DNA from: Bacteroidaceae bacterium
Lineage (GTDB): Bacteria > Bacteroidota > Bacteroidia > Bacteroidales > Bacteroidaceae
DNA: 55,227 nucleotides
Direction of reading: 5' to 3'
Assembly: GCA_017617335.1 (NCBI GenBank)
Contig: JAFZWK010000030.1
Coordinates: forward strand, 1-55,227
A program made the position numbers and the translations under genes. The notes below the pieces were generated by a model. The model was not told where the DNA came from. It saw nothing but the letters and a program-made list of their open reading frames with translations, and ran no database searches. Numbering within the stretch: the stretch's first letter is position 1; every line of letters begins with the position of its first letter. This document shows, in pieces, positions 1 through 55,227 of this stretch.

Positions 1-141
1 CGGGTACGTTTCTAACGAAACGAATTTTTGACGTGTCCCGATACCGACCGAACCAAACTTTAATTAATCACATTTTCAAAGAACTCTTTGGCTGCGCGGC
101 TTAGCCGTTAAGCCGTACCTTGAATTTTTAACGAACTATTG
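1..141 (-). other. Probable rRNA operon leader, running off the left edge
   Basis: Read on the minus strand, the DNA after the promoter at 148-155 has no open frame. It contains a perfect 6-bp hairpin GGCTTA/TAAGCC (near 101-117) and then CAAAGAGTTCTTTG (77-90), which resembles the boxA-like motif in leaders of Bacteroidetes rRNA operons. The promoter type, lack of coding potential, hairpin and boxA-like motif together suggest a 16S leader whose rRNA gene lies just outside the window. This is inference: no 16S sequence is inside. Confidence 0.5.
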
Positions 142-147
142 TGTGGG

Positions 148-155
148 CAAAGATA
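148..155 (-). promoter_or_regulatory. Bacteroidetes -7 box for the leader at the left edge
   Basis: On the minus strand the sequence reads TTTTTGTATCTTTGC, containing TATCTTTG, a match to the Bacteroidetes TAnnTTTG box. No clear TTTG -33 box lies at the usual distance. Transcription would run leftward out of the window. Confidence 0.55.
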
Positions 156-300
156 CAAAAATTTATTCATAATTCAGAAGAATACACTTATTTTTTATTG
201 TTTGTGGTGAAAATTTGATGATTTTATCAAGTATTTGATGCTGATATGACAAATTCACACATCTATTATATAATAGGCATGTGGTTCGGAAAGCAGATTT

Positions 301-322
301 GTGAGACACGTCTCACTTTTTT
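301..322 (+). terminator. Small hairpin followed by a T run
   Basis: GTGAGA and TCTCAC pair around a 4-base loop (301-316), followed by six T. It has the form of a short intrinsic terminator on the plus strand, but no promoter or gene is evident to its left on that strand. The rest of 163-423 is AT-rich and shows nothing else I can support. Confidence 0.3.
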
Positions 323-423
323 AAAACGCATAAATGGCATGACGCATTTTTGCCATTTCCGCATTCCATAACCAATCCAAATCAAGAAAATGTGACAAGG
401 ATGTGATTTTTTTCGTGTTTTCT

Positions 424-455
424 TTTGGTTGTTCGGGGAGAAATATATACCTTTG
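424..455 (+). promoter_or_regulatory. Promoter of the candidate small RNA
   Basis: TTTG (424-427), a 20-bp gap and TACCTTTG (448-455) make a complete Bacteroidetes sigma-ABfr type promoter on the plus strand. No open frame with a plausible start follows before the terminator at 594-625, so the product is probably RNA. Confidence 0.65.
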
Positions 456-460
456 TATCG

Positions 461-625
461 ATTTTGTAACATGTTGATTATCAATGCTTATTTTTGATTT
501 TGCAACATGTATGCAACATCCAGTGCTAACGCATTGATAGTCAGTTAAAGTCGTTTTTGAGGAGGTGAAGTAAGTTTGTAGAATAGAAAACAGAAAGAGG
601 AGGATCATGTGTCCTCCTCTTTTTT
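461..625 (+). ncRNA. Candidate small RNA convergent with recA
   Basis: The interval is bounded by a complete promoter (424-455) and a strong intrinsic terminator (594-625), giving a transcript of about 160 nt. Its 5' part folds into a hairpin: ACATGTTG (469-476) pairs with CAACATGT (503-510), and inside it ATCAA (480-484) pairs with TTGAT (494-498). Further on it holds GAGGAGGTGA (559-568), a full-length match to the anti-Shine-Dalgarno end of 16S rRNA with no usable start codon behind it. The only internal frame (484-537, 17 codons) has no ribosome site and is unlike known leader peptides. It converges on recA and ends about 30 bp from the recA stop. I cannot assign it to a known RNA family; 6S-like RNA is an alternative I could not confirm from its fold. 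Confidence 0.5.
594..625 (+). terminator. Strong intrinsic terminator, possibly bidirectional
   Basis: A perfect 11-bp stem (594-604 with 612-622) encloses a 7-base loop and merges into a T run on the plus strand. On the minus strand the same stem lies just after the recA stop and is followed by a weaker T-rich tract, so it may end recA as well as the candidate small RNA. Confidence 0.8.
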
Positions 626-653
626 ATTTTCCTTATCAGATAAAATGTAAAGA

Positions 654-1685
654 TTATTCGGTATCTTTTGCCATAGCTTCAGCAATCTTGGCGGAAATCT
701 CCTCACAAAGCTCTGGATTGTCCTTGAGGAGAGCCTTGCATGCATCTCGTCCCTGAGCCAGTTTGCTTTCGTTATAGCTAAACCATGAACCACTCTTGGA
801 GATAATTCCGTACTGAACGCCCAAATCGACTATCTCGCCTACCCTACTGATTCCCTCTCCAAAGGTAATCTCAAATTCAGCCTTGCGGAAAGGAGGTGCC
901 ACTTTGTTCTTGACAACCTTTACGCGAACCTGGTTGCCTATCACCTCATCGCCATCCTTGACACTGGTTACACGACGGATATCCAGACGTACGCTTGCAT
1001 AGAACTTCAGGGCATTACCGCCTGTAGTGGTTTCAGGATTTCCGAACATGACACCTATCTTCTCGCGTAACTGGTTGATGAAGATGCAAGTAGTGTTGGT
1101 TCTGCTGATGGTGGCAGTTAGCTTACGCAAAGCTTGACTCATTAGACGTGCCTGCAAACCTACCTTGTTGTCGCCCATTTCACCCTCAATCTCTGCCTTA
1201 GGAGTCAGGGCTGCCACAGAGTCAACAACTACGATGTCGATAGCAGAACTGCGAATCAACTGATCTGCTATCTCCAGAGCCTGCTCGCCATTGTCAGGCT
1301 GACTGACCAACAAATTGTCGACATCCACACCTAATTTCTTTGCATAGAAGCGATCAAATGCATGCTCAGCATCGATGAAAGCAGCAATACCACCTGCCTT
1401 CTGAGCCTCAGCAATAGCATGAATAGCCAATGTTGTCTTACCTGACGACTCAGGACCATAGATCTCGATAATACGACCACGCGGATAACCGCCTACGCCC
1501 AATGCATGATTAAGAGCAATAGAACCTGTAGGGATGACATCAACATGCTCGTAGTGTTCGTCACCCAGTTTCATGATAGAACCTTTTCCAAAATCCTTCT
1601 CAATCTTACTCAACGCAGATTGCAACGCCTTCAACTTTGCGCTCTTATCGTCCTGAGGAGCCATTTCCAATTCTTTCTTTGCCAT
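654..1685 (-). CDS. recA: Recombinase RecA
   Basis: 343-residue RecA, the ATP-dependent strand-exchange protein of homologous recombination and the co-protease of the SOS response. Walker A GPESSGKT is at residues 77-84, the Walker B stretch is [10 protein letters not shown], and the L1/L2 loop regions around [21 protein letters not shown] are all intact; length is normal for the family. The gene lies 32 bp after the GH31 gene on the same strand, and I see no TAnnTTTG box in that gap, so it may be read from an upstream promoter or from one inside the GH31 gene. A strong terminator follows at 594-625. No LexA-type operator was recognised. Confidence 0.98.
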
Positions 1686-1717
1686 AATTTTATTCTCTTT
1701 TTAATTTTTGATATTTC

Positions 1718-4090
1718 TTACAATTTGAAATTTATAGCCTTACCCGTATACTCCACTTTCTTTTCCTGACCATCTGGAGTAATGATGGTGAACTGACGTT
1801 TTTCTAGCATGCCTGGATAGTTGCCTTTGCGCTCGCCAATGGTCAACGTGTGGGTACGTTCACTCCACTTCATGGAAATGGTTGTGTAGGCCCCTTTCTC
1901 ATAGTTGTAGTTATCGCCTTCGTCTTCATAGAGGGTAAAAGATGCGTCAGCTCCAGGATAAACATGCAGTTCAAGATCATCCCATTTCTTTTCATCAACA
2001 TATTGCATGACAGGACCCAAAGGCAGAATACTGCCTGCACGAACGAACATTGGTACGCGATCGAACTGAGTTTCCAAGGTCAGCGATTGACCTCCACGAT
2101 AACGCTTACCTGTCCAGAAATCATACCAATCAGTACCTTTTGGCAGATATTTCTCAGCTGACTTCATAGCCGTGAAGTCTATTCTCTCTTCTTCCTTCTG
2201 AGTTCCTACATCCTTTCTGTTCCATCCTGTCATTGCATCTTCGCGAACGACTTTCTCTTCCGTGTACTGAGGATCCAGAATAGGAGTTGCCAAGATGCTG
2301 CGACCAAACATGAACTCATCTGCCATATCCCACACAAGCCTGTCCTGAGCAAAGTCGCTGAAAAGCGGGCGAAGATAACTCTCATTGTTACTCGTCACCT
2401 GCCATGCTGTACTATATAAATAAGGTATAAGGCGGTAACGAAGTCTTATGGCACTCTCTATGGCATCATAGACGGGTTCTCCTTTCTTGCCAAACTGCCA
2501 GATTTCACGAGGCGCATCAGCTCCATGACTACGGAATACAGGACAAAACAATCCATATTGCATCCAGCGAACATAGAGTTCCTGGAACTGTGGGTTGCGA
2601 GGAGCAGATCCGCCGCCACGAGTGTTGTACGAGCCACAGAAGAATCCGCCAATATCCGTATTGAAGTTAGGGTTACCTGTCAACGAGAAGCTCAGACCTG
2701 CAGGTACCTGCTTGCGCAACATGTCCCACGAGGAGGCCACATCGCCACTCCACATGTTTGATCCATAGTGTTGCTGACCTGCGTAGGACGATCGCGTCAT
2801 GATAAACACACGCTTCTTGTCTGACTCCTTTCGCTGAGCTTGATATACACCTCGAACAGTCTCCAACGGGAAAGCATTGCGCAGAGAACGCCACGTTCCA
2901 CCTTCCTGTCCAGCTTTGTGGGCATAATTGGCAGGGGTGGCATCAAAGAAGTCCGGATCAGTAGAGTCCATCCACCAAGCATCTGTATCGTAATCGAAAA
3001 GAGTCTTCAGGTTCTTCCAATAGATGTCGCGAGCCTCTGGACTGAAAGCGTCATATACGCGCACGCCTGATGGATAGTCTTTACGTGGCGGCCAAAAAGT
3101 GAGTCCGCTCTGGGGCCAAGTCTCGAAGTCGAAAAGCAAGTCTTTCTCCTGCAGTTCGCGGAAAGCCTTTGTCATGGGTCCAAAGCTGGCCCAGATAGAG
3201 ATCATGAAATGCGCGTTCAGCTTGTGTACCTCATCAATCATCTGGCGACCGTTCGAGAAATCCTCTGAAAGGAAATCCATAGCGTTCCACAAGTAATTGG
3301 AACCCCAATACTGCCAATCCTGAATAATACCATCGAGCGGAACACTCAGCTTGCGGTATTGTTGAACGATACCAAGCGTCTCGTTAGCACTCTTGTAACG
3401 CTCTTTGGACTGCCAATAGCCAAAAGTCCATAAGGGAAACATCGGCACGTTGCCTGACAAGTGGCGTATCTGTGCAATCACGCTATCAGCTGAGCCACCA
3501 TACATGAAATAGTAGTCGACAGCCTCACCAACTTCTGAGGTTAGCGACATGCCGTTTTCGTCATCATCGAACTGCGTTGGCGAGTAATTGTCCCAATAGA
3601 TGCCCCAACCCTTGATGCTCTGAATGACGTTTTGAAAGTCCTCCAGATTGGACTGCTCCATACGTTTATGCTCACCACGACGGTTCATCTTGCCGTTTTG
3701 GATGGTCCCCAATCCGTAGATGGCTTCGTCCTTATCAAGAAGGAAAGTCTGGTTGATGCGATACTTGCCAGGATTATCGTTTGTGGTAACAGGATTGAAA
3801 CTGCAAGATTTCTCACGCAGCAACACTTTCCCTTTCGCCGTCAGGAACGTGAGTGCTCCTGTACGTTCATCCAACTTCACCGTTAGCAGGCTACTGCTGG
3901 TGGTGGTGCCACGTTTTGTTACCTTCACCTCTTCAGGTTTTGCTGTCACGACGAGGCTGTTAGGCAGCTTCCCATCCAGGGATTTAACCACATGAACGAT
4001 GCTGGGCGTGAAGAACTCTATATGAGTCTCCTGTGCCCACCCAATCAGTCCTGTCAGCAAGCTCGAAAGCAATACTATTATCCGTCTCAC
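1718..4090 (-). CDS. GH31 family alpha-glycosidase, secreted
   Basis: 790-residue glycoside hydrolase of family 31 (alpha-glucosidase/alpha-xylosidase group), acting on terminal alpha-linked glucose or xylose in the periplasm or at the cell surface. A signal peptide (about residues 1-19, ending GWAQ) is followed by the N-terminal beta-sandwich, then the barrel with QDWQYWG (257-263), the nucleophile Asp375 in WWMDSTDPD and the probable acid/base Asp450 in MWSGD. The C-terminal part is of DUF5110 type. QDWQYWG is seen in alpha-xylosidase-like members, but substrate cannot be fixed from sequence. It lies 24 bp after the carboxynorspermidine dehydrogenase gene and just ahead of recA on the same strand, without a SusC/SusD pair nearby. 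Confidence 0.9.
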   Translation of the reverse strand: MRRIIVLLSSLLTGLIGWAQETHIEFFTPSIVHVVKSLDGKLPNSLVVTAKPEEVKVTKRGTTTSSSLLTVKLDERTGALTFLTAKGKVLLREKSCSFNPVTTNDNPGKYRINQTFLLDKDEAIYGLGTIQNGKMNRRGEHKRMEQSNLEDFQNVIQSIKGWGIYWDNYSPTQFDDDENGMSLTSEVGEAVDYYFMYGGSADSVIAQIRHLSGNVPMFPLWTFGYWQSKERYKSANETLGIVQQYRKLSVPLDGIIQDWQYWGSNYLWNAMDFLSEDFSNGRQMIDEVHKLNAHFMISIWASFGPMTKAFRELQEKDLLFDFETWPQSGLTFWPPRKDYPSGVRVYDAFSPEARDIYWKNLKTLFDYDTDAWWMDSTDPDFFDATPANYAHKAGQEGGTWRSLRNAFPLETVRGVYQAQRKESDKKRVFIMTRSSYAGQQHYGSNMWSGDVASSWDMLRKQVPAGLSFSLTGNPNFNTDIGGFFCGSYNTRGGGSAPRNPQFQELYVRWMQYGLFCPVFRSHGADAPREIWQFGKKGEPVYDAIESAIRLRYRLIPYLYSTAWQVTSNNESYLRPLFSDFAQDRLVWDMADEFMFGRSILATPILDPQYTEEKVVREDAMTGWNRKDVGTQKEEERIDFTAMKSAEKYLPKGTDWYDFWTGKRYRGGQSLTLETQFDRVPMFVRAGSILPLGPVMQYVDEKKWDDLELHVYPGADASFTLYEDEGDNYNYEKGAYTTISMKWSERTHTLTIGERKGNYPGMLEKRQFTIITPDGQEKKVEYTGKAINFKL

Positions 4091-4114
4091 AATTCGATTC
4101 TTGGATTATAAAGA

Positions 4115-5347
4115 TTACAACTCGAGGTCGCCATCAAAGATTTCGTACCAAGGCAAACCTTGCTTGTTTAGCTGTTCCATGAAAGGATCAGGATCAAACT
4201 CCTCGACATTGTGAACACCAGGCTTGCACCACTTTCCTGTCAGGAACATCATGGCTCCTATCATGGCAGGAACACCTGTTGTATAACTTACGCCCTGCAT
4301 TCCTGTCTCCTCGAAGGCAGCCTGATGCGAGCAGTTGTTGTATACATAATAAGTATGCTCCTCGCCTCCCTTCAAGCCACGAATACGGCAACCGATTGAA
4401 GTCTCGCCATCATAATTATTCCCCAAGTCCTGAGGATTAGGAAGTACGGCTTTGAGGAACTGCAAGGGAACTATCTTGACCACAGCATCGCCGCTGCCGT
4501 CTGCCTTAGGTGCCTTGTATTCTATCTCATCAATGCGAGCCATACCGATATTCTGAATGACATCCAGATAAGTCAAGTACTGCTGCCCAAAAGTCATCCA
4601 GAAGCGGGCACGCTTGATGGTAGGATAATTGATAACCAAAGACTCAATCTCCTCATGGTGAAGTAAATAACTCTCCTTGGGACCGATATTGGGATAGTTC
4701 AGCGGCTTGTGAATCTCCATCGGTTCCGTCTCGATGTATTTGCCATTCTCGTAATAAAGACCCTTCTGGGTTATCTCGCGGATATTGATCTCAGGATTGA
4801 AGTTTGTGGCAAAAGCCTTATGATGATTACCTGCATTGCAATCCACGATGTCGAGGTATTGAATCTCGTCGAAATGATGCTTGGCAGCATAGGCTGTGAA
4901 GATGCTGGTAACTCCAGGATCGAAACCGCATCCCAAGATAGCGGTCAAACCTGCCTTCTCGAAACGTTCGCGATAAGCCCATTGCCAACTGTACTCGAAA
5001 TGAGCCTCATCCTTGGGTTCATAGTTGGCGGTATCCATATAATTACACCCTGTAGCCAGACAAGCATCCATGATGGTCAAATCCTGATAAGGAAGAGCCA
5101 GATTGATGACCATATCCGGTTTGTAGCTGCTAAAGAGAGTTATCAACTCGTCCACCTTATCGGCATCCACCTGAGCAGTTTGGACCTGAGTGCCATACTT
5201 CTCGTTCAACACTTGAGCCAACTTGTCGCACTTGCTTTTGGTGCGACTGGCTATCATGACTTCTGTAAAAACTTCAGGGTTCTGTGCCACTTTGTGGGCA
5301 GCCACCGTGGCCACTCCACCTGCTCCTATTATAAGTACTCTTCCCAT
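4115..5347 (-). CDS. Carboxynorspermidine dehydrogenase (saccharopine dehydrogenase family)
   Basis: 410-residue NAD(P)-dependent enzyme of the saccharopine dehydrogenase fold. Members of this type in Bacteroidetes make carboxy(nor)spermidine from aspartate semialdehyde and a diamine in the alternative polyamine pathway. The N-terminal Rossmann motif is IIGAGGVATVAAH (residues 6-18), and GCGFDPGVTSIF and SYTTGVPAMIGAMM are typical of the family. The decarboxylase that would complete the pathway is not in the window. A full promoter is present upstream (5416-5447). Alternative: another saccharopine-dehydrogenase-like reductase, which is less likely given the overall match in length and motifs. 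Confidence 0.88.
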   Translation of the reverse strand: MGRVLIIGAGGVATVAAHKVAQNPEVFTEVMIASRTKSKCDKLAQVLNEKYGTQVQTAQVDADKVDELITLFSSYKPDMVINLALPYQDLTIMDACLATGCNYMDTANYEPKDEAHFEYSWQWAYRERFEKAGLTAILGCGFDPGVTSIFTAYAAKHHFDEIQYLDIVDCNAGNHHKAFATNFNPEINIREITQKGLYYENGKYIETEPMEIHKPLNYPNIGPKESYLLHHEEIESLVINYPTIKRARFWMTFGQQYLTYLDVIQNIGMARIDEIEYKAPKADGSGDAVVKIVPLQFLKAVLPNPQDLGNNYDGETSIGCRIRGLKGGEEHTYYVYNNCSHQAAFEETGMQGVSYTTGVPAMIGAMMFLTGKWCKPGVHNVEEFDPDPFMEQLNKQGLPWYEIFDGDLEL

Positions 5348-5415
5348 TTTTTTTGGTTTATATTGGTTTATTCATTCTTCGCTTTGGAAACATCACCATT
5401 TTCCCATTTTGCATG

Positions 5416-5447
5416 CAAACATACAAAAAAAAGTTCAAAGCAGCAAA
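5416..5447 (-). promoter_or_regulatory. Promoter of the carboxynorspermidine dehydrogenase gene
   Basis: On the minus strand, TTTG (5447-5444), a 20-bp gap and TATGTTTG (5423-5416). The -33 box lies in the loop of the terminator of the preceding gene, so terminator and promoter occupy the same DNA. Confidence 0.7.
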
Positions 5448-5457
5448 ACTTTGAACT
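5424..5457 (-). terminator. Terminator of the Spy-like gene
   Basis: On the minus strand, AGTTCAAAG and CTTTGAACT form a 9-bp stem (5432-5440 with 5449-5457) with an 8-base loop, followed by eight T (5431-5424). It lies about 30 bp after the Spy-like stop codon. Confidence 0.8.
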
Positions 5458-5487
5458 CTTTTTACGTTTATTTCCTTACAGGAAGAC

Positions 5488-6063
5488 TTAGAAGCCGCCA
5501 GGGCCACCAAAGCCGCCACCGAAGCCGCCTCGATTTCCACCGCCAAAGCCACCACGGTTTCCTCCACCAAAGCCGTCACGATTGCCACCCTGACGATTAC
5601 CGCCCTGTGAGCCGCCTTGCTGACCGCCACGACGCTGCTGAGCAAAAATCCTGACCATCTGCTGAGGAGTTAAAGTCTTGGCGAACTCTGCATAATAATT
5701 CTTCTGTATCTCAAGACGTTTCTGCATGGCAACAATCTGCTTTTCCTGACGATCGAAGCTCTCCTGAATCTTGGCGGTTGCCTCTTCTTCACTCAGGTTT
5801 TTCTTGCTGTCGTCCTCATTCTCAGGACGGCGCATAAACTCCATACTGCCAGCCAGTTCATTCTGGTACTTGGTAAAAGTCTCAATGAAAGCATTCTTGG
5901 CATCATTCTTCAGATCGAAATCCTTTGCCAAGCGCTCTGCTTGTCTCTGCACCATTTCAGCACGCATCTTGGCGCGATCCTCAGGTGAGTTGTTGTCGTT
6001 CTGTGCAAAGGTAGCAGTACTCATTCCCAGCATCAAGGCTACCATTAAAATAGACTTCTTCAT
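5488..6063 (-). CDS. Spy-like periplasmic protein with Gly/Arg/Asn/Phe-rich tail
   Basis: 191 residues from the chosen ATG at 6063, picked because it begins a clean signal peptide (MKKSILMVALMLGMSTATFA). An in-frame extension to 6189 exists but would bury that signal. Residues about 25-135 are charged and helical, with an LTPQQ motif (KTLTPQQMVRIF), as in Spy/CpxP-like periplasmic chaperones. The last 45 or so residues are low complexity: repeats of NRGGFGGG and GFGG with several RGG units, ending GGPGGF. Such a tail is unusual for a Spy-like protein. A possible ECF-type promoter lies upstream (6124-6147), which would fit envelope-stress control. No partner gene is next to it. Confidence 0.75.
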   Translation of the reverse strand: MKKSILMVALMLGMSTATFAQNDNNSPEDRAKMRAEMVQRQAERLAKDFDLKNDAKNAFIETFTKYQNELAGSMEFMRRPENEDDSKKNLSEEEATAKIQESFDRQEKQIVAMQKRLEIQKNYYAEFAKTLTPQQMVRIFAQQRRGGQQGGSQGGNRQGGNRDGFGGGNRGGFGGGNRGGFGGGFGGPGGF

Positions 6064-6123
6064 TTTTTCAATTGTTTTTTTATTGTTTGTAACTCTTTTC
6101 TTGTATTCGCGATACACTTTTAT

Positions 6124-6147
6124 GACATCCTCACACGAAGAAAGGTT
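6124..6147 (-). promoter_or_regulatory. Possible ECF-type promoter of the Spy-like gene
   Basis: On the minus strand AAACC near 6148-6144 and GTCATA near 6126-6121 are separated by a distance compatible with ECF sigma promoters (AAC, 17-18 bp, GTC). No TAnnTTTG box was found for this gene. Weak evidence, offered because Spy-like genes are often ECF-controlled. Confidence 0.25.
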
Positions 6148-6265
6148 TAAACCCAATTCCAGATTTAATGTTTTTTTACTTTCGTGCATCGATGACTTCT
6201 CTGCAAATCCCTACCGCCCAACCAAGTCATCCCACCAAAGTCCTTTGTTTTTGCCCTGAAAAAGA

Positions 6266-6341
6266 CAACACGTTGAAAAAGGAAAGACAACACGTTGAAA
6301 CCGCAGACTCAACACGTTGTCTTTTGCATCACGACACGTTG
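6266..6341. repeat. Phased array 1: four CAACACGTTG dyads, 22-bp period
   Basis: CAACACGTTG begins at 6266, 6288 and 6310, and CGACACGTTG at 6332: exactly 22 bp start to start, two helical turns. The first two copies are preceded by AAAGA and the last two followed by TCTTTT, so the array is also an imperfect inverted repeat: AAAGACAAC can pair with GTTGTCTTT. It begins 9 bp after the stop codon of the DUF5715 gene, so on the minus strand it could also act as a terminator. The remainder of 6064-6349 shows only the leader of the Spy-like gene. Confidence 0.85.
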
Positions 6342-6349
6342 TCTTTTGG

Positions 6350-7180
6350 CTATCGAACTGTAATGTGGAAGCAACCCTGCTTTACCTCATATTTAACATA
6401 GCAACGGCCTTCCTCTCTGGCATCACGAAGCACCTCGCTCAAGACCCACTTAAGCGTGTCGTCGCGTACCGTTCTGCGCTGTGGCCCCTCAGGAGGCGAA
6501 ACCGTAAAGTATCTGTTGTAGCATATATCTATCGTGGTACCAAACCTATGACAACTGTTGACCTCTGCGTTTCCATTGTGAGTCTGCAGTTTCTGCACAT
6601 CCTCCTCAGTACGCAAGACACTGGAAACGATGAACTTATGCAGAGGTATTCCCTTCACGTACAAGCTGTCGAGATAAGCGCGTCCCAAATGGGTGAGGAA
6701 CTCATTCGCACGTGGCACGAGATAAGGGATGCTGCGACGCATGCTGGGGTCTATGGTGTAATAGGGAGATGATCCGATATAGACCAATTCTGTCTTGCGG
6801 TCCTCAGCTGCCAAACGATTGGCAACAGGACGCACTCCCCATTTGCGGGCGGCTCGTATCTGCACGTCCTGAACATCAGGGAAACAGGTTGCATAAGAGG
6901 CCACGCTACGAAGCGGATGGTATTCACTCGAGTCTCGAGGCCAGATACGAGAAACGCCCTCTTGTTCTGAAACAGGATGATAGGCCTCTTCGTCAGTCAT
7001 GACATTCTCAGGTGCTGGAGTTTCTGTAACTTCCTCTTCCTGAGCCTCTTCCGCAGATGCAAGGACAGACTCGTCGCCCATCCTGTCCATAACCTCAGGA
7101 TGACACGCTCTGATGGATGCAAGGACTAAAACCGTGCTGCCACATAACCCCAGAAATAACTTTTTCTTTAGCCTTCTCAT
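6350..7180 (-). CDS. DUF5715 family protein, M15-like metallopeptidase fold
   Basis: 276 residues from ATG 7180. A TTG five codons upstream is in frame but sits next to the -7 box, so ATG is preferred. The N-terminus has a basic stretch and one hydrophobic segment (signal anchor or signal peptide), then an acidic Glu/Pro-rich linker to about residue 75. The C-terminal half carries SCHRFGTTIDI, matching the SxHxxGxAxD zinc motif of VanY/M15 peptidases, and a late CFHITVR that could supply the third ligand. It is likely a periplasmic peptidoglycan-active peptidase or an inactive relative; activity is not shown. It is divergent from phoH, with its own full promoter. Phased array 1 follows directly after its stop. 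Confidence 0.75.
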   Translation of the reverse strand: MRRLKKKLFLGLCGSTVLVLASIRACHPEVMDRMGDESVLASAEEAQEEEVTETPAPENVMTDEEAYHPVSEQEGVSRIWPRDSSEYHPLRSVASYATCFPDVQDVQIRAARKWGVRPVANRLAAEDRKTELVYIGSSPYYTIDPSMRRSIPYLVPRANEFLTHLGRAYLDSLYVKGIPLHKFIVSSVLRTEEDVQKLQTHNGNAEVNSCHRFGTTIDICYNRYFTVSPPEGPQRRTVRDDTLKWVLSEVLRDAREEGRCYVKYEVKQGCFHITVR

Positions 7181-7192
7181 AAAAATCGAGAA

Positions 7193-7223
7193 CAAAGTTA
7201 ATCAAAAAAGTAGCATATTCAAA
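7193..7223 (-). promoter_or_regulatory. Promoter of the DUF5715 gene
   Basis: On the minus strand, TTTG (7223-7220), a 19-bp gap and TAACTTTG (7200-7193). The ATG at 7180 is only about 13 bp from the -7 box, so the leader is very short. Confidence 0.7.
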
Positions 7224-7233
7224 ATAGATTGAG

Positions 7234-7241
7234 TAAATTTG
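7234..7241 (+). promoter_or_regulatory. -7 box of the phoH cluster
   Basis: TAAATTTG lies 18 bp before the phoH start. No clean TTTG -33 box is present at the usual distance. The two divergent -7 boxes here are only about 40 bp apart. Confidence 0.5.
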
Positions 7242-7258
7242 CACCAAAATAAGCACGA

Positions 7259-8230
7259 ATGATAGAAAAGCATATTGTAATAGAAGACATAGACCCTGTT
7301 TTACTATATGGAGTGAACAACGCCAACATCCACATGATAAAGGCTCTTTATCCCAAACTTCGTATCGTGGCACGAGGCAATGTCATCCACGTGATAGGCG
7401 ACGAGCTGGAATTAAGCGCTTTCGAGGAAAACATCGCTAAAGTGCAGCGACACGTCCTCAAGTACAATAGTCTGACAGAAGAGGACATCCTGCAGATCCT
7501 GCGTGGAGAGAAGACAAGAAAGGATGGCGTGGAGGGAGTCATCGTGTATAGCGTGACAGGCAAACCCATCATGGCTCGAAGTCCCAATCAGCAACTATTG
7601 GTGAAGGCTTATCAGGAAAGCGACATGATCTTTGCTATCGGCCCCGCTGGCTCCGGCAAGACTTACACAAGTATTGCCTTAGCTGTTCGGGCACTCAAGA
7701 ATAAGGAGATACGCAAGATCGTGCTCTCGCGTCCTGCCGTAGAGGCTGGCGAGAAGCTGGGATTCCTGCCAGGTGACATGAAGGAAAAGATCAATCCATA
7801 TCTGCAACCTCTTTACGATGCTTTGGAGGACATGATCCCCGTCCAGAAACTTCATGAGATGATGGATCAGGACATCATACAGATAGCTCCTTTGGCCTTC
7901 ATGCGTGGGCGCACTCTAAATGATGCGGTAGTGATCCTTGACGAAGCCCAGAACACCACCAGCGCTCAGATCAAGATGTTCCTCACGCGCATGGGCATGA
8001 ATACTAAGATGATCGTGACGGGCGACATCACGCAGATCGACCTGCCCCATAATGTCCGTTCAGGCTTGGTGGAGGCAATGCAAATACTTCACAACGTGCA
8101 GGGCATCTCCTTCATTCACCTCAACAAGAAGGACATCGTGCGTCATCGTTTGGTGACCCGCATTGTGGAGGCTTACGAGCACAATGATCTTGAAAAGAAA
8201 GAAAAAGCAGAGAAAGAAAACAAGGAATAA
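7259..8230 (+). CDS. phoH: PhoH-like ATPase
   Basis: 323-residue PhoH/YbeZ family protein, a cytoplasmic P-loop ATPase related to helicase superfamily 1 and linked in other bacteria to RNA metabolism together with the endonuclease YbeY. An N-terminal KH-like region (about 1-90) precedes the ATPase domain: Walker A GPAGSGKT (128-135), Walker B VVILDEAQN, and VTGDITQIDLP as sensor region. The tail is lysine/glutamate-rich. It heads a same-strand cluster (phoH, purC, menG, GHL10, aroE) with short gaps, and purC starts 27 bp on. YbeY is not in the window. Confidence 0.95.
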   Translation: MIEKHIVIEDIDPVLLYGVNNANIHMIKALYPKLRIVARGNVIHVIGDELELSAFEENIAKVQRHVLKYNSLTEEDILQILRGEKTRKDGVEGVIVYSVTGKPIMARSPNQQLLVKAYQESDMIFAIGPAGSGKTYTSIALAVRALKNKEIRKIVLSRPAVEAGEKLGFLPGDMKEKINPYLQPLYDALEDMIPVQKLHEMMDQDIIQIAPLAFMRGRTLNDAVVILDEAQNTTSAQIKMFLTRMGMNTKMIVTGDITQIDLPHNVRSGLVEAMQILHNVQGISFIHLNKKDIVRHRLVTRIVEAYEHNDLEKKEKAEKENKE

Positions 8231-8257
8231 ACAAAACAACAATTAAAACATAAAGAC

Positions 8258-9211
8258 GTGAAAGCATTAACAAGAACAGACCTGAACCTCCCTGGCCAGG
8301 TAAGTGTGTATCACGGTAAAGTCCGCGACGTATACAACATCAATGACGACCTCATGGTAATGGTTGCCACAGACAGAATCTCAGCATTCGACGTAATCCT
8401 GCCCAAGGGAATTCCCTTCAAGGGACAGGTTCTCAACCAGATTGCTGCCAATTTCCTGGATGCCACAGCCGACATCGTTCCTAACTGGAAGTTAGCTACT
8501 CCTGACCCTATGGTCACCATTGGCCTAAAGGCTGAAGGTTTCCGTGTCGAGATGATAATTCGTGGCTATCTTACTGGCAGCGCTTGGCGTGAATACAAGA
8601 ATGGGTGTCGTGAACTTTGTGGCGTGAAGTTGCCTGAGGGCATGCGCGAGAATGAACGATTCCCAGAACCCATTATCACTCCCACCACCAAGGCAGAGGA
8701 GGGACACGATGAAAACATCTCGAAGGAGGAAATCATTGCTCAAGGAATCGTCAGCCGCGAGGACTATGAGGTGATGGAACAGTACACCCGTGCACTCTTC
8801 CAGCGAGGCACAGAGATAGCTGCCAAGAAAGGGCTCATTCTGGTAGACACTAAGTACGAGTTTGGCAAGCGTGATGGGAAGGTTATCCTGATTGACGAGA
8901 TACACACTCCTGACTCCAGCCGATACTTCTATGCTGATGGATACGAGGAGAAGTTTGCAAAAGGTGAAGCTCAGAAACAACTCTCCAAGGAATTTGTGCG
9001 CCAGTGGCTCATCGAACACAACTTCATGAATCGTCCTGGGGATGTAATGCCTGAAATTACCGATGAATATGCACAGAGTGTGAGCGACCGATACATTGAA
9101 CTCTATGAACACATCGTAGGCGAGAAATTTGTTCCTGTTTCCGATGAAGGCGACATAGAGGCACGCATCAGCAAGAACATTTCCGAATGGCTTACGAGCA
9201 AGAAGAAATAA
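8258..9211 (+). CDS. purC: Phosphoribosylaminoimidazole-succinocarboxamide synthase
   Basis: 317-residue SAICAR synthetase, joining CAIR and aspartate with ATP in purine synthesis. Family signatures visible are [12 protein letters not shown] near the N-terminus, [23 protein letters not shown], and LVDTKYEFG with [12 protein letters not shown]. The start is GTG (8258), supported by the match to the family N-terminus and the absence of a nearer ATG. The length, longer than in Escherichia coli, is usual for Bacteroidetes. It overlaps the next gene by 25 bp. Confidence 0.97.
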
Positions 9212-9924
9212 AACCCTATGACAAACAAGGTGAAAAGAGTGAGCAAGTAGAACGGATGTTCAACAAAATCGCTCACTCTTATGACCTGTTGAATCATGCA
9301 CTCTCGCTGGGGATAGACCGCAGGTGGAGGCGAACTGCCATCGATTCTTTAGGCAAACACAAGCCTCAACGTATTTTGGATGTCGCCACAGGAACAGGTG
9401 ATTTCGCCATCCTGAGTGCCAAGCATCTCCAACCTCGACAAATCATTGGAATAGATATTAGTGATGGCATGATGGACGTGGGACGCGAGAAAGTGCAAAA
9501 GGAAGGTCTTCAGGACATTATCTCCTTCCAACGCGAAGACTGCCTTCATCTTTCCTTTCCTGGCAACAGTTTCGATGCCGTCACATCGTCTTATGGCGTA
9601 CGCAATTTTCAGGATCTGGAAGCAGGATTATGCGAAATGTATCGAGTACTCAAACCAACAGGACATATTCTCATCGTGGAATTGACCACTCCACCCCATT
9701 TTCCCATGAAACAACTCTTCTGGATCTATGCTCACGCAATAATGCCCTTGTTGGGACGGCTCATCAGTCACGACAACAGCGCCTACACTTATCTACCTTC
9801 CAGCATGGAAGCATTTCCACAAGCAGAACAGATGGAGATCATCTTACAGAAGACAGGATTCCATCACATCCATTGGAAACGCTTTACCTTTGGAATTTGT
9901 ACGATGTACCTGGCAGAGAAATAG
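9187..9924 (+). CDS. menG: Demethylmenaquinone methyltransferase
   Basis: 245-residue SAM-dependent methyltransferase of the UbiE/MenG family, which performs the last step of menaquinone synthesis. The N-terminal [22 protein letters not shown] and the SAM-binding motif [11 protein letters not shown] are typical, as is [12 protein letters not shown]. In this anaerobic lineage menaquinone is the quinone used, so MenG is the better name. The product links functionally to the GlpABC dehydrogenase encoded elsewhere in the window, which passes electrons to quinone. Its start lies inside the purC reading frame (25-bp overlap), suggesting coupled translation. Confidence 0.95.
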
Positions 9925-9961
9925 AATTCATTCATTTGCAACAAATAATTTCATCCTATAA

Positions 9962-11728
9962 ATGATAAAGAAGTACTTACCAATCCTGCTCGCGATACTG
10001 CTCTTCCCTACCCTTTCCTGGAGTGCCGACAGATTCATCAAGCGCGAAGTGCGTGGAGTCTGGCTGGCCACTGTCTACAATATCGATTGGCCAAGCACAA
10101 CGGGCTATAGTTACAGCATTCGCAATACGCAGAAGAAAGAGATGACTCAGTATCTGGATGTCCTGCAGAATAACAATTTCAATGCTGTCTACTTCCAAGT
10201 TCGTTCAATGTGTGATGCAATGTACAAGTCCAGCTACGAACCGTGGTCCAGTTATCTGACAGGACAACGCGGCAGGAATCCTGGTTGGGACCCATTGGAG
10301 TTCATTGTGGAAGAGTGTCACAAACGAGGACTGGAATGCCATGCATGGGTTAATCCTTACAGATGGGCCACCACCGCTGAAGGCTGGAATACCACCCAAG
10401 ACCGTGAACTGAAAAATGCCAACATGCTGCTCAGTTTCACTAACTCCAGCGGCACAACCACCATCATTCTCAACCCTGCTCTCAAGGCAACCAATGAGCG
10501 CATCGTAAACGTCTGTCGTGAATTGGTGGAGAACTACGACATCGATGGCATCATCTTTGATGACTATTTCTACCCCAGCGGCATACCCACCACCAGCGAG
10601 GCAGGCGACTACAAGAACTGGCGCTCATCTGGTACAACAAAGAGTTTTGGCGACTGGCGACGTGCCAATGTAAACAAGATGGTAGCCGATGTTTACAATA
10701 TGATTCAGGAAGTAGATCCCTCATGTAAATTCGGTATATCTCCTGCAGGAGCAGCCTGTACAGATGCTAATGTGGCAGCCAAGCATGGTATCAGTCGTAT
10801 GCCTGTAGCAAGCGATTGGCAATACAACGGTATCTTCTCCGACCCTGTAGCATGGCTCGAGGAAGGCACCATCGACTACATTTCACCCCAGATATACTGG
10901 AAGACCAACCACAGCACCAATCCTTTTGGTCCAATGACCAAATGGTGGTCTACCATCGCACGTCATTTTGGACGTCATCACTACGCAAGCCACTCTCTGA
11001 CCTTCCTGCAGTCCAGCAACACCACAACAGACTGGGTCGAGGTAGGCCAACAGATGCAGTATTCCCGTCAGTATACCGTTAATGCTGCTCCTGGACAAAT
11101 CTACTATTCCGCATGCGACATTGATGGCAAGAAGGTAAGTGGACTGGGCGAATGGCTCAAGAAGAACAAATACCAGCATCCTGCCCTCACTCCAGCCATC
11201 GATTGGAAGGAAGCTCCCTCTTACGGCCCTGTGGAGAATCTTCGATGGGAGAACAATACCCTCACATGGAACTCTCCTGGTCGGGTTCATTATGCTGTCT
11301 ATGCTATTCCTGATGCCATCACCGATGTTTCTGCTGAGCGTAGCACATCTGGTGGAATCCTAACCAATTATTTGCTGCAAGTATGTTACACCAATTCTTT
11401 CAGCATTCCAGAATTATACAAAAGTGGCTATCGCTTTGCAGTTTCTGTTGTTGATCGATATGGCAATGAGTTCCAGCATACATATATCCGCGAGGAAAGC
11501 ACTGGCATCATCGATATGGCCAGTCAGACCCTCGACGTGAAGTTCGAGAACTGGGAACTGGTAACTACCAACGAGGCCGACATCGAAGTATTCAGTACTA
11601 CAGGCCAACAAATGGTCAGCGGAGAGAACTGTACCACTTTGCCACTTATAGGTCTCCCCAGCGGAATTTATATCGTGAAGGCTCACAACAAGAATGCCCA
11701 AACAACTAAGAAAATTTACATAAGATAG
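9962..11728 (+). CDS. GHL10 family glycoside-hydrolase-like protein with T9SS-type C-terminal domain
   Basis: 588-residue secreted protein. A signal peptide (about residues 1-21, ending LSWSA) is followed by a GHL10/DUF187 barrel (about 28-370) beginning RGVWLATVYNIDWPS and including ECHKRGLECHAWVNPYRW and IDGIIFDDYFYP. A fibronectin-III-like region comes next (about 390-490). The last 60 or so residues look like a type IX secretion sorting domain: IEVFSTTGQQ, LPSGIYIVKA and a final KKIYIR. It would thus be exported through the outer membrane by T9SS; PorD of that system is encoded at 31577-32488. GHL10 proteins are thought to act on glycans, possibly peptidoglycan; substrate unknown. Confidence 0.88.
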   Translation: MIKKYLPILLAILLFPTLSWSADRFIKREVRGVWLATVYNIDWPSTTGYSYSIRNTQKKEMTQYLDVLQNNNFNAVYFQVRSMCDAMYKSSYEPWSSYLTGQRGRNPGWDPLEFIVEECHKRGLECHAWVNPYRWATTAEGWNTTQDRELKNANMLLSFTNSSGTTTIILNPALKATNERIVNVCRELVENYDIDGIIFDDYFYPSGIPTTSEAGDYKNWRSSGTTKSFGDWRRANVNKMVADVYNMIQEVDPSCKFGISPAGAACTDANVAAKHGISRMPVASDWQYNGIFSDPVAWLEEGTIDYISPQIYWKTNHSTNPFGPMTKWWSTIARHFGRHHYASHSLTFLQSSNTTTDWVEVGQQMQYSRQYTVNAAPGQIYYSACDIDGKKVSGLGEWLKKNKYQHPALTPAIDWKEAPSYGPVENLRWENNTLTWNSPGRVHYAVYAIPDAITDVSAERSTSGGILTNYLLQVCYTNSFSIPELYKSGYRFAVSVVDRYGNEFQHTYIREESTGIIDMASQTLDVKFENWELVTTNEADIEVFSTTGQQMVSGENCTTLPLIGLPSGIYIVKAHNKNAQTTKKIYIR

Positions 11729-11737
11729 ACATCAAAA

Positions 11738-12472
11738 ATGGACAAATATGGAATCATTGGCTATCCTTTGGGCCACAGCTTCAGCAGAGGTTTTTTCACA
11801 GAGAAGTTTACCCGTGAGCACATTGATGCCCAGTACATAAACTTCGAGATACCCCATGTTGAGATGCTCCTTGATGTGGTGAACGAGAATCCAGAGTTAC
11901 GAGGCCTTAACGTTACCCTGCCCCACAAGACTGCCGTCATCCCTCTCCTCGATGAGTTGAGCGACGACGCTCGCAACATTGGTGCCGTTAACGTCATTCG
12001 CGTACGAAATGGTCATCTGAAAGGATATAACAGCGACATCATCGGTTTCATGGGTAGCATCCGTCCTCTCCTGCAGCCTCATCACAAGAAAGCCCTTATC
12101 TTGGGCACAGGCGGAGCCAGCCGTGCCATACGTGTCGGCCTGAGCCAACTAGGATTGGAATGGAAGTATGTCAGCCGCTCCCCTCGCGAAGGTATGTTCA
12201 CTTACGATGAACTCGTTCCTGAGATTCTCCACGAGTACGAGGTCATTGTCAATTGCAGTCCCGTAGGTATGTATCCCCATATCAACGAGTCACCAGCCAT
12301 CCCCTACGAAGGTCTTACCGATCGGAATCTCCTTTTCGATTGTGTATACAATCCTCAAGATACTCAATTCATGCAACGTGGTGCCAAGCAAGGTGCAACG
12401 GTCAAGAATGGCCTGGAAATGCTCCATCTCCAAGCCATTGCCAGTTGGGAATTTTGGAACAGCGAAGACTAA
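11738..12472 (+). CDS. aroE: Shikimate dehydrogenase
   Basis: 244-residue NADPH-dependent enzyme reducing 3-dehydroshikimate to shikimate in aromatic amino acid synthesis. Substrate-binding motifs YPLGHSFS (9-16) and NVTLPHK are intact, followed by GYNSDIIGF and the nucleotide-binding motif ILGTGGASRAI, with the C-terminal NGLEMLHLQA. It is slightly shorter than the Escherichia coli enzyme but complete. It begins 9 bp after the GHL10 stop and is probably the last gene of the phoH cluster. No convincing terminator separates it from the convergent barrel gene. Confidence 0.96.
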   Translation: MDKYGIIGYPLGHSFSRGFFTEKFTREHIDAQYINFEIPHVEMLLDVVNENPELRGLNVTLPHKTAVIPLLDELSDDARNIGAVNVIRVRNGHLKGYNSDIIGFMGSIRPLLQPHHKKALILGTGGASRAIRVGLSQLGLEWKYVSRSPREGMFTYDELVPEILHEYEVIVNCSPVGMYPHINESPAIPYEGLTDRNLLFDCVYNPQDTQFMQRGAKQGATVKNGLEMLHLQAIASWEFWNSED

Positions 12473-12555
12473 TTCCAACTCCCCCGATTCTTTTGTGCCA
12501 AAGCAAAAGTATATTCAGAAAAGGCAATACAAGGATATCGGATGTCCTGAAAGAG

Positions 12556-13359
12556 TCAGAACCCCCAAAGACTAAGTCCCACGGAAAAACTCTGAAACTT
12601 GGGACCATAGTTGGTGTCAAGCACATCGCAAGGACTATAACGGGCATAGATGCCGATAGCACGGAAACGAATGCCTGCTACAAGGTTTATGCTTAGTGGA
12701 TTAATTCGGATATCAGTCGTCTTATCCTTAAACTTCTCCCCATCAATCGAGTAACACGTTTTCAGAGTATGAGTATGCTTGTGATGTCCGCCATTTATGG
12801 CTAACTCAGGACCTATACAGAAGTTCCAATCTGGAGCTATATTTAAATAATGACTATACATCAACGGCAGTGTCACTTGAAAAATATGGAGACGAGAGAA
12901 CTTGGGCACAGCACCATCAGGATAAGGGGCAATAGTCACTACCGCAGCATTGTCTTGCAAGAATCGATATTGATGAGTCATGCGATAATTACGCCACAGA
13001 AATCCGAAAGCCACTTCCAAACTATTGAAGCGGTTAAAATTGTATCTTAGTCCCAAAGCTTCTGTCCAGTTGATTTCCAGACTGCGTCCCATACTGATGT
13101 CCATGGGAGCTTTTCCGCCAATACTATTGACGAAACCAATGCCTACACCGCTCATGGTAAGTGAAACCTCGTGATAACCTCTTCTATGTTTGCTGAGGGG
13201 TATGCTGAAGTCAAATCCACCAGGATGCTCATCATCATATTCCAACAGACTTTCTTTTATTTTAGCTTTATCTTCCGTTCCCTCGTTCTCTGCCATAACT
13301 GGTAGGAATAGTGTAGTCATGATAACGCTGGCTACCAAGCGCTTTACATTCCTTTTCAT
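12556..13359 (-). CDS. Outer-membrane beta-barrel protein of an ECF sigma operon
   Basis: 267 residues. A signal peptide (ending LPVMAE) is followed by an acidic linker and alternating hydrophobic strands ending SFSVGLSLWGF, a C-terminal aromatic as in outer-membrane barrels (PorT/OmpW-like). I do not recognise a specific family. Its ATG overlaps the stop of the preceding gene by 4 bp (ATGA), so the two are translationally coupled. It is the last gene of the sigma/anti-sigma cluster, which suggests the regulon concerns the envelope. Confidence 0.7.
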   Translation of the reverse strand: MKRNVKRLVASVIMTTLFLPVMAENEGTEDKAKIKESLLEYDDEHPGGFDFSIPLSKHRRGYHEVSLTMSGVGIGFVNSIGGKAPMDISMGRSLEINWTEALGLRYNFNRFNSLEVAFGFLWRNYRMTHQYRFLQDNAAVVTIAPYPDGAVPKFSRLHIFQVTLPLMYSHYLNIAPDWNFCIGPELAINGGHHKHTHTLKTCYSIDGEKFKDKTTDIRINPLSINLVAGIRFRAIGIYARYSPCDVLDTNYGPKFQSFSVGLSLWGF

Positions 13360-13826
13360 TTCTTCTTGTTTTTATCTGTCTTAAACATTTTGTACAAATC
13401 CTGCATTGTAGCTGGTCCTTCCATATAGACCAGAGTGATGCACAGTTTCCCGTTAGCAGCCCCATAACATTGATAACAGAGGAATACATGTTCATCCTGA
13501 CGATTGGGTAATTGGGCAATGAGATAGGACAACCTTCCCTCTTTCATTCCATATTCCTGAACGCAAGGGGATTCCAAGCCTCCGCAATCTTTCCGTACAA
13601 GTTCCTCGATGCTCTGACACTCTTCTGTGTCTACCTCCATTTTCAGGCTATGAAAAAGAGAAAGTTTGTAACTTTTGGCCTGTTCACCTTTGACTACAGT
13701 CTCCACCATCTGCTTTTGAGGAACTATTTTCCCCTCAAAGATGGGTGCCACGCCCAGATCCTTCTGTGCGATGACAGCCAAAGAAGGAATACTGAGAGCC
13801 AACATGAAAAAAAGTATCCGTTTCAT
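13356..13826 (-). CDS. Secreted protein of unknown function in ECF sigma operon
   Basis: 156 residues with a clear signal peptide (ending LAVIAQ). The mature part contains four cysteines (EECQS, KDCGG, SPCVQ, CYQCYG region) that could form disulfides in the periplasm, and a lysine-rich end. I cannot assign a family with confidence; a DUF6108-like assignment is possible. It sits between the anti-sigma gene (34-bp gap) and the barrel gene (4-bp overlap), so it likely works with the barrel protein. Confidence 0.7.
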   Translation of the reverse strand: MKRILFFMLALSIPSLAVIAQKDLGVAPIFEGKIVPQKQMVETVVKGEQAKSYKLSLFHSLKMEVDTEECQSIEELVRKDCGGLESPCVQEYGMKEGRLSYLIAQLPNRQDEHVFLCYQCYGAANGKLCITLVYMEGPATMQDLYKMFKTDKNKKK

Positions 13827-13860
13827 AGATGTTTCTTTTTATGTCTTGAATATCGTTCTA

Positions 13861-14319
13861 TTACTTCCCAAAGAATTCTGTAAGCTGTTCCTCTACATGG
13901 TCAGATTCTGGACCGGCCATAAAGCTCTCCATCGTGCTTTCCATCATACTGAGAACCTCATTCTCGTCCTTCACTTCTTGACCATAAACATAGGCGATAG
14001 CGTCTCTGTGCTTGTCACCAGACAGAGAGAATCCTATTCCCAGAACTATTACCAGCACCGCTGCTATACTTATCCACGGCCAAAAGCGATGGTGGGCAGG
14101 AATGTCCTTTCGCTTCTGAAGTATGGCATCGTAGAGATTGCTTTCATCTTCCTCCAACCACGCAGTATCAACTTCAATGGGAGATGCTTTCAGCATAGCC
14201 ATCAAAGCTTTCTGTTCAACAGTTGGAGAAGGCGTCTCTTCAAGCAACTGTAGCAACTGGTGTTCTTCAGCCGCAGTAGTTTCACCGTTTAGGTATCTGT
14301 GAGTTAATTTGGTTATCAT
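13861..14319 (-). CDS. Putative anti-sigma factor, single membrane segment
   Basis: 152 residues. A cytoplasmic N-terminal region (1-78) begins with a HRYLNGETTAAEEHQL motif as in Bacteroidetes anti-sigma proteins. One transmembrane segment (about 80-100, WPWISIAAVLVIVLGIGF) and an acidic extracytoplasmic tail follow. It lies 3 bp after the ECF sigma gene, so it presumably binds and restrains that sigma factor. Unlike FecR-type anti-sigmas it has no large periplasmic domain, so the signal route may differ. Confidence 0.75.
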   Translation of the reverse strand: MITKLTHRYLNGETTAAEEHQLLQLLEETPSPTVEQKALMAMLKASPIEVDTAWLEEDESNLYDAILQKRKDIPAHHRFWPWISIAAVLVIVLGIGFSLSGDKHRDAIAYVYGQEVKDENEVLSMMESTMESFMAGPESDHVEEQLTEFFGK

Positions 14320-14322
14320 TTC

Positions 14323-14820
14323 CTATGAATTTGTAGTGATATACTCAAGAATCTTATGTCTGGCAGCCGACAATTTTGCACTTACGCTGCGCGAAGTCAT
14401 TCCTGTCAGCAACGCTATTTGTCCGATGTCCATCTCTGGCTCCTGTTTGAGGAGAAAAAGTCTTCTTTCCGAAGGGGTAAGCCTTTCAATAGCTCTCTGC
14501 AACAACTGTTTGTTCTCATCTTCTTCCAACAATGTGTCAGCCTGATTGCCACCAATAACTTGCGGAGCGTTCTCTAATGGAAAACCAGTTCGTAACTTCT
14601 GCCTACGCCATATACTGATACAGACATTCTTGCCTATGCGAATGGCCAAAGCAAGCAGAGACTTACTCTCAGGCAGAGATTCACGACAGAGCCAAAGTCT
14701 CATCAGCGTTTCCTGAGCCACATCCTCAGCCTCCTCCTCGCTGTGGAAGAATTCCCTTCCTACTTTCAGTAGGAGGGGCCTCAGAAGGGCAACATGGGTG
14801 TTGAATTCTTGGATTGTCAT
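14323..14820 (-). CDS. ECF RNA polymerase sigma factor
   Basis: 165-residue extracytoplasmic-function sigma factor. Region 2 includes EFFHSEEEAEDVAQETLMRLW (about 22-43) with the DVAQET core. Region 4 carries LTPSERRLFLLKQ and the helix-turn-helix MDIGQIALLTGMTSRSVSAKLSAARHKI. It is the first gene of a four-gene cluster (sigma, anti-sigma, secreted protein, barrel protein). A GTTAAC/CGTTA promoter-like pair just upstream (14848-14873) fits autoregulation. The target regulon cannot be deduced, but the operon partners point to envelope homeostasis. Confidence 0.92.
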   Translation of the reverse strand: MTIQEFNTHVALLRPLLLKVGREFFHSEEEAEDVAQETLMRLWLCRESLPESKSLLALAIRIGKNVCISIWRRQKLRTGFPLENAPQVIGGNQADTLLEEDENKQLLQRAIERLTPSERRLFLLKQEPEMDIGQIALLTGMTSRSVSAKLSAARHKILEYITTNS

Positions 14821-14847
14821 GTTCTGTCTTTGACCATTCTGATTATA

Positions 14848-14873
14848 TAACGCATAAGAAGGAAAATGTTAAC
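14848..14873 (-). promoter_or_regulatory. Possible autoregulated ECF promoter of the sigma operon
   Basis: On the minus strand GTTAAC (14873-14868), a 15-bp gap and CGTTA (14852-14848) resemble the AAC/CGT pattern of ECF promoters. No TAnnTTTG box was found here. Consistent with the sigma factor driving its own operon, but not shown. Confidence 0.4.
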
Positions 14874-15011
14874 GGTCAAACAGACACTTTTTTGAAAAGA
14901 AGATTTCTTCCTTTCTTAATTAATATAATAAGACGCATGAAAAAACACGAATGCAGAGAAGTTAGGTTTACTCCACACTCGGGTAATTAATCCTCAACTG
15001 TATGGCAAAGC

Positions 15012-15734
15012 CTACCGCCTTTTCTTCTCGTACTCTTTCCGAGCCTTCTCCATCATCTTTTGGAACTCAGGTTCGGATTGCAGACGGGCAAAGGTGATAC
15101 TGCTCACCACACGACCGGCATCCACATCACTCTGATAATGGAAACCTACGATGACGCGGCTCTGTCCCAGTTCGTAAGCCACCTTCATGATATCCTCAGT
15201 ATGTGCAGGATCGATGGCTGTAAGAGCAAGACCTACCAACCAGGAAGCATGAGTATGGCCCGAGGGATAACTGGTGAAATCGGTAGGACTCTCATGATTG
15301 GGAACGGCGGTTGGCTCCTTGTATTGCTGATAGGGACGGACACGATGGAAATAGGCCTTCGCGCTGGCTCCTGCCTGCTGTTCAGTCAGATGAAGGCGTG
15401 AGAAGAGACGGTAGAGATGGGGATACTCATCGGGAGTCAGCTCACGTTCAACCACAGGCGAGAAACGCTTCATGAAATATTCCGCATTGATGCCTGCATC
15501 CTTCACGGCAAGTTCTCCGCGCTCCGTGTCGCGGATGGACTTTCCCCACTGATATTGAGTCCAATCATAGAAAAACAGGGCATCCGTCAGGGCAGGTGGT
15601 TCAGGGATGACACGCTCCATACGTGGAGCAACTTCCTTCGTGAAGAAAGGAGTGAACTTCTCGCTCTTGACGCCTTGGGCAACGATGTTTAGGCTGAACA
15701 GCATGGCAGCTGCAGGAAATAAAATCTTTTTCAT
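15012..15734 (-). CDS. Class A nonspecific acid phosphatase (PAP2 superfamily), secreted
   Basis: 240 residues with signal peptide (ending NIVAQ). The three PAP2 phosphatase motifs are present: KAYFHRVRPY, SYPSGHT and SRVIVGFHYQSDVDAGR, with the catalytic histidines in the second and third. Class A acid phosphatases (PhoN/PhoC type) release phosphate from many organic monoesters in the periplasm. The basic C-terminus EKKRR is unremarkable. It stands alone between the ECF operon and the queD promoter. No clear TAnnTTTG box was found upstream. Confidence 0.9.
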   Translation of the reverse strand: MKKILFPAAAMLFSLNIVAQGVKSEKFTPFFTKEVAPRMERVIPEPPALTDALFFYDWTQYQWGKSIRDTERGELAVKDAGINAEYFMKRFSPVVERELTPDEYPHLYRLFSRLHLTEQQAGASAKAYFHRVRPYQQYKEPTAVPNHESPTDFTSYPSGHTHASWLVGLALTAIDPAHTEDIMKVAYELGQSRVIVGFHYQSDVDAGRVVSSITFARLQSEPEFQKMMEKARKEYEKKRR

Positions 15735-15878
15735 GTATCTTAACTTCTATATTGTCAAATCATGGACTTCGAATATCCGGTAATTGGATGCAATATTAAC
15801 AAGATTTGTTGAAATATGCAAGGATTTGCTGCGAATTTAGCTTCAACCGGATGATTCATGATAAAGATGACGTTTTAT

Positions 15879-15909
15879 TTTGTCAATTCAATCAATTGTC
15901 GTACTTTTG
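15879..15909 (+). promoter_or_regulatory. Promoter of queD-queE
   Basis: TTTG (15879-15882), a 19-bp gap and TACTTTTG (15902-15909). The start codon of queD is 60 bp on, leaving a structured leader of about 55 nt. Confidence 0.7.
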
Positions 15910-15923
15910 TGCCGCAAAAGAGT

Positions 15924-15963
15924 GTTAGGTTAGAAGCAACCCTAACGTTAAACAAAAAACTTT
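15924..15963 (+). promoter_or_regulatory. Structured queD leader, candidate preQ1-type riboswitch
   Basis: GTTAGG (15924-15929) pairs with CCTAAC (15941-15946) around an 11-base loop, followed by an A-rich stretch (15947-15959) and CTTT (15960-15963), which can pair with GAAG (15933-15936) in the loop. That gives an H-type pseudoknot with an A-rich third loop, the architecture of class I preQ1 riboswitches, ending 5 nt before the queD ATG. The location ahead of queuosine genes fits. Bases outside this layout do not match the known consensus closely, so this is a candidate only. Confidence 0.4.
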
Positions 15964-15968
15964 AAAGA

Positions 15969-16304
15969 ATGTACTACATCAAGAAAACAATGGAGATTTC
16001 AGGCAGTCATTCCCTGAAACTCTCACGACAAAGCAAGTGTGAGAACTTGCATGGCCACAATTGGATTGTGACAGTCTATTGCAAAGCAAAGGAACTTGAC
16101 GAGGACGGCATGTTGGTGGACTTCACGGAAGTGAAAGCGATGGTGCACGGATATCTGGATCATCAGGACTTCAACAGTCGCCTCGACTTCAACCCCACAG
16201 CCGAGAACATAGCACGTTGGATCGTGGATCGCGTACCTTTCTGTTATCGCGCGGACGTGCAGGAAAGCGCAGGCAATGTGGCAACCTACGAACGAGACGA
16301 ATAA
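15969..16304 (+). CDS. queD: 6-carboxy-tetrahydropterin synthase
   Basis: 111-residue QueD, converting dihydroneopterin triphosphate to 6-carboxy-tetrahydropterin, the first committed step to preQ0 and queuosine. Zinc ligands His14, His28 and His30 (SGSHSLKL, LHGHNW) and catalytic Cys24 are present, as are LDHQDFN and PTAENIARW. Length is normal for the short form of the family. queE follows 13 bp after the stop. QueC and QueF are not in the window. The leader carries a possible preQ1-type element. Confidence 0.95.
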   Translation: MYYIKKTMEISGSHSLKLSRQSKCENLHGHNWIVTVYCKAKELDEDGMLVDFTEVKAMVHGYLDHQDFNSRLDFNPTAENIARWIVDRVPFCYRADVQESAGNVATYERDE

Positions 16305-16317
16305 TCCTCCCCCTGAC

Positions 16318-16896
16318 ATGTTGGTTAATGAAATATTCTACTCCTTGCAAGGCGAGGGGTACTTTACTGGAGTCCCAGCCGTATTCATTCGACTGACGGG
16401 CTGCAACATGCGATGCTCTTTCTGCGATACAGACTTCGGCAAGGGGATAGAGATGACTGAGGAGGAAATCATGGCAGAGGTGAGACAGTACTCAGCACAT
16501 CACGTCGTCATCACAGGCGGAGAACCCACTTTCCAGCTGAATGAACGACTGACAGCCCTGCTCCACGAGGCAGGAATGTTCATCCAGATTGAGACGAACG
16601 GAACCCATGCTTTGAACAAGGGTGTCAAAATTGATTGGATCACCTGCTCCCCCAAGTGCGACCCAAGCAAACTCAGGATTCAGCGCATAGACGAGCTGAA
16701 AGTAATCTACGAGGGAGAAGGACAAGACCTGACGCCCTACGAAACCTTAGAGGCCAAGGAATATCGCCTGCAACCCTGCGACACGCAAGACGAAACCAAG
16801 AACCAGCACATCCTGCAGGATACCATTCAGTATGTCCTGCAACATCCCCAATGGAAGTTGTCGCTCCAGACACAGAAAATCATCCATGTACGATAA
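16318..16896 (+). CDS. queE: 7-carboxy-7-deazaguanine synthase, radical SAM
   Basis: 192 residues from ATG 16318. A 14-codon in-frame extension to 16276 overlaps queD, but the family typically begins M-x-VNEIFYSLQGEG, so 16318 is preferred. QueE rearranges 6-carboxytetrahydropterin to 7-carboxy-7-deazaguanine. The radical-SAM cluster motif is CNMRCSFC (Cys29, Cys33, Cys36, in CxxxCxxC spacing), followed by VVITGGEPT and IETNGT. It forms a two-gene unit with queD and is followed by an A/T run and the large inverted repeat at 16918-17162. Confidence 0.95.
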   Translation: MLVNEIFYSLQGEGYFTGVPAVFIRLTGCNMRCSFCDTDFGKGIEMTEEEIMAEVRQYSAHHVVITGGEPTFQLNERLTALLHEAGMFIQIETNGTHALNKGVKIDWITCSPKCDPSKLRIQRIDELKVIYEGEGQDLTPYETLEAKEYRLQPCDTQDETKNQHILQDTIQYVLQHPQWKLSLQTQKIIHVR

Positions 16897-16917
16897 TTTT
16901 TTTTTAAAAAAAAGGGG

Positions 16918-17162
16918 ATTAGCCTACATGCCTACATAAAAGTGGGTTAAAGCATAGATTCACAATTAGATAGCCACTATACATACCTACATAAAGCCTA
17001 CATGGAGCCTACATACTTTTGACTTGTTTTAAGAAGTTTCAGCACCCTTTATGAATGTAGGCATCGTGTAGGCTTTATGTAGGCTTTGTGTAGGCTCGAG
17101 GATATGATAAAATATTGATAACAAATGCTTTAACCCACTTTTATGTAGGCATGTAGGCTGAT
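16918..17162. repeat. Nested large inverted repeat built of GCCTACAT units
   Basis: The outer arms 16918-16955 and 17125-17162 are inverted copies of 38 bp differing at one position. Inside them, 16986-17014 and 17055-17083 form a second inverted pair of 29 bp with four mismatches. The arms contain repeated CCTACAT/ATGTAGG words, at least ten in all. The sequence could fold into one long stepped hairpin or cruciform. It has no open frame and stands between queE and array 2. It is like a MITE or a replication/recombination site in form; I do not recognise the family. Confidence 0.85.
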
Positions 17163-17190
17163 ACTTAAATTTGGAATAAAAAATTAGCCG

Positions 17191-17266
17191 CTACACGACG
17201 ACTTTGCCATCACAACACGTTAACTTTCCAATCTCAACGTGTTGAGTCTAAGGAATCAACACGTTG
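17191..17266. repeat. Phased array 2: CAACACGTTG-type dyads, 22-bp period
   Basis: CAACACGTTA (17213), CAACGTGTTG (17235) and CAACACGTTG (17257) are exactly 22 bp apart, and a decayed fourth copy CTACACGACG (17191) keeps the phase. The spacer after the first copy (ACTTTGCCATCA) resembles one in array 1 (TCTTTTGCATCA), suggesting common ancestry. The array lies 28 bp from the large inverted repeat. The remainder of 17270-17560 holds only the short frame at 17268-17426. Confidence 0.8.
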
Positions 17267-17267
17267 A

Positions 17268-17426
17268 TTATTGGGTAAGATTTATGGAACATTCTGTACT
17301 TGTCTTATATTCAGAGACAATTTCTGCATACCCTGTAATAGTATCTAATTCTACAAGATATGTTCTTCCGTAGATGGTATCTACCACACATATTGAATTA
17401 TTTTGGTGCAAAGAGCAAAAAGAAAA
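17268..17426 (-). pseudogene. Short open frame, possible gene remnant
   Basis: On the minus strand a frame open for 52 codons ends with TAA at 17270-17268, one base from the last dyad of array 2. It has no ATG; TTG or GTG would be needed. The translation includes VVDTIYGRTYLVELDTITGY, which reads like a protein C-terminus rather than random sequence. It could be the remains of a gene lost when the neighbouring inverted-repeat element settled, or chance. Family not recognised. Confidence 0.25.
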
Positions 17427-17561
17427 TTAGGAGAATTGTAAATTTAATTGATGGGGCGAATCCGTCATCGTCTGCAGGTCGAGTTCAACATCGAAAAAAC
17501 AATTCGCATTGAACCTTCCAAAAAAAGGTACCTTGGAATAGGAATTGTCAGAAGAAAATGT

Positions 17562-17569
17562 TATCTTTG
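17562..17569 (+). promoter_or_regulatory. -7 box of the GH43 gene
   Basis: TATCTTTG followed by C, 27 bp before the start codon. No TTTG -33 box at the usual distance. Confidence 0.5.
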
Positions 17570-17596
17570 CACTGAGAATTCTAAATTTTACTCTTA

Positions 17597-19135
17597 ATGA
17601 AGATACAAAAACTGCGTAACATGATGCGGATGATTTTCGTAATCGCCTTGATGTGGGTATCCCTGACAGCCGGCGCACAAACCACTATCCATAATCCTTT
17701 GCTCTACTCAGACATTCCTGATCCAGACGTCATCTGCGTGGGCAAAGATTACTACATGATCAGCACCACGATGCACATGTCACCTGGAGCTCCCATCATG
17801 CATTCGCGCGATATGAAGCACTGGGAAATCATCAGCTATGTATTCGAGGAACTGCACGATAGCCCTGCCAACGATCTGGAAGGCGGCAACATCTACGGCC
17901 GAGGCCAATGGGCTGCCTCGTTGCGCTATCACAAGGGCCTTTTCTACGTCTTCTTTGGTACAGGAGGAAAATCCTATATCTATACGGCGAAGAATGCGAA
18001 GGGACCTTGGACGATGAAGCTTCAACTGAACCAATACTACCACGATGCCTCGATGCTCTTCGATGATGATGGCCGTATCTTCCTTATTTATAATCCTGGC
18101 ACCATCAAGGTGAAGGAGTTTGCGCCTGATCTGTCGGGCTTCCTGCCAGGAGGTGTCGATCAGGATCTCTATTCTCTCAACGACAGATGTCTATTGGAAG
18201 GAAGTCACGCCTACAAGATTGACGGCAAATACTACATCACCATGATCTGGTGGCCTCGTGGCGGCATACGCACGCAACTTTGCTTCCGCTCGACAGACAT
18301 AAAGGGGCCGTATGAGCATCGCGTCATCCTGAGCGATGATTTAGGATATGCTCATCACGGCGTGGCCCAAGGAGGTATCTGGCAGACGAAAAAGGGCGAT
18401 TGGTATTCGATGCTTTTCCAGGATCACGAAGGCATAGGTCGCATTCCCTGTCTGCTACCTGTCACATGGAAGGACGGATGGCCCATGCTGGGTGATGAAA
18501 ATGGAAAGGCACCTGTAAACTTCACCCTCCCCAACATCAAGGAAAAGGGTAAGAGCAACTTCGCTACGAGTGATGATTTCTCGTCTCGAAAACTCCATCT
18601 CGCTTGGCAATGGAATCACAATCCTGACAACGCCCTGTGGAGCCTGAGTGAACGAAAAGGATTTTTACGCCTGAAAACAGGAAAAGTGGTGAGTGATTTG
18701 TTTGAGGCACGCAACACGCTGACTCAACGCACAGTGGGGCCACGATGTACAGGTACGGTCAAGATGGAGATCGACCAGATGCTGACAGGCGATCGTGCTG
18801 GCCTTTGCTCATTTTGTGCTGAGCCTGGTGGCATCTATGTCGAGAAAACGGATATGGGACAAAACCTGGTAATGTTTGACCGCAAGGACATCAAGGCAAC
18901 CGTTCCAATCCAAACCGGCACCCTGTGGATTCGTATGGAATGTAACTTCACGACGGATACAGCATTCTTTTCCTACAGCACAGACGGCCAGAACTTCCAT
19001 CGCATGGGAGATGGCTTCCACATGATCTTCAGCCTGGTTCATTTCACAGGCAACAAGTTCGCCATCTTCAACTATGCCACCAAGACGGCTGGAGGATATG
19101 TGGATGTGGACGAGTTCAAACTGACAACTGAATGA
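17597..19135 (+). CDS. GH43 family glycosidase, secreted
   Basis: 512 residues. A signal peptide (ending TAGAQ) is followed by a GH43 five-bladed propeller (about 31-310) with the base Asp in SDIPDPDV, the pKa-modulating Asp in YYHDASMLFDDDG and the acid Glu in LLEGSHAYKIDGKYY. A beta-sandwich C-terminal domain of the beta-xylosidase type (about 330-510) follows. Enzymes of this architecture are beta-xylosidases or alpha-L-arabinofuranosidases acting on xylan side chains or oligomers; exact specificity is not determined by sequence. It stands alone, with its own -7 box and a weak terminator, and no SusC/SusD pair. Confidence 0.9.
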   Translation: MKIQKLRNMMRMIFVIALMWVSLTAGAQTTIHNPLLYSDIPDPDVICVGKDYYMISTTMHMSPGAPIMHSRDMKHWEIISYVFEELHDSPANDLEGGNIYGRGQWAASLRYHKGLFYVFFGTGGKSYIYTAKNAKGPWTMKLQLNQYYHDASMLFDDDGRIFLIYNPGTIKVKEFAPDLSGFLPGGVDQDLYSLNDRCLLEGSHAYKIDGKYYITMIWWPRGGIRTQLCFRSTDIKGPYEHRVILSDDLGYAHHGVAQGGIWQTKKGDWYSMLFQDHEGIGRIPCLLPVTWKDGWPMLGDENGKAPVNFTLPNIKEKGKSNFATSDDFSSRKLHLAWQWNHNPDNALWSLSERKGFLRLKTGKVVSDLFEARNTLTQRTVGPRCTGTVKMEIDQMLTGDRAGLCSFCAEPGGIYVEKTDMGQNLVMFDRKDIKATVPIQTGTLWIRMECNFTTDTAFFSYSTDGQNFHRMGDGFHMIFSLVHFTGNKFAIFNYATKTAGGYVDVDEFKLTTE

Positions 19136-19164
19136 TGATGACAGGTTGATGACATGATTTCAAT

Positions 19165-19182
19165 CCTTTGAAAAGGTTTTTT
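19165..19182 (+). terminator. Weak terminator after the GH43 gene
   Basis: CCTTT and AAAGG (19165-19169, 19172-19176) form a short stem followed by six T. Position after the GH43 stop and before the glp promoter supports it; the stem is weak. Confidence 0.35.
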
Positions 19183-19237
19183 GTACTCATGAATGTTTTT
19201 TTGCAAAGAATATGGAGATAACTTGAGAAAAAATCCG

Positions 19238-19245
19238 TATATTTG
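19238..19245 (+). promoter_or_regulatory. -7 box of the glp operon
   Basis: TATATTTG, 62 bp before the glpA start. No TTTG -33 box at the usual spacing. No GlpR operator was recognised. Confidence 0.5.
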
Positions 19246-19307
19246 TAACGAAACATGGATAAAACACAGAAAAAGAGTAAAGAAAAGCATAGATCCGACA
19301 CGAATTT

Positions 19308-20939
19308 ATGAATGCTGGAATATTTGAAAAGCATTACGACGTAATCATCATAGGAGGCGGTGCTACAGGTGCAGGAACCGCCCGCGATTGTGCTATGAGA
19401 GGACTCAGCACCTTGGTGGTGGAGCGTTACGATTTCACCACAGGTGCAACAGGTCGTAATCATGGCCTTCTGCATAGTGGAGCACGCTATGCAGTAACAG
19501 ATCAGGAATCGGCGACTGAATGCATCGACGAGAACATGATTCTAAGATACATAGCCAAGCCTTATGTGGAAGAACATGATGGACTCTTCATCACCTTGCC
19601 GGAGGATGACTTGGCCTATCAAGAGAAGTTCGTGGAATCATGCTGGAAAGCAGGTATCAATGCCAAGGTGATTGATCCCAAGGAAGCTATCCAGATGGAA
19701 CCTTCGGTGAATCCCACGCTGATTGGCGCCGTACAGGTACCTGATGGGAGCATCGACCCCTTCCGGCTGACGATGGCAAACGTGCTGGACGCCCAACTGC
19801 ATGGAGCTCAGATACTGACTTACCATGAAGTGACGGGATTCATTATTGAGAACGGACGCATGCTGGGAGTTCACCTGCGCGACAACATCACAGGTGCAAA
19901 ACGAGAGGTAAGAGCCGAGATAACCATCAATGCAGCCGGCATCTGGGGCACATTGGTAGCACAGATGGCTGGCGTAAATGTAAGTATGTTCCCAGCGAAA
20001 GGCTCGTTGCTGATTTTCGGCCATCGCGTTAACAATATGGTAATCAACCGTTGCCGCAAACCTGCCAACGCAGACATCCTGGTGCCTGGAGATGCTATCA
20101 CGGTGATAGGAACCACTTCGGATAGAGTTCCCATAGAGAGTGTAGACGATATGCACGTGACTCCCGAGGAAGTTGAAGTCCTTCTAAGCGAAGGAGCCAA
20201 ACTGGCACCTGCCCTGGCCACTACACGAATCCTGAGAGCTTACGCTGGCGTAAGACCTTTGGTGGCAAGCGACAATGATCCCTCTGGGCGAAGCATCAGT
20301 AGAGGTATCGTCTGCCTGGATCATGAGACAAGAGACGGTCTGGCAGGATTCATCACCATCACAGGAGGAAAACTGATGACCTACCGCATGATGGCTGAAG
20401 TGGCAACCGATATGGCATGCTTGAAACTGGGTGTGCAACAGAAATGCCAGACAGCTACCACTCCTCTACCTGGCTCAGACAAATCCACGGTGGAGGAACC
20501 AGAGAACCACCTGTATGCCTTCAATGCACGTGTGGGACGTCACGGCACACTGGCACCCAGCATTGCAGCTATGGATGACTACCAAAACTCCCTTGTGTGT
20601 GAGTGCGAGGAAGTTTCTGTGGGCGAGGTGGCCCACGCCATAGAGAACATGCATGTGAGGACGTTGACTCAGTTGAGACGACGTGTCAGGTTGGGCATGG
20701 GAACGTGTCAAGGTGAGCTTTGCGCCCTGAGGGCAGCAGGCATTCTTTGTGCTTCGTGCAAGAAAAGCATTGAGGAGGAGAAAGCTGATCTGGCAGAGTT
20801 CCTCAACGAGCGATGGAAAGGCATGTATCCCGTGGGATGGGGTCCCACCTTGAGTGAGGCACAGCTGACATCGGTCATCTATCAAGACCTCTGCGGAATA
20901 ACAAGTCCATCGATGAAAGACAGGAGGCAGGAACCATGA
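19308..20939 (+). CDS. glpA: Anaerobic glycerol-3-phosphate dehydrogenase subunit A
   Basis: 543-residue FAD-binding catalytic subunit of the GlpABC complex, which oxidises glycerol-3-phosphate to dihydroxyacetone phosphate and passes electrons to quinone. The dinucleotide-binding motif is VIIIGGGATGAG (12-23). The C-terminal BFD-like region has CECEEV and GTCQGELC, the four cysteines expected for a [2Fe-2S] site. Length equals that of the Escherichia coli protein. The stop overlaps the glpB start (ATGA). No glpK or glpF is near, so substrate arrives as glycerol-3-phosphate through GlpT. Confidence 0.96.
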   Translation: MNAGIFEKHYDVIIIGGGATGAGTARDCAMRGLSTLVVERYDFTTGATGRNHGLLHSGARYAVTDQESATECIDENMILRYIAKPYVEEHDGLFITLPEDDLAYQEKFVESCWKAGINAKVIDPKEAIQMEPSVNPTLIGAVQVPDGSIDPFRLTMANVLDAQLHGAQILTYHEVTGFIIENGRMLGVHLRDNITGAKREVRAEITINAAGIWGTLVAQMAGVNVSMFPAKGSLLIFGHRVNNMVINRCRKPANADILVPGDAITVIGTTSDRVPIESVDDMHVTPEEVEVLLSEGAKLAPALATTRILRAYAGVRPLVASDNDPSGRSISRGIVCLDHETRDGLAGFITITGGKLMTYRMMAEVATDMACLKLGVQQKCQTATTPLPGSDKSTVEEPENHLYAFNARVGRHGTLAPSIAAMDDYQNSLVCECEEVSVGEVAHAIENMHVRTLTQLRRRVRLGMGTCQGELCALRAAGILCASCKKSIEEEKADLAEFLNERWKGMYPVGWGPTLSEAQLTSVIYQDLCGITSPSMKDRRQEP

Positions 20940-22186
20940 AATTCGATAATATAATAATAGGTGGAGGCCTAAGCGGCCTGACGTGTGGCATACGATTAAG
21001 CCAAGAAGGGAAAAAGGTAGCTATCATATCCGCTGGCCAAAGTACCCTGCATTTCGGCTCTGGCTCACTGGATTTGTTGGGATATGATGAAGAAGGAAAT
21101 ACTGTGGAGCATCCCTTGGACGCTATTGATCATCTCAACAAGAATCATCCCTATCGCAAGATTGGAGCTGATAGGATCGAGAACCTGACAGCAGAAGCCA
21201 AGAAACTCCTGGATGAATGTGGCATTCATATGACAGGTTCTGTCCAAAAGAATCACTACCGCATCACTCCAATGGGCGTTCTGAAACCCACGTGGCTGAC
21301 ACTGGAAAACTATGCGACCAGCCCTTCAGCGACGGAACTCCCATGGAGAAGTGTAATCATAGCCAATGTGGCAGGATTCCTGGACTTTCCTGTGGAATTC
21401 ATTGCTGATGGCTTGGCTAAACTTGGAACAAGACCTGAGGTGGAAATAATCTCTATTCCCACCCTGAAAGCACGCCGACACAGTCCTTCTGAGATGCGCT
21501 CGGCCAATATCGCAAAAATCCTCTCTTCTGAAGAAACATTGGAACAAATCGCTGAAGTTCTGAACGGCATGGAGGAAACGGCAGAAGCAATACTGATGCC
21601 CGCCATCGTAGGACTAGATAAGGAAGAAACAGAAGCTTCGTTGAAGCAGAAAGTTCGTCGCCCATTGCTGCTCTTACCCACTCTACCTCCCTCGGTTCCA
21701 GGAATAAGAATACAGACAATGCTGCAAAAGCAATTCACTCATCTGGGTGGACTTTATCTGTTGGGAAGTACCGTAACTAACGGCAACGTGTCAAACGGTA
21801 AACTGGAATACGTAATGACTTCGACCATGATGGATGAAAAACTGACAGCCGACAACTACATTCTGGCCACAGGTTCCTTCCTGAGTGACGGACTCAAATC
21901 CAACTACGAGCGTATCTATGAACCCATCCTGGATCTTGACGTGGAGGCAAGCAAGAATCGTGCAGAGTGGATAGATCCCAACGTGTTCAACGCTCAACCC
22001 TACCATTCCTTCGGAGTGAAGACAAACGAGAATTTCCAGCCAAGCCTGAAAGGTCAGACCTTGGAGAACATGTACGCCATCGGTTCTGTGTTAGGTGGAC
22101 ACAATGCCATCCATCAAGCAGACGGGACAGGTGTTTCCATGATGACAGCTTTGGCAGTGGCTAACCGACTAATCAACAAGATATAA
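20936..22186 (+). CDS. glpB: Anaerobic glycerol-3-phosphate dehydrogenase subunit B
   Basis: 416-residue flavoprotein subunit of GlpABC. The N-terminal motif IIIGGGLSGLTCGIRLSQEGK is the FAD-binding site, GSGSLDLLG follows as in GlpB proteins, and the C-terminus has YAIGSVLGGHNAIHQADGTG. It relays electrons between GlpA and the membrane-bound GlpC. Translation is coupled to glpA by the 4-bp overlap, and glpC follows after 3 bp. Confidence 0.95.
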   Translation: MKFDNIIIGGGLSGLTCGIRLSQEGKKVAIISAGQSTLHFGSGSLDLLGYDEEGNTVEHPLDAIDHLNKNHPYRKIGADRIENLTAEAKKLLDECGIHMTGSVQKNHYRITPMGVLKPTWLTLENYATSPSATELPWRSVIIANVAGFLDFPVEFIADGLAKLGTRPEVEIISIPTLKARRHSPSEMRSANIAKILSSEETLEQIAEVLNGMEETAEAILMPAIVGLDKEETEASLKQKVRRPLLLLPTLPPSVPGIRIQTMLQKQFTHLGGLYLLGSTVTNGNVSNGKLEYVMTSTMMDEKLTADNYILATGSFLSDGLKSNYERIYEPILDLDVEASKNRAEWIDPNVFNAQPYHSFGVKTNENFQPSLKGQTLENMYAIGSVLGGHNAIHQADGTGVSMMTALAVANRLINKI

Positions 22187-22189
22187 GAC

Positions 22190-23461
22190 ATGGCAACAGA
22201 CCTGCAATTAACCAGCATCAGCGAGAAGGATTTGGAGCAATGTCTGAAATGCTCTATCTGTACTGTTTATTGTCCTGTCTCGAGTGTGACAACCCTTTAT
22301 CCAGGTCCCAAGCATGCAGGGCCCGATGGGGAACGATACAGAATGAAGGACCGTCGTTTCTTTGATGAGGATGCCTTGAAAATGTGCCTCAACTGCAAGC
22401 GATGTGAAGTGGCCTGCCCGCATGGAGTTCAGATTGGCGACATCATCATGAGTGCCCGCATGAAGTACAGTCGTCACTCGGCAGGACTGAGAGATTTTAT
22501 GCTGGCCAACACGGATCTGATGGGCACAGTTGCAACGAAAGTGGCACCCATCGCAAACTACATGACGAAAGCAGCACCCGTAAAATCCATCCTGCACAAC
22601 GTGATGGGCATAGAGAAAAATCGCACCTTCCCCGATTACGCAAGGCAAACCTTCGAGTCGTGGTACAGGAAAGAGGCTGCCGAGAGTCAAGACAAGTTCG
22701 AAAAACAAGTCAGTTATTTCCACGGGTGCTACGTGAACTACAACTTCCCCCAATTAGGGAAGGATTTGGTGAAGGTAATGAATGCCATCGGATACGGAGT
22801 GAAACTGCTGGAGAAAGAACGCTGCTGCGGAATAGCCCTGATAACAAACAACATGCCCAGCCAAGCTATGCGGCAAGGCAAAACAAACTTGAAATCGATG
22901 CAGCTGAGCGTGGAACAAGGGCGACCTGTCATATCCACAAGTTCAACCTGTACTTTCACGATGCGCAGCGAATATGAACATATCCTTCATCTTGACAACG
23001 AAGTAGCCAAGAACAATTTGAGCCTGGCTACACGATTCATCTATCGTTTGATAGAAGAGGGAAATGTAAGATTGGCCTTCCAAAAGGACTTCCACATGAA
23101 GGTGGCCTATCATACCCCTTGCCATATGGAAAGAATGGGATGGGCAGTATACAGCACAAACCTGATAAAAATGATTCCTGGTGTGGATTTCATCATGTTG
23201 GATTCCCAATGCTGCGGCATCGGAGGGACTTACGGCTTCAAGAAAGAAAATTACTCTATCTCGCAAAAAATCGGAGAAAAACTGTTCCACCAGATACAAG
23301 AGTCTCAAGTGGATTGCGTGGCAACTGATTGTGAAACATGCAAATGGCAGATTGAAATGTCGGTTTCCACTCCTGTGATGAATCCCATATCTATCCTGGC
23401 CCAAGCTTTGGATGTGGAAGAGACAAGGAGGTTAAACAAAAAACCTGATAAACAAGACTAA
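22190..23461 (+). CDS. glpC: Anaerobic glycerol-3-phosphate dehydrogenase subunit C
   Basis: 423-residue iron-sulfur subunit anchoring GlpABC at the membrane and reducing menaquinone. Two ferredoxin-type [4Fe-4S] motifs are near the N-terminus (CLKCSICTVYC and CLNCKRCEVAC), followed by two cysteine-rich CCG-type domains (ERCCGIAL and DSQCCGIGGTYG). The electron acceptor menaquinone is finished by MenG at 9187-9924. It is a little longer than the Escherichia coli subunit. It sits between glpB and glpT in one operon. Confidence 0.95.
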   Translation: MATDLQLTSISEKDLEQCLKCSICTVYCPVSSVTTLYPGPKHAGPDGERYRMKDRRFFDEDALKMCLNCKRCEVACPHGVQIGDIIMSARMKYSRHSAGLRDFMLANTDLMGTVATKVAPIANYMTKAAPVKSILHNVMGIEKNRTFPDYARQTFESWYRKEAAESQDKFEKQVSYFHGCYVNYNFPQLGKDLVKVMNAIGYGVKLLEKERCCGIALITNNMPSQAMRQGKTNLKSMQLSVEQGRPVISTSSTCTFTMRSEYEHILHLDNEVAKNNLSLATRFIYRLIEEGNVRLAFQKDFHMKVAYHTPCHMERMGWAVYSTNLIKMIPGVDFIMLDSQCCGIGGTYGFKKENYSISQKIGEKLFHQIQESQVDCVATDCETCKWQIEMSVSTPVMNPISILAQALDVEETRRLNKKPDKQD

Positions 23462-23479
23462 AATTACATCTATATCATA

Positions 23480-24931
23480 ATGAAAACAACAAAATCTTTC
23501 CTGTACTGGCAATGGAGAACAATCATTGTGACAATGATTGGATATGCTTTGTTTTATTTTGTACGCAAGAATTTTTCTTTTGCTATCCCAGGTCTTAGTG
23601 CAGAATACGGCATCACGAAGACCAGTTTCGGTATTATCATGACCCTGGTGACCATCGTGTATGGACTTAGCCGCTTCCTGAATGGATACGTTGCCGACCG
23701 TACGAATGCCCGCTACCACATGGCCATCGGTTTGTTGCTGTGCGCAATCGCCAATTATGCCTTTGGATTCGGAGCAGATATCAGCACCCTGCTGACGGGC
23801 GAAACAAGCGGTCCGCAGTTCACCAACATGATGGTGATGATCTTCGGTATCATCCTGATTCTGAATAATTTCTTCCAAGGCAGCGGTTTCCCCCCTTGTG
23901 CCCGATTGCTGAGTCACTGGATTCCAGCCAATGAGTTGGCAACAAAGATGTCTATTTGGAACACCTCGCACTCCATTGGAGCCAGCGTGGTAGCCATCCT
24001 GTGCGGATATGTGATGGGCACTTTGGGAACCAATATGGCAGCCAATCCTGACATCGTGGCCGGCGTGGCCGCCAATCTGCATATCGATATGGCCGATGCT
24101 GACCGCATGCAAAGTGTTATGGAATCGGCTGCCCACATAGGTGCATGGCGCTGGTGTTTCTGGATTCCTGCCACCATTGCTTTGTGTGGATCTGTTTTCA
24201 TTTTTGCTTTCCTGCGCGACACTCCATCCTCTGTAGGTTTGCAGGAAATCCACACGGTGAACAAGAAAGGTAAGGAGAACGGAGCTGAATACAAGGCTTT
24301 CCTGAATAAAATGGTCTTTCGCAACCGTCTCATCTGGATTTTGGCTATCTCGAACTTTCTGGTTTACATCGTCCGGTTTGCTGTACTTGACTGGGGACCC
24401 ACATTCCTGAAGGAAGCACGCGGCATGTCGCTCTCTGGCGCAGGATGGACCGTATCGCTCTTCGAGATCTTTGGTATCCTGGGTACCCTTTTCTTCGGAT
24501 GGGCAACGGATAAATGGATGCAGGGCAAAGCCCATCGCACCTGTCTTTTCTGTATGCTGGGAGTGGCTGTCTTCATGACCATTTTCCTCACATTACCCCA
24601 GTCGACCCCTGTCTGGTTGATGGTGGTAGTGCTGGCTATGGCAGGATTCTGCATATATGGCCCACAAGCCCTCATCGGTATCGCCGCTGCGAATCAAGCC
24701 ACCAACCGCGCCGCTGCCACAGCAAACGGATTCGTGGGGCTGTTTGGATACGCGAGCGGTCTGGTTTCGGGTATCGGAGTGGGAATGTTTGTCGATCTGA
24801 TGAACAAGGTGAACCCAGAGAAGAGTTGGGATTATGTTTTCATGGGCATGATAGGCGTGGCCATCCTGGGTATGCTATCATTCTCCGCCATGTGGGGAGC
24901 TAAGGCAGATGGTTATGGAAAAGAAGACTAA
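23480..24931 (+). CDS. glpT: Glycerol-3-phosphate transporter
   Basis: 483-residue MFS transporter of the organophosphate:phosphate antiporter family, with about twelve membrane segments. YFVRKNFSFAIP in the first helix includes the phosphate-binding arginine, and QGSGFPPCARLLSHW is typical of GlpT. A hydrophilic insert between helices 5 and 6 (about 180-225) makes it longer than the Escherichia coli protein. Placement after glpABC implies uptake of glycerol-3-phosphate from the gut, for example from phospholipid breakdown. The last 23 bp overlap the HAD gene. Confidence 0.95.
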   Translation: MKTTKSFLYWQWRTIIVTMIGYALFYFVRKNFSFAIPGLSAEYGITKTSFGIIMTLVTIVYGLSRFLNGYVADRTNARYHMAIGLLLCAIANYAFGFGADISTLLTGETSGPQFTNMMVMIFGIILILNNFFQGSGFPPCARLLSHWIPANELATKMSIWNTSHSIGASVVAILCGYVMGTLGTNMAANPDIVAGVAANLHIDMADADRMQSVMESAAHIGAWRWCFWIPATIALCGSVFIFAFLRDTPSSVGLQEIHTVNKKGKENGAEYKAFLNKMVFRNRLIWILAISNFLVYIVRFAVLDWGPTFLKEARGMSLSGAGWTVSLFEIFGILGTLFFGWATDKWMQGKAHRTCLFCMLGVAVFMTIFLTLPQSTPVWLMVVVLAMAGFCIYGPQALIGIAAANQATNRAAATANGFVGLFGYASGLVSGIGVGMFVDLMNKVNPEKSWDYVFMGMIGVAILGMLSFSAMWGAKADGYGKED

Positions 24932-25745
24932 AGAGCAACTGGCCCGCATCAAGCACGTGGCGCTGGATATGGACGGAACCATCTACATGGGGAACTCCAT
25001 CTTTCCTTTTACCATCCCTTTTCTGGAGAAACTAGACGGGATGGGTATCTCTTACTCATTCCTGACCAACAATCCGTCGAAATCCATCGATGATTATCTG
25101 AAAAAACTGGCCAAGATGGGAATCCACGCCACAGAAGAGGAAATCTACAACACTACGATAGCCACCATAGACTACATCCACAGCCATTATCCTGAAGCAA
25201 GGAGACTCTTTCTGCTTGGCACACCCTCCATGATCTCACAATTCGAGAAGGCTGGCTTCGTCTCCACTTCCGATGATCCGGATGACGTGCCGGACATTAT
25301 CGTGGCAGCTTTCGACATGACCCTGCAATACTCACGTTTGTGCCGTGCTGCCTGGTGGATTTCGCAAGGCCTTCCCTATCTGGCTACCAACCCTGACCGC
25401 GTATGTCCCACCAACGAAAGGACTATCCTGGTGGACTGTGGCAGTATCTGCCGATGCCTGGAAAGCGCAACAGGAAGGAAGCCCGATGTCACGCTGGGTA
25501 AGCCAGACCCCAACATGCTGGTGGGAATCCAGCAACAGAAACGATTGCAAGCAGATGAGATAGCGATGGTCGGAGACCGCATCTACACGGACATTGCTAT
25601 GGCTTTCAACGCGAATGCCTTGGGCTGTCTAGTTCTTTCTGGAGAAACTACGTTGGAAGTGGCGAAAGCAGCACCGCGCCAACCAGACCTGATAGTGGAG
25701 AATATCTGGGAATTGGGGCAACTGCTGGAAGAATCAAGGAAATAA
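24909..25745 (+). CDS. HAD-IIA family phosphatase, glp-linked
   Basis: 278 residues. Motif I VALDMDGTIYMG (near residue 17), motif II SFLTNNPSKS, cap region, and motif IV VGDRIYTDIAMA place it in the NagD/phosphoglycolate phosphatase-like HAD-IIA group. Its start lies inside glpT (overlap 23 bp; ATG 24909 or two codons later at 24915). Linkage to glpABC-glpT suggests a sugar-phosphate or glycerol-phosphate substrate: it might release glycerol or relieve glycerol-3-phosphate build-up. That role is inference only. Confidence 0.85.
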   Translation: MVMEKKTKEQLARIKHVALDMDGTIYMGNSIFPFTIPFLEKLDGMGISYSFLTNNPSKSIDDYLKKLAKMGIHATEEEIYNTTIATIDYIHSHYPEARRLFLLGTPSMISQFEKAGFVSTSDDPDDVPDIIVAAFDMTLQYSRLCRAAWWISQGLPYLATNPDRVCPTNERTILVDCGSICRCLESATGRKPDVTLGKPDPNMLVGIQQQKRLQADEIAMVGDRIYTDIAMAFNANALGCLVLSGETTLEVAKAAPRQPDLIVENIWELGQLLEESRK

Positions 25746-26048
25746 CGAGTCCCCAGACGACAATCCTCGCCGCTACCTATAGGCCCAGCTCTCAGACAAC
25801 GAGATTATGACTATCGCGAATTAAGTATAATTTGTTCTGAACATCGCCATAAAGCAACCTTGATTTAACCATACAAAATCGAGTGTTCTCATAAAGAATA
25901 AAAAAAGAGTTTGATAGTCCTATTTTATCGTTTTTATTTGCACAATAATGTCTTTAAAGGGCTTAATTTTTAAAAATAATGGAATTTCTTGACTTCAGAT
26001 GTTTTATGATTTGATAATTATTCCTATTTTTGAGAAAAATTTATATTT
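25746..26048. other. Intergenic region upstream of fucI
   Basis: 303 bp without a gene, becoming very AT-rich toward fucI. I see no tRNA, strong terminator or repeat. A possible -7 box TATTTTTG (26025-26032) lies 16 bp before the fucI start, with a TTTG at 26010 that is too close to be its -33 box. The length suggests a regulated promoter, but no operator was recognised. Confidence 0.4.
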
Positions 26049-27827
26049 ATGAAAACGTATCCTAAAATTGGCATCCGTCCGACCATCGATGGACGTCAGG
26101 GCGGAGTCAGAGAAAGTCTTGAAGAAAAGACAATGGCGTTGGCAAAGGCTGTCGCCGAGTTGATTACATCGAACCTGCGCAATGGCGACGGTTCACCCGT
26201 AGAGTGTATCATAGCTGATGGCACCATCGGACGTGTGGCAGAGAGTGCTGCCTGTGCTGAGAAATTTGAGCGCGAAGGTGTTGGCAGTACCATCACTGTC
26301 ACTTCGTGCTGGTGCTACGGATCCGAGACAATGGACATGAATCCCTACTATCCCAAAGCTGTGTGGGGTTTCAACGGAACAGAAAGACCTGGTGCCGTCT
26401 ATTTGGCTGCCGTCCTTGCTGCACACACACAGAAAGGACTACCAGCGTTCGGCATCTATGGCCGTGACGTGCAGGATGCTAGTGACAACACCATCCCTGC
26501 CGATGTGGCTGAGAAACTGCTGCGCTTTGCCCGTGCTGCACAAGCTGTAGCTACGATGCGTGGCAAGAGTTATCTTTCGTTAGGCAACACCTGCATGGGA
26601 ATTGCAGGCTCTATTGTCGATGCTGACTTCTTCCAGCAATATCTGGGCATACGTTGCGAGTATGCTGACCTCGTGGAAATCCTTCGCAGAATCGACCTCG
26701 GTATCTACGACCCGATAGAGTACGAGAAAGCAATGGCGTGGACACGTGAATACTGCAAGCCGCACGAAGGTCATGACTTTAACGAGGAGAAAGGCAAGGC
26801 AAAGAGCCGTGCTGAGAAGGATGCTGACTGGGAGTTTACAGTGAAATCGATGCTCATTATCAACGACCTTATGCACGGAAATCCTCGTCTACTTGAACTT
26901 GGTTTCAAGGAAGAATCCCTTGGTCACAATGCTATTGCTGCCGGCGTGCAAGGCCAACGCCAATGGACCGATTACAAGCCAAACTTCGACTTCCCCGAAT
27001 CATTGCTCTGCACATCGTTCGACTGGAACGGACCACGTGAAGCTCGTGTATTGGCCACGGAGAACGACTCCCTTAATGGTGTTGCCATGCTGTTTGGACA
27101 TTTGTTGACGAACCGTGGAGTGATGTTTAGCGACATCCGCACCTATTGGAGCCCTGAAGCAGTCGAGCGTGTGACAGGGAAACGTCCTGAAGGCATGGCA
27201 GCCGATGGCTTTATCCATCTCATCAATTCTGGTGCTACGACGCTCGATGCAACAGGAGCTGTATCAGACTCTGACGGAAAGCCTACAATGAAGCATCACT
27301 GGGAGCTCTCCAGTGCAGACGTGAAGGCGTGTCTCGATGCCACGACATGGTATCCAGCTGACCGCGACTATTTCCGTGGCGGAGGCTTCTCGAGCCATTT
27401 CGTCACACGAGGCGGAATGCCGATGACGATGATGCGTGTCAATCGTGTAAGTGGTCTGGGACCTGTGTTGCAACTCGCTGAAGGCTGGACTGTGGAACTC
27501 GCTCCCGACGTTCATGATACACTTGACCGTCGTACTGACAAGACTTGGCCGACCACGTGGTTTGTTCCTCGTCTCGATGCGTCGAAAGATGCCTTCCGCG
27601 ACGTCTATTCCGTCATGAACAACTGGGGAGCCAATCATGGCGCCATTGCCTATGGTCACATCGGTGCCGACATCATCACACTTTGTTCGATGCTCCGCAT
27701 TCCTGTTTGTATGCATAATCTGAAAGATGAACAACTGTTTCGCCCGTCGGCTTGGAACGCCTTCGGCATGAACAAGGAAGACGCCGACTACCGCGCCTGT
27801 CAGAACTTCGGCCCCATTTATAATTAA
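26049..27827 (+). CDS. fucI: L-fucose isomerase
   Basis: 592-residue Mn-dependent ketol isomerase converting L-fucose to L-fuculose (also D-arabinose to D-ribulose), the first intracellular step of fucose catabolism. The N-terminus [12 protein letters not shown], the [15 protein letters not shown] stretch, the metal-site region [23 protein letters not shown] and the C-terminal GRHxGH-like region are consistent with FucI. Length matches the Escherichia coli enzyme (591). It stands alone: no fucK, fucA or fucP beside it, and the next gene is convergent, so partners must be elsewhere. A bidirectional hairpin follows. Confidence 0.96.
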
Positions 27828-27870
27828 GAAATTTAGTGAAACGATGCTAGTTCTTCCAAGAATGTTTGAA

Positions 27871-27923
27871 GAATAGAAAGAGAAGCGACCTCAAGTTCTT
27901 TTGAAGCCGCTTCTCTGTTATTC
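27871..27923. terminator. Hairpin between convergent fucI and DUF3127 genes
   Basis: AGAGAAGCG (27879-27887) pairs with CGCTTCTCT (27908-27916), extended by GAATA/TATTC outside. It lies between two converging genes and may stop both, though neither side has a long T run. Confidence 0.5.
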
Positions 27924-27940
27924 TTGTAATCTCTCCCCTA

Positions 27941-28351
27941 TCAGAAAGGTAAATCATCAATTCCACCAGTGGGGAAAGGAGCACCTGCAGTAAGATCATC
28001 TGGAACTGATGCTGCTTGTGGGGTATCGAGGGGAGCAATGTCAGGAGGGCCAATAGGAGGTGTTTGAGTTTGAGTTTGAAGATTGCGGTCAACCTTCCAA
28101 GCACGGATAGAATTGAACCAACGACCTTGGTATTCATGAGCGTCTAAATCGAAAGAGACCGTCATAATATCACCCACCTGAATGTTGAACTGTGCGATAC
28201 GGTCGGAACCAAAGACCTCGAAGGCCATCTTCTTTGGGTACTGTTCCAACGTTTCCAACACATACTGTCCTAATTTCCACTCGCTGCCTGTTCTGGCAGA
28301 TGTACCACCCCGTTCAGGCAGCACTGCAATTATCTTTCCAGTTATTTCCAT
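27941..28351 (-). CDS. DUF3127 protein with SSB-like C-terminal tip
   Basis: 136 residues. The N-terminal 85 or so match DUF3127, an OB-fold-like family of Bacteroidetes: MEITGKIIAVLP, EWKLGQYVLET, YPKKMAFEVFG and YQGRWFNSIRAWKV. A Gln/Pro/Thr-rich disordered linker follows, and the protein ends GGIDDLPF, very similar to the acidic DDIPF tip by which SSB proteins recruit repair and replication partners. The gene is divergent from dnaN and shares its promoter region. A role in single-strand DNA or replisome work is likely by inference; it is not the canonical SSB. Confidence 0.85.
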   Translation of the reverse strand: MEITGKIIAVLPERGGTSARTGSEWKLGQYVLETLEQYPKKMAFEVFGSDRIAQFNIQVGDIMTVSFDLDAHEYQGRWFNSIRAWKVDRNLQTQTQTPPIGPPDIAPLDTPQAASVPDDLTAGAPFPTGGIDDLPF

Positions 28352-28377
28352 ATTAAATAATCAATGAATCTATGCTA

Positions 28378-28385
28378 CAAAGGTA
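28378..28385 (-). promoter_or_regulatory. -7 box of the DUF3127 gene
   Basis: TACCTTTG on the minus strand, 26 bp upstream of the start codon; no clear -33 box. Confidence 0.5.
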
Positions 28386-28424
28386 CGAAAAAAAAGTTGA
28401 ACTGAGCATTTTCTCGACTTTTTT

Positions 28425-28455
28425 TTTGCTGTATCAAAGAAAATGACTAAATTTG
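28425..28455 (+). promoter_or_regulatory. Promoter of the dnaN cluster
   Basis: TTTG (28425-28428), a 19-bp gap and TAAATTTG (28448-28455). The -7 box overlaps an in-frame TTG at 28453, which argues against that TTG as start of dnaN and for the ATG at 28486. Confidence 0.7.
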
Positions 28456-28485
28456 CTCAATAATATAAACATTATTCGTAAGGAT

Positions 28486-29607
28486 ATGAATTTTAAAGTC
28501 TCCAGTTCGGCTCTCTATAGCCGCCTCACTGCTGCCAGCAAGGTTTTGGCCAGCAAGAATTCCATGCCCATTTTGGACTGTTTTCTCTTCGTCATCAAGG
28601 ATGGTGTGATTACAATCACGGCCTCTGATAGCGAAAAGTATTTCATCACATCGGTACCCGCAATCGAACAGAACGGCGATGGTGAGTTTTGCATCCCTGC
28701 AAAGACTCTTATCGATTCCATCAAAGAACTGGCCGAGCAACCTCTATCCATCTCTGTGAATCAAGACACTCAGGAGTTGAAGGGAACTCACAACAGCGGT
28801 TCATTCAGTGTGGTAGCCCAGGATGCAGCTCCCTACCCCATGCCACGTCCTGTAGATGGTGGTACCGTGTTGAACTTGCCTGCAGAGGCTCTGCTAAACG
28901 GTATCAACCGTTGCCTCTTCGCTACTGCCAACGATGAGATTCGATTGGTGATGAATGGCATCTATCTCGACATCAAGCCCGACAGCTTAACTTTCGCAGG
29001 AACCGACGGCCGCAAATTGGTGCGCAACATCAACCACAACATACAAAGCGGTCTGACTGCCGGATTCATTCTGCCAAAGAAAGTGGCATCTATCCTGAAG
29101 GCTGTCCTGAACAAGGATGACGAGAATCTGGAGATTCATTTCGACAGCGACAGGGCAACCATCAAGACGGCTGACATGACCATGCACTTCCGTCTGATAG
29201 AGGGCCGTTATCCCAACTATAATGCCGTAATTCCTGCAAACAACCCCTACGTAGCCACCGTGGATCGCGTGGCTTTGGCAAGTGCCTTGAAACGTGTGAG
29301 TGTGTTCTGCAACCAGAGCAGCGGTTTAGTGAAGGTAGAGTTGAACAACAATAACCTGAAATTGACTGGCCAAGACAACGAATATGCCACCAGTGCCGAA
29401 GAATACCTGATATGTGATTATGCCAATAATCCTATCAGCATCGGTTTCAGTTGCCAGTTCCTCCTTGAAATCGCCAATATTCTGGAAGATGACAATCTGA
29501 CCATCGAATTGGCCGATCCAAGCCGTCCTGGTGTACTGCGTCCAGCTGATGACGATCCTCAGGATGAGGTCCTGATGTTGCTGATGCCCATGCGTGTAGA
29601 GGACTAA
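28486..29607 (+). CDS. dnaN: DNA polymerase III sliding clamp beta subunit
   Basis: 373 residues from ATG 28486. An in-frame TTG at 28453 lies in the promoter, and the family begins MxFxVSSxxL, so 28486 is chosen. DnaN forms the ring that tethers polymerase III and other partners to DNA. Three clamp domains are recognisable, with ASKNSMPILDCFLF near the start, GTDGRKLVRN in the middle and the C-terminal LLMPMRV typical of clamps. It heads a long same-strand run with very short gaps. It is not next to dnaA, as usual in Bacteroidetes. Confidence 0.97.
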   Translation: MNFKVSSSALYSRLTAASKVLASKNSMPILDCFLFVIKDGVITITASDSEKYFITSVPAIEQNGDGEFCIPAKTLIDSIKELAEQPLSISVNQDTQELKGTHNSGSFSVVAQDAAPYPMPRPVDGGTVLNLPAEALLNGINRCLFATANDEIRLVMNGIYLDIKPDSLTFAGTDGRKLVRNINHNIQSGLTAGFILPKKVASILKAVLNKDDENLEIHFDSDRATIKTADMTMHFRLIEGRYPNYNAVIPANNPYVATVDRVALASALKRVSVFCNQSSGLVKVELNNNNLKLTGQDNEYATSAEEYLICDYANNPISIGFSCQFLLEIANILEDDNLTIELADPSRPGVLRPADDDPQDEVLMLLMPMRVED

Positions 29608-29623
29608 TCTCACGGAAAAGAGA

Positions 29624-30394
29624 ATGAGACTGAAACTTGAGAAACCTATCATCTTCTTCGACCTGGAAACCACAGGTCTGGATATTGCGAAGGACCGCAT
29701 TGTTGAGCTATGCTACATCCGCATAGAACCCAATGGCAATGAGGAAGCCAAGAGCATGCGTATCAACCCTGAGATGCATATTCCTGAGGTGTGCAGCAAA
29801 GTTCACGGCATCTATGATAAGGACGTGAAGGATTGTCCCACCTTCAAGGAGATCGCTCCCGAGTTGTCCAAGACTTTTTCGGGATGTGATTTGGCAGGTT
29901 TCAATAGTAACAAGTTTGATATCCCTCTGCTGGTGGAAGAGTTCATGAGGGCTGGCATTGACCCAGGCCTCTCTGACCGCCGTTTTATAGACGTCCAGAA
30001 CATCTACCACAAGATGGAGCGCAGGACGTTGATTGCAGCTTACAAGTTCTATTGTGACAAGAATCTGGAAAATGCTCATAGTGCTTTGGCAGACACTCGA
30101 GCAACCTACGAGGTACTGCAAGCCCAACTTGACCATTACCCCGATGCTCTGAAGAATGATGTACAGTTCCTGTCGGAATTCTCCTCCATTGGAAAGAATG
30201 TAGATCTTGCCGGACGCTTTGTCTACAATGAAAATGGAGAAGAGATTGTGAACTTTGGGAAATACAAGGGAAAGACTGTCAGAGACGTGCTGCGTACAGA
30301 TCCTGGTTATTATAGTTGGATTCAACAAGGAGATTTTACCTTGAACACCAAGCAAGTACTTGAGAAATTGCGACTGAAATATGTTAGAAGGTAA
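29624..30394 (+). CDS. DnaQ-like 3'-5' exonuclease with ExoX-type C-terminus
   Basis: 256 residues. The exonuclease domain (about 8-170) has the DEDDh residues: FFDLETTGL (ExoI), AGFNSNKFDIPLL (ExoII) and HSALADTRAT (ExoIII). A C-terminal segment with NFGKYKGKTVRDVL and GYYSWIQQGDF is the small domain seen at the end of exonuclease X-like proteins. It follows dnaN after 16 bp, so it may act as the proofreading exonuclease at the replication fork or in repair. It overlaps coaBC by 14 bp. Confidence 0.92.
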   Translation: MRLKLEKPIIFFDLETTGLDIAKDRIVELCYIRIEPNGNEEAKSMRINPEMHIPEVCSKVHGIYDKDVKDCPTFKEIAPELSKTFSGCDLAGFNSNKFDIPLLVEEFMRAGIDPGLSDRRFIDVQNIYHKMERRTLIAAYKFYCDKNLENAHSALADTRATYEVLQAQLDHYPDALKNDVQFLSEFSSIGKNVDLAGRFVYNENGEEIVNFGKYKGKTVRDVLRTDPGYYSWIQQGDFTLNTKQVLEKLRLKYVRR

Positions 30395-31580
30395 GAAAAT
30401 CGTTTTAGGTATTACTGGTAGCATAGCAGCCTACAAGGCTTGCCTTATTATCCGTGGACTCATCAAGAAAGGTGCAGAGGTACAGGTGGTCATTACTCCC
30501 GCCGGCAAGGAATTCATCACACCCATCACTTTGAGTGCTCTGACCAGTAAGCCCGTAATCAGCGAATTCTTCAGTCAGCGAGATGGCACCTGGCACTCTC
30601 ATGTGGACCTGGGGCTTTGGGCAGATGCCATGCTGATTGCTCCAGCCACAGCAAGCACGATTGGAAAAATGGCCAACGGAATAGCTGACAACATGCTCAT
30701 CACTACCTACCTGAGCATGAAAGCTCCCGTCTTTGTTGCTCCCGCGATGGATTTAGACATGTATGCCCATCCTACCACACAGGCCAATCTGGAGACATTG
30801 AAAGCCAACGGAAATCATATCATCGAGCCTGGTACCGGCTTCCTAGCCAGCAAACTGGAAGGGAAAGGGCGCATGGAAGAACCCGAAAGAATCATCGAGA
30901 TTCTGGATGATTTCTTCGATGGTAGAGAGCAAGACTTGGAGGGCAAAAGAATTCTCGTTACCGCAGGCCCCACCTACGAAAAACTGGATCCTGTTCGTTT
31001 CATCGGAAACTACAGTAGTGGAAAGATGGGAATTGCTTTGGCTGAGGAATGTGCCAAGCGAGGTGCTATGGTAGAACTCATCTGTGGTCCAATTTCCCTG
31101 AAAACCAACAAGAAGAACATCTGTCGTCATGACGTGGAGAGTGCCAATCAGATGTATGAAAAAGCAATTGATCTCTATCCCAGTTGTGATGTAGGTATTC
31201 TGTGTGCAGCAGTAGCAGACTTTACCCCTGCTGAAGTTGCTGATAACAAGATAAAGCGCGAAGGTGACCAACTTGTGCTTCGACTAAATCCTACCAAAGA
31301 CATTGCCAAGGAATTAGGAAGTATAAAGAAGTCCAGCCAACGACTTATTGGATTCGCTTTGGAGACAAATGATGAGCATGCTCATGCCAGACAAAAACTG
31401 AAGAAAAAGAATTTCGACTTCATCGTTTTAAACAGTTTGAATGATCAAGGAGCAGGATTCAGACACGACACGAACAAGATAAGCATCATAGATATGGAAG
31501 GAGAAACCACCTATCCTCTTAAGCCAAAGAAAGAAGTAGCAAAAGATATCATAGACCACTTAATGGAAATACTAAAATGA
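30381..31580 (+). CDS. coaBC: Bifunctional phosphopantothenoylcysteine decarboxylase/phosphopantothenate-cysteine ligase
   Basis: 399 residues, two steps of coenzyme A synthesis in one chain. The flavoprotein CoaC half (about 1-185) has GITGSIAAYKA, the active His in SHVDLGLWAD, and a PAMDLDMY motif. The CoaB half has VTAGPTYEKLDPVRFIGNYSS and AAVADF. Gene order coaBC, DUF4835 (porD), recN is common in Bacteroidetes. Its stop overlaps the next start by 4 bp. Confidence 0.97.
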   Translation: MLEGKKIVLGITGSIAAYKACLIIRGLIKKGAEVQVVITPAGKEFITPITLSALTSKPVISEFFSQRDGTWHSHVDLGLWADAMLIAPATASTIGKMANGIADNMLITTYLSMKAPVFVAPAMDLDMYAHPTTQANLETLKANGNHIIEPGTGFLASKLEGKGRMEEPERIIEILDDFFDGREQDLEGKRILVTAGPTYEKLDPVRFIGNYSSGKMGIALAEECAKRGAMVELICGPISLKTNKKNICRHDVESANQMYEKAIDLYPSCDVGILCAAVADFTPAEVADNKIKREGDQLVLRLNPTKDIAKELGSIKKSSQRLIGFALETNDEHAHARQKLKKKNFDFIVLNSLNDQGAGFRHDTNKISIIDMEGETTYPLKPKKEVAKDIIDHLMEILK

Positions 31581-32488
31581 GAAAGATTAGCCTAATTGCC
31601 TTGATTGGGCTTTTCTCGTATATAAGCCCAAATACCATTTCCGCTCAAGAACTGAATGCGAAGGTAGTCATCAACCGTGCTCAAGTTTCCGACACAAAGG
31701 GTAATGTGTTTGATGCCTTAGAGAAGAAAGTCACCGAGTTTCTCAATAACCATCAATGGACTGAAATCAAATTCCGTGAGAATGAGAAGATTCAGTGCAA
31801 TTTCAACATCACGGTAAACACTTACAGCGACACCGACAACTCTTTCACTTGCACCTTGCTGGTAAGTGCTAACCGTCCCGTGTATGGTTCCAGCTATAAT
31901 ACTGTGACTTATGCCAACAAGGATGCAGAGTTCAACTTCACCTTCCAAGAATTTGACCAACTGGAATACCGTCCTGAAACAATCGACAACAACCTGATAG
32001 CCTTGTTGGCTTATTATGCCTATATCATCATCGGATTCGACATGGATACGATGTCGCTCAAGGGTGGAACTACTTTCCTACAGACCGCAGAGGACATCGT
32101 GACAGCAGCCCAAAGCTTAGGATACCCTGGATGGAAAGCTTTTGATGACAGCAAGAACCGATTCGGCATTCTCAATGACTATATGGACGGTGCGCTGGAA
32201 GGTTTGCGTGTACTCAATTACAAATACCATCGTCAGGGATTGGACCAGATGGTAGAGAATCCCGAGGAGGCACGAAATGCAATCTCAGAAGCTTTGGAAT
32301 CGCTTGACGAAGCACACAAGGCCAAATCCCTAAGCAGTGTTCCTCAATTATTTACTGAATACAAACGTGATGAACTGGTAAATATCTTCTCTGGTAAGGG
32401 TGAAAGTGCCACGCGCGAAAGAATCTATGACATCCTCTTTGCCATCGATGCCTCGCAAAACACAGAATGGCAAAAAATCAAGAAATAG
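31577..32488 (+). CDS. porD: Type IX secretion protein PorD (DUF4835)
   Basis: 303 residues with a signal peptide (ending ISAQEL). The family pattern of DUF4835 is clear: INRAQV, ALEKKVTEFLNNHQWT, FNITVNTYSDTDNSFTCTLLVSANRPVYGSSY and a long helical second half. PorD is a periplasmic component needed for T9SS assembly in Bacteroidetes. The GHL10 protein at 9962-11728 carries a T9SS-like sorting domain, so a working system is likely. It is coupled to coaBC by a 4-bp overlap and followed by recN after 12 bp. Confidence 0.88.
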   Translation: MRKISLIALIGLFSYISPNTISAQELNAKVVINRAQVSDTKGNVFDALEKKVTEFLNNHQWTEIKFRENEKIQCNFNITVNTYSDTDNSFTCTLLVSANRPVYGSSYNTVTYANKDAEFNFTFQEFDQLEYRPETIDNNLIALLAYYAYIIIGFDMDTMSLKGGTTFLQTAEDIVTAAQSLGYPGWKAFDDSKNRFGILNDYMDGALEGLRVLNYKYHRQGLDQMVENPEEARNAISEALESLDEAHKAKSLSSVPQLFTEYKRDELVNIFSGKGESATRERIYDILFAIDASQNTEWQKIKK

Positions 32489-32500
32489 TCCCTCACTTGT

Positions 32501-34159
32501 ATGCTGAAACATCTGTACATCAAGAACTATGCTCTCATTGAGGAGTTGGACATTGAGATGCACAGGGGGTTTTCTGTCATCACAGGCGAGACGGGTGCTG
32601 GTAAGTCTATCATGCTGGGAGCCATCGGGTTACTGTTGGGGCAAAGAGCTGACAGCAAGGTAATCCAAGAGGGTGCACAGCGATGTATCATCGAGGCTGA
32701 ATTCAACCTGCGGGACTATCATCTGGAATCCTTCTTCGAGCAGAACGATATTGATTACAACGAGGATGAGTGTATACTTCGTCGCGAACTGACTTCAACA
32801 GGAAAAAGTCGAGCCTTCATCAATGATACCCCTGCCACTGTAGCTCAGATGAAGGAATTGGGGGAACATCTGATTGACATCCATTCCCAACACCAAAATC
32901 TGCTACTCGGCACTGAAGATTTCCAATTAAACGTACTGGATATTCTGGCCAAGGACCAGATGGAACTTGAGAAATACAGAAGACTCTATAACGCTTATCG
33001 AAACCTACAACAGGAACTAGAGGATACCATCGAGCAATCTCGCAAAAGTGCCGAAGAACAAGATTACCTAAACTATCAGTATCAGCAACTGGAGGAACTG
33101 AATCCTCAACCTGGTGAAGACGAAACATTGCAGCAAGAATCAGATCTCCTGAGTCACGCTGAGGAAATCAAGTCTACTCTATTCCAAACAGAGTCTTTCC
33201 TCAGTAGCGAAGACACGGGAATTCTGAAAACTTTACGCCAGGCATATCAACAAATGCAAAACCTGGCACGACTTTATCCTCCTGCAGAAGAATTCTCGGA
33301 AAGATTGGAAAGTTCGTACATCGAATTGAAGGATATAGCTGGTGAAGTATCAGATCAGGGAGAATCCATTGAATACGACCCTGAACGCCTGCAGCAAATC
33401 AACGAACGGTTAGACATTCTATATAGTATAGAGCAAAAACACCATGTAAGCAACTCGGATGAATTGATCCGTATTAGAGAAGAACTCTCTCGTCGTCTGG
33501 AAGCCATCAACAATTCCGACGAGATGATAAATCAACTCCGACTGAAACTCTCTATGGCACAAGAGGAAGTAGAGAAGCAGGCCAACAGACTTTCCCAACT
33601 CAGAAAAAATGCTGCCAAAATTGTGGAAAAGGACATGCAGGAGAAACTAATCCCATTAGGGATACCCAATGCCTATTTCCACATTGTAATTGAGCAAACA
33701 GAACTCAAGGCAAATGGGCAGGACCACGTCACCTACTTTTTCAACGCCAACAAGAATTCGACTCCACAACCCATTGCCCAAGTTGCCAGCGGAGGTGAAA
33801 TATCGCGTATCATGCTGTGTCTGAAATCCCTGATAAGCGGAGTAAGCAATCTGCCTACCATCATCTTCGACGAGATTGATACTGGAGTGAGTGGCCGAAT
33901 AGCAGAATGCATGGCTCAAATCATGAAAGAAATGAGCCAAAAGGAAAGCCGCCAAGTTATCAGCATCACCCATCTACCACAAATCGCAGCTCTCGGAACT
34001 TCACATTACCGTGTCTACAAAGAGGACACTAAGAAAAAGACGCTGAGTCACATCATAGAGCTGAATCCCTCGCAACGAGTGGAAGAAATTGCCCACATGC
34101 TCAGTGGAGCTCAAGTGACTGAAGCTGCCATAGAAAATGCCAAACAACTATTGAAATGA
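32501..34159 (+). CDS. recN: DNA repair protein RecN
   Basis: 552-residue SMC-like ATPase acting early in double-strand break repair with RecA. Walker A GETGAGKS (29-36) is at the N-terminus. A long coiled coil (about 150-370) has heptad-like Glu/Gln/Leu content, and the C-terminal ABC signature LxSGGE-type stretch is QVASGGEISRIML, followed by Walker B TIIFDEIDTGVSG. Length is normal. It overlaps the next start by 4 bp. Confidence 0.97.
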   Translation: MLKHLYIKNYALIEELDIEMHRGFSVITGETGAGKSIMLGAIGLLLGQRADSKVIQEGAQRCIIEAEFNLRDYHLESFFEQNDIDYNEDECILRRELTSTGKSRAFINDTPATVAQMKELGEHLIDIHSQHQNLLLGTEDFQLNVLDILAKDQMELEKYRRLYNAYRNLQQELEDTIEQSRKSAEEQDYLNYQYQQLEELNPQPGEDETLQQESDLLSHAEEIKSTLFQTESFLSSEDTGILKTLRQAYQQMQNLARLYPPAEEFSERLESSYIELKDIAGEVSDQGESIEYDPERLQQINERLDILYSIEQKHHVSNSDELIRIREELSRRLEAINNSDEMINQLRLKLSMAQEEVEKQANRLSQLRKNAAKIVEKDMQEKLIPLGIPNAYFHIVIEQTELKANGQDHVTYFFNANKNSTPQPIAQVASGGEISRIMLCLKSLISGVSNLPTIIFDEIDTGVSGRIAECMAQIMKEMSQKESRQVISITHLPQIAALGTSHYRVYKEDTKKKTLSHIIELNPSQRVEEIAHMLSGAQVTEAAIENAKQLLK

Positions 34160-35844
34160 AAAAAAAGAATCTAATCTTTTACTTTGCCATATTCACATCC
34201 CTATCCATTAATGCTGGGAGTAATCCCAAGTGGATGAAGAAAGCACGTCAGGCTCAAGTATCCGTGATAACCTACGATGATAAAGGAGACATGCATGAGA
34301 GCCAAGGTGTCTTTGTGGATGATAAGGGAAGTGTAATTACTGAATTCGACGTCATGAAAGGTGCTACCAAAGCCACCATCGTAGACTTTGCCGGCAAAGA
34401 ACACGAAGTGACTTCCATCTGCGGTGCAAACAGTATGTATAACATGGTGAAGCTACAGTTGCAATTGGAGCCAAAAGAGAAAATAGTCTTTCTGGAACAA
34501 GCCAGTACGGAAGCACAAGAAAACGAGATTGTATACATTCTACCCAATGTACGGGCTGACAAATCCGTCCCAGCCAGTATGGATACCATAAAGCAAAACA
34601 ACAAGTTCAAAGAACAGTATAACTACTACACCCTCTCTCACCTAGCAAATGAGAGACAATCCTACAGTCCAGTGCTTAACGAAAAAGGTCTGCTGCTCGG
34701 CCTTGTGCAACAACCTGCCACAGATGGGAAGAACTCATTTGTCATTGACAGCCACTTCGGATCTGATATGAGAATTACTGCTATCGACGCAGGAAACACT
34801 GACTTGAAAGCTATCAACATAAATAAGGATCTACCTCAAAAGGAAGAAGATGCATCCAGTTTCATCTTTCTGACAGGAACCCAGGACACAGCCGCCTATC
34901 TGGGTTATGTTGATAAATTCATAAAGCAGTTTCCGCAATCAGCTCAAGGCTATATGATGAAGGCTGAGATGTTGGTGGATAAAGGTGATTATGAGACTGC
35001 CGAGAAGACATACAACGATGCATTGGCACAAGATAGCGTCAAGAAGGACGAAATCCATTTTTCTTGGTCTAAGAAAATCTATAATCTCAATCTTACTCCT
35101 TCTTATCAGACATACAATGATTGGAACTTGGAGAAGGCACTTAGTGAGGCTGAATCTGCCTATAGCGTGAATCCACTCCCTCTCTATCAGAATCAGCAAG
35201 GCAGTTGCCTTTACGCATTGAAACGTTATGGCGAAGCTTACGAAAAATACTATGCTGTGACTAAAACTAACCTTCGCAGTCCTGAACTGTTTATTTATGC
35301 AGCTCAATGTAAACAGATGGCCCAAGCTCCCATTGAAGAGGTTTTGGCTTTACAGGACAGTGCCGTAAACTGTTTCACAAAGCCTTATCCTCAATCGGCT
35401 GCCAACATCTTGCTAATCAGGGGAACCACTCTGGGACAAGCCGGAAAATACCGTGAAGCTGTGGCAGACTACAATGAATACGAACATTTGATGGGAGCTC
35501 AACTCACATCTAATTTCTATTACGAGCGCGAGCAAATGGAAATAAAGTGCCGTATGTATCCCGCTGCCCTCAACGACATTGAACGAGCCATCAGGCTCTC
35601 GCCCAACGAACCTGTACTATATGCCGAACTGGCAGCACTCAATTATCGAGTCAATCAGATAGACGACGCTATAGCTGCCGCCCAACAAGCCATCAGACTT
35701 GATGAAAAATTCCCAGATGCTTACCGCATCATCGGTGTATGCCTCAACCAACAAGGCAAAACAGCCGAAGCGAAGAAACATTTGCAGAAAGCAGTGGAAT
35801 TGGGCGACACCATCGCACAAGGAATTCTAGATAAAATCAAGTGA
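34156..35844 (+). CDS. TPR protein with degenerate trypsin-like domain
   Basis: 562 residues with signal peptide (ending INAGS). Residues about 30-215 resemble an HtrA-type trypsin fold (SQGVFVDDKGSVITEFDVMKGATKA and a later SPVLNEKGLLLGLV). The usual catalytic His position reads FDV and the usual Asp region reads MYNMVKLQL, so it looks like an inactive protease. Residues about 260-560 are tetratricopeptide repeats, the clearest at EPVLYAELAALNYRVNQIDD and FPDAYRIIGVCLNQQGKTAEA. It is likely a periplasmic scaffold. It overlaps recN (4 bp) and tilS (4 bp). Confidence 0.8.
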   Translation: MKKKNLIFYFAIFTSLSINAGSNPKWMKKARQAQVSVITYDDKGDMHESQGVFVDDKGSVITEFDVMKGATKATIVDFAGKEHEVTSICGANSMYNMVKLQLQLEPKEKIVFLEQASTEAQENEIVYILPNVRADKSVPASMDTIKQNNKFKEQYNYYTLSHLANERQSYSPVLNEKGLLLGLVQQPATDGKNSFVIDSHFGSDMRITAIDAGNTDLKAININKDLPQKEEDASSFIFLTGTQDTAAYLGYVDKFIKQFPQSAQGYMMKAEMLVDKGDYETAEKTYNDALAQDSVKKDEIHFSWSKKIYNLNLTPSYQTYNDWNLEKALSEAESAYSVNPLPLYQNQQGSCLYALKRYGEAYEKYYAVTKTNLRSPELFIYAAQCKQMAQAPIEEVLALQDSAVNCFTKPYPQSAANILLIRGTTLGQAGKYREAVADYNEYEHLMGAQLTSNFYYEREQMEIKCRMYPAALNDIERAIRLSPNEPVLYAELAALNYRVNQIDDAIAAAQQAIRLDEKFPDAYRIIGVCLNQQGKTAEAKKHLQKAVELGDTIAQGILDKIK

Positions 35845-37091
35845 AACATCGAGTAAAGCAATATATAGAGAAGCATCACCTACTCTCCTCTGGCGACATC
35901 GTTCTGGTAGGAGTCAGCGGAGGTGCAGACTCTGTTGCGCTATTGCACATTTTGCTCGATCTGGGATACAAGATTGAAGCTCTGCACTGTAACTTTCAGC
36001 TCAGAGGCGAAGAATCTGACAGGGACGAGGCATTTGTTGATACACTCTGTCAGAATCTTAACATTCCTATCTTTATCAAGCACTTTTCCACCGCAGAATA
36101 TGCTTCAGAGCATCGAATCAGCATCGAGATGGCTGCCAGAGACTTGCGATATGAATGGTTCCGAGAGATGAAAACTCTTTTAGGTGCTCAATGTATTGCC
36201 GTAGCACATCATAAGGATGATCAAGCAGAAACATTGATGCTCAATCTCGTTCGAGGTACAGGAATGCGAGGACTTGCTGGCATGTACCCCAAGAATGGGG
36301 ATATCATACGTCCTTTTCTCTGTCTCAACAAGCGAGAAATACTCAACTATCTGAAAGAAATAGGACAAGAATATACCACCGACAGCACCAATCTGGAAAG
36401 AGAAACCCTACGGAATGTGATTCGCTTAGACATCATGCCTCGACTGGAGCAACTTAATCCTCAAGCCATAGAGAATCTGGCCAACACAGCAAGAATCATG
36501 CAGGAATCATGGCCTTATTATCAGGAAAGTATAGAGACACACATGCAACAGATGGGAATTACTCCTAACAAGGGAGCATTAGCAAGCTTCACCCCCACGC
36601 TTCTCCACGAATGGCTATACGGAAAGGGATTCTCTGCCACTCAGGAAAAGGAAATCCTCAGTGTAGCTTCTGACGGAACTGGAAAAAGATGGGAATCCAT
36701 GAATTATCAGCTATTGCTGGACCGAGGATATCTGTTGTTGGAGGAAAGAGGGGAGAACGAATCATCAACTGAATTGATAACAGAATATGTTGACAGCATG
36801 ACCGACCAAGGATCAGATGTGGCATATCTGGATGCAGAGAAGATTCTTATGCCTCTTACAATGCGCAAGACGCAAAAGGGTGACCGATTTGTTCCCTTTG
36901 GGATGACAGGATTCAAATTGGTGAGTGATTTCCTTACCGACCTGAAATGCAGTCTCTTCGAAAAACAGCGTCAACAAGTAGTGTGTTCTGGCGAAGATAT
37001 TGTATGGGTGGTAGGACGTCGGTCTGACAATCGTTACCGCATTACTCCCAGCACGAAAAAGATACTTAAACTTAGAATTAATATAAACTGA
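35841..37091 (+). CDS. tilS: tRNA(Ile)-lysidine synthetase
   Basis: 416 residues starting at GTG 35841, whose bases overlap the preceding stop. TilS adds lysine to C34 of tRNA-Ile(CAU), letting it read AUA. The PP-loop ATP site is SGGADS (26-31), followed by HCNFQLRGEESDRDE and HHKDDQAETLMLNLVRGTG. The C-terminal substrate-binding domain has KGDRFVPFGMTGFKLVSDFL. Complete and of typical Bacteroidetes length. Confidence 0.96.
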   Translation: MKHRVKQYIEKHHLLSSGDIVLVGVSGGADSVALLHILLDLGYKIEALHCNFQLRGEESDRDEAFVDTLCQNLNIPIFIKHFSTAEYASEHRISIEMAARDLRYEWFREMKTLLGAQCIAVAHHKDDQAETLMLNLVRGTGMRGLAGMYPKNGDIIRPFLCLNKREILNYLKEIGQEYTTDSTNLERETLRNVIRLDIMPRLEQLNPQAIENLANTARIMQESWPYYQESIETHMQQMGITPNKGALASFTPTLLHEWLYGKGFSATQEKEILSVASDGTGKRWESMNYQLLLDRGYLLLEERGENESSTELITEYVDSMTDQGSDVAYLDAEKILMPLTMRKTQKGDRFVPFGMTGFKLVSDFLTDLKCSLFEKQRQQVVCSGEDIVWVVGRRSDNRYRITPSTKKILKLRININ

Positions 37092-37106
37092 TTATTTGAT
37101 TTCATT

Positions 37107-38219
37107 ATGAGTATGATAAAATGTCCTGAATGTGGACAACCCGTTTCTACGAATGCAGGCACCTGCCCCCACTGCGGTATAGCCATTGCTGGTCATATTC
37201 ATCAGTGCCCTGAATGTGGTGCATTCAACACAGAGAACAAACTGACGTGTGTAGTATGTGGCAAGGAGTTGGAGAATCCTCAATCTCATGCCCAAGACCA
37301 GAATCCTCAGATGTCGTCTTTATCTTCCGTTCCAGATCCCAAACCTAAAAAGAAAGGCAGTAGTGCCATTTCTTGCTTTATCGTTCTCGCTATTCTACTG
37401 GGTCTCATCACAGGAGGATACTTTTGGTTCTCACACAACCAGAAACTGCAAAAAGAGGAACGTGAATTTTCTCTCTTGCAGAAGACAACCAAGCCAGAAT
37501 ATTTCCAGCAATTCCTGACAACTTATCCCAATAGCAAGCACTATGCTGAAGTGCAGGAGCGCATGCGTCAACTGGAAGCTGAAGAAGGAGAATGGAAACA
37601 GGCTCAGCAAGCCAACAACAAAAGCAAGTATGAGGAATTCCTGCACGCCCACCCTACCTCATACCATGCGAGAGAATGTGAGCAGAAACTGGATTCTCTG
37701 GATTGGATAATTGCCAAGAAAGAAAACACCGAAGAGGCTGTAAAGAAATACATATATGATCACCCCGCTGGACGCTACATTGACCAAGCGACAGACCTAC
37801 AGGCCGAACTGGCCAAGATGATGGTATCTCAGGAAGAAAGGCCTCTCGTCATTGCTGTATTTGACTCTTTCTGCAATGCCTTGAGTCATCGCGACTCTGC
37901 TCTTCTCTCAGGAATTATGCTCGAAACCATGAGCAACTTCAATGGAAAGGAAAATGCCAAGCCAGCCGACATCATTGCCTTCGCTGAATCCAAGATGGCT
38001 CCTGATGTTATCGGACTCCATTACTTGGTGGGCACTCCTATCGACCTGCAGAAAGAAATCCAAGAGGATGGGACAATGAACTATGTGGCGACATTCAACC
38101 TGGAGGAAACAATCAACCGTTCCGATGCTGGACAACAGCAGACCAATAACACTTATCAGGTAGTATCCAAGCTGAATGCTGACAAGAAAATCATCAGCAT
38201 GACCTTCAAGCAAAACTGA
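37107..38219 (+). CDS. Double zinc-ribbon membrane protein of unknown function
   Basis: 370 residues. Two zinc ribbons are at the N-terminus: CPECGQ with CPHCGI, and CPECGA with CVVCGK (about 6-52). A polar linker, a basic KKKG stretch and one transmembrane helix follow (about 88-107), then a helical region with repeats of the type YFQQFLTTYPNSKHYAEV and YEEFLHAHPTSYHARE (TPR-like). The end is a domain with an NTF2-like or lipocalin-like beta pattern (about 255-370). The orientation would put the ribbons in the cytosol and the rest outside. No function is known to me. Confidence 0.75.
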   Translation: MSMIKCPECGQPVSTNAGTCPHCGIAIAGHIHQCPECGAFNTENKLTCVVCGKELENPQSHAQDQNPQMSSLSSVPDPKPKKKGSSAISCFIVLAILLGLITGGYFWFSHNQKLQKEEREFSLLQKTTKPEYFQQFLTTYPNSKHYAEVQERMRQLEAEEGEWKQAQQANNKSKYEEFLHAHPTSYHARECEQKLDSLDWIIAKKENTEEAVKKYIYDHPAGRYIDQATDLQAELAKMMVSQEERPLVIAVFDSFCNALSHRDSALLSGIMLETMSNFNGKENAKPADIIAFAESKMAPDVIGLHYLVGTPIDLQKEIQEDGTMNYVATFNLEETINRSDAGQQQTNNTYQVVSKLNADKKIISMTFKQN

Positions 38220-38233
38220 TCAGAGGCATCATA

Positions 38234-39532
38234 TTGAAAAATCCGTTGCACAGAGAAATCTTCCGACTGACCTTTCCATCCATAGTCAGCAATATCACTG
38301 TGCCATTACTCTCCATGGTTGACACCACCATCGTTGGGCACATGGGATCTCCGTCCTACATAGGAGCCATCGCCATAGGGAGTACAATCTTCAATATGAT
38401 CTATTGGATCTTTGGCTTTCTCAGAATGGGAACCACGGGGATGGTGTCTCAAGCTCACGGAGCAGAAAATCTTCATCTAAAGTATCTCATCTTAAGGAAA
38501 TCCCTTTTGATGGGACTATCCATCAGCGCAGCCATCCTCTTGTTGCAAATACCTTTCCAGCGTTTGGCATTTCTGCTGATGAAGCCAGAAAGTGTGATTG
38601 TTCCACATGCTATCCGATATTTTTATATTTGTATCTGGGGAGCCCCAGCCATGTTAGCCCAGTACAGCCTTACTGGCTGGTTCATCGGCGTTCAAGATAC
38701 ACGAAGTCCCATGTGGATTGCCATTTTGCAGAACCTTATTAACATTGCGGCCAGCACGTTCCTTGTCTTTTTCTGCGACCTGCATATCGAGGGAGTTGCA
38801 CTGGGTACGGTCATCGCACAATGGAGCGGATGCCTGATGGCTATCCTCATTCTACTGAAGAAATATGGTATCAGTGCAAGGGATATAATGATTAGCCCTG
38901 CAAACGTCACTATGCCAAGTCGTCAATTCTTTAGCGTAAACGGAAATCTCTTCCTGCGTACTCTCTGCATGATTGCTGTGATGGTATATTTTACAAGCGC
39001 AGGCAGCCGGATGGGCAATACGATTCTTTCTGCCAACAGCCTGCTCATGCAATTCTTTATCCTGTACAGCTATTTCATGGATGGCTTAGCCAATGCAGCC
39101 GAAGCACTCAGTGGTCGGTATGCAGGTGCTGGAGATAAGGAAATGCTTCGTCGCACCGTCTCTACCCTTTTCGCATGGGGATTGATCATCTCTGTGGCCT
39201 TTTCTTTCCTCTATATTGTCTTAGGCGACACCCTTCTCCATCTCTTTACCAACCAAGCGTATATCATTTTGGTTGCTCGTAGTTATTTGCCTTGGGTCTA
39301 TGCAATTCCCATTATCGCCCTGATGGCTATCGTGTGGGACGGGATTTTCATTGGCACGACCCAAACCCGAGGTATGCTTTTCTGTACAGCCATCGCCATG
39401 ATTGTTTTCTTCTCTCTATGGTTCCTCTACAGAAACAGTCTTCAAAATCATGCACTATGGTTGGCATTCATCAGTTATCTATTCACACGAGGATTCATAC
39501 AAACGGTTATATTTAAGCACTATAAGCAATGA
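38234..39532 (+). CDS. MATE family efflux transporter
   Basis: 432 residues starting with TTG at 38234. The first ATG is 28 codons later, inside the conserved first helix, and the family start (REIFRLTFPSIVSNITVPLLSMVDTTIVGH) requires the TTG. Twelve membrane segments of the MATE (DinF-like) type export drugs or metabolites in exchange for Na+ or H+. Substrate unknown. It overlaps the DUF4491 start by 4 bp. Confidence 0.92.
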   Translation: MKNPLHREIFRLTFPSIVSNITVPLLSMVDTTIVGHMGSPSYIGAIAIGSTIFNMIYWIFGFLRMGTTGMVSQAHGAENLHLKYLILRKSLLMGLSISAAILLLQIPFQRLAFLLMKPESVIVPHAIRYFYICIWGAPAMLAQYSLTGWFIGVQDTRSPMWIAILQNLINIAASTFLVFFCDLHIEGVALGTVIAQWSGCLMAILILLKKYGISARDIMISPANVTMPSRQFFSVNGNLFLRTLCMIAVMVYFTSAGSRMGNTILSANSLLMQFFILYSYFMDGLANAAEALSGRYAGAGDKEMLRRTVSTLFAWGLIISVAFSFLYIVLGDTLLHLFTNQAYIILVARSYLPWVYAIPIIALMAIVWDGIFIGTTQTRGMLFCTAIAMIVFFSLWFLYRNSLQNHALWLAFISYLFTRGFIQTVIFKHYKQ

Positions 39533-39831
39533 ATTACATAGGATTACTCATAGGTGCAGCCACTTTTCTCTGCATAGGAATCTTCCATCCCATCGTCATC
39601 AAGGCAGAATACCATTTCGGGCGACGATGCTGGTGGATTTTCCTTCTTCTGGGCATTGCGGCACTCATCGCCAGTTTGATAATTGACAACGTATATGTCA
39701 GCATCATACTGGGCGTAATTGCTTTCTCCAGTTTTTGGGGTATCGGTGAAGTGTTCCAACAGCACAAGCGAGTACAACGTGGATGGTTCCCCATGAACCC
39801 CAAAAGAAAAGATGATTATAAAAATAATTGA
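39529..39831 (+). CDS. DUF4491 family small membrane protein
   Basis: 100 residues with three predicted membrane helices: 1-25, GRRCWWIFLLLGIAALIASLI, and VSIILGVIAFSSFWGIGEVF. The end QHKRVQRGWFPMNPKRK is basic and cytosolic. It matches the DUF4491 pattern known only from Bacteroidetes and relatives. Coupling to the MATE gene may mean shared expression only. Confidence 0.85.
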   Translation: MNYIGLLIGAATFLCIGIFHPIVIKAEYHFGRRCWWIFLLLGIAALIASLIIDNVYVSIILGVIAFSSFWGIGEVFQQHKRVQRGWFPMNPKRKDDYKNN

Positions 39832-39852
39832 CAAACTTTACTAAAAAAACTC

Positions 39853-40977
39853 ATGAAACGTTCCAATTTATCTAACCTGCTGGCATTTTTTGCCGCATTT
39901 CTGCTCTGCTCTTGTGGTGGAGACGATATGGAAGACCCGAATCCCTCCAAGGATTCATTAACCCCACTTTCGGTTAGCCAGAAATTCCTGACCGAGGGGA
40001 TGACTTTTGATTCGGCCGAAGATGCCAAGACATTCCATTTCAAGAGCGGAACTGCATGGACTGCCCTATTGGATGTCTCTGAAAATGAAGGGAATTCCGA
40101 CCCATGGTGTACTATCGACAAGACGGAAGGTGAAGCCGGAAACTCTGCCATCACAGTTTATTGCATGGTCAACAAAAGCGATCAGGACCGTACAGCCACT
40201 CTTACCATCAGTAATCAGAGTACTTCCATCTGCATCCATATCACCCAAGCCTATGAGACTTTCCTGCAACTCTCGGATTATGATATAGTTCTTTCCGACA
40301 GTAGTCATCTCGTCTCCATAGGCGTAACATATAATGTGGACCATTATACGCTCGAGATTCCCTCGGAAGCTTCTTGGATACATTCTGTTCATACCCGTGC
40401 TAAGAAAGAGAACATCGAGGATTTCCAGATTGATCCCAATCCCCATCCTGCCCGCAATGCCTCCATTTCCTTCCACGCTTGCAACAGAGACGGCAACATC
40501 CTCTTTACTCAATACCTCTATATCTCCCAAATCTCCGCACCAAGTTATCTGATAGGACGCCAGGAAAGTTTTATCTATAGCGGTACAGGCACCTCCCAGC
40601 TCAAATGCTTCGAGAATAAAAACTATCAGATTAAAGGGGAAGAAGACATTCATGCGGATTTCACCATCAGCGTGACCGATTCTCTTGCCACGATCGAGAT
40701 TCCATCCTTGTCGATGAATGGAGGAACTCTCAACAAAACCCAGATGAGCCAACTTCTCCTTTCTGAGAACGAGGAAAAGATGACCATGTTTACGGAAGGA
40801 ACCCAAACCGCCCTTTCTGGATCTTTCACCATCGACGGCAAGACCTATCCCGTCTCCAACGTCTATATGGAAATCACCGCTAATGCGTGGGAGATGAACA
40901 TCGCCCTGCTTGAAATCTTCTTTGGCGAGAACGAAGAATACGTCCTTAGTATCAAATATATTGGAAAACGAGAGTGA
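39853..40977 (+). CDS. BACON-domain lipoprotein
   Basis: 374 residues. The lipobox LLCSC, giving a lipidated Cys at residue 21 (or 19), is followed by GGDDMEDP, an acidic stretch like the Bacteroidetes surface-export signal. The next part (about 35-130) has the BACON pattern, with the aromatic and PWCTIDKTEGEAGNSAITVYCMVN and ATLTISNQSTSICIHITQ strands. A second, less clear BACON-like repeat follows (about 140-230). BACON domains occur in surface glycan-binding proteins. It is last in the long dnaN cluster, and there is no enzyme domain. Confidence 0.8.
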   Translation: MKRSNLSNLLAFFAAFLLCSCGGDDMEDPNPSKDSLTPLSVSQKFLTEGMTFDSAEDAKTFHFKSGTAWTALLDVSENEGNSDPWCTIDKTEGEAGNSAITVYCMVNKSDQDRTATLTISNQSTSICIHITQAYETFLQLSDYDIVLSDSSHLVSIGVTYNVDHYTLEIPSEASWIHSVHTRAKKENIEDFQIDPNPHPARNASISFHACNRDGNILFTQYLYISQISAPSYLIGRQESFIYSGTGTSQLKCFENKNYQIKGEEDIHADFTISVTDSLATIEIPSLSMNGGTLNKTQMSQLLLSENEEKMTMFTEGTQTALSGSFTIDGKTYPVSNVYMEITANAWEMNIALLEIFFGENEEYVLSIKYIGKRE

Positions 40978-40981
40978 TTTC

Positions 40982-41002
40982 TAAGAATTATTCTTACCTT
41001 TG
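40982..41002 (+). promoter_or_regulatory. Promoter box overlapped by a palindrome, upstream of the Gfo/Idh gene
   Basis: TACCTTTG (40995-41002) is a good -7 box. The palindrome TAAGAAT-T-ATTCTTA (40982-40996) runs into its first two bases, as an operator would. It lies between the BACON stop and the oxidoreductase start at 41040, where it might also be a poor terminator. Confidence 0.45.
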
Positions 41003-41039
41003 TGGGCAGAATATCTGAATTCTAAAACTGAATACACAA

Positions 41040-42455
41040 ATGAAAGCAAAGAAAAACACTAAGAAAGTGCTGAAACTCCTCGGAGTGGGAATCGGCGGTC
41101 GTGGCCATGCAGACATCAATGGCGTATGTAAAGATGGCGACAAACTCTATGACGACGTGGAATTCATCGGTTTGGCAGATACCGATTGGAAATATGCCAA
41201 GCCCGTGCTAGACGAGTACCAGAAGTACTATCCCAAATGCAAGATGTACAATGACTACAAGAAGATGTACGCTGAGTTGCTGGATCAAGCCGATGCTGTC
41301 GTATGCGGTACAGCCGACCACACCCATGCCATCATCTGCGCTGAGGCTCTCGTAGCAGGCAAACACGTTTATTGCGAGAAACCTCTCACCCGCACCGTTT
41401 ACGAGTCACGTCTGCTCACCAAATTGGCAGAAAAGGCTGGTGTAGCTACCCAGATGGGTAATCAAGGAGCCAGCGGCGAGGGAGTCAATCTGGTATGCGA
41501 ATGGATATGGAACGGAGAGATAGGCGAGGTGACCCATGTGGATGCCTTCACGGATCGTCCCATCTGGCCCCAAGGGCTGGAGCATCCTGAGAAAGTGGAG
41601 CCCATCCCTGACACGCTCAACTGGGATGCCTGGATAGGCCCTGCTCCCATGCGAGACTACAACAGCGTCTATCACCCCTGGAACTTCCGAGGATGGTGGG
41701 ATTTCGGAACAGGCGCCCTTGGAGATATGGCTTGTCACGTCCTGCATCCCGCTTTCAAGGCACTCGATCTGCGCTATCCCATCAAGATCCAAGGAACCTC
41801 CACTCCCCTGATGGAAGAATCCTGCCCCAGTGCCGAACTTATCAAGTACACCTTTCCCGCTCGCGACAACCGTCCCAAGGTGGCTATGCCCGAAGTGGAA
41901 CTTACCTGGTGCGATGGCGGACTCCATCCCTATCGCCCTGAGTTGGCAGAGATAGGAAAAGACCTCAACAATGGCGGTGGAGGTGTCATCTTCTACGGAA
42001 CGAAAGATACCCTCGTGTGTGGCAGTTATGGCAAAGATCCTTATCTGCTCAGTGGCCGTGTACCCAACGCCCCCAAAGTGTGCCGTCGAGTGACGACAAA
42101 CCACCAGCGAGACTGGGTTCGTGCTTGCATGGAATATCCTGAGAACCGCACGAAGACAGCTTCTGACTTCAGCGAAGCAGGACCTTTCAACGAGATGATA
42201 GCCATGGGTGTAGTTGCCATTCGTCTGCAAGGCCTCAATCAGGTCCTCGAGTGGGACGGAGAGAACATGAAGTTCACCAACATCCCAGAGAAAGCCACCG
42301 TCCGCGCGATGATCAAGGACGGTTTCTCCATCCACGACGGACACCCCACATTCGAGAAGAAATGGACAGAACCCATCAACGCTCGCGAGTTCGCAGCCGA
42401 GCTGATAAAGCCCAAGTACCGCGAAGGCTACGTCCTGCCTGACATGCCCGATTAA
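41040..42455 (+). CDS. Gfo/Idh/MocA family oxidoreductase
   Basis: 471 residues. The NAD(P)-binding Rossmann half has LLGVGIGGRGHADINGV and VVCGTADHTHAIICAEALVAGKHVYCEKPL, where EKP is the family's conserved catalytic/cofactor motif. The C-terminal half includes WDAWIGPAPMRDYNSVYHPWNFRGWWDFGTGALGDMACH, a signature of members acting on glycosides in Bacteroidetes and Planctomycetes. No signal peptide, so it is cytosolic. Substrate unknown. A DUF1080 gene, whose relatives hydrolyse 3-keto-glycosides, is at 53447-54448, and the two families often work together. Confidence 0.88.
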   Translation: MKAKKNTKKVLKLLGVGIGGRGHADINGVCKDGDKLYDDVEFIGLADTDWKYAKPVLDEYQKYYPKCKMYNDYKKMYAELLDQADAVVCGTADHTHAIICAEALVAGKHVYCEKPLTRTVYESRLLTKLAEKAGVATQMGNQGASGEGVNLVCEWIWNGEIGEVTHVDAFTDRPIWPQGLEHPEKVEPIPDTLNWDAWIGPAPMRDYNSVYHPWNFRGWWDFGTGALGDMACHVLHPAFKALDLRYPIKIQGTSTPLMEESCPSAELIKYTFPARDNRPKVAMPEVELTWCDGGLHPYRPELAEIGKDLNNGGGGVIFYGTKDTLVCGSYGKDPYLLSGRVPNAPKVCRRVTTNHQRDWVRACMEYPENRTKTASDFSEAGPFNEMIAMGVVAIRLQGLNQVLEWDGENMKFTNIPEKATVRAMIKDGFSIHDGHPTFEKKWTEPINAREFAAELIKPKYREGYVLPDMPD

Positions 42456-42471
42456 CCCTTTTCCTAGCCCT

Positions 42472-42495
42472 TCCCAGGCCAATATCGGCCTGGGA
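42472..42495 (+). terminator. GC-rich hairpin after the Gfo/Idh gene
   Basis: TCCCAGGCC pairs with GGCCTGGGA around a 6-base loop, 17 bp after the stop. There is no T run, so it is a hairpin of uncertain use rather than a standard intrinsic terminator. Confidence 0.4.
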
Positions 42496-42517
42496 GCCAA
42501 CTAATCCTGCTAGGTTT

Positions 42518-42561
42518 ACTAGTCATACTAGTTATACTAGTCCCTCCTAGGGGCTACTAGT
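42518..42561. repeat. ACTAGT palindrome cluster
   Basis: ACTAGT occurs at 42518, 42527 and 42536 (9-bp period) and again at 42556, with the related CCTAGG at 42546. These are short palindromes in even spacing inside a repeat-dense intergenic stretch. Confidence 0.65.
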
Positions 42562-42609
42562 CCCCATCCTCCTGTGCCTTTTGCTGTGTTTACATCCACC
42601 CCAAATAGT

Positions 42610-42654
42610 AAATGGTAGATGGTTAAATGGTAGATGGTTAAATGGTAGATGACT
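42610..42654. repeat. 15-bp tandem repeat
   Basis: The unit AAATGGTAGATGGTT is present twice (42610-42624, 42625-42639), with a third copy (42640-42654) that diverges at its end. It finishes exactly where phased array 3 begins. Confidence 0.85.
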
Positions 42655-42708
42655 CAACGTGTTGACTCCGGACTTTCAACGTGTTGTCTTCCCCTTCTTA
42701 ACACGATG
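42655..42708. repeat. Phased array 3: CAACGTGTTG dyads, 22-bp period
   Basis: CAACGTGTTG begins at 42655 and 42677, and a diverged copy TAACACGATG at 42699: exactly 22 bp apart. The last copy contains the ATG of the DUF4248-type gene (42706), so a protein bound there would meet the start of that gene. Same dyad and same phase as arrays 1 and 2. Confidence 0.8.
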
Positions 42709-42894
42709 AAAAGCTATTTCAAATACGAGTTGGCACGTGCTGCAGGAGTCAGCATGCGCACCTTCAGCCGCTGGCTGAGTCAGAACACCCTTCTCCTGGC
42801 AGAACTGGGAGTGATGCCCACCACGAAACTCATCCCTGCCAGAGCTGCCCATTGGATATGTGGGCAATACGGAATAGACGAGGGGGAGCTGTGA
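42706..42894 (+). CDS. DUF4248-like small protein
   Basis: 62 residues from ATG 42706. A longer frame from 42649 runs through the repeats and is rejected. The protein begins MKSYFKYELARAAGVSMRTF and continues with RWLSQN, then a basic and hydrophobic end, WICGQYGI. This is the pattern of the DUF4248 family of Bacteroidetes, which looks like a compact helix-turn-helix. Such genes often accompany DUF3987/VirE primase-like genes, HU-like genes and amidase genes; none of these is here. A phased array precedes it and a large inverted repeat follows. It may be the only gene of a small mobile or regulatory unit. Confidence 0.65.
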   Translation: MKSYFKYELARAAGVSMRTFSRWLSQNTLLLAELGVMPTTKLIPARAAHWICGQYGIDEGEL

Positions 42895-42924
42895 GAAGAT
42901 GCAGTGCGTTTTAAACGCATTAAA

Positions 42925-43070
42925 GTTGCAAAGTTGCAAGTTGCATTTCCGTTTTTCAATTTCCGCTCCAAAATAGTGGCATTAAATTTTTATATATATA
43001 AAGGTATTTTCTAGTTTTTTGCTTCTCTTTTCATTTTCAAAAATGCAAATGCAACTTGCAACTTTGCAAC
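42925..43070. repeat. Large inverted repeat with GTTGCA sub-repeats
   Basis: The arms 42925-42948 and 43047-43070 are perfect inverted copies of 24 bp made of repeated GTTGCA words. They enclose 98 bp of very AT-rich DNA including a TATATATATA run. A smaller near-palindrome, TGCGTTTTAAACGCA (42905-42919), sits just after the DUF4248 stop. The design (arms of short direct repeats around an AT-rich core) parallels the repeat at 16918-17162. Confidence 0.85.
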
Positions 43071-43160
43071 AGAAAAGAGTTGTACTTCCATAGAGAAGTT
43101 GAATGATTACATTGGACCATATTCTCGTTGAACTTCTTGATGTGTTGAAGGTTGTTCAAA

Positions 43161-43253
43161 TTAGTGGAAGGCGTGCTGACAGCCATGAGTAACTTTGACT
43201 TCATTGAAGTTCTTGCGCTCCTTTGTACACAGGCGAGCAAATTCGGAATCCAT
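43161..43253 (-). pseudogene. Short open frame, possible gene remnant
   Basis: A 30-codon frame on the minus strand begins MDSEFARLCTKERKNFNEVK and ends HAFH; after the stop the same frame continues with a plausible sequence (EQPSTHQEVQREYGPM). It could be the decayed end of a gene between the inverted repeat and the nucleotidase gene. Family not recognised; chance is possible. The rest of 42895-43265 holds only the inverted repeat. Confidence 0.2.
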
Positions 43254-43265
43254 GCGGGGTGCGTT

Positions 43266-43991
43266 TCACAGGATGGAGCGTTCCTGAATCTCGGAGAGGG
43301 AGTGAATCTCGAATGTTACAGGAGAGGGAGCCGTGAAGGACTCTGGATGAGCATTGAAGAAAATGGTATCCAAGCCAGCATTCTGGGCTCCCAGGATATC
43401 CGTATAGAAGTTGTCGCCTATCATGATGGTGCTCTCAGGCTGAGCCTTACTTGTGCGGAAAGCATACTGGAAAAACTCAGGAGCAGGCTTGTTGGCTCCA
43501 GCATCCTCGCTGAGGATGATAGTATCGAAAAAACCGTACATTTGGCTGGCTTTCAACTTGCGATACTGCACCTCATGGAATCCGTTGCTGCACATGTGAA
43601 GGCGATACCCCCTACCCCGCAGATAATTCATTAGTTCATGGGCTCCTGGGACGACTCCAGGCTTGACGGCACAACACTCGAGGAAGAAATCGCTGACCTG
43701 ATTGCAGAACTCTACAGAGGGCTCCAACTCTTTACCATAAGAGAGAGGACGACGGAAACGCTCGACTATCAGATAATCACGCGTAATCTCACCATGAGCA
43801 TACTGGGTCCACAGTTCGAGATTGGTCTGCCAATATGGAGCATAGAAGTCCTGAGGGTCCGCAAAATAGCGACTGAGACCAAAATGCTCGTAAACGTCAG
43901 AGAGAGCTATCTGGGCATTGCCTCGTGTGTCATAGATTGTGTCATCGAAATCTATGAAAACATCAGCGTATGGAAGTTGAGCGTGGCTCAT
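43266..43991 (-). CDS. YjjG-type HAD pyrimidine nucleotidase
   Basis: 241 residues. HAD motif I is [12 protein letters not shown] (residues 11-22), motif [11 protein letters not shown], the motif III Lys is in [10 protein letters not shown], and motif IV is [14 protein letters not shown]. Similarity is to YjjG-type noncanonical nucleotidases, which dephosphorylate dUMP, dTMP and modified pyrimidine nucleotides and help clean the nucleotide pool. The Maf gene two genes upstream has a comparable house-cleaning job. Its ATG overlaps the lipoprotein stop (ATGA). It is the last gene of the nitroreductase cluster. Confidence 0.88.
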
Positions 43992-44509
43992 TTCGGCAGG
44001 ATATTGATGGCTACAGAACCTGAGGCACCGCCATAGAGTGTGCTGCTGGTGCTGGTGATGCTGCCACTAAGGCCTGACTCGTCGTAGGTCCGCCCGTTCT
44101 GCACCTGAATGCCATCGCTGTAATAACTGTATTTGGCAGTGAATCTGATGGTGGCTCGACCTGCAGCATTGTCGGGAATGGTGAATTTGACGAAGGGATC
44201 ATCGCTGCCATTGGCGTTTCCATCATAGTTGGTCTTCTTGCTTATCTGAATGAGGGTGTCGCAGGTCGAGAAGTCCGTGGGATCTGTTACCGTGCAGGAG
44301 AGAACCCAGGTGTAGGAGGTGGCTTCGATGTTGTGTCCCTTTTGGTCCTGACGAGCAGTCACACGAATGGTATCGCCAGCATAGGGACGAGTGGTGGGAG
44401 AAACTTCGAACCCTTTCCACGTGGGAGGATAGGATACGTACTTGTCGTCGTCATCGCATGCTGCGAGAGCCATGACGAGAATGGGAAGGAGAAGAATGAT
44501 CTTTTTCAT
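43988..44509 (-). CDS. Surface-type lipoprotein of unknown function
   Basis: 173 residues from ATG 44509, chosen because [18 protein letters not shown] is a complete lipoprotein signal; an in-frame ATG at 44554 adds an unlikely charged extension. The lipidated Cys is followed by DDDDK, the acidic pattern that directs lipoproteins to the cell surface in Bacteroidetes. The mature part is beta-rich with an Ig-like look ([26 protein letters not shown]) and an unusual Ser/Gly/Thr-rich end. No family recognised. It sits between maf (59-bp gap) and the nucleotidase gene. Confidence 0.75.
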
Positions 44510-44568
44510 TTTATTGTCTGTTTTTTTGTTTTCTTTTTTATATATCTTGATCAAAAATAATTTTTACA

Positions 44569-45150
44569 TCAAAGAATGTGATGCTCGCGAAGTTTACCGT
44601 AGAGGCGCTGAATGGGGAGGCCCATCACATTGAAATAGGAACCTTCGAGACTGGTGACTCCAACGAATCCTATCCATTCCTGGATACCGTATGCACCAGC
44701 CTTGTCGAAGGGGCGATAAGTTCGTACATAGTAGGAGATTTCATCATCTGTGAGTTCTGCAAAGGTAACATGGCTGACAGAAGAGAAGGAGTCCTGCCAC
44801 TGAGAGGTGGTGATAGTGACTCCCGTAATGACCTGATGAGTACGCCCGCTGAGTTCGCGCAGCATCTGACATGCCTCAGCCTCATCGGCAGGCTTGCCAT
44901 AAACACGTCCATCGAGATAAACGATGGTGTCGGCTGTGATGAGGACCTCATTGGGCTGAAGGGAATATGCCTGTGCCTTCTCGCGCGATATATACTGGGG
45001 AATCTCCTCGCCTGAAAGATCCTTTGGGTACGTCTCGTCTATTCCACCCAAGACGCGAACCTCGAAGGGAACATCCAATCCGCCCAACAGCTCACGTCGT
45101 CGAGGAGAATTGGAAGCCAGTATCAATTTGTAATCCATATTCATTATCAT
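44569..45150 (-). CDS. maf: Maf-like nucleotide pyrophosphatase
   Basis: 193 residues. The Maf signature LASNSPRRRELL lies at residues 10-21, followed by the DET motif (GGIDETYP), SREKA, ITADTIV and KPADEAEA. These proteins hydrolyse dTTP, UTP or modified nucleotides, preventing misincorporation and possibly delaying septation. Three ATGs lie close together (45150, 45144, 45138); the first is given but the third is also possible. In the nitroreductase cluster, 27 bp after kdsC. Confidence 0.93.
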   Translation of the reverse strand: MIMNMDYKLILASNSPRRRELLGGLDVPFEVRVLGGIDETYPKDLSGEEIPQYISREKAQAYSLQPNEVLITADTIVYLDGRVYGKPADEAEACQMLRELSGRTHQVITGVTITTSQWQDSFSSVSHVTFAELTDDEISYYVRTYRPFDKAGAYGIQEWIGFVGVTSLEGSYFNVMGLPIQRLYGKLREHHIL

Positions 45151-45177
45151 CTTTCTGAAGTTACGCGACAGCCAGAC

Positions 45178-45696
45178 TTACCAACCAAAGGCCTTCTCGT
45201 CGGCCATCCACTTGCCCTGAGCACGCAGAACCTGCTCGATAACATCGCGTCCGCATCCATAACCTCCTCGAAGGGGACTGACGTAGAGGCTGATTCCACG
45301 AATCTCAGGAGCCGCATCGGCAGGACAGCAAGGACAGCCACAGAGCCTCATCACCTGATAGTCAGGAATATCATCGCCCATATAGAGTATCTCCTCGTCA
45401 AGGAGTCCGTACTTCTGGCGGAATGCCTCGTAGGTAGTGACCTTAACTGCAGCACCCAGAAAGACATCCTGGATACCCAACCCTTCGTAGCGACGACGTA
45501 CCGCCTCTGTATCGGCTCCTGAAATGATGCCCACGCGAAGGCCCATCTTGACAGCGAGTTGGAGGGCATAGCCATCCTTGATATTTACAGTGCGGAGAGG
45601 AGTTCCGCTGATATCCATACCTATCGTTTCGGCACTGAGGACTCCATCCACATCGAAGACCACAGCACGAATGCGGGTCAAATCATAATTTATCAT
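45178..45696 (-). CDS. kdsC: 3-deoxy-D-manno-octulosonate 8-phosphate phosphatase
   Basis: 172-residue HAD phosphatase of the KdsC type, releasing Kdo for lipopolysaccharide synthesis. Motif I is [12 protein letters not shown], motif [11 protein letters not shown], and motif [14 protein letters not shown]. It has no cap domain, as expected for the tetrameric KdsC family. It overlaps the DUF2520 gene by 14 bp. kdsA, kdsB and kdsD are not in the window. Confidence 0.9.
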
Positions 45697-46474
45697 GTAT
45701 ACTGCGACTCAATAGTTTATATATCTCTTGCATTTGAGGGTCATCAGCCAACAGGTCGAGATGACGCTCCATCACGTTCTGGTCATAGCGGACAGCAGGC
45801 CCTGTCTGTGCCTCATGGGGAGGAAGGGAATGAACCTTGCTGGCAGTCTCGTCGACAAGAGGAAACATCACGCTGAAAGGGATGTCGTGCGACTCCAGGA
45901 TACGGGCACTGAGGTCATACATGTGATTGACAAAATTGCAGGCAAAGACAGCACTCAGATGGAGGTAACGACGCTTCTCGCCATCAAGCCGATAAACCTG
46001 CTGGCTAAGGGCACGAGCCAATAACTCCATCATGCGCATATCCGTCTGGCTCTCAAGGAAAATGGGAACCTGACGAAAATCGACTGGACGCGACTTGCTG
46101 AAAGTCTGCATGGGATAAAAGACACCACGTCGCAGAGTGGGCAGGACATCGAGCGGCATACTGCCCGCCGTGTGGAGGAAAAGGGCTCCTGCTCCCCTGC
46201 AAGGGCTCCCCACCAATGCTACCCTACGCAAATGAGCATAGAGGCGTGAGGCCAAATCCTGGAGCACTGCATCGCTCACACAGAAGAAATAAACCTCGGC
46301 TTCAGGCAGAACCTCGGTTATATCCGTTGTGAAAGGACAATCGAGCAAGGCAGCCAAACAGGAGGCAGACTCCTCTGTTCGACTGAAGACCTGCAGCACA
46401 CGATGACCCGCCTGCTGAAGTGCCTGACTGAGATGAGTAGCCAGATTGCCTGCTCCTATAAAGATGATGTCCAT
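45683..46474 (-). CDS. DUF2520 Rossmann-fold protein
   Basis: 263 residues. The N-terminal Rossmann motif is [16 protein letters not shown] (4-19), and a predicted dehydrogenase-type domain runs to about 120. The C-terminal DUF2520 domain (about 130-255) includes [16 protein letters not shown]. Family members resemble pantoate- or 6-phosphogluconate-type dehydrogenases, but the reaction is unknown to me. It lies 19 bp after the nitroreductase gene and is coupled to kdsC by overlap. Confidence 0.85.
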
Positions 46475-46493
46475 CCTCTGCGTAATCTCCCTT

Positions 46494-47021
46494 TTAGTAC
46501 TGACCTAAATGAACCTTCTCCCAAAGGAGACGATCCTCGTTGAAAGGCTTGCGTTCCATTCCCTTGTGACCTAAAGCGATGATACTGAGTACACGCAGAT
46601 TCTCAGGTATTCCCAAGATATTCCTCACATTGTCTTCAGCAGGATTGCCCTCAGCATCATAACGATCACGAATCTGAATCCAGCAACTGCCTAACCCCAA
46701 ATCCTCAGCCTGAAGGAGCATCATGGTGCTGGCCACAGAAGCGTCCTCAATCCAAACGTCGCTGACAGCTGGGTCGCCCAAGACGACCACAGCCAAGGGA
46801 GCCTCTTCCAAAAAGGCTGAGCCTTGAGCCTTAGAGGCAGACAACAGGACGAGCTTCTCGTGATCATCTACCACTACAAATTCCCAACTATGAAGTCCCT
46901 TGCTGCTGGGGGCCATCAGGGCAGCCCGCAAAAGGAGTTTCACATCCTCAGGATCCAACAAGTCCTGAGTAAACTTGCGCATCGAACGACGCTGCTTTAT
47001 CAATTCGCTGAATTTTTCCAT
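46494..47021 (-). CDS. Nitroreductase family protein
   Basis: 175 residues from ATG 47021, preferred to a TTG eight codons upstream because AAAAGGA lies just ahead. The FMN-binding pattern is clear: IKQRRSMRKF, APSSKGLHSWEFVVV, AEDLGLGSCWIQI and IIALGHKG. NAD(P)H-dependent flavoenzyme of unknown natural substrate. First gene of a six-gene minus-strand cluster with a full promoter (47123-47154) and a leader of about 95 nt. Confidence 0.92.
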   Translation of the reverse strand: MEKFSELIKQRRSMRKFTQDLLDPEDVKLLLRAALMAPSSKGLHSWEFVVVDDHEKLVLLSASKAQGSAFLEEAPLAVVVLGDPAVSDVWIEDASVASTMMLLQAEDLGLGSCWIQIRDRYDAEGNPAEDNVRNILGIPENLRVLSIIALGHKGMERKPFNEDRLLWEKVHLGQY

Positions 47022-47122
47022 AAATCCTTTTATATTCGAGCCCAACTTCCTATTCTTTGAATCTCTGACTACTTCTGTATTTCATTGGAAGCACAAAGAA
47101 CCCAATCGTATGCTTAAACGTG

Positions 47123-47154
47123 CAAAAGTACATAATAAATACAACAGAAACAAA
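47123..47154 (-). promoter_or_regulatory. Promoter of the nitroreductase-kdsC-maf cluster
   Basis: On the minus strand TTTG (47154-47151), a 20-bp gap and TACTTTTG (47130-47123). Confidence 0.7.
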
Positions 47155-47210
47155 CAAAACCCTCAAAATTTAAGATGAATCAGACAAATCCAGTTCAAAG
47201 AATCATGAGG

Positions 47211-47768
47211 TTATTTTCTGATTGTGGCTTCGCGTTCACCGTCCCAGTAACCACAATCCAACTCAAAGAAAGTGGAAGTATATGGAATGGTCAACGAAGT
47301 TTTGATAATGACGACTTGACAAAGGTGACTTACCTCGTCAAGACGAAAAATCAGTTCCTCGTGAGGCATAAACTGCACATTGCTGAGGTCGAGAACCTGA
47401 CTCAACCTTGCCTTGTAGTCATTCCATCCAGGCGCCAACTTTTCAGAGAGAACCTGTTGCTCCTGATCTTGATAGATGTGGGCAAAGACATGAGGAGCCT
47501 CTTTAATCATGCCGTCAACCACCTTGACAACTTCATCGTAAGGTTCCGTGGCAAATAAGGTTGTGATGCCTGGGTTGGTCTGCAAGGGATAAGCCATATC
47601 AGTAACAACAATCCAGTTGCGATGTCCCAGCAAAGGCATTTCCTTCTTTAAAAATTTTTTCCAATCACTGACATCATCATCCGCTTTCTGTTCATTTGGG
47701 CAAACCTTTGGCTGACAGGCAGCGAGTATGATACTGCCGCACAACAGCATTGCACTAAAGAATTTCAT
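47211..47768 (-). CDS. RbsD/FucU-like lipoprotein
   Basis: 185 residues from ATG 47768, which begins a lipoprotein signal ending LAAC (Cys18); a 14-codon extension is in frame but breaks the signal. The mature protein has LLGHRNWIVVTDMAYP (about 46-61), matching the RbsD/FucU sugar-mutarotase motif GHxxxIVIxDxxxP, with His49 and Asp57 at the right distance. RbsD and FucU are cytosolic pyranase/mutarotases, so a lipid-anchored version is unusual. It begins 47 bp after the GH116 stop and may process a sugar released by that enzyme. That role is inference. Confidence 0.65.
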   Translation of the reverse strand: MKFFSAMLLCGSIILAACQPKVCPNEQKADDDVSDWKKFLKKEMPLLGHRNWIVVTDMAYPLQTNPGITTLFATEPYDEVVKVVDGMIKEAPHVFAHIYQDQEQQVLSEKLAPGWNDYKARLSQVLDLSNVQFMPHEELIFRLDEVSHLCQVVIIKTSLTIPYTSTFFELDCGYWDGEREATIRK

Positions 47769-47815
47769 GAGATATGAAGAATATAGGGAAGAAACATAGA
47801 GGGAAAACAAAATGG

Positions 47816-50338
47816 TTATCGAGAGGAGGATACATACTTCGTCGTTTTATTGCCAACCGTTATTTTGTCAAGTGGAAGGTCACCTTTCAAGACAGTTAAC
47901 TTGGCGGTTCCATCAGCTTTGACCTCACACATGCCCCAAGCATACCCTGTACTCCAGAAGTAGTTACCTGGAACGTCCGTAAAGATAATGTGGCGATCTA
48001 CGGCAGAGTAATGGAAACCACTCAGAGCCAAGATGCCAGCCCAAGAGGCCATAGAACGTGCGTAGTGATGTCCACACTCAGGTTCGCTGAAAGGATTGCG
48101 CTTGGCGCCATCAAAACGGTCACGTATGGATTTTATGCACTTCAAGCCATCAGCCGTCATGCCCTCGTACAGCATCCCTACAGCAGCGCAGTACTCGAAG
48201 CCTGTCATAGCCTCAGCGAAATAGGGGAAGGGCACTTCCAGTCGTCCCTTAGGCCACGAGGCCATAAGCAATCCTGACTCCTTACCATAGACAAAGGAAC
48301 GCATATTGTTGAAATGGCGGCTAAAGTCTTCGAGATAGTTGTACTTCATGATGCTTTGCAACGTCGTGCGAATATGTTCTTTATCACCCAAATAACCCAA
48401 GCCACAAATATGCGCCATATATTGTCCCACAAGTTGGTCTACAAGACATCCTCGTCCAAGTTGAAAGTCAGGAATTTTCGTTGCAGGATCATCCATGTCG
48501 ATATATTCAAACGTCTCAGGGTCTGTGATGTGGTGCTCGTAATACTCACCATTGAACAGATTCGCATCCATCCATTGACTGCCTTTTACAAATAAGGTGT
48601 GGCATTTCTTTGCAAAGGCTTTGTCCTTCATGGCTTTCGCCATCTCTTCAGCAGCACGCAAGGCACCCATATACCAGAAACCCATTTGGGGGTTGGGGCC
48701 AAAATAGTTGACATCCATCGTGTTATGCTGCGACCCTTCCATGACGCCATCCTGATTGGCATCCCAACTCCTCTTTCCGTCTATGCCGTTGTCTTCAAGC
48801 CAGGCATAACCCAGCACCTTCTTCACCTGTTCCCAATTCTTGGCGAGGAACTGGTTGTCGCCTGATAACTGCCATTCTCGATACATCTTCATGACGCATC
48901 CCATCTGTCCGTCTGCAGCAGGAGAGTTGCGCTTTGCAGCCTCAGAAAGCGGCAAGTCTGCACGGAAATTCATCAAGCCGTTGTCTTTCGTAGCGTAGTT
49001 GAACTCCACGTCACGCATCGACCTTGCCAAATCGCCAAAGAGGAAAGGTGTTGCCACCTCGTAGTTCCACACGTGCGTACACGACCCATGACACGACCCG
49101 TCTCTGTTCCAGACTCCCTCCCATCCCATCATGTGTCCGTCAGGCAAACGAAAGACGGTCTGGGAGCGCAATACGCAGAGATTGAAGAGAGCCGCCTCCT
49201 TGACGACATCAGGGTAACTACTCGACAAGAGAGAATTGACGAAGAGACGTGTGTCAGCCTCTAACTGCGCCATTCTGGGCACGATCTTCGTTGCTGCCTC
49301 CCAGGCATCAGCATAAAGCGTACTGTAATAGTTGCCAACAGTAGTTGGCGACCATGCCTTGCGGTTAGGATAGTTCCAAGTCAGATAAAAGACGAAGGTT
49401 TCCTTCTGCCCAGCCCCAATACGTTTCTTCACAGCGAGCGATCCCATTGGATCTACCTCCAGGGGCCATACCTTTTCCTCCAGCATACCATCGCTGCTGA
49501 AGTCATCCCAGAAGTTCAGAATAGTGTTCTGCCAGGCATTAGGTTTGTTGCAAGTGCGGAAGGTAACACCCTCACTGCTTGTCGTCGTCAGGGCCATCGT
49601 TCCCCATGCCTGGTCTTCCTTATTCACGCCTTCAGAGTAGTAATAAATACCTCGCAGACCATCAGCCTCACGAAACACATTCTTATTGTCCTTGCATCCT
49701 GCCATATCGTTGTGGCCTCGCCCATCACGTCCAATGAAGTTACGCATTGTAGCACAAACGGCCACATCCATTCCTACATTCGACGTATTTGTCACCTCGT
49801 AGGCAAGCACAGCCACAGGCAAGCCGCTGTCGTCGCTGTTGCAGGGGATGAGAGGATTGAACCCCTTGATGCGTACCTTCACAGGAAGCTTCGAGTCAGA
49901 AAGGTTGACTTGTCCGAAAGGATAGGCCGCATCGAAGGAAGCACTCTCGAAACGTGGCAAGCCATGATGGTTAACTTCTTCGCCGCCACCTCCACGAACG
50001 TATTCATGGGAATAGAGTGGTCCCTCGAGCAACGTCGTCGTGGCAGCCTGGTTGTCAGGTTTGACGTAAATGGCAAAGAAAGGTGTGTTGCTGCTGCCCG
50101 TATAAACGGTACTGAAGCCTTTGGCTGGAATGTTCATGATTTCCCAGTCACGCAATTCTCCCCGTCCACCCAAGGACACTTGCCCAGTACCAATACCGCC
50201 TAATGGCAAGGCAACTTGGAAAAGATGGTTCCCATCGTAATGTTTCAGTACAGGCCACTCGCTGGGCTTCCATTCCGAAGCATTCATGCTCAGCGATACT
50301 AAGACCATAATCAATGTTGACAAAAACGTTCTCCTCAT
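47816..50338 (-). CDS. GH116 family glycoside hydrolase, secreted
   Basis: 840 residues with signal peptide (ending SMNAS). An N-terminal beta-sandwich (about 25-330) with LPLGGIGTGQVSLGGRGEL precedes an (alpha/alpha)6 domain (about 350-810) that holds GVMEGSQHNTMD; Glu534 is the expected nucleophile. Family 116 includes beta-glucosidases, beta-xylosidases and GBA2-type glucosylceramidases. In gut bacteria it may act on plant beta-glucosides or host glycolipids; not decidable here. It forms a pair with the RbsD/FucU-like lipoprotein gene and is divergent from the TonB-dependent receptor gene. Confidence 0.92.
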   Translation of the reverse strand: MRRTFLSTLIMVLVSLSMNASEWKPSEWPVLKHYDGNHLFQVALPLGGIGTGQVSLGGRGELRDWEIMNIPAKGFSTVYTGSSNTPFFAIYVKPDNQAATTTLLEGPLYSHEYVRGGGGEEVNHHGLPRFESASFDAAYPFGQVNLSDSKLPVKVRIKGFNPLIPCNSDDSGLPVAVLAYEVTNTSNVGMDVAVCATMRNFIGRDGRGHNDMAGCKDNKNVFREADGLRGIYYYSEGVNKEDQAWGTMALTTTSSEGVTFRTCNKPNAWQNTILNFWDDFSSDGMLEEKVWPLEVDPMGSLAVKKRIGAGQKETFVFYLTWNYPNRKAWSPTTVGNYYSTLYADAWEAATKIVPRMAQLEADTRLFVNSLLSSSYPDVVKEAALFNLCVLRSQTVFRLPDGHMMGWEGVWNRDGSCHGSCTHVWNYEVATPFLFGDLARSMRDVEFNYATKDNGLMNFRADLPLSEAAKRNSPAADGQMGCVMKMYREWQLSGDNQFLAKNWEQVKKVLGYAWLEDNGIDGKRSWDANQDGVMEGSQHNTMDVNYFGPNPQMGFWYMGALRAAEEMAKAMKDKAFAKKCHTLFVKGSQWMDANLFNGEYYEHHITDPETFEYIDMDDPATKIPDFQLGRGCLVDQLVGQYMAHICGLGYLGDKEHIRTTLQSIMKYNYLEDFSRHFNNMRSFVYGKESGLLMASWPKGRLEVPFPYFAEAMTGFEYCAAVGMLYEGMTADGLKCIKSIRDRFDGAKRNPFSEPECGHHYARSMASWAGILALSGFHYSAVDRHIIFTDVPGNYFWSTGYAWGMCEVKADGTAKLTVLKGDLPLDKITVGNKTTKYVSSSR

Positions 50339-50372
50339 GGTGTTTTCTGCTATAATTTTCTACATTTCGACA

Positions 50373-50380
50373 CAAAGTTA
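50373..50380 (-). promoter_or_regulatory. -7 box of the GH116 gene
   Basis: TAACTTTG on the minus strand, 34 bp before the start. A TTTG at 50407-50404 is 23 bp upstream, a little far for a -33 box. Confidence 0.5.
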
Positions 50381-50435
50381 AGAAAAAGTTGACAGGGAAT
50401 ATACAAAAAAGGGCGTTTTTTACGTTAATTATTCG

Positions 50436-52835
50436 ATGAGACGACTGTACATATTAATATATGTAATGGTTTTGTGTCCCTTTTTCACCCTTGCACAGGA
50501 GACGAAGGAGTCACAAGACACGGCCAGCGTACACCTGAAAGGTCGAGTCGTGGACGAGAACCAATCCCCAGTAGAATTCGCTACTGTGCGTGTGGAAGGG
50601 CAACCTATCGGCACGACAACCGACCTGAACGGACAGTATCGACTTAGCTTCAAGACAGCCGACAGCGTAGTGATTCTCTACAACATGATAGGTTACGAGA
50701 AACGTCGCCGTGTGCTGAAAAAACCCAAGGGAAACCTAACCCTCAACATCGTGATGCAAAGCGCAGGAAAGGACATGACCGAGGTGACTGTGAGCGACAC
50801 GAGACGACAGATGGGGACAACACAAGAGCTGAACACCAAAGACCTGAAACGCATGCCCAGCACGACTGGCAACGCAGTGGAGGAGCTGGTGGCTACCCAG
50901 GCAGGAGTGAGCACACACAATGAACTTTCGAGCCAGTATAACGTGCGTGGCGGCTCCTTCGACGAGAACTGTGTCTACATCAACGGAGTGGAGGTCTATC
51001 GTCCCTTGCTCATCAGCAGCGGCCAACAGGAAGGACTCTCCATAATCAACAGCGACATGGTGGAGAAGGTTAACTTCAGCGCTGGTGGGTTTGAAGCCAA
51101 ATACGGCGACAAGATGAGCAGCGTACTCGACATCACATACGCCAGACCCCAAAAGGCAGAGGGAAGCGTGCAGGCCAGTCTTCTGGGAACCAACATATAT
51201 GGTGGATACGGCAACCAAAAGTTCAGTTTCAGCAATGGCCTGCGATACAAGACAAACCAGTACATGCTGGGGAGCCTGGAGACAAAAGGTGAGTACAAAC
51301 CCAAATTCCTCGACTACCAGGCTTATTTGAGCTGGACGCCAAGCAAGAACTGGTCGGTGGATGTGATAGGATACATCAGCAAGAACAATTACAATTTCAC
51401 CCCCAAGAATCGTGAAACGAAATTCGGTACGCTCGAAGACGTGAAGAGTTTCACCGTTTACTTCGATGGTAAGGAGAAAGACCTCTTCCGCACCCTTTTC
51501 GGCACAATGAAGCTGACACGCAAGATGGGCAAAACGGGCGCCCTGAGTCTGGCAGCTTCAGCCTTCAACACTCGCGAGCGCGAGACCTATGACATACAGG
51601 GACAATACTGGCTCAACGAGACTACGGAAGACGAGCAGTTGGGCGTGGGCACCTATATGGAACATGCCAGAAACTACCTGAACAGCAAGTCGCAAACGCT
51701 GAAACTAGCCTACGACTATGCCAAGAGCCATCACCACCTGCAGACAGGACTTTCATGGAAACACGAAAGCATCGACGAGAACAGCCGTGAATGGGAATAC
51801 CGCGACAGCAGCGGTTACAGCATTCCTCATACAGGGGAAGACCTGAAGGTGATTTACAACCTGAAGAGCGTGAACGATATCAGCAGCAATGCAATGGAAT
51901 TCTTCGCCCAGGACACGTATCGGAACGAGAGCAAGGTGGGCATCCTGAGCTTGAACTATGGCACCCGCCTGAGTTACTGGAGCTGGAATGGGGAATGGCT
52001 TTTCTCGCCTCGCGTGAATCTGGGTTTCGTGCCCTCCTGCAACGAGAACCTCACTTTCCGTCTGGCCACAGGTATGTACTACCAACGCCCCTTCTACAAG
52101 GAACTTCGCGACACAGTAACCACCAACGGGAATACTGTGGTGCAACTCAACGAGAACATAAAGAGCCAACGATCCTTCCAGGTAGTGGCTGGCATGGAAT
52201 ATAAGTTCCGCATGAGCGAGCGACCTTTCAAGTTTACTACCGAGGTCTACTACAAGGCTCAAAGCAACCTGAATCCCTACAACGTGGATAACGTGAAGAT
52301 TGTCTACTATGGTAACAACATCGCCGATGGATACGTGGTGGGAGCCGACCTTAAGCTCTACGGCGAGTTCATCCCTGGGACAGACTCTTGGATCAGCTTT
52401 GGTTTAATGAAGGCTCAGATGAACCTCAACGGTAAGAGCATCCCCCAGCCTACTGACCAACGCTATAACTTCAATTTCTTCTTCAGCGACTTCTTCCCTG
52501 GCACCACAAAATGGAAGATGAACCTGAAAGCCAGCTTTGCAGATGGCCTACCCTTCGGACCTCCGCACACAGGACTTGAGAGACAGGCCTTCCGTGCTCC
52601 TGCCTACAAGCGCGTGGACATTGGCATGAACTACCGTCTTTTGGACAACGAGGACCATCATCTGAGGTCGAACGTGGTGAAGAACATCTGGTTGGGACTG
52701 GACTGCTTCAACATCTTCGGCTTGAACAATGTGAGCAGCTACTATTGGGTTACCGATATCAGCAATCACCAGTATGCCGTGCCCAACTACCTGACAGGTA
52801 GAATGATCAACGGACGTATCCTGATAGAATTCTGA
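50436..52835 (+). CDS. TonB-dependent outer-membrane receptor with carboxypeptidase-regulatory-like domain
   Basis: 799 residues with signal peptide (ending FFTLAQ). An N-terminal CarboxypepD-regulatory-like domain (about 33-112) has LKGRVVDENQSPVEFATVRVEG and TDLNGQYRL. The plug follows (about 118-235), with STTGNAVEELVATQAGVSTHNELSSQYNVRGG, then a beta-barrel ending GRMINGRILIEF with C-terminal Phe. No SusD-like gene is nearby, so it is not a standard SusC/SusD pair and may take up a metal chelate, vitamin or other small ligand. Divergent from GH116, with no clear -7 box of its own. Confidence 0.92.
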   Translation: MRRLYILIYVMVLCPFFTLAQETKESQDTASVHLKGRVVDENQSPVEFATVRVEGQPIGTTTDLNGQYRLSFKTADSVVILYNMIGYEKRRRVLKKPKGNLTLNIVMQSAGKDMTEVTVSDTRRQMGTTQELNTKDLKRMPSTTGNAVEELVATQAGVSTHNELSSQYNVRGGSFDENCVYINGVEVYRPLLISSGQQEGLSIINSDMVEKVNFSAGGFEAKYGDKMSSVLDITYARPQKAEGSVQASLLGTNIYGGYGNQKFSFSNGLRYKTNQYMLGSLETKGEYKPKFLDYQAYLSWTPSKNWSVDVIGYISKNNYNFTPKNRETKFGTLEDVKSFTVYFDGKEKDLFRTLFGTMKLTRKMGKTGALSLAASAFNTRERETYDIQGQYWLNETTEDEQLGVGTYMEHARNYLNSKSQTLKLAYDYAKSHHHLQTGLSWKHESIDENSREWEYRDSSGYSIPHTGEDLKVIYNLKSVNDISSNAMEFFAQDTYRNESKVGILSLNYGTRLSYWSWNGEWLFSPRVNLGFVPSCNENLTFRLATGMYYQRPFYKELRDTVTTNGNTVVQLNENIKSQRSFQVVAGMEYKFRMSERPFKFTTEVYYKAQSNLNPYNVDNVKIVYYGNNIADGYVVGADLKLYGEFIPGTDSWISFGLMKAQMNLNGKSIPQPTDQRYNFNFFFSDFFPGTTKWKMNLKASFADGLPFGPPHTGLERQAFRAPAYKRVDIGMNYRLLDNEDHHLRSNVVKNIWLGLDCFNIFGLNNVSSYYWVTDISNHQYAVPNYLTGRMINGRILIEF

Positions 52836-52942
52836 TACAAGTCAGACACTCGAAACAGACCTTTCCAAGCCATGAAAGCAGACAAAAAAAACACATAGAG
52901 TTAAAAAGGATAAAAAAACGAACGACGAAAGACTTTATTTCG

Positions 52943-52950
52943 TACCTTTG
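52943..52950 (+). promoter_or_regulatory. -7 box of the methylmalonyl-CoA epimerase gene
   Basis: TACCTTTG, 41 bp before the start; no clear -33 box. Confidence 0.55.
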
Positions 52951-52991
52951 TAGACAGTTAAGCACTATAAACACTAAAAAACAACAGAATT

Positions 52992-53396
52992 ATGAAGATT
53001 TCACGAATTGAACATCTGGGCATTGCCGTACAGAGTATCGACGCAGTACTGCCCTATTTCCAGGACGTATTGGGTCTGGAAGTGTACAAAACAGAAGTTG
53101 TGGAAGACCAGAAGGTAAAGACTGCATTCCTGAAGGTCGGAGAAGTCAAGCTGGAACTGCTGGAGCCCACATGCCCTGAGAGTACCGTACAAAAGTTCCT
53201 CGACAACGGAGGTCGTGGCATCCACCACGTAGCCTTCAAGGTTGAGGACGGAGTAACCGAGGCACTGGCCATGTGCGACGAAAAGGGTATTCGTCTCATC
53301 GACAAGGCTCCCCGTAAGGGCGCAGACGGCCTTCACATCGCTTTCCTCCACCCCAAGAGCACCTGTGGCATCCTGACCGAGCTCTGCGAGGAATAA
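52992..53396 (+). CDS. mce: Methylmalonyl-CoA epimerase
   Basis: 134-residue glyoxalase-fold enzyme that interconverts the two epimers of methylmalonyl-CoA, a step of the succinate-propionate pathway. Metal ligands of the family are recognisable: His in IEHLGIAV (residue 8), the region of VKLELLEP, His in GIHHVAFKVE (about 75), and Glu in GILTELCEE (about 130). In many Bacteroidetes it precedes carboxylase genes (mmdA and partners); here a DUF1080 gene follows instead, 50 bp on. Confidence 0.95.
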   Translation: MKISRIEHLGIAVQSIDAVLPYFQDVLGLEVYKTEVVEDQKVKTAFLKVGEVKLELLEPTCPESTVQKFLDNGGRGIHHVAFKVEDGVTEALAMCDEKGIRLIDKAPRKGADGLHIAFLHPKSTCGILTELCEE

Positions 53397-53446
53397 ATCG
53401 CCACACGTTACAGACTCCTTACTAATTTTTATTTAATCTTATCCTC

Positions 53447-54448
53447 ATGAGAAAGTTCATAAAACTGACGCTGACGGGAGTCCTCCTGCTATCAGCATCC
53501 CTCCCATCTCTGGCTCAGGACATCACGCCAGAGAACAAGTATCTGCAATTGCGTGACCAGATGGAGAAGGCACAGAGCGCGAAGGAACGCAAAGTCATCC
53601 TGACACAAATGGGCGAGACGGGCACCTTCCAAGCAATGGCGTATATAGCACACTTCATGAACGATCGCAAGCTGAGGAAAACGGCAGCACAGATGGCCAA
53701 GAAGATTGCCATGGCTCATCCTGAGTACAACGGCATCAACTACCGTCTGCTGCTGAAGACTATCCAGGCTGTGCTGAGCGAGAAGGAAGAGAAAGAGATA
53801 GAGAACTTTCTGAGCGGACTCTCGAAGGACGAGGAAGGATTCGTATCCATTTTCAACGGAACAAATCTGAACGGCTGGAAGGGACTGGTGCAGAACCCCA
53901 TAGCTCGATCCAAAATGACTGGCGAGGAACTTGCCAAGGCTCAGGAGAAAGCCGACCAGGTGATGCGCGAGGACTGGAAAGTGGAAGACGGCATGCTCAC
54001 CTATGTGGGCCACGGATACGACAACATCTGCACCATCAACCAGTATGCCGACTTCGAGATGCTGGTGGATTGGAAACTGGACCCTGCTGGAAAAGAGCCT
54101 GATGCCGGAGTCTATCTGCGTGGTACTCCACAGGTGCAGATATGGGACATTGCCCGCGTGAACGTAGGAGCCCAGGTAGGTAGCGGCGGACTCTACAACA
54201 ACCAGAAGAACCGCAGCACGCCTCTCGAAGTGGCCGACAACAAACTGGGCGAGTGGAACACCTTCTATATCCGCATGGTGGGCGACAAGGTGACTGTGAA
54301 ACTCAACGGAAAACTTGTCGTTGATAACGTGACAATGGAGAACTACTGGGACCGCAACCAACCGATCTTCCCCCGCGAGCAGATAGAGATGCAGGCTCAC
54401 GGCAGCCGGACATGGTTCCGCGACATCTATGTCCGCGAGATAAAGTAG
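53447..54448 (+). CDS. DUF1080 (3-keto-disaccharide hydrolase family) protein, secreted
   Basis: 333 residues. A signal peptide (ending PSLAQD) is followed by a helical region (about 28-125) rich in charged residues, then a DUF1080 concanavalin-like domain (about 130-333) starting EEGFVSIFNGTNLNGWKG and containing EDGMLTYVGHGYDNICTINQYADFE. Some DUF1080 proteins hydrolyse 3-keto-glycosides produced by Gfo/Idh/MocA oxidoreductases; one such oxidoreductase is at 41040-42455. A strong terminator follows. Confidence 0.9.
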   Translation: MRKFIKLTLTGVLLLSASLPSLAQDITPENKYLQLRDQMEKAQSAKERKVILTQMGETGTFQAMAYIAHFMNDRKLRKTAAQMAKKIAMAHPEYNGINYRLLLKTIQAVLSEKEEKEIENFLSGLSKDEEGFVSIFNGTNLNGWKGLVQNPIARSKMTGEELAKAQEKADQVMREDWKVEDGMLTYVGHGYDNICTINQYADFEMLVDWKLDPAGKEPDAGVYLRGTPQVQIWDIARVNVGAQVGSGGLYNNQKNRSTPLEVADNKLGEWNTFYIRMVGDKVTVKLNGKLVVDNVTMENYWDRNQPIFPREQIEMQAHGSRTWFRDIYVREIK

Positions 54449-54501
54449 CCACTCCCCTTCTCTCTTGCACATACGATAACGATAACCTTCACGATATAAC
54501 T

Positions 54502-54532
54502 AAGGAACGCCAAACAAGCGTTCCTTTTTTTT
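54502..54532 (+). terminator. Intrinsic terminator after the DUF1080 gene
   Basis: AAGGAACGC (54502-54510) pairs with GCGTTCCTT (54518-54526) around a 7-base loop, followed by a run of eight T. Confidence 0.88.
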
Positions 54533-54564
54533 CGAATAATTGCCACAGGTTTACAAAATTTTTG

Positions 54565-54572
54565 TATCTTTG
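54565..54572 (+). promoter_or_regulatory. -7 box of the antitoxin gene
   Basis: TATCTTTG inside TTTTTGTATCTTTGC, the same 15-base string as the rRNA-leader promoter at the left edge, suggesting a strong promoter. A loose TTG lies about 22 bp upstream. Confidence 0.55.
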
Positions 54573-54605
54573 CAACCAAGAACTAACTAAAGAGAAGGAC
54601 ACAAT

Positions 54606-54833
54606 ATGAGTACAGTTGCGTTGAATGGATTACTGGACTACCTCTATGGGACACTCACGCCAGACAACATGCGCTGGGTGGGCGAGCACCTGATAGAACA
54701 TGCTAAGACAGAAGAAAGCAAGCAGTTGCGCCCCTACACTATGCAGGAAATAGACGACATGCTCGATGAGGCAGAGGCCGCCTTTGAGGCTGGCGAATAC
54801 CTGACTAATGACGAAGTGTTCCATCATCATTAG
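54606..54833 (+). CDS. Antitoxin-like small protein of a RelE/ParE-type module
   Basis: 75 residues. An N-terminal helical part with a DNA-binding look (LLDYLYGTLTPDNMRWVGEHLI) is followed by YTMQEIDDMLDEAEAAFEAGEYLTNDEVF, whose end resembles the toxin-binding tails of RelB/ParD-like antitoxins. The protein ends in three histidines. A decayed RelE/ParE-like toxin follows 14 bp on, which supports the call. Alternative: an unrelated small acidic protein. No inverted-repeat operator was recognised at the promoter. Confidence 0.6.
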   Translation: MSTVALNGLLDYLYGTLTPDNMRWVGEHLIEHAKTEESKQLRPYTMQEIDDMLDEAEAAFEAGEYLTNDEVFHHH

Positions 54834-54847
54834 AAAGGCGTTGCAGT

Positions 54848-55045
54848 ATGACCATACTCTGGCATAAGCGGGCTGCCTTCTGGGATACCCGATAGAATAG
54901 GTTATGGTATCGGCTGGAAGATGGGGGAAGCTCGCTTTCAACCAGATTCTGGGCGATAGCAGAACAGGGGCACCAGAGTGCCAGGACTTTCAAGAGGTGG
55001 TTTTTATTGTTTTCTTTGAGAATCACCCATGCGTGTCAGCAAAAA
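54848..55045 (+). pseudogene. RelE/ParE-like toxin gene broken by two frameshifts
   Basis: Starting at ATG 54848 the frame reads MTILWHKRAAFWDTR and stops at 54893. The next frame continues with DRIGYGIGWKMGEARF, and a third with FNQILGDSRTGAPECQDFQEVVFIVFFEN. Joined, these follow the order expected of a RelE/ParE toxin: the N-terminal strand, a YGxxxxGxxxAxxF helix and a final strand pattern (VVFIVFFEN). At least two frameshifts separate them, so the toxin is probably inactive while the antitoxin gene is intact. Confidence 0.55.
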
Positions 55046-55075
55046 CAAAGAGGCCAACAAACTGCCAGCCCCTCT
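55041..55075 (-). terminator. Possible terminator of the gene at the right edge
   Basis: On the minus strand AGAGG and CCTCT (55075-55071 with 55053-55049) form a short stem followed by TTTGTTTTT. It lies about 95 bp after the stop of the partial gene. Stem and spacing are weak. Confidence 0.35.
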
Positions 55076-55170
55076 GTCACCAAAATAATAACTTAAAACA
55101 TGAAACATGAAACCTGAGCCTTGAATCTCAACTCTCGACCGCAGGTCACTCTAAACTCTAAACTATTAAC

Positions 55171-55227
55171 CTACCATTCCTCCTCCATATCGTCGAACTG
55201 TTCTTTGTGGCGGCGGCTGAGGACATC
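55171..55227 (-). CDS. C-terminal end of a gene cut by the window edge
   Basis: The last 18 codons and the TAG stop (55173-55171) of a minus-strand frame, reading DVLSRRHKEQFDDMEEEW. It is highly charged and acidic at the end. The start is outside the window and the family cannot be told. Between it and the toxin remnant (55076-55170) I see only AT-rich sequence with short AAACATG and CTCTAAA repeats. Confidence 0.5.
   Translation of the reverse strand, partial: DVLSRRHKEQFDDMEEEW

Follow-up and report, generated by a model that had tools for sequence, protein, structure and literature searches.

Phage P4 carries iterons of the GAACA type. In the archaeal plasmid pRN1 a stem-loop of about 100 nt is required for replication, its structure being conserved and its sequence not; it adjoins a repressor gene and a replication gene, and the replication product is described as having primase activity (PMC4234260). 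A lone DUF4248 gene of P. gingivalis is described as transcribed and as giving a deletion phenotype (PMC6231650), and DUF3987 as a predicted helicase of mobile elements (PMC5862659). Two kinds of dispersed repeat are likewise on record: BrickBuilt, a MITE of P. gingivalis made of intergenic tandem repeats (23-nt unit, 19 copies) with leader and tail (PMC4596501), and the REP elements, which go with RAYT transposases and are small palindromes lying outside genes in many copies (PMC3733652).

The window considered here is the whole stretch of 55,227 nucleotides that was analysed, contig C73 of a Bacteroidaceae genome (73 contigs, 2.37 Mb, 62% complete; genome label G000). The initial annotation had described two of its loci as sharing one plan, a 22-bp palindrome array with a large inverted repeat (IR), and had proposed a family of small elements with a variable recognition word.

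Layout of the two loci

Recomputation found both loci laid out at their coordinates as claimed; array 1 is listed for comparison:
6261..6347, no strand assigned: array 1, stand-alone; flanks AAAAAGAC..GTCTTTT.
16918..17162, no strand assigned: CCTACAT stem-loop of locus 2; outer arms with two words, inner arms with three, the words facing the centre.
16986-17014 / 17055-17083, no strand assigned: inner arms of locus 2; 90% identity, words 11 bp apart, 40-bp centre.
17191..17266, minus strand: 22-bp palindrome array of locus 2; three units and a degenerate fourth.
42654..42710, plus strand: 22-bp palindrome array of locus 3; its third unit overlaps the start codon of the ORF.
42706..42894, plus strand: 62-aa helix-turn-helix (HTH) gene, DUF4248-like, with weak HTH profile matches.
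42925..43070, no strand assigned: GTTGCA stem-loop of locus 3; three iterons per 35-nt arm, arms 91% identical, 76-nt loop.
43082..43167, plus strand: probable element tail; GTACTTCC..AGTTGAATGATT is common to the copies on C29 and in G052, GTTCAAATTAGTGG to that on C54.

Read on its own strand, each locus is a 22-bp array followed by the large IR; locus 3 alone has the 62-aa ORF between them (start codon ATG 42706, inside the third array unit), and in locus 2 array and IR are separated by a 28-bp gap. On the minus strand the locus 2 units read TCAACGTGTTGA.. / TCAACACGTTGA.. / TTAACGTGTTGT.., and the degenerate fourth follows. The IR arms are made up of the direct repeats CCTACAT (locus 2) and GTTGCA (locus 3), as had been noted; the finer remarks on the arrays, namely the third copies starting TAAC and the matching orientation of the asymmetric centre in copy 1, were also right. 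The outer arms of locus 2 agree at 97% over 38 nt and, when extended, at 84-79% over 62-73 nt. Five IR pairs of at least 25 nt were listed for the window, all at locus 2, at locus 3 or within array 1; Rfam at gathering threshold gave zero matches in the window.

The HTH gene and its stem-loop

HTH protein: The gene of locus 3 had been called DUF4248-type. The 62-aa product is a small HTH-like protein of Bacteroidales, as DUF4248 proteins are; the window protein itself had no Pfam match to DUF4248 (PF14053) at E ≤0.1 or at E ≤1, and the PF14053 profile gave 0 matches at E ≤0.001 in the source genome. The designation fits its relatives better, 21 of 30 matching PF14053 weakly (E ≤1; best 1.2e-4). 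Relatives occur in 37 of the 139 genus genomes and can be multi-copy (E ≤0.001: 14 matches in G052, 11 in G116, 7 in the source genome; some are fragments or have stops). At least 57 loci were named; the locus counts are non-independent, since 17 of the listed 57 come from two genomes, RUG12460 and RGIG2783. Among the matches listed, 55/57 named loci carry the label Bacteroidia or a subgroup of it, and the named genomes are, judged by title, mostly ruminant-gut Bacteroidales MAGs. No relatives were found in plasmid or phage collections, nor, with one peptide pattern, in IMG/VR.

Stem-loop behind the gene: Among the matches listed, 21 of the 52 loci that could be tested (taken from the at least 57 named) have an IR within 330 bp past the stop codon of the HTH gene, against 6/287 other gene ends; two of the 21, L230 and L256, appear unrelated. 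Ten of the misses were inspected by eye: a structure was visible in seven (L214, L222, L231, L232, L234, L240, L246) and none in L223, L237 and L248. Distant relatives (Paludibacteraceae, Prevotella, others) are mostly without IR. These comparisons support the HTH gene with its stem-loop as a recurrent unit in related species; this much of the proposed family of small elements stands, its stem-loops using many words, and the obligatory array does not. Partial copies of the GTTGCA stem-loop stand at the contig ends of C52, C23 and C36, and in several copies a contig starts or stops within the stem-loop or close to it, a break to be expected from repeated hairpins. No usable empty site was found for either locus: for locus 3, the G009 contig stops at an array beside the orthologous gene and the neighbour in G052 differs; for locus 2, a scan with the neighbouring gene returned nothing. 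The tail after the stem-loop holds spaced GTTGAAT-like motifs in three copies (window 43082-43167, L032:140-320, L150:6620-6800); a similar hairpin was seen by eye beside the L083 stem-loop.

The stem-loop of locus 3 begins 30 bp past the HTH gene, and in 16 of the 19 copies having an IR its start lies -5 to +40 bp from the stop codon. Such a position would suit a site of regulation rather than of replication: the iterons would be bound by the HTH protein or by some other factor, the hairpin would end or attenuate the HTH transcript, the arrays would be terminators or insulators, and the unit would be a self-regulating selfish gene. That the P. gingivalis DUF4248 gene is described as transcribed and as having a deletion phenotype (PMC6231650) agrees with this. 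A terminator, however, requires neither a word repeated three times per arm nor a recurring AT core of about 100 bp, and several words accompany one HTH helix; with the array data given below, we regard the regulatory explanation as unlikely.

Iteron words: A word of the form NNN[A/G]CA was present in 22 of 23 scored stem-loops, in 4-10 copies facing the centre (one mismatch allowed); 14 distinct words were counted, and 0.4% of shuffles attain four copies. To arrive at the 23, L219, L230, L233 and L256 were left out, and the two window loci and four stacked copies were included. The pattern was set down once the stem-loops had been seen, and so describes them rather than testing a prediction. 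The words of L214, L219 and L236 are not of this form, and those of L083 face outward. The recognition word is thus variable, as had been suggested, among the HTH cassettes; the part of that suggestion that made CCTACAT one of the exchanged words found no support, this word apparently belonging to a separate family (see below). Reading of the iteron word by the HTH recognition helix was considered and is unsupported: the helix NYRTFQRWL occurs with several words.

Cores: Thirteen stem-loops could be aligned as a first core class (e.g. TATATATCAATAATTACATA..ATTAATATAATAATATATAG); their loops are 66-75% AT. One iteron keeps ACA without exception and the next almost without exception, the preceding bases varying. 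A second core, around TCTATTATTAT..ATAATAATAGA, is found in L216, L220, L222, L236, L239, L214 and L231. An AT-rich centre thus recurs in at least two core classes; the window loop is assigned to neither. Pairs among the 13 agree on average at 65% over the core and at 59% over the arms, the arms including the constant ACA.

It is conceivable, and in our estimate quite unlikely, that the cassette is a minimal selfish replicator with the iteron word as its identity tag, the HTH protein reading only the constant ACA. If this were true, the core would be kept while about six words switch together, so that copies in the same cell avoid competing for one initiator, and stacks of the L228 type with different words would be successive arrivals.

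Stacks: Two or three stem-loops with differing words are stacked behind one gene at L228:190-830 (words CGAACA, GTAACA, ATCACA), L263:96-500 and L246:6171-6570; a common linker, CCTATCTGCC..TTAGGCAGAATGGA, connects the stacked stem-loops and occurs in two genomes. A shuffle test gave no support to these linkers being remnants of the HTH gene.

Companion genes (tblastn, within 6 kb of the HTH gene, among the matches listed): At least one of four companions was present at 14/57 loci; HU-HIG-like protein 13/57, DUF3987 6/57, a 93-aa protein 6/57, and a fourth protein without Pfam match, which we take to be an amidase, 5/57. The Pfam check covered two DUF3987 proteins and one HU-HIG protein. L216 (G114) has the full set of four, each upstream of the HTH gene; at L220 and L222 HU-HIG is upstream and DUF3987 downstream. 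DUF3987 gave no match in the source genome (62% complete assembly), and the four neighbouring genes scanned at the window copy belong to families other than HU-HIG and DUF3987. The idea that such loci are residues of primase/DUF4248 units fits locus 3, because its relatives sit near DUF3987 and HU-HIG genes.

Palindrome arrays and CCTACAT stem-loops

Arrays: Exact unit pairs (AACRYGTT twice, 13-15 bp between) number 210 in the 2.37-Mb genome, against 0 for the reversed pattern; in the window, cores with at most one mismatch number 21, against 6.1 (sd 2.8, largest 16) in 100 shuffles. Thirty arrays of 2-7 units were collected in 438 kb (18% of the genome), a sample consisting of the window and 20 stretches chosen for arrays, stem-loops or HTH genes, and therefore non-random and IR-enriched. 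Twenty-two of the 30 lie outside ORFs (crude ORF calling). Two, or three counting one inside an ORF, lie in gaps between divergent genes, which make up 30 of 142 background gaps. The array word AACRYGTT was found in 6 of 24 other genus members and in 0 of 16 genomes from other families. When 17 species samples of 10-67 kb were scanned without a preset word, G052 and G009 showed this same word, whereas the period-22 arrays of G024, G012, G116, G081 and, with less clarity, G140 were built on others; several samples yielded no period-22 arrays at the chosen threshold. The G008 units are mostly TAACACGTTA. Arrays with other words (GGTTAACC, TTCACACGTGAA, others) were noted at L161:14358-14472, L177:18198-18289, L167:11475-11559, L153:285-404 and L157:6303-6369.

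No separate long IR lies within 500 bp of 25 of the 30 sampled arrays of the source genome, in a sample that includes the stem-loop loci, nor of 27 of the 28 in G008. Most arrays thus have no IR nearby, the array does not define the element, and the array half of the common plan proposed for the two loci fails by the very criterion that the initial annotation had set. As period-22 arrays with different words occur across species of the genus, the 22-bp arrays form a palindrome repeat in their own right, spread through the intergenic space of the whole genome. This repeat has become linked to the elements and sometimes lies within the duplicated unit: the array stretch of locus 3 is common to the HTH copies on C32 and C68.

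A link by chance alone would be favoured by the same counts, as well as by the share of intergenic gaps of at least 100 bp that bear arrays (20/100 in the G000 sample, 23/69 in G008): both arrays and stem-loops would favour intergenic space, and the five CCTACAT loci of the source genome would be one copied composite. The CCTACAT elements of G057 and G097, which have no 22-bp array in their fetched flanks, and that of G067, whose only one is 578 bp away, agree with this. Against chance stand the HTH genes, where a 22-bp period within 400 bp upstream was found at 15 of 48 relatives versus 2/248 controls among the matches listed, in several species and with differing array words (L261, counted among the 15, is an ordinary tandem repeat), and the CCTACAT fragments of G053, G008, G079, G081 and G085, which lie 20-227 bp from 22-bp arrays. 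Adjacency by chance is, on balance, somewhat doubtful.

Other repeats were observed upstream of the HTH gene. A 20-bp period is also raised (11/48 named loci among the matches listed); in L041 it stems from TGGCGTGATT-like repeats of 10 bp that separate the array from the HTH gene (L041:1300-1470). In the window a 15-bp repeat, TAAATGGTAGATGGT (2.9 copies, 100% match), occupies 42609-42651 immediately ahead of the array, and repeats of the TACTAGTCATACTAG type are found at 42501-42543 as well as at L043:1700-1751, the two proteins being only 55% alike.

As to function, six array stretches fold as RNA to -17 to -49 kcal/mol (raw energies without shuffle control). In the source genome A/T tracts of terminator polarity flank the arrays (A4 left 9/30, T4 right 9/30; further out 9/90 and 6/90; wrong polarity 1/30 and 2/30); both observations speak for the regulatory explanation. 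The tract signal is missing in G008 (4/28 and 1/28 versus 15/84 and 11/84 further out), which speaks against it, and arrays as bidirectional terminators, supported by the tracts of one genome and not of the other, were not retained. A REP/RAYT origin of the arrays was set aside because no Y1 transposase (PF01797) match was found in the source genome; the same search gave no match in G008, G009, G052, G116, G005, G024, G012 and G081, and two matches in G140.

CCTACAT stem-loops: The source genome has five such loci, locus 2, which is without gene, and four relatives; array units stand at the same end in all five (on C37 one exact and one degenerate). Complete elements have the outer pair and at least three inner words per side. 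Pattern matches were found in 55 of 139 genus genomes, single matches being at control level; at least five matches are present in 20 of the 139 (own genome included; maximum 152, in G097), and the control never exceeded four. The survey sought this word alone, copies with other words being invisible to it. Twenty loci were fetched, several of them single matches at chance level; their flanks, covered to at most 1.5 kb, held no HTH or module genes. In other species, elements of four or more words showed no 22-bp array in the 300 bp to either side, the words themselves excluded; in that scan one match at each of nine periods was evidently due to a run of N. An AT-rich core was not seen in CCTACAT elements, and their centre differs from that of the HTH stem-loops. 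In G057 and G067 (L275, L279, ~1500-1950) a centre of about 230 bp holds two palindromes around ATTCTCTAGAGAAT; a locus of G064 (L278, left half) has the left arms and such a ATTCTCTAGAGAAT-type centre only.

As CCTACAT recurs unchanged across many species, there appear to be two IR families of like design and not one with a swapped word. The best reading of these sequence data is that locus 2 is a member of its own family of stem-loops, one without genes, and that its iteron design is similar to that of locus 3.

The dispersal of the CCTACAT copies, at five loci of the source genome and in the 20 genus genomes counted above (source genome included), is also what would be seen if the IRs were MITE-like remains of transposons moved in trans by a putative transposase, the words having no role; BrickBuilt offers a tandem-repeat precedent (PMC4596501). 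Three points tell against it: in the HTH cassette the IR is internal to the unit and not at both ends; the words point toward the centre; and Y1 transposase, the one family searched, was unmatched in the source genome and in eight of nine other genomes. We consider the MITE-like explanation improbable.

Origin-like reading and comparison with known systems

Both loci resemble degraded pieces of mobile DNA from a family that has received little study. The reading tentatively preferred, to which we give a little less than an even chance, is that the stem-loop of locus 3 is an origin-like recognition site of helicase-bearing mobile modules, present in the window as a cut-down copy, and that locus 2 belongs to the separate family described above. 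Both IRs are iteron stem-loops, in which converging NNN[A/G]CA words flank a centre. Locus 3 is a small cassette of an HTH (DUF4248-like) gene and its own stem-loop; in relatives, such cassettes also occur beside genes for HU-HIG, a DNA-binding protein, and for DUF3987, a putative helicase. The stem-loop may serve as recognition and melting site for the replication machinery of the module: a protein, possibly DUF3987, would load on the iterons, the AT-rich core would then open, and the HTH protein may regulate or aid assembly at the stem-loop. Copies lacking the helicase, as that of the window seems to, would be maintained or moved in trans, or would be decaying. The sequences show the anatomy and its recurrence, the variation of the words, the recurring cores and the linkage to the companion genes; origin function, mobility and the role of the HTH protein are what we infer from them.

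The HTH stem-loops, like iteron origins, have repeated words beside an AT-rich region, and the anatomy points to an iteron origin because the words around the AT core adjoin a small DNA-binding protein and sometimes a putative helicase; pRN1 is the closest worked example. Several observations are against the origin reading. DUF3987 lies within 6 kb of only 6/57 HTH loci among the matches listed and is unmatched in the source genome (62% complete), and the plasmid and phage collections gave no relative of the HTH protein. The core identity (65%) is little above that of the arms (59%), the core classes number two or more, two of the 21 IRs appear unrelated, three stem-loops have words of another form, and those of L083 face outward. 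One HTH helix accompanies several words, and the CCTACAT elements have a different centre and no gene in the flanks covered.

That a centre should recur while the words around it are exchanged together is uncommon in evolution, and the cassettes offer a natural test set for the rewriting of origin or operator specificity; they would also point to a DNA partner of the DUF4248-like proteins, whose domain is one of unknown function. The arrays pose a second puzzle, since the word of this 22-bp palindrome changes among species of one genus. Among the papers listed, mostly outside subscription journals, no title or abstract opening described the gene-stem-loop pair or such 22-bp arrays.

Compared with the described systems, the window arrays resemble REP elements as multi-copy extragenic palindromes, and differ in that their units form 22-bp tandem arrays (REP data: PMC3733652, as excerpted). 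With BrickBuilt, as far as the excerpted account goes (PMC4596501), they share intergenic tandem repeats of nearly equal unit length; unlike BrickBuilt, they consist of palindromic 22-bp units, with 30 arrays in the chosen 18% of the genome, and the stand-alone arrays share only short A/T caps in place of leader and tail (flanks compared by eye). DUF4248 is approached in protein length and in the weak profile matches of the relatives; the window protein itself is unmatched, and the text of PMC6231650 contains no mention of "palindrom-" or "inverted repeat". The HU-HIG/DUF3987 modules have their genes near HTH relatives, whereas none was seen at the window copy. pRN1 differs in being a crenarchaeal plasmid whose stem-loop follows the replication gene, whereas here it follows the small HTH gene, and iteron words are not mentioned in the excerpted account (PMC4234260). 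Like the HTH modules, pRN1 combines a small repressor, a replication protein and a stem-loop of unconserved sequence.
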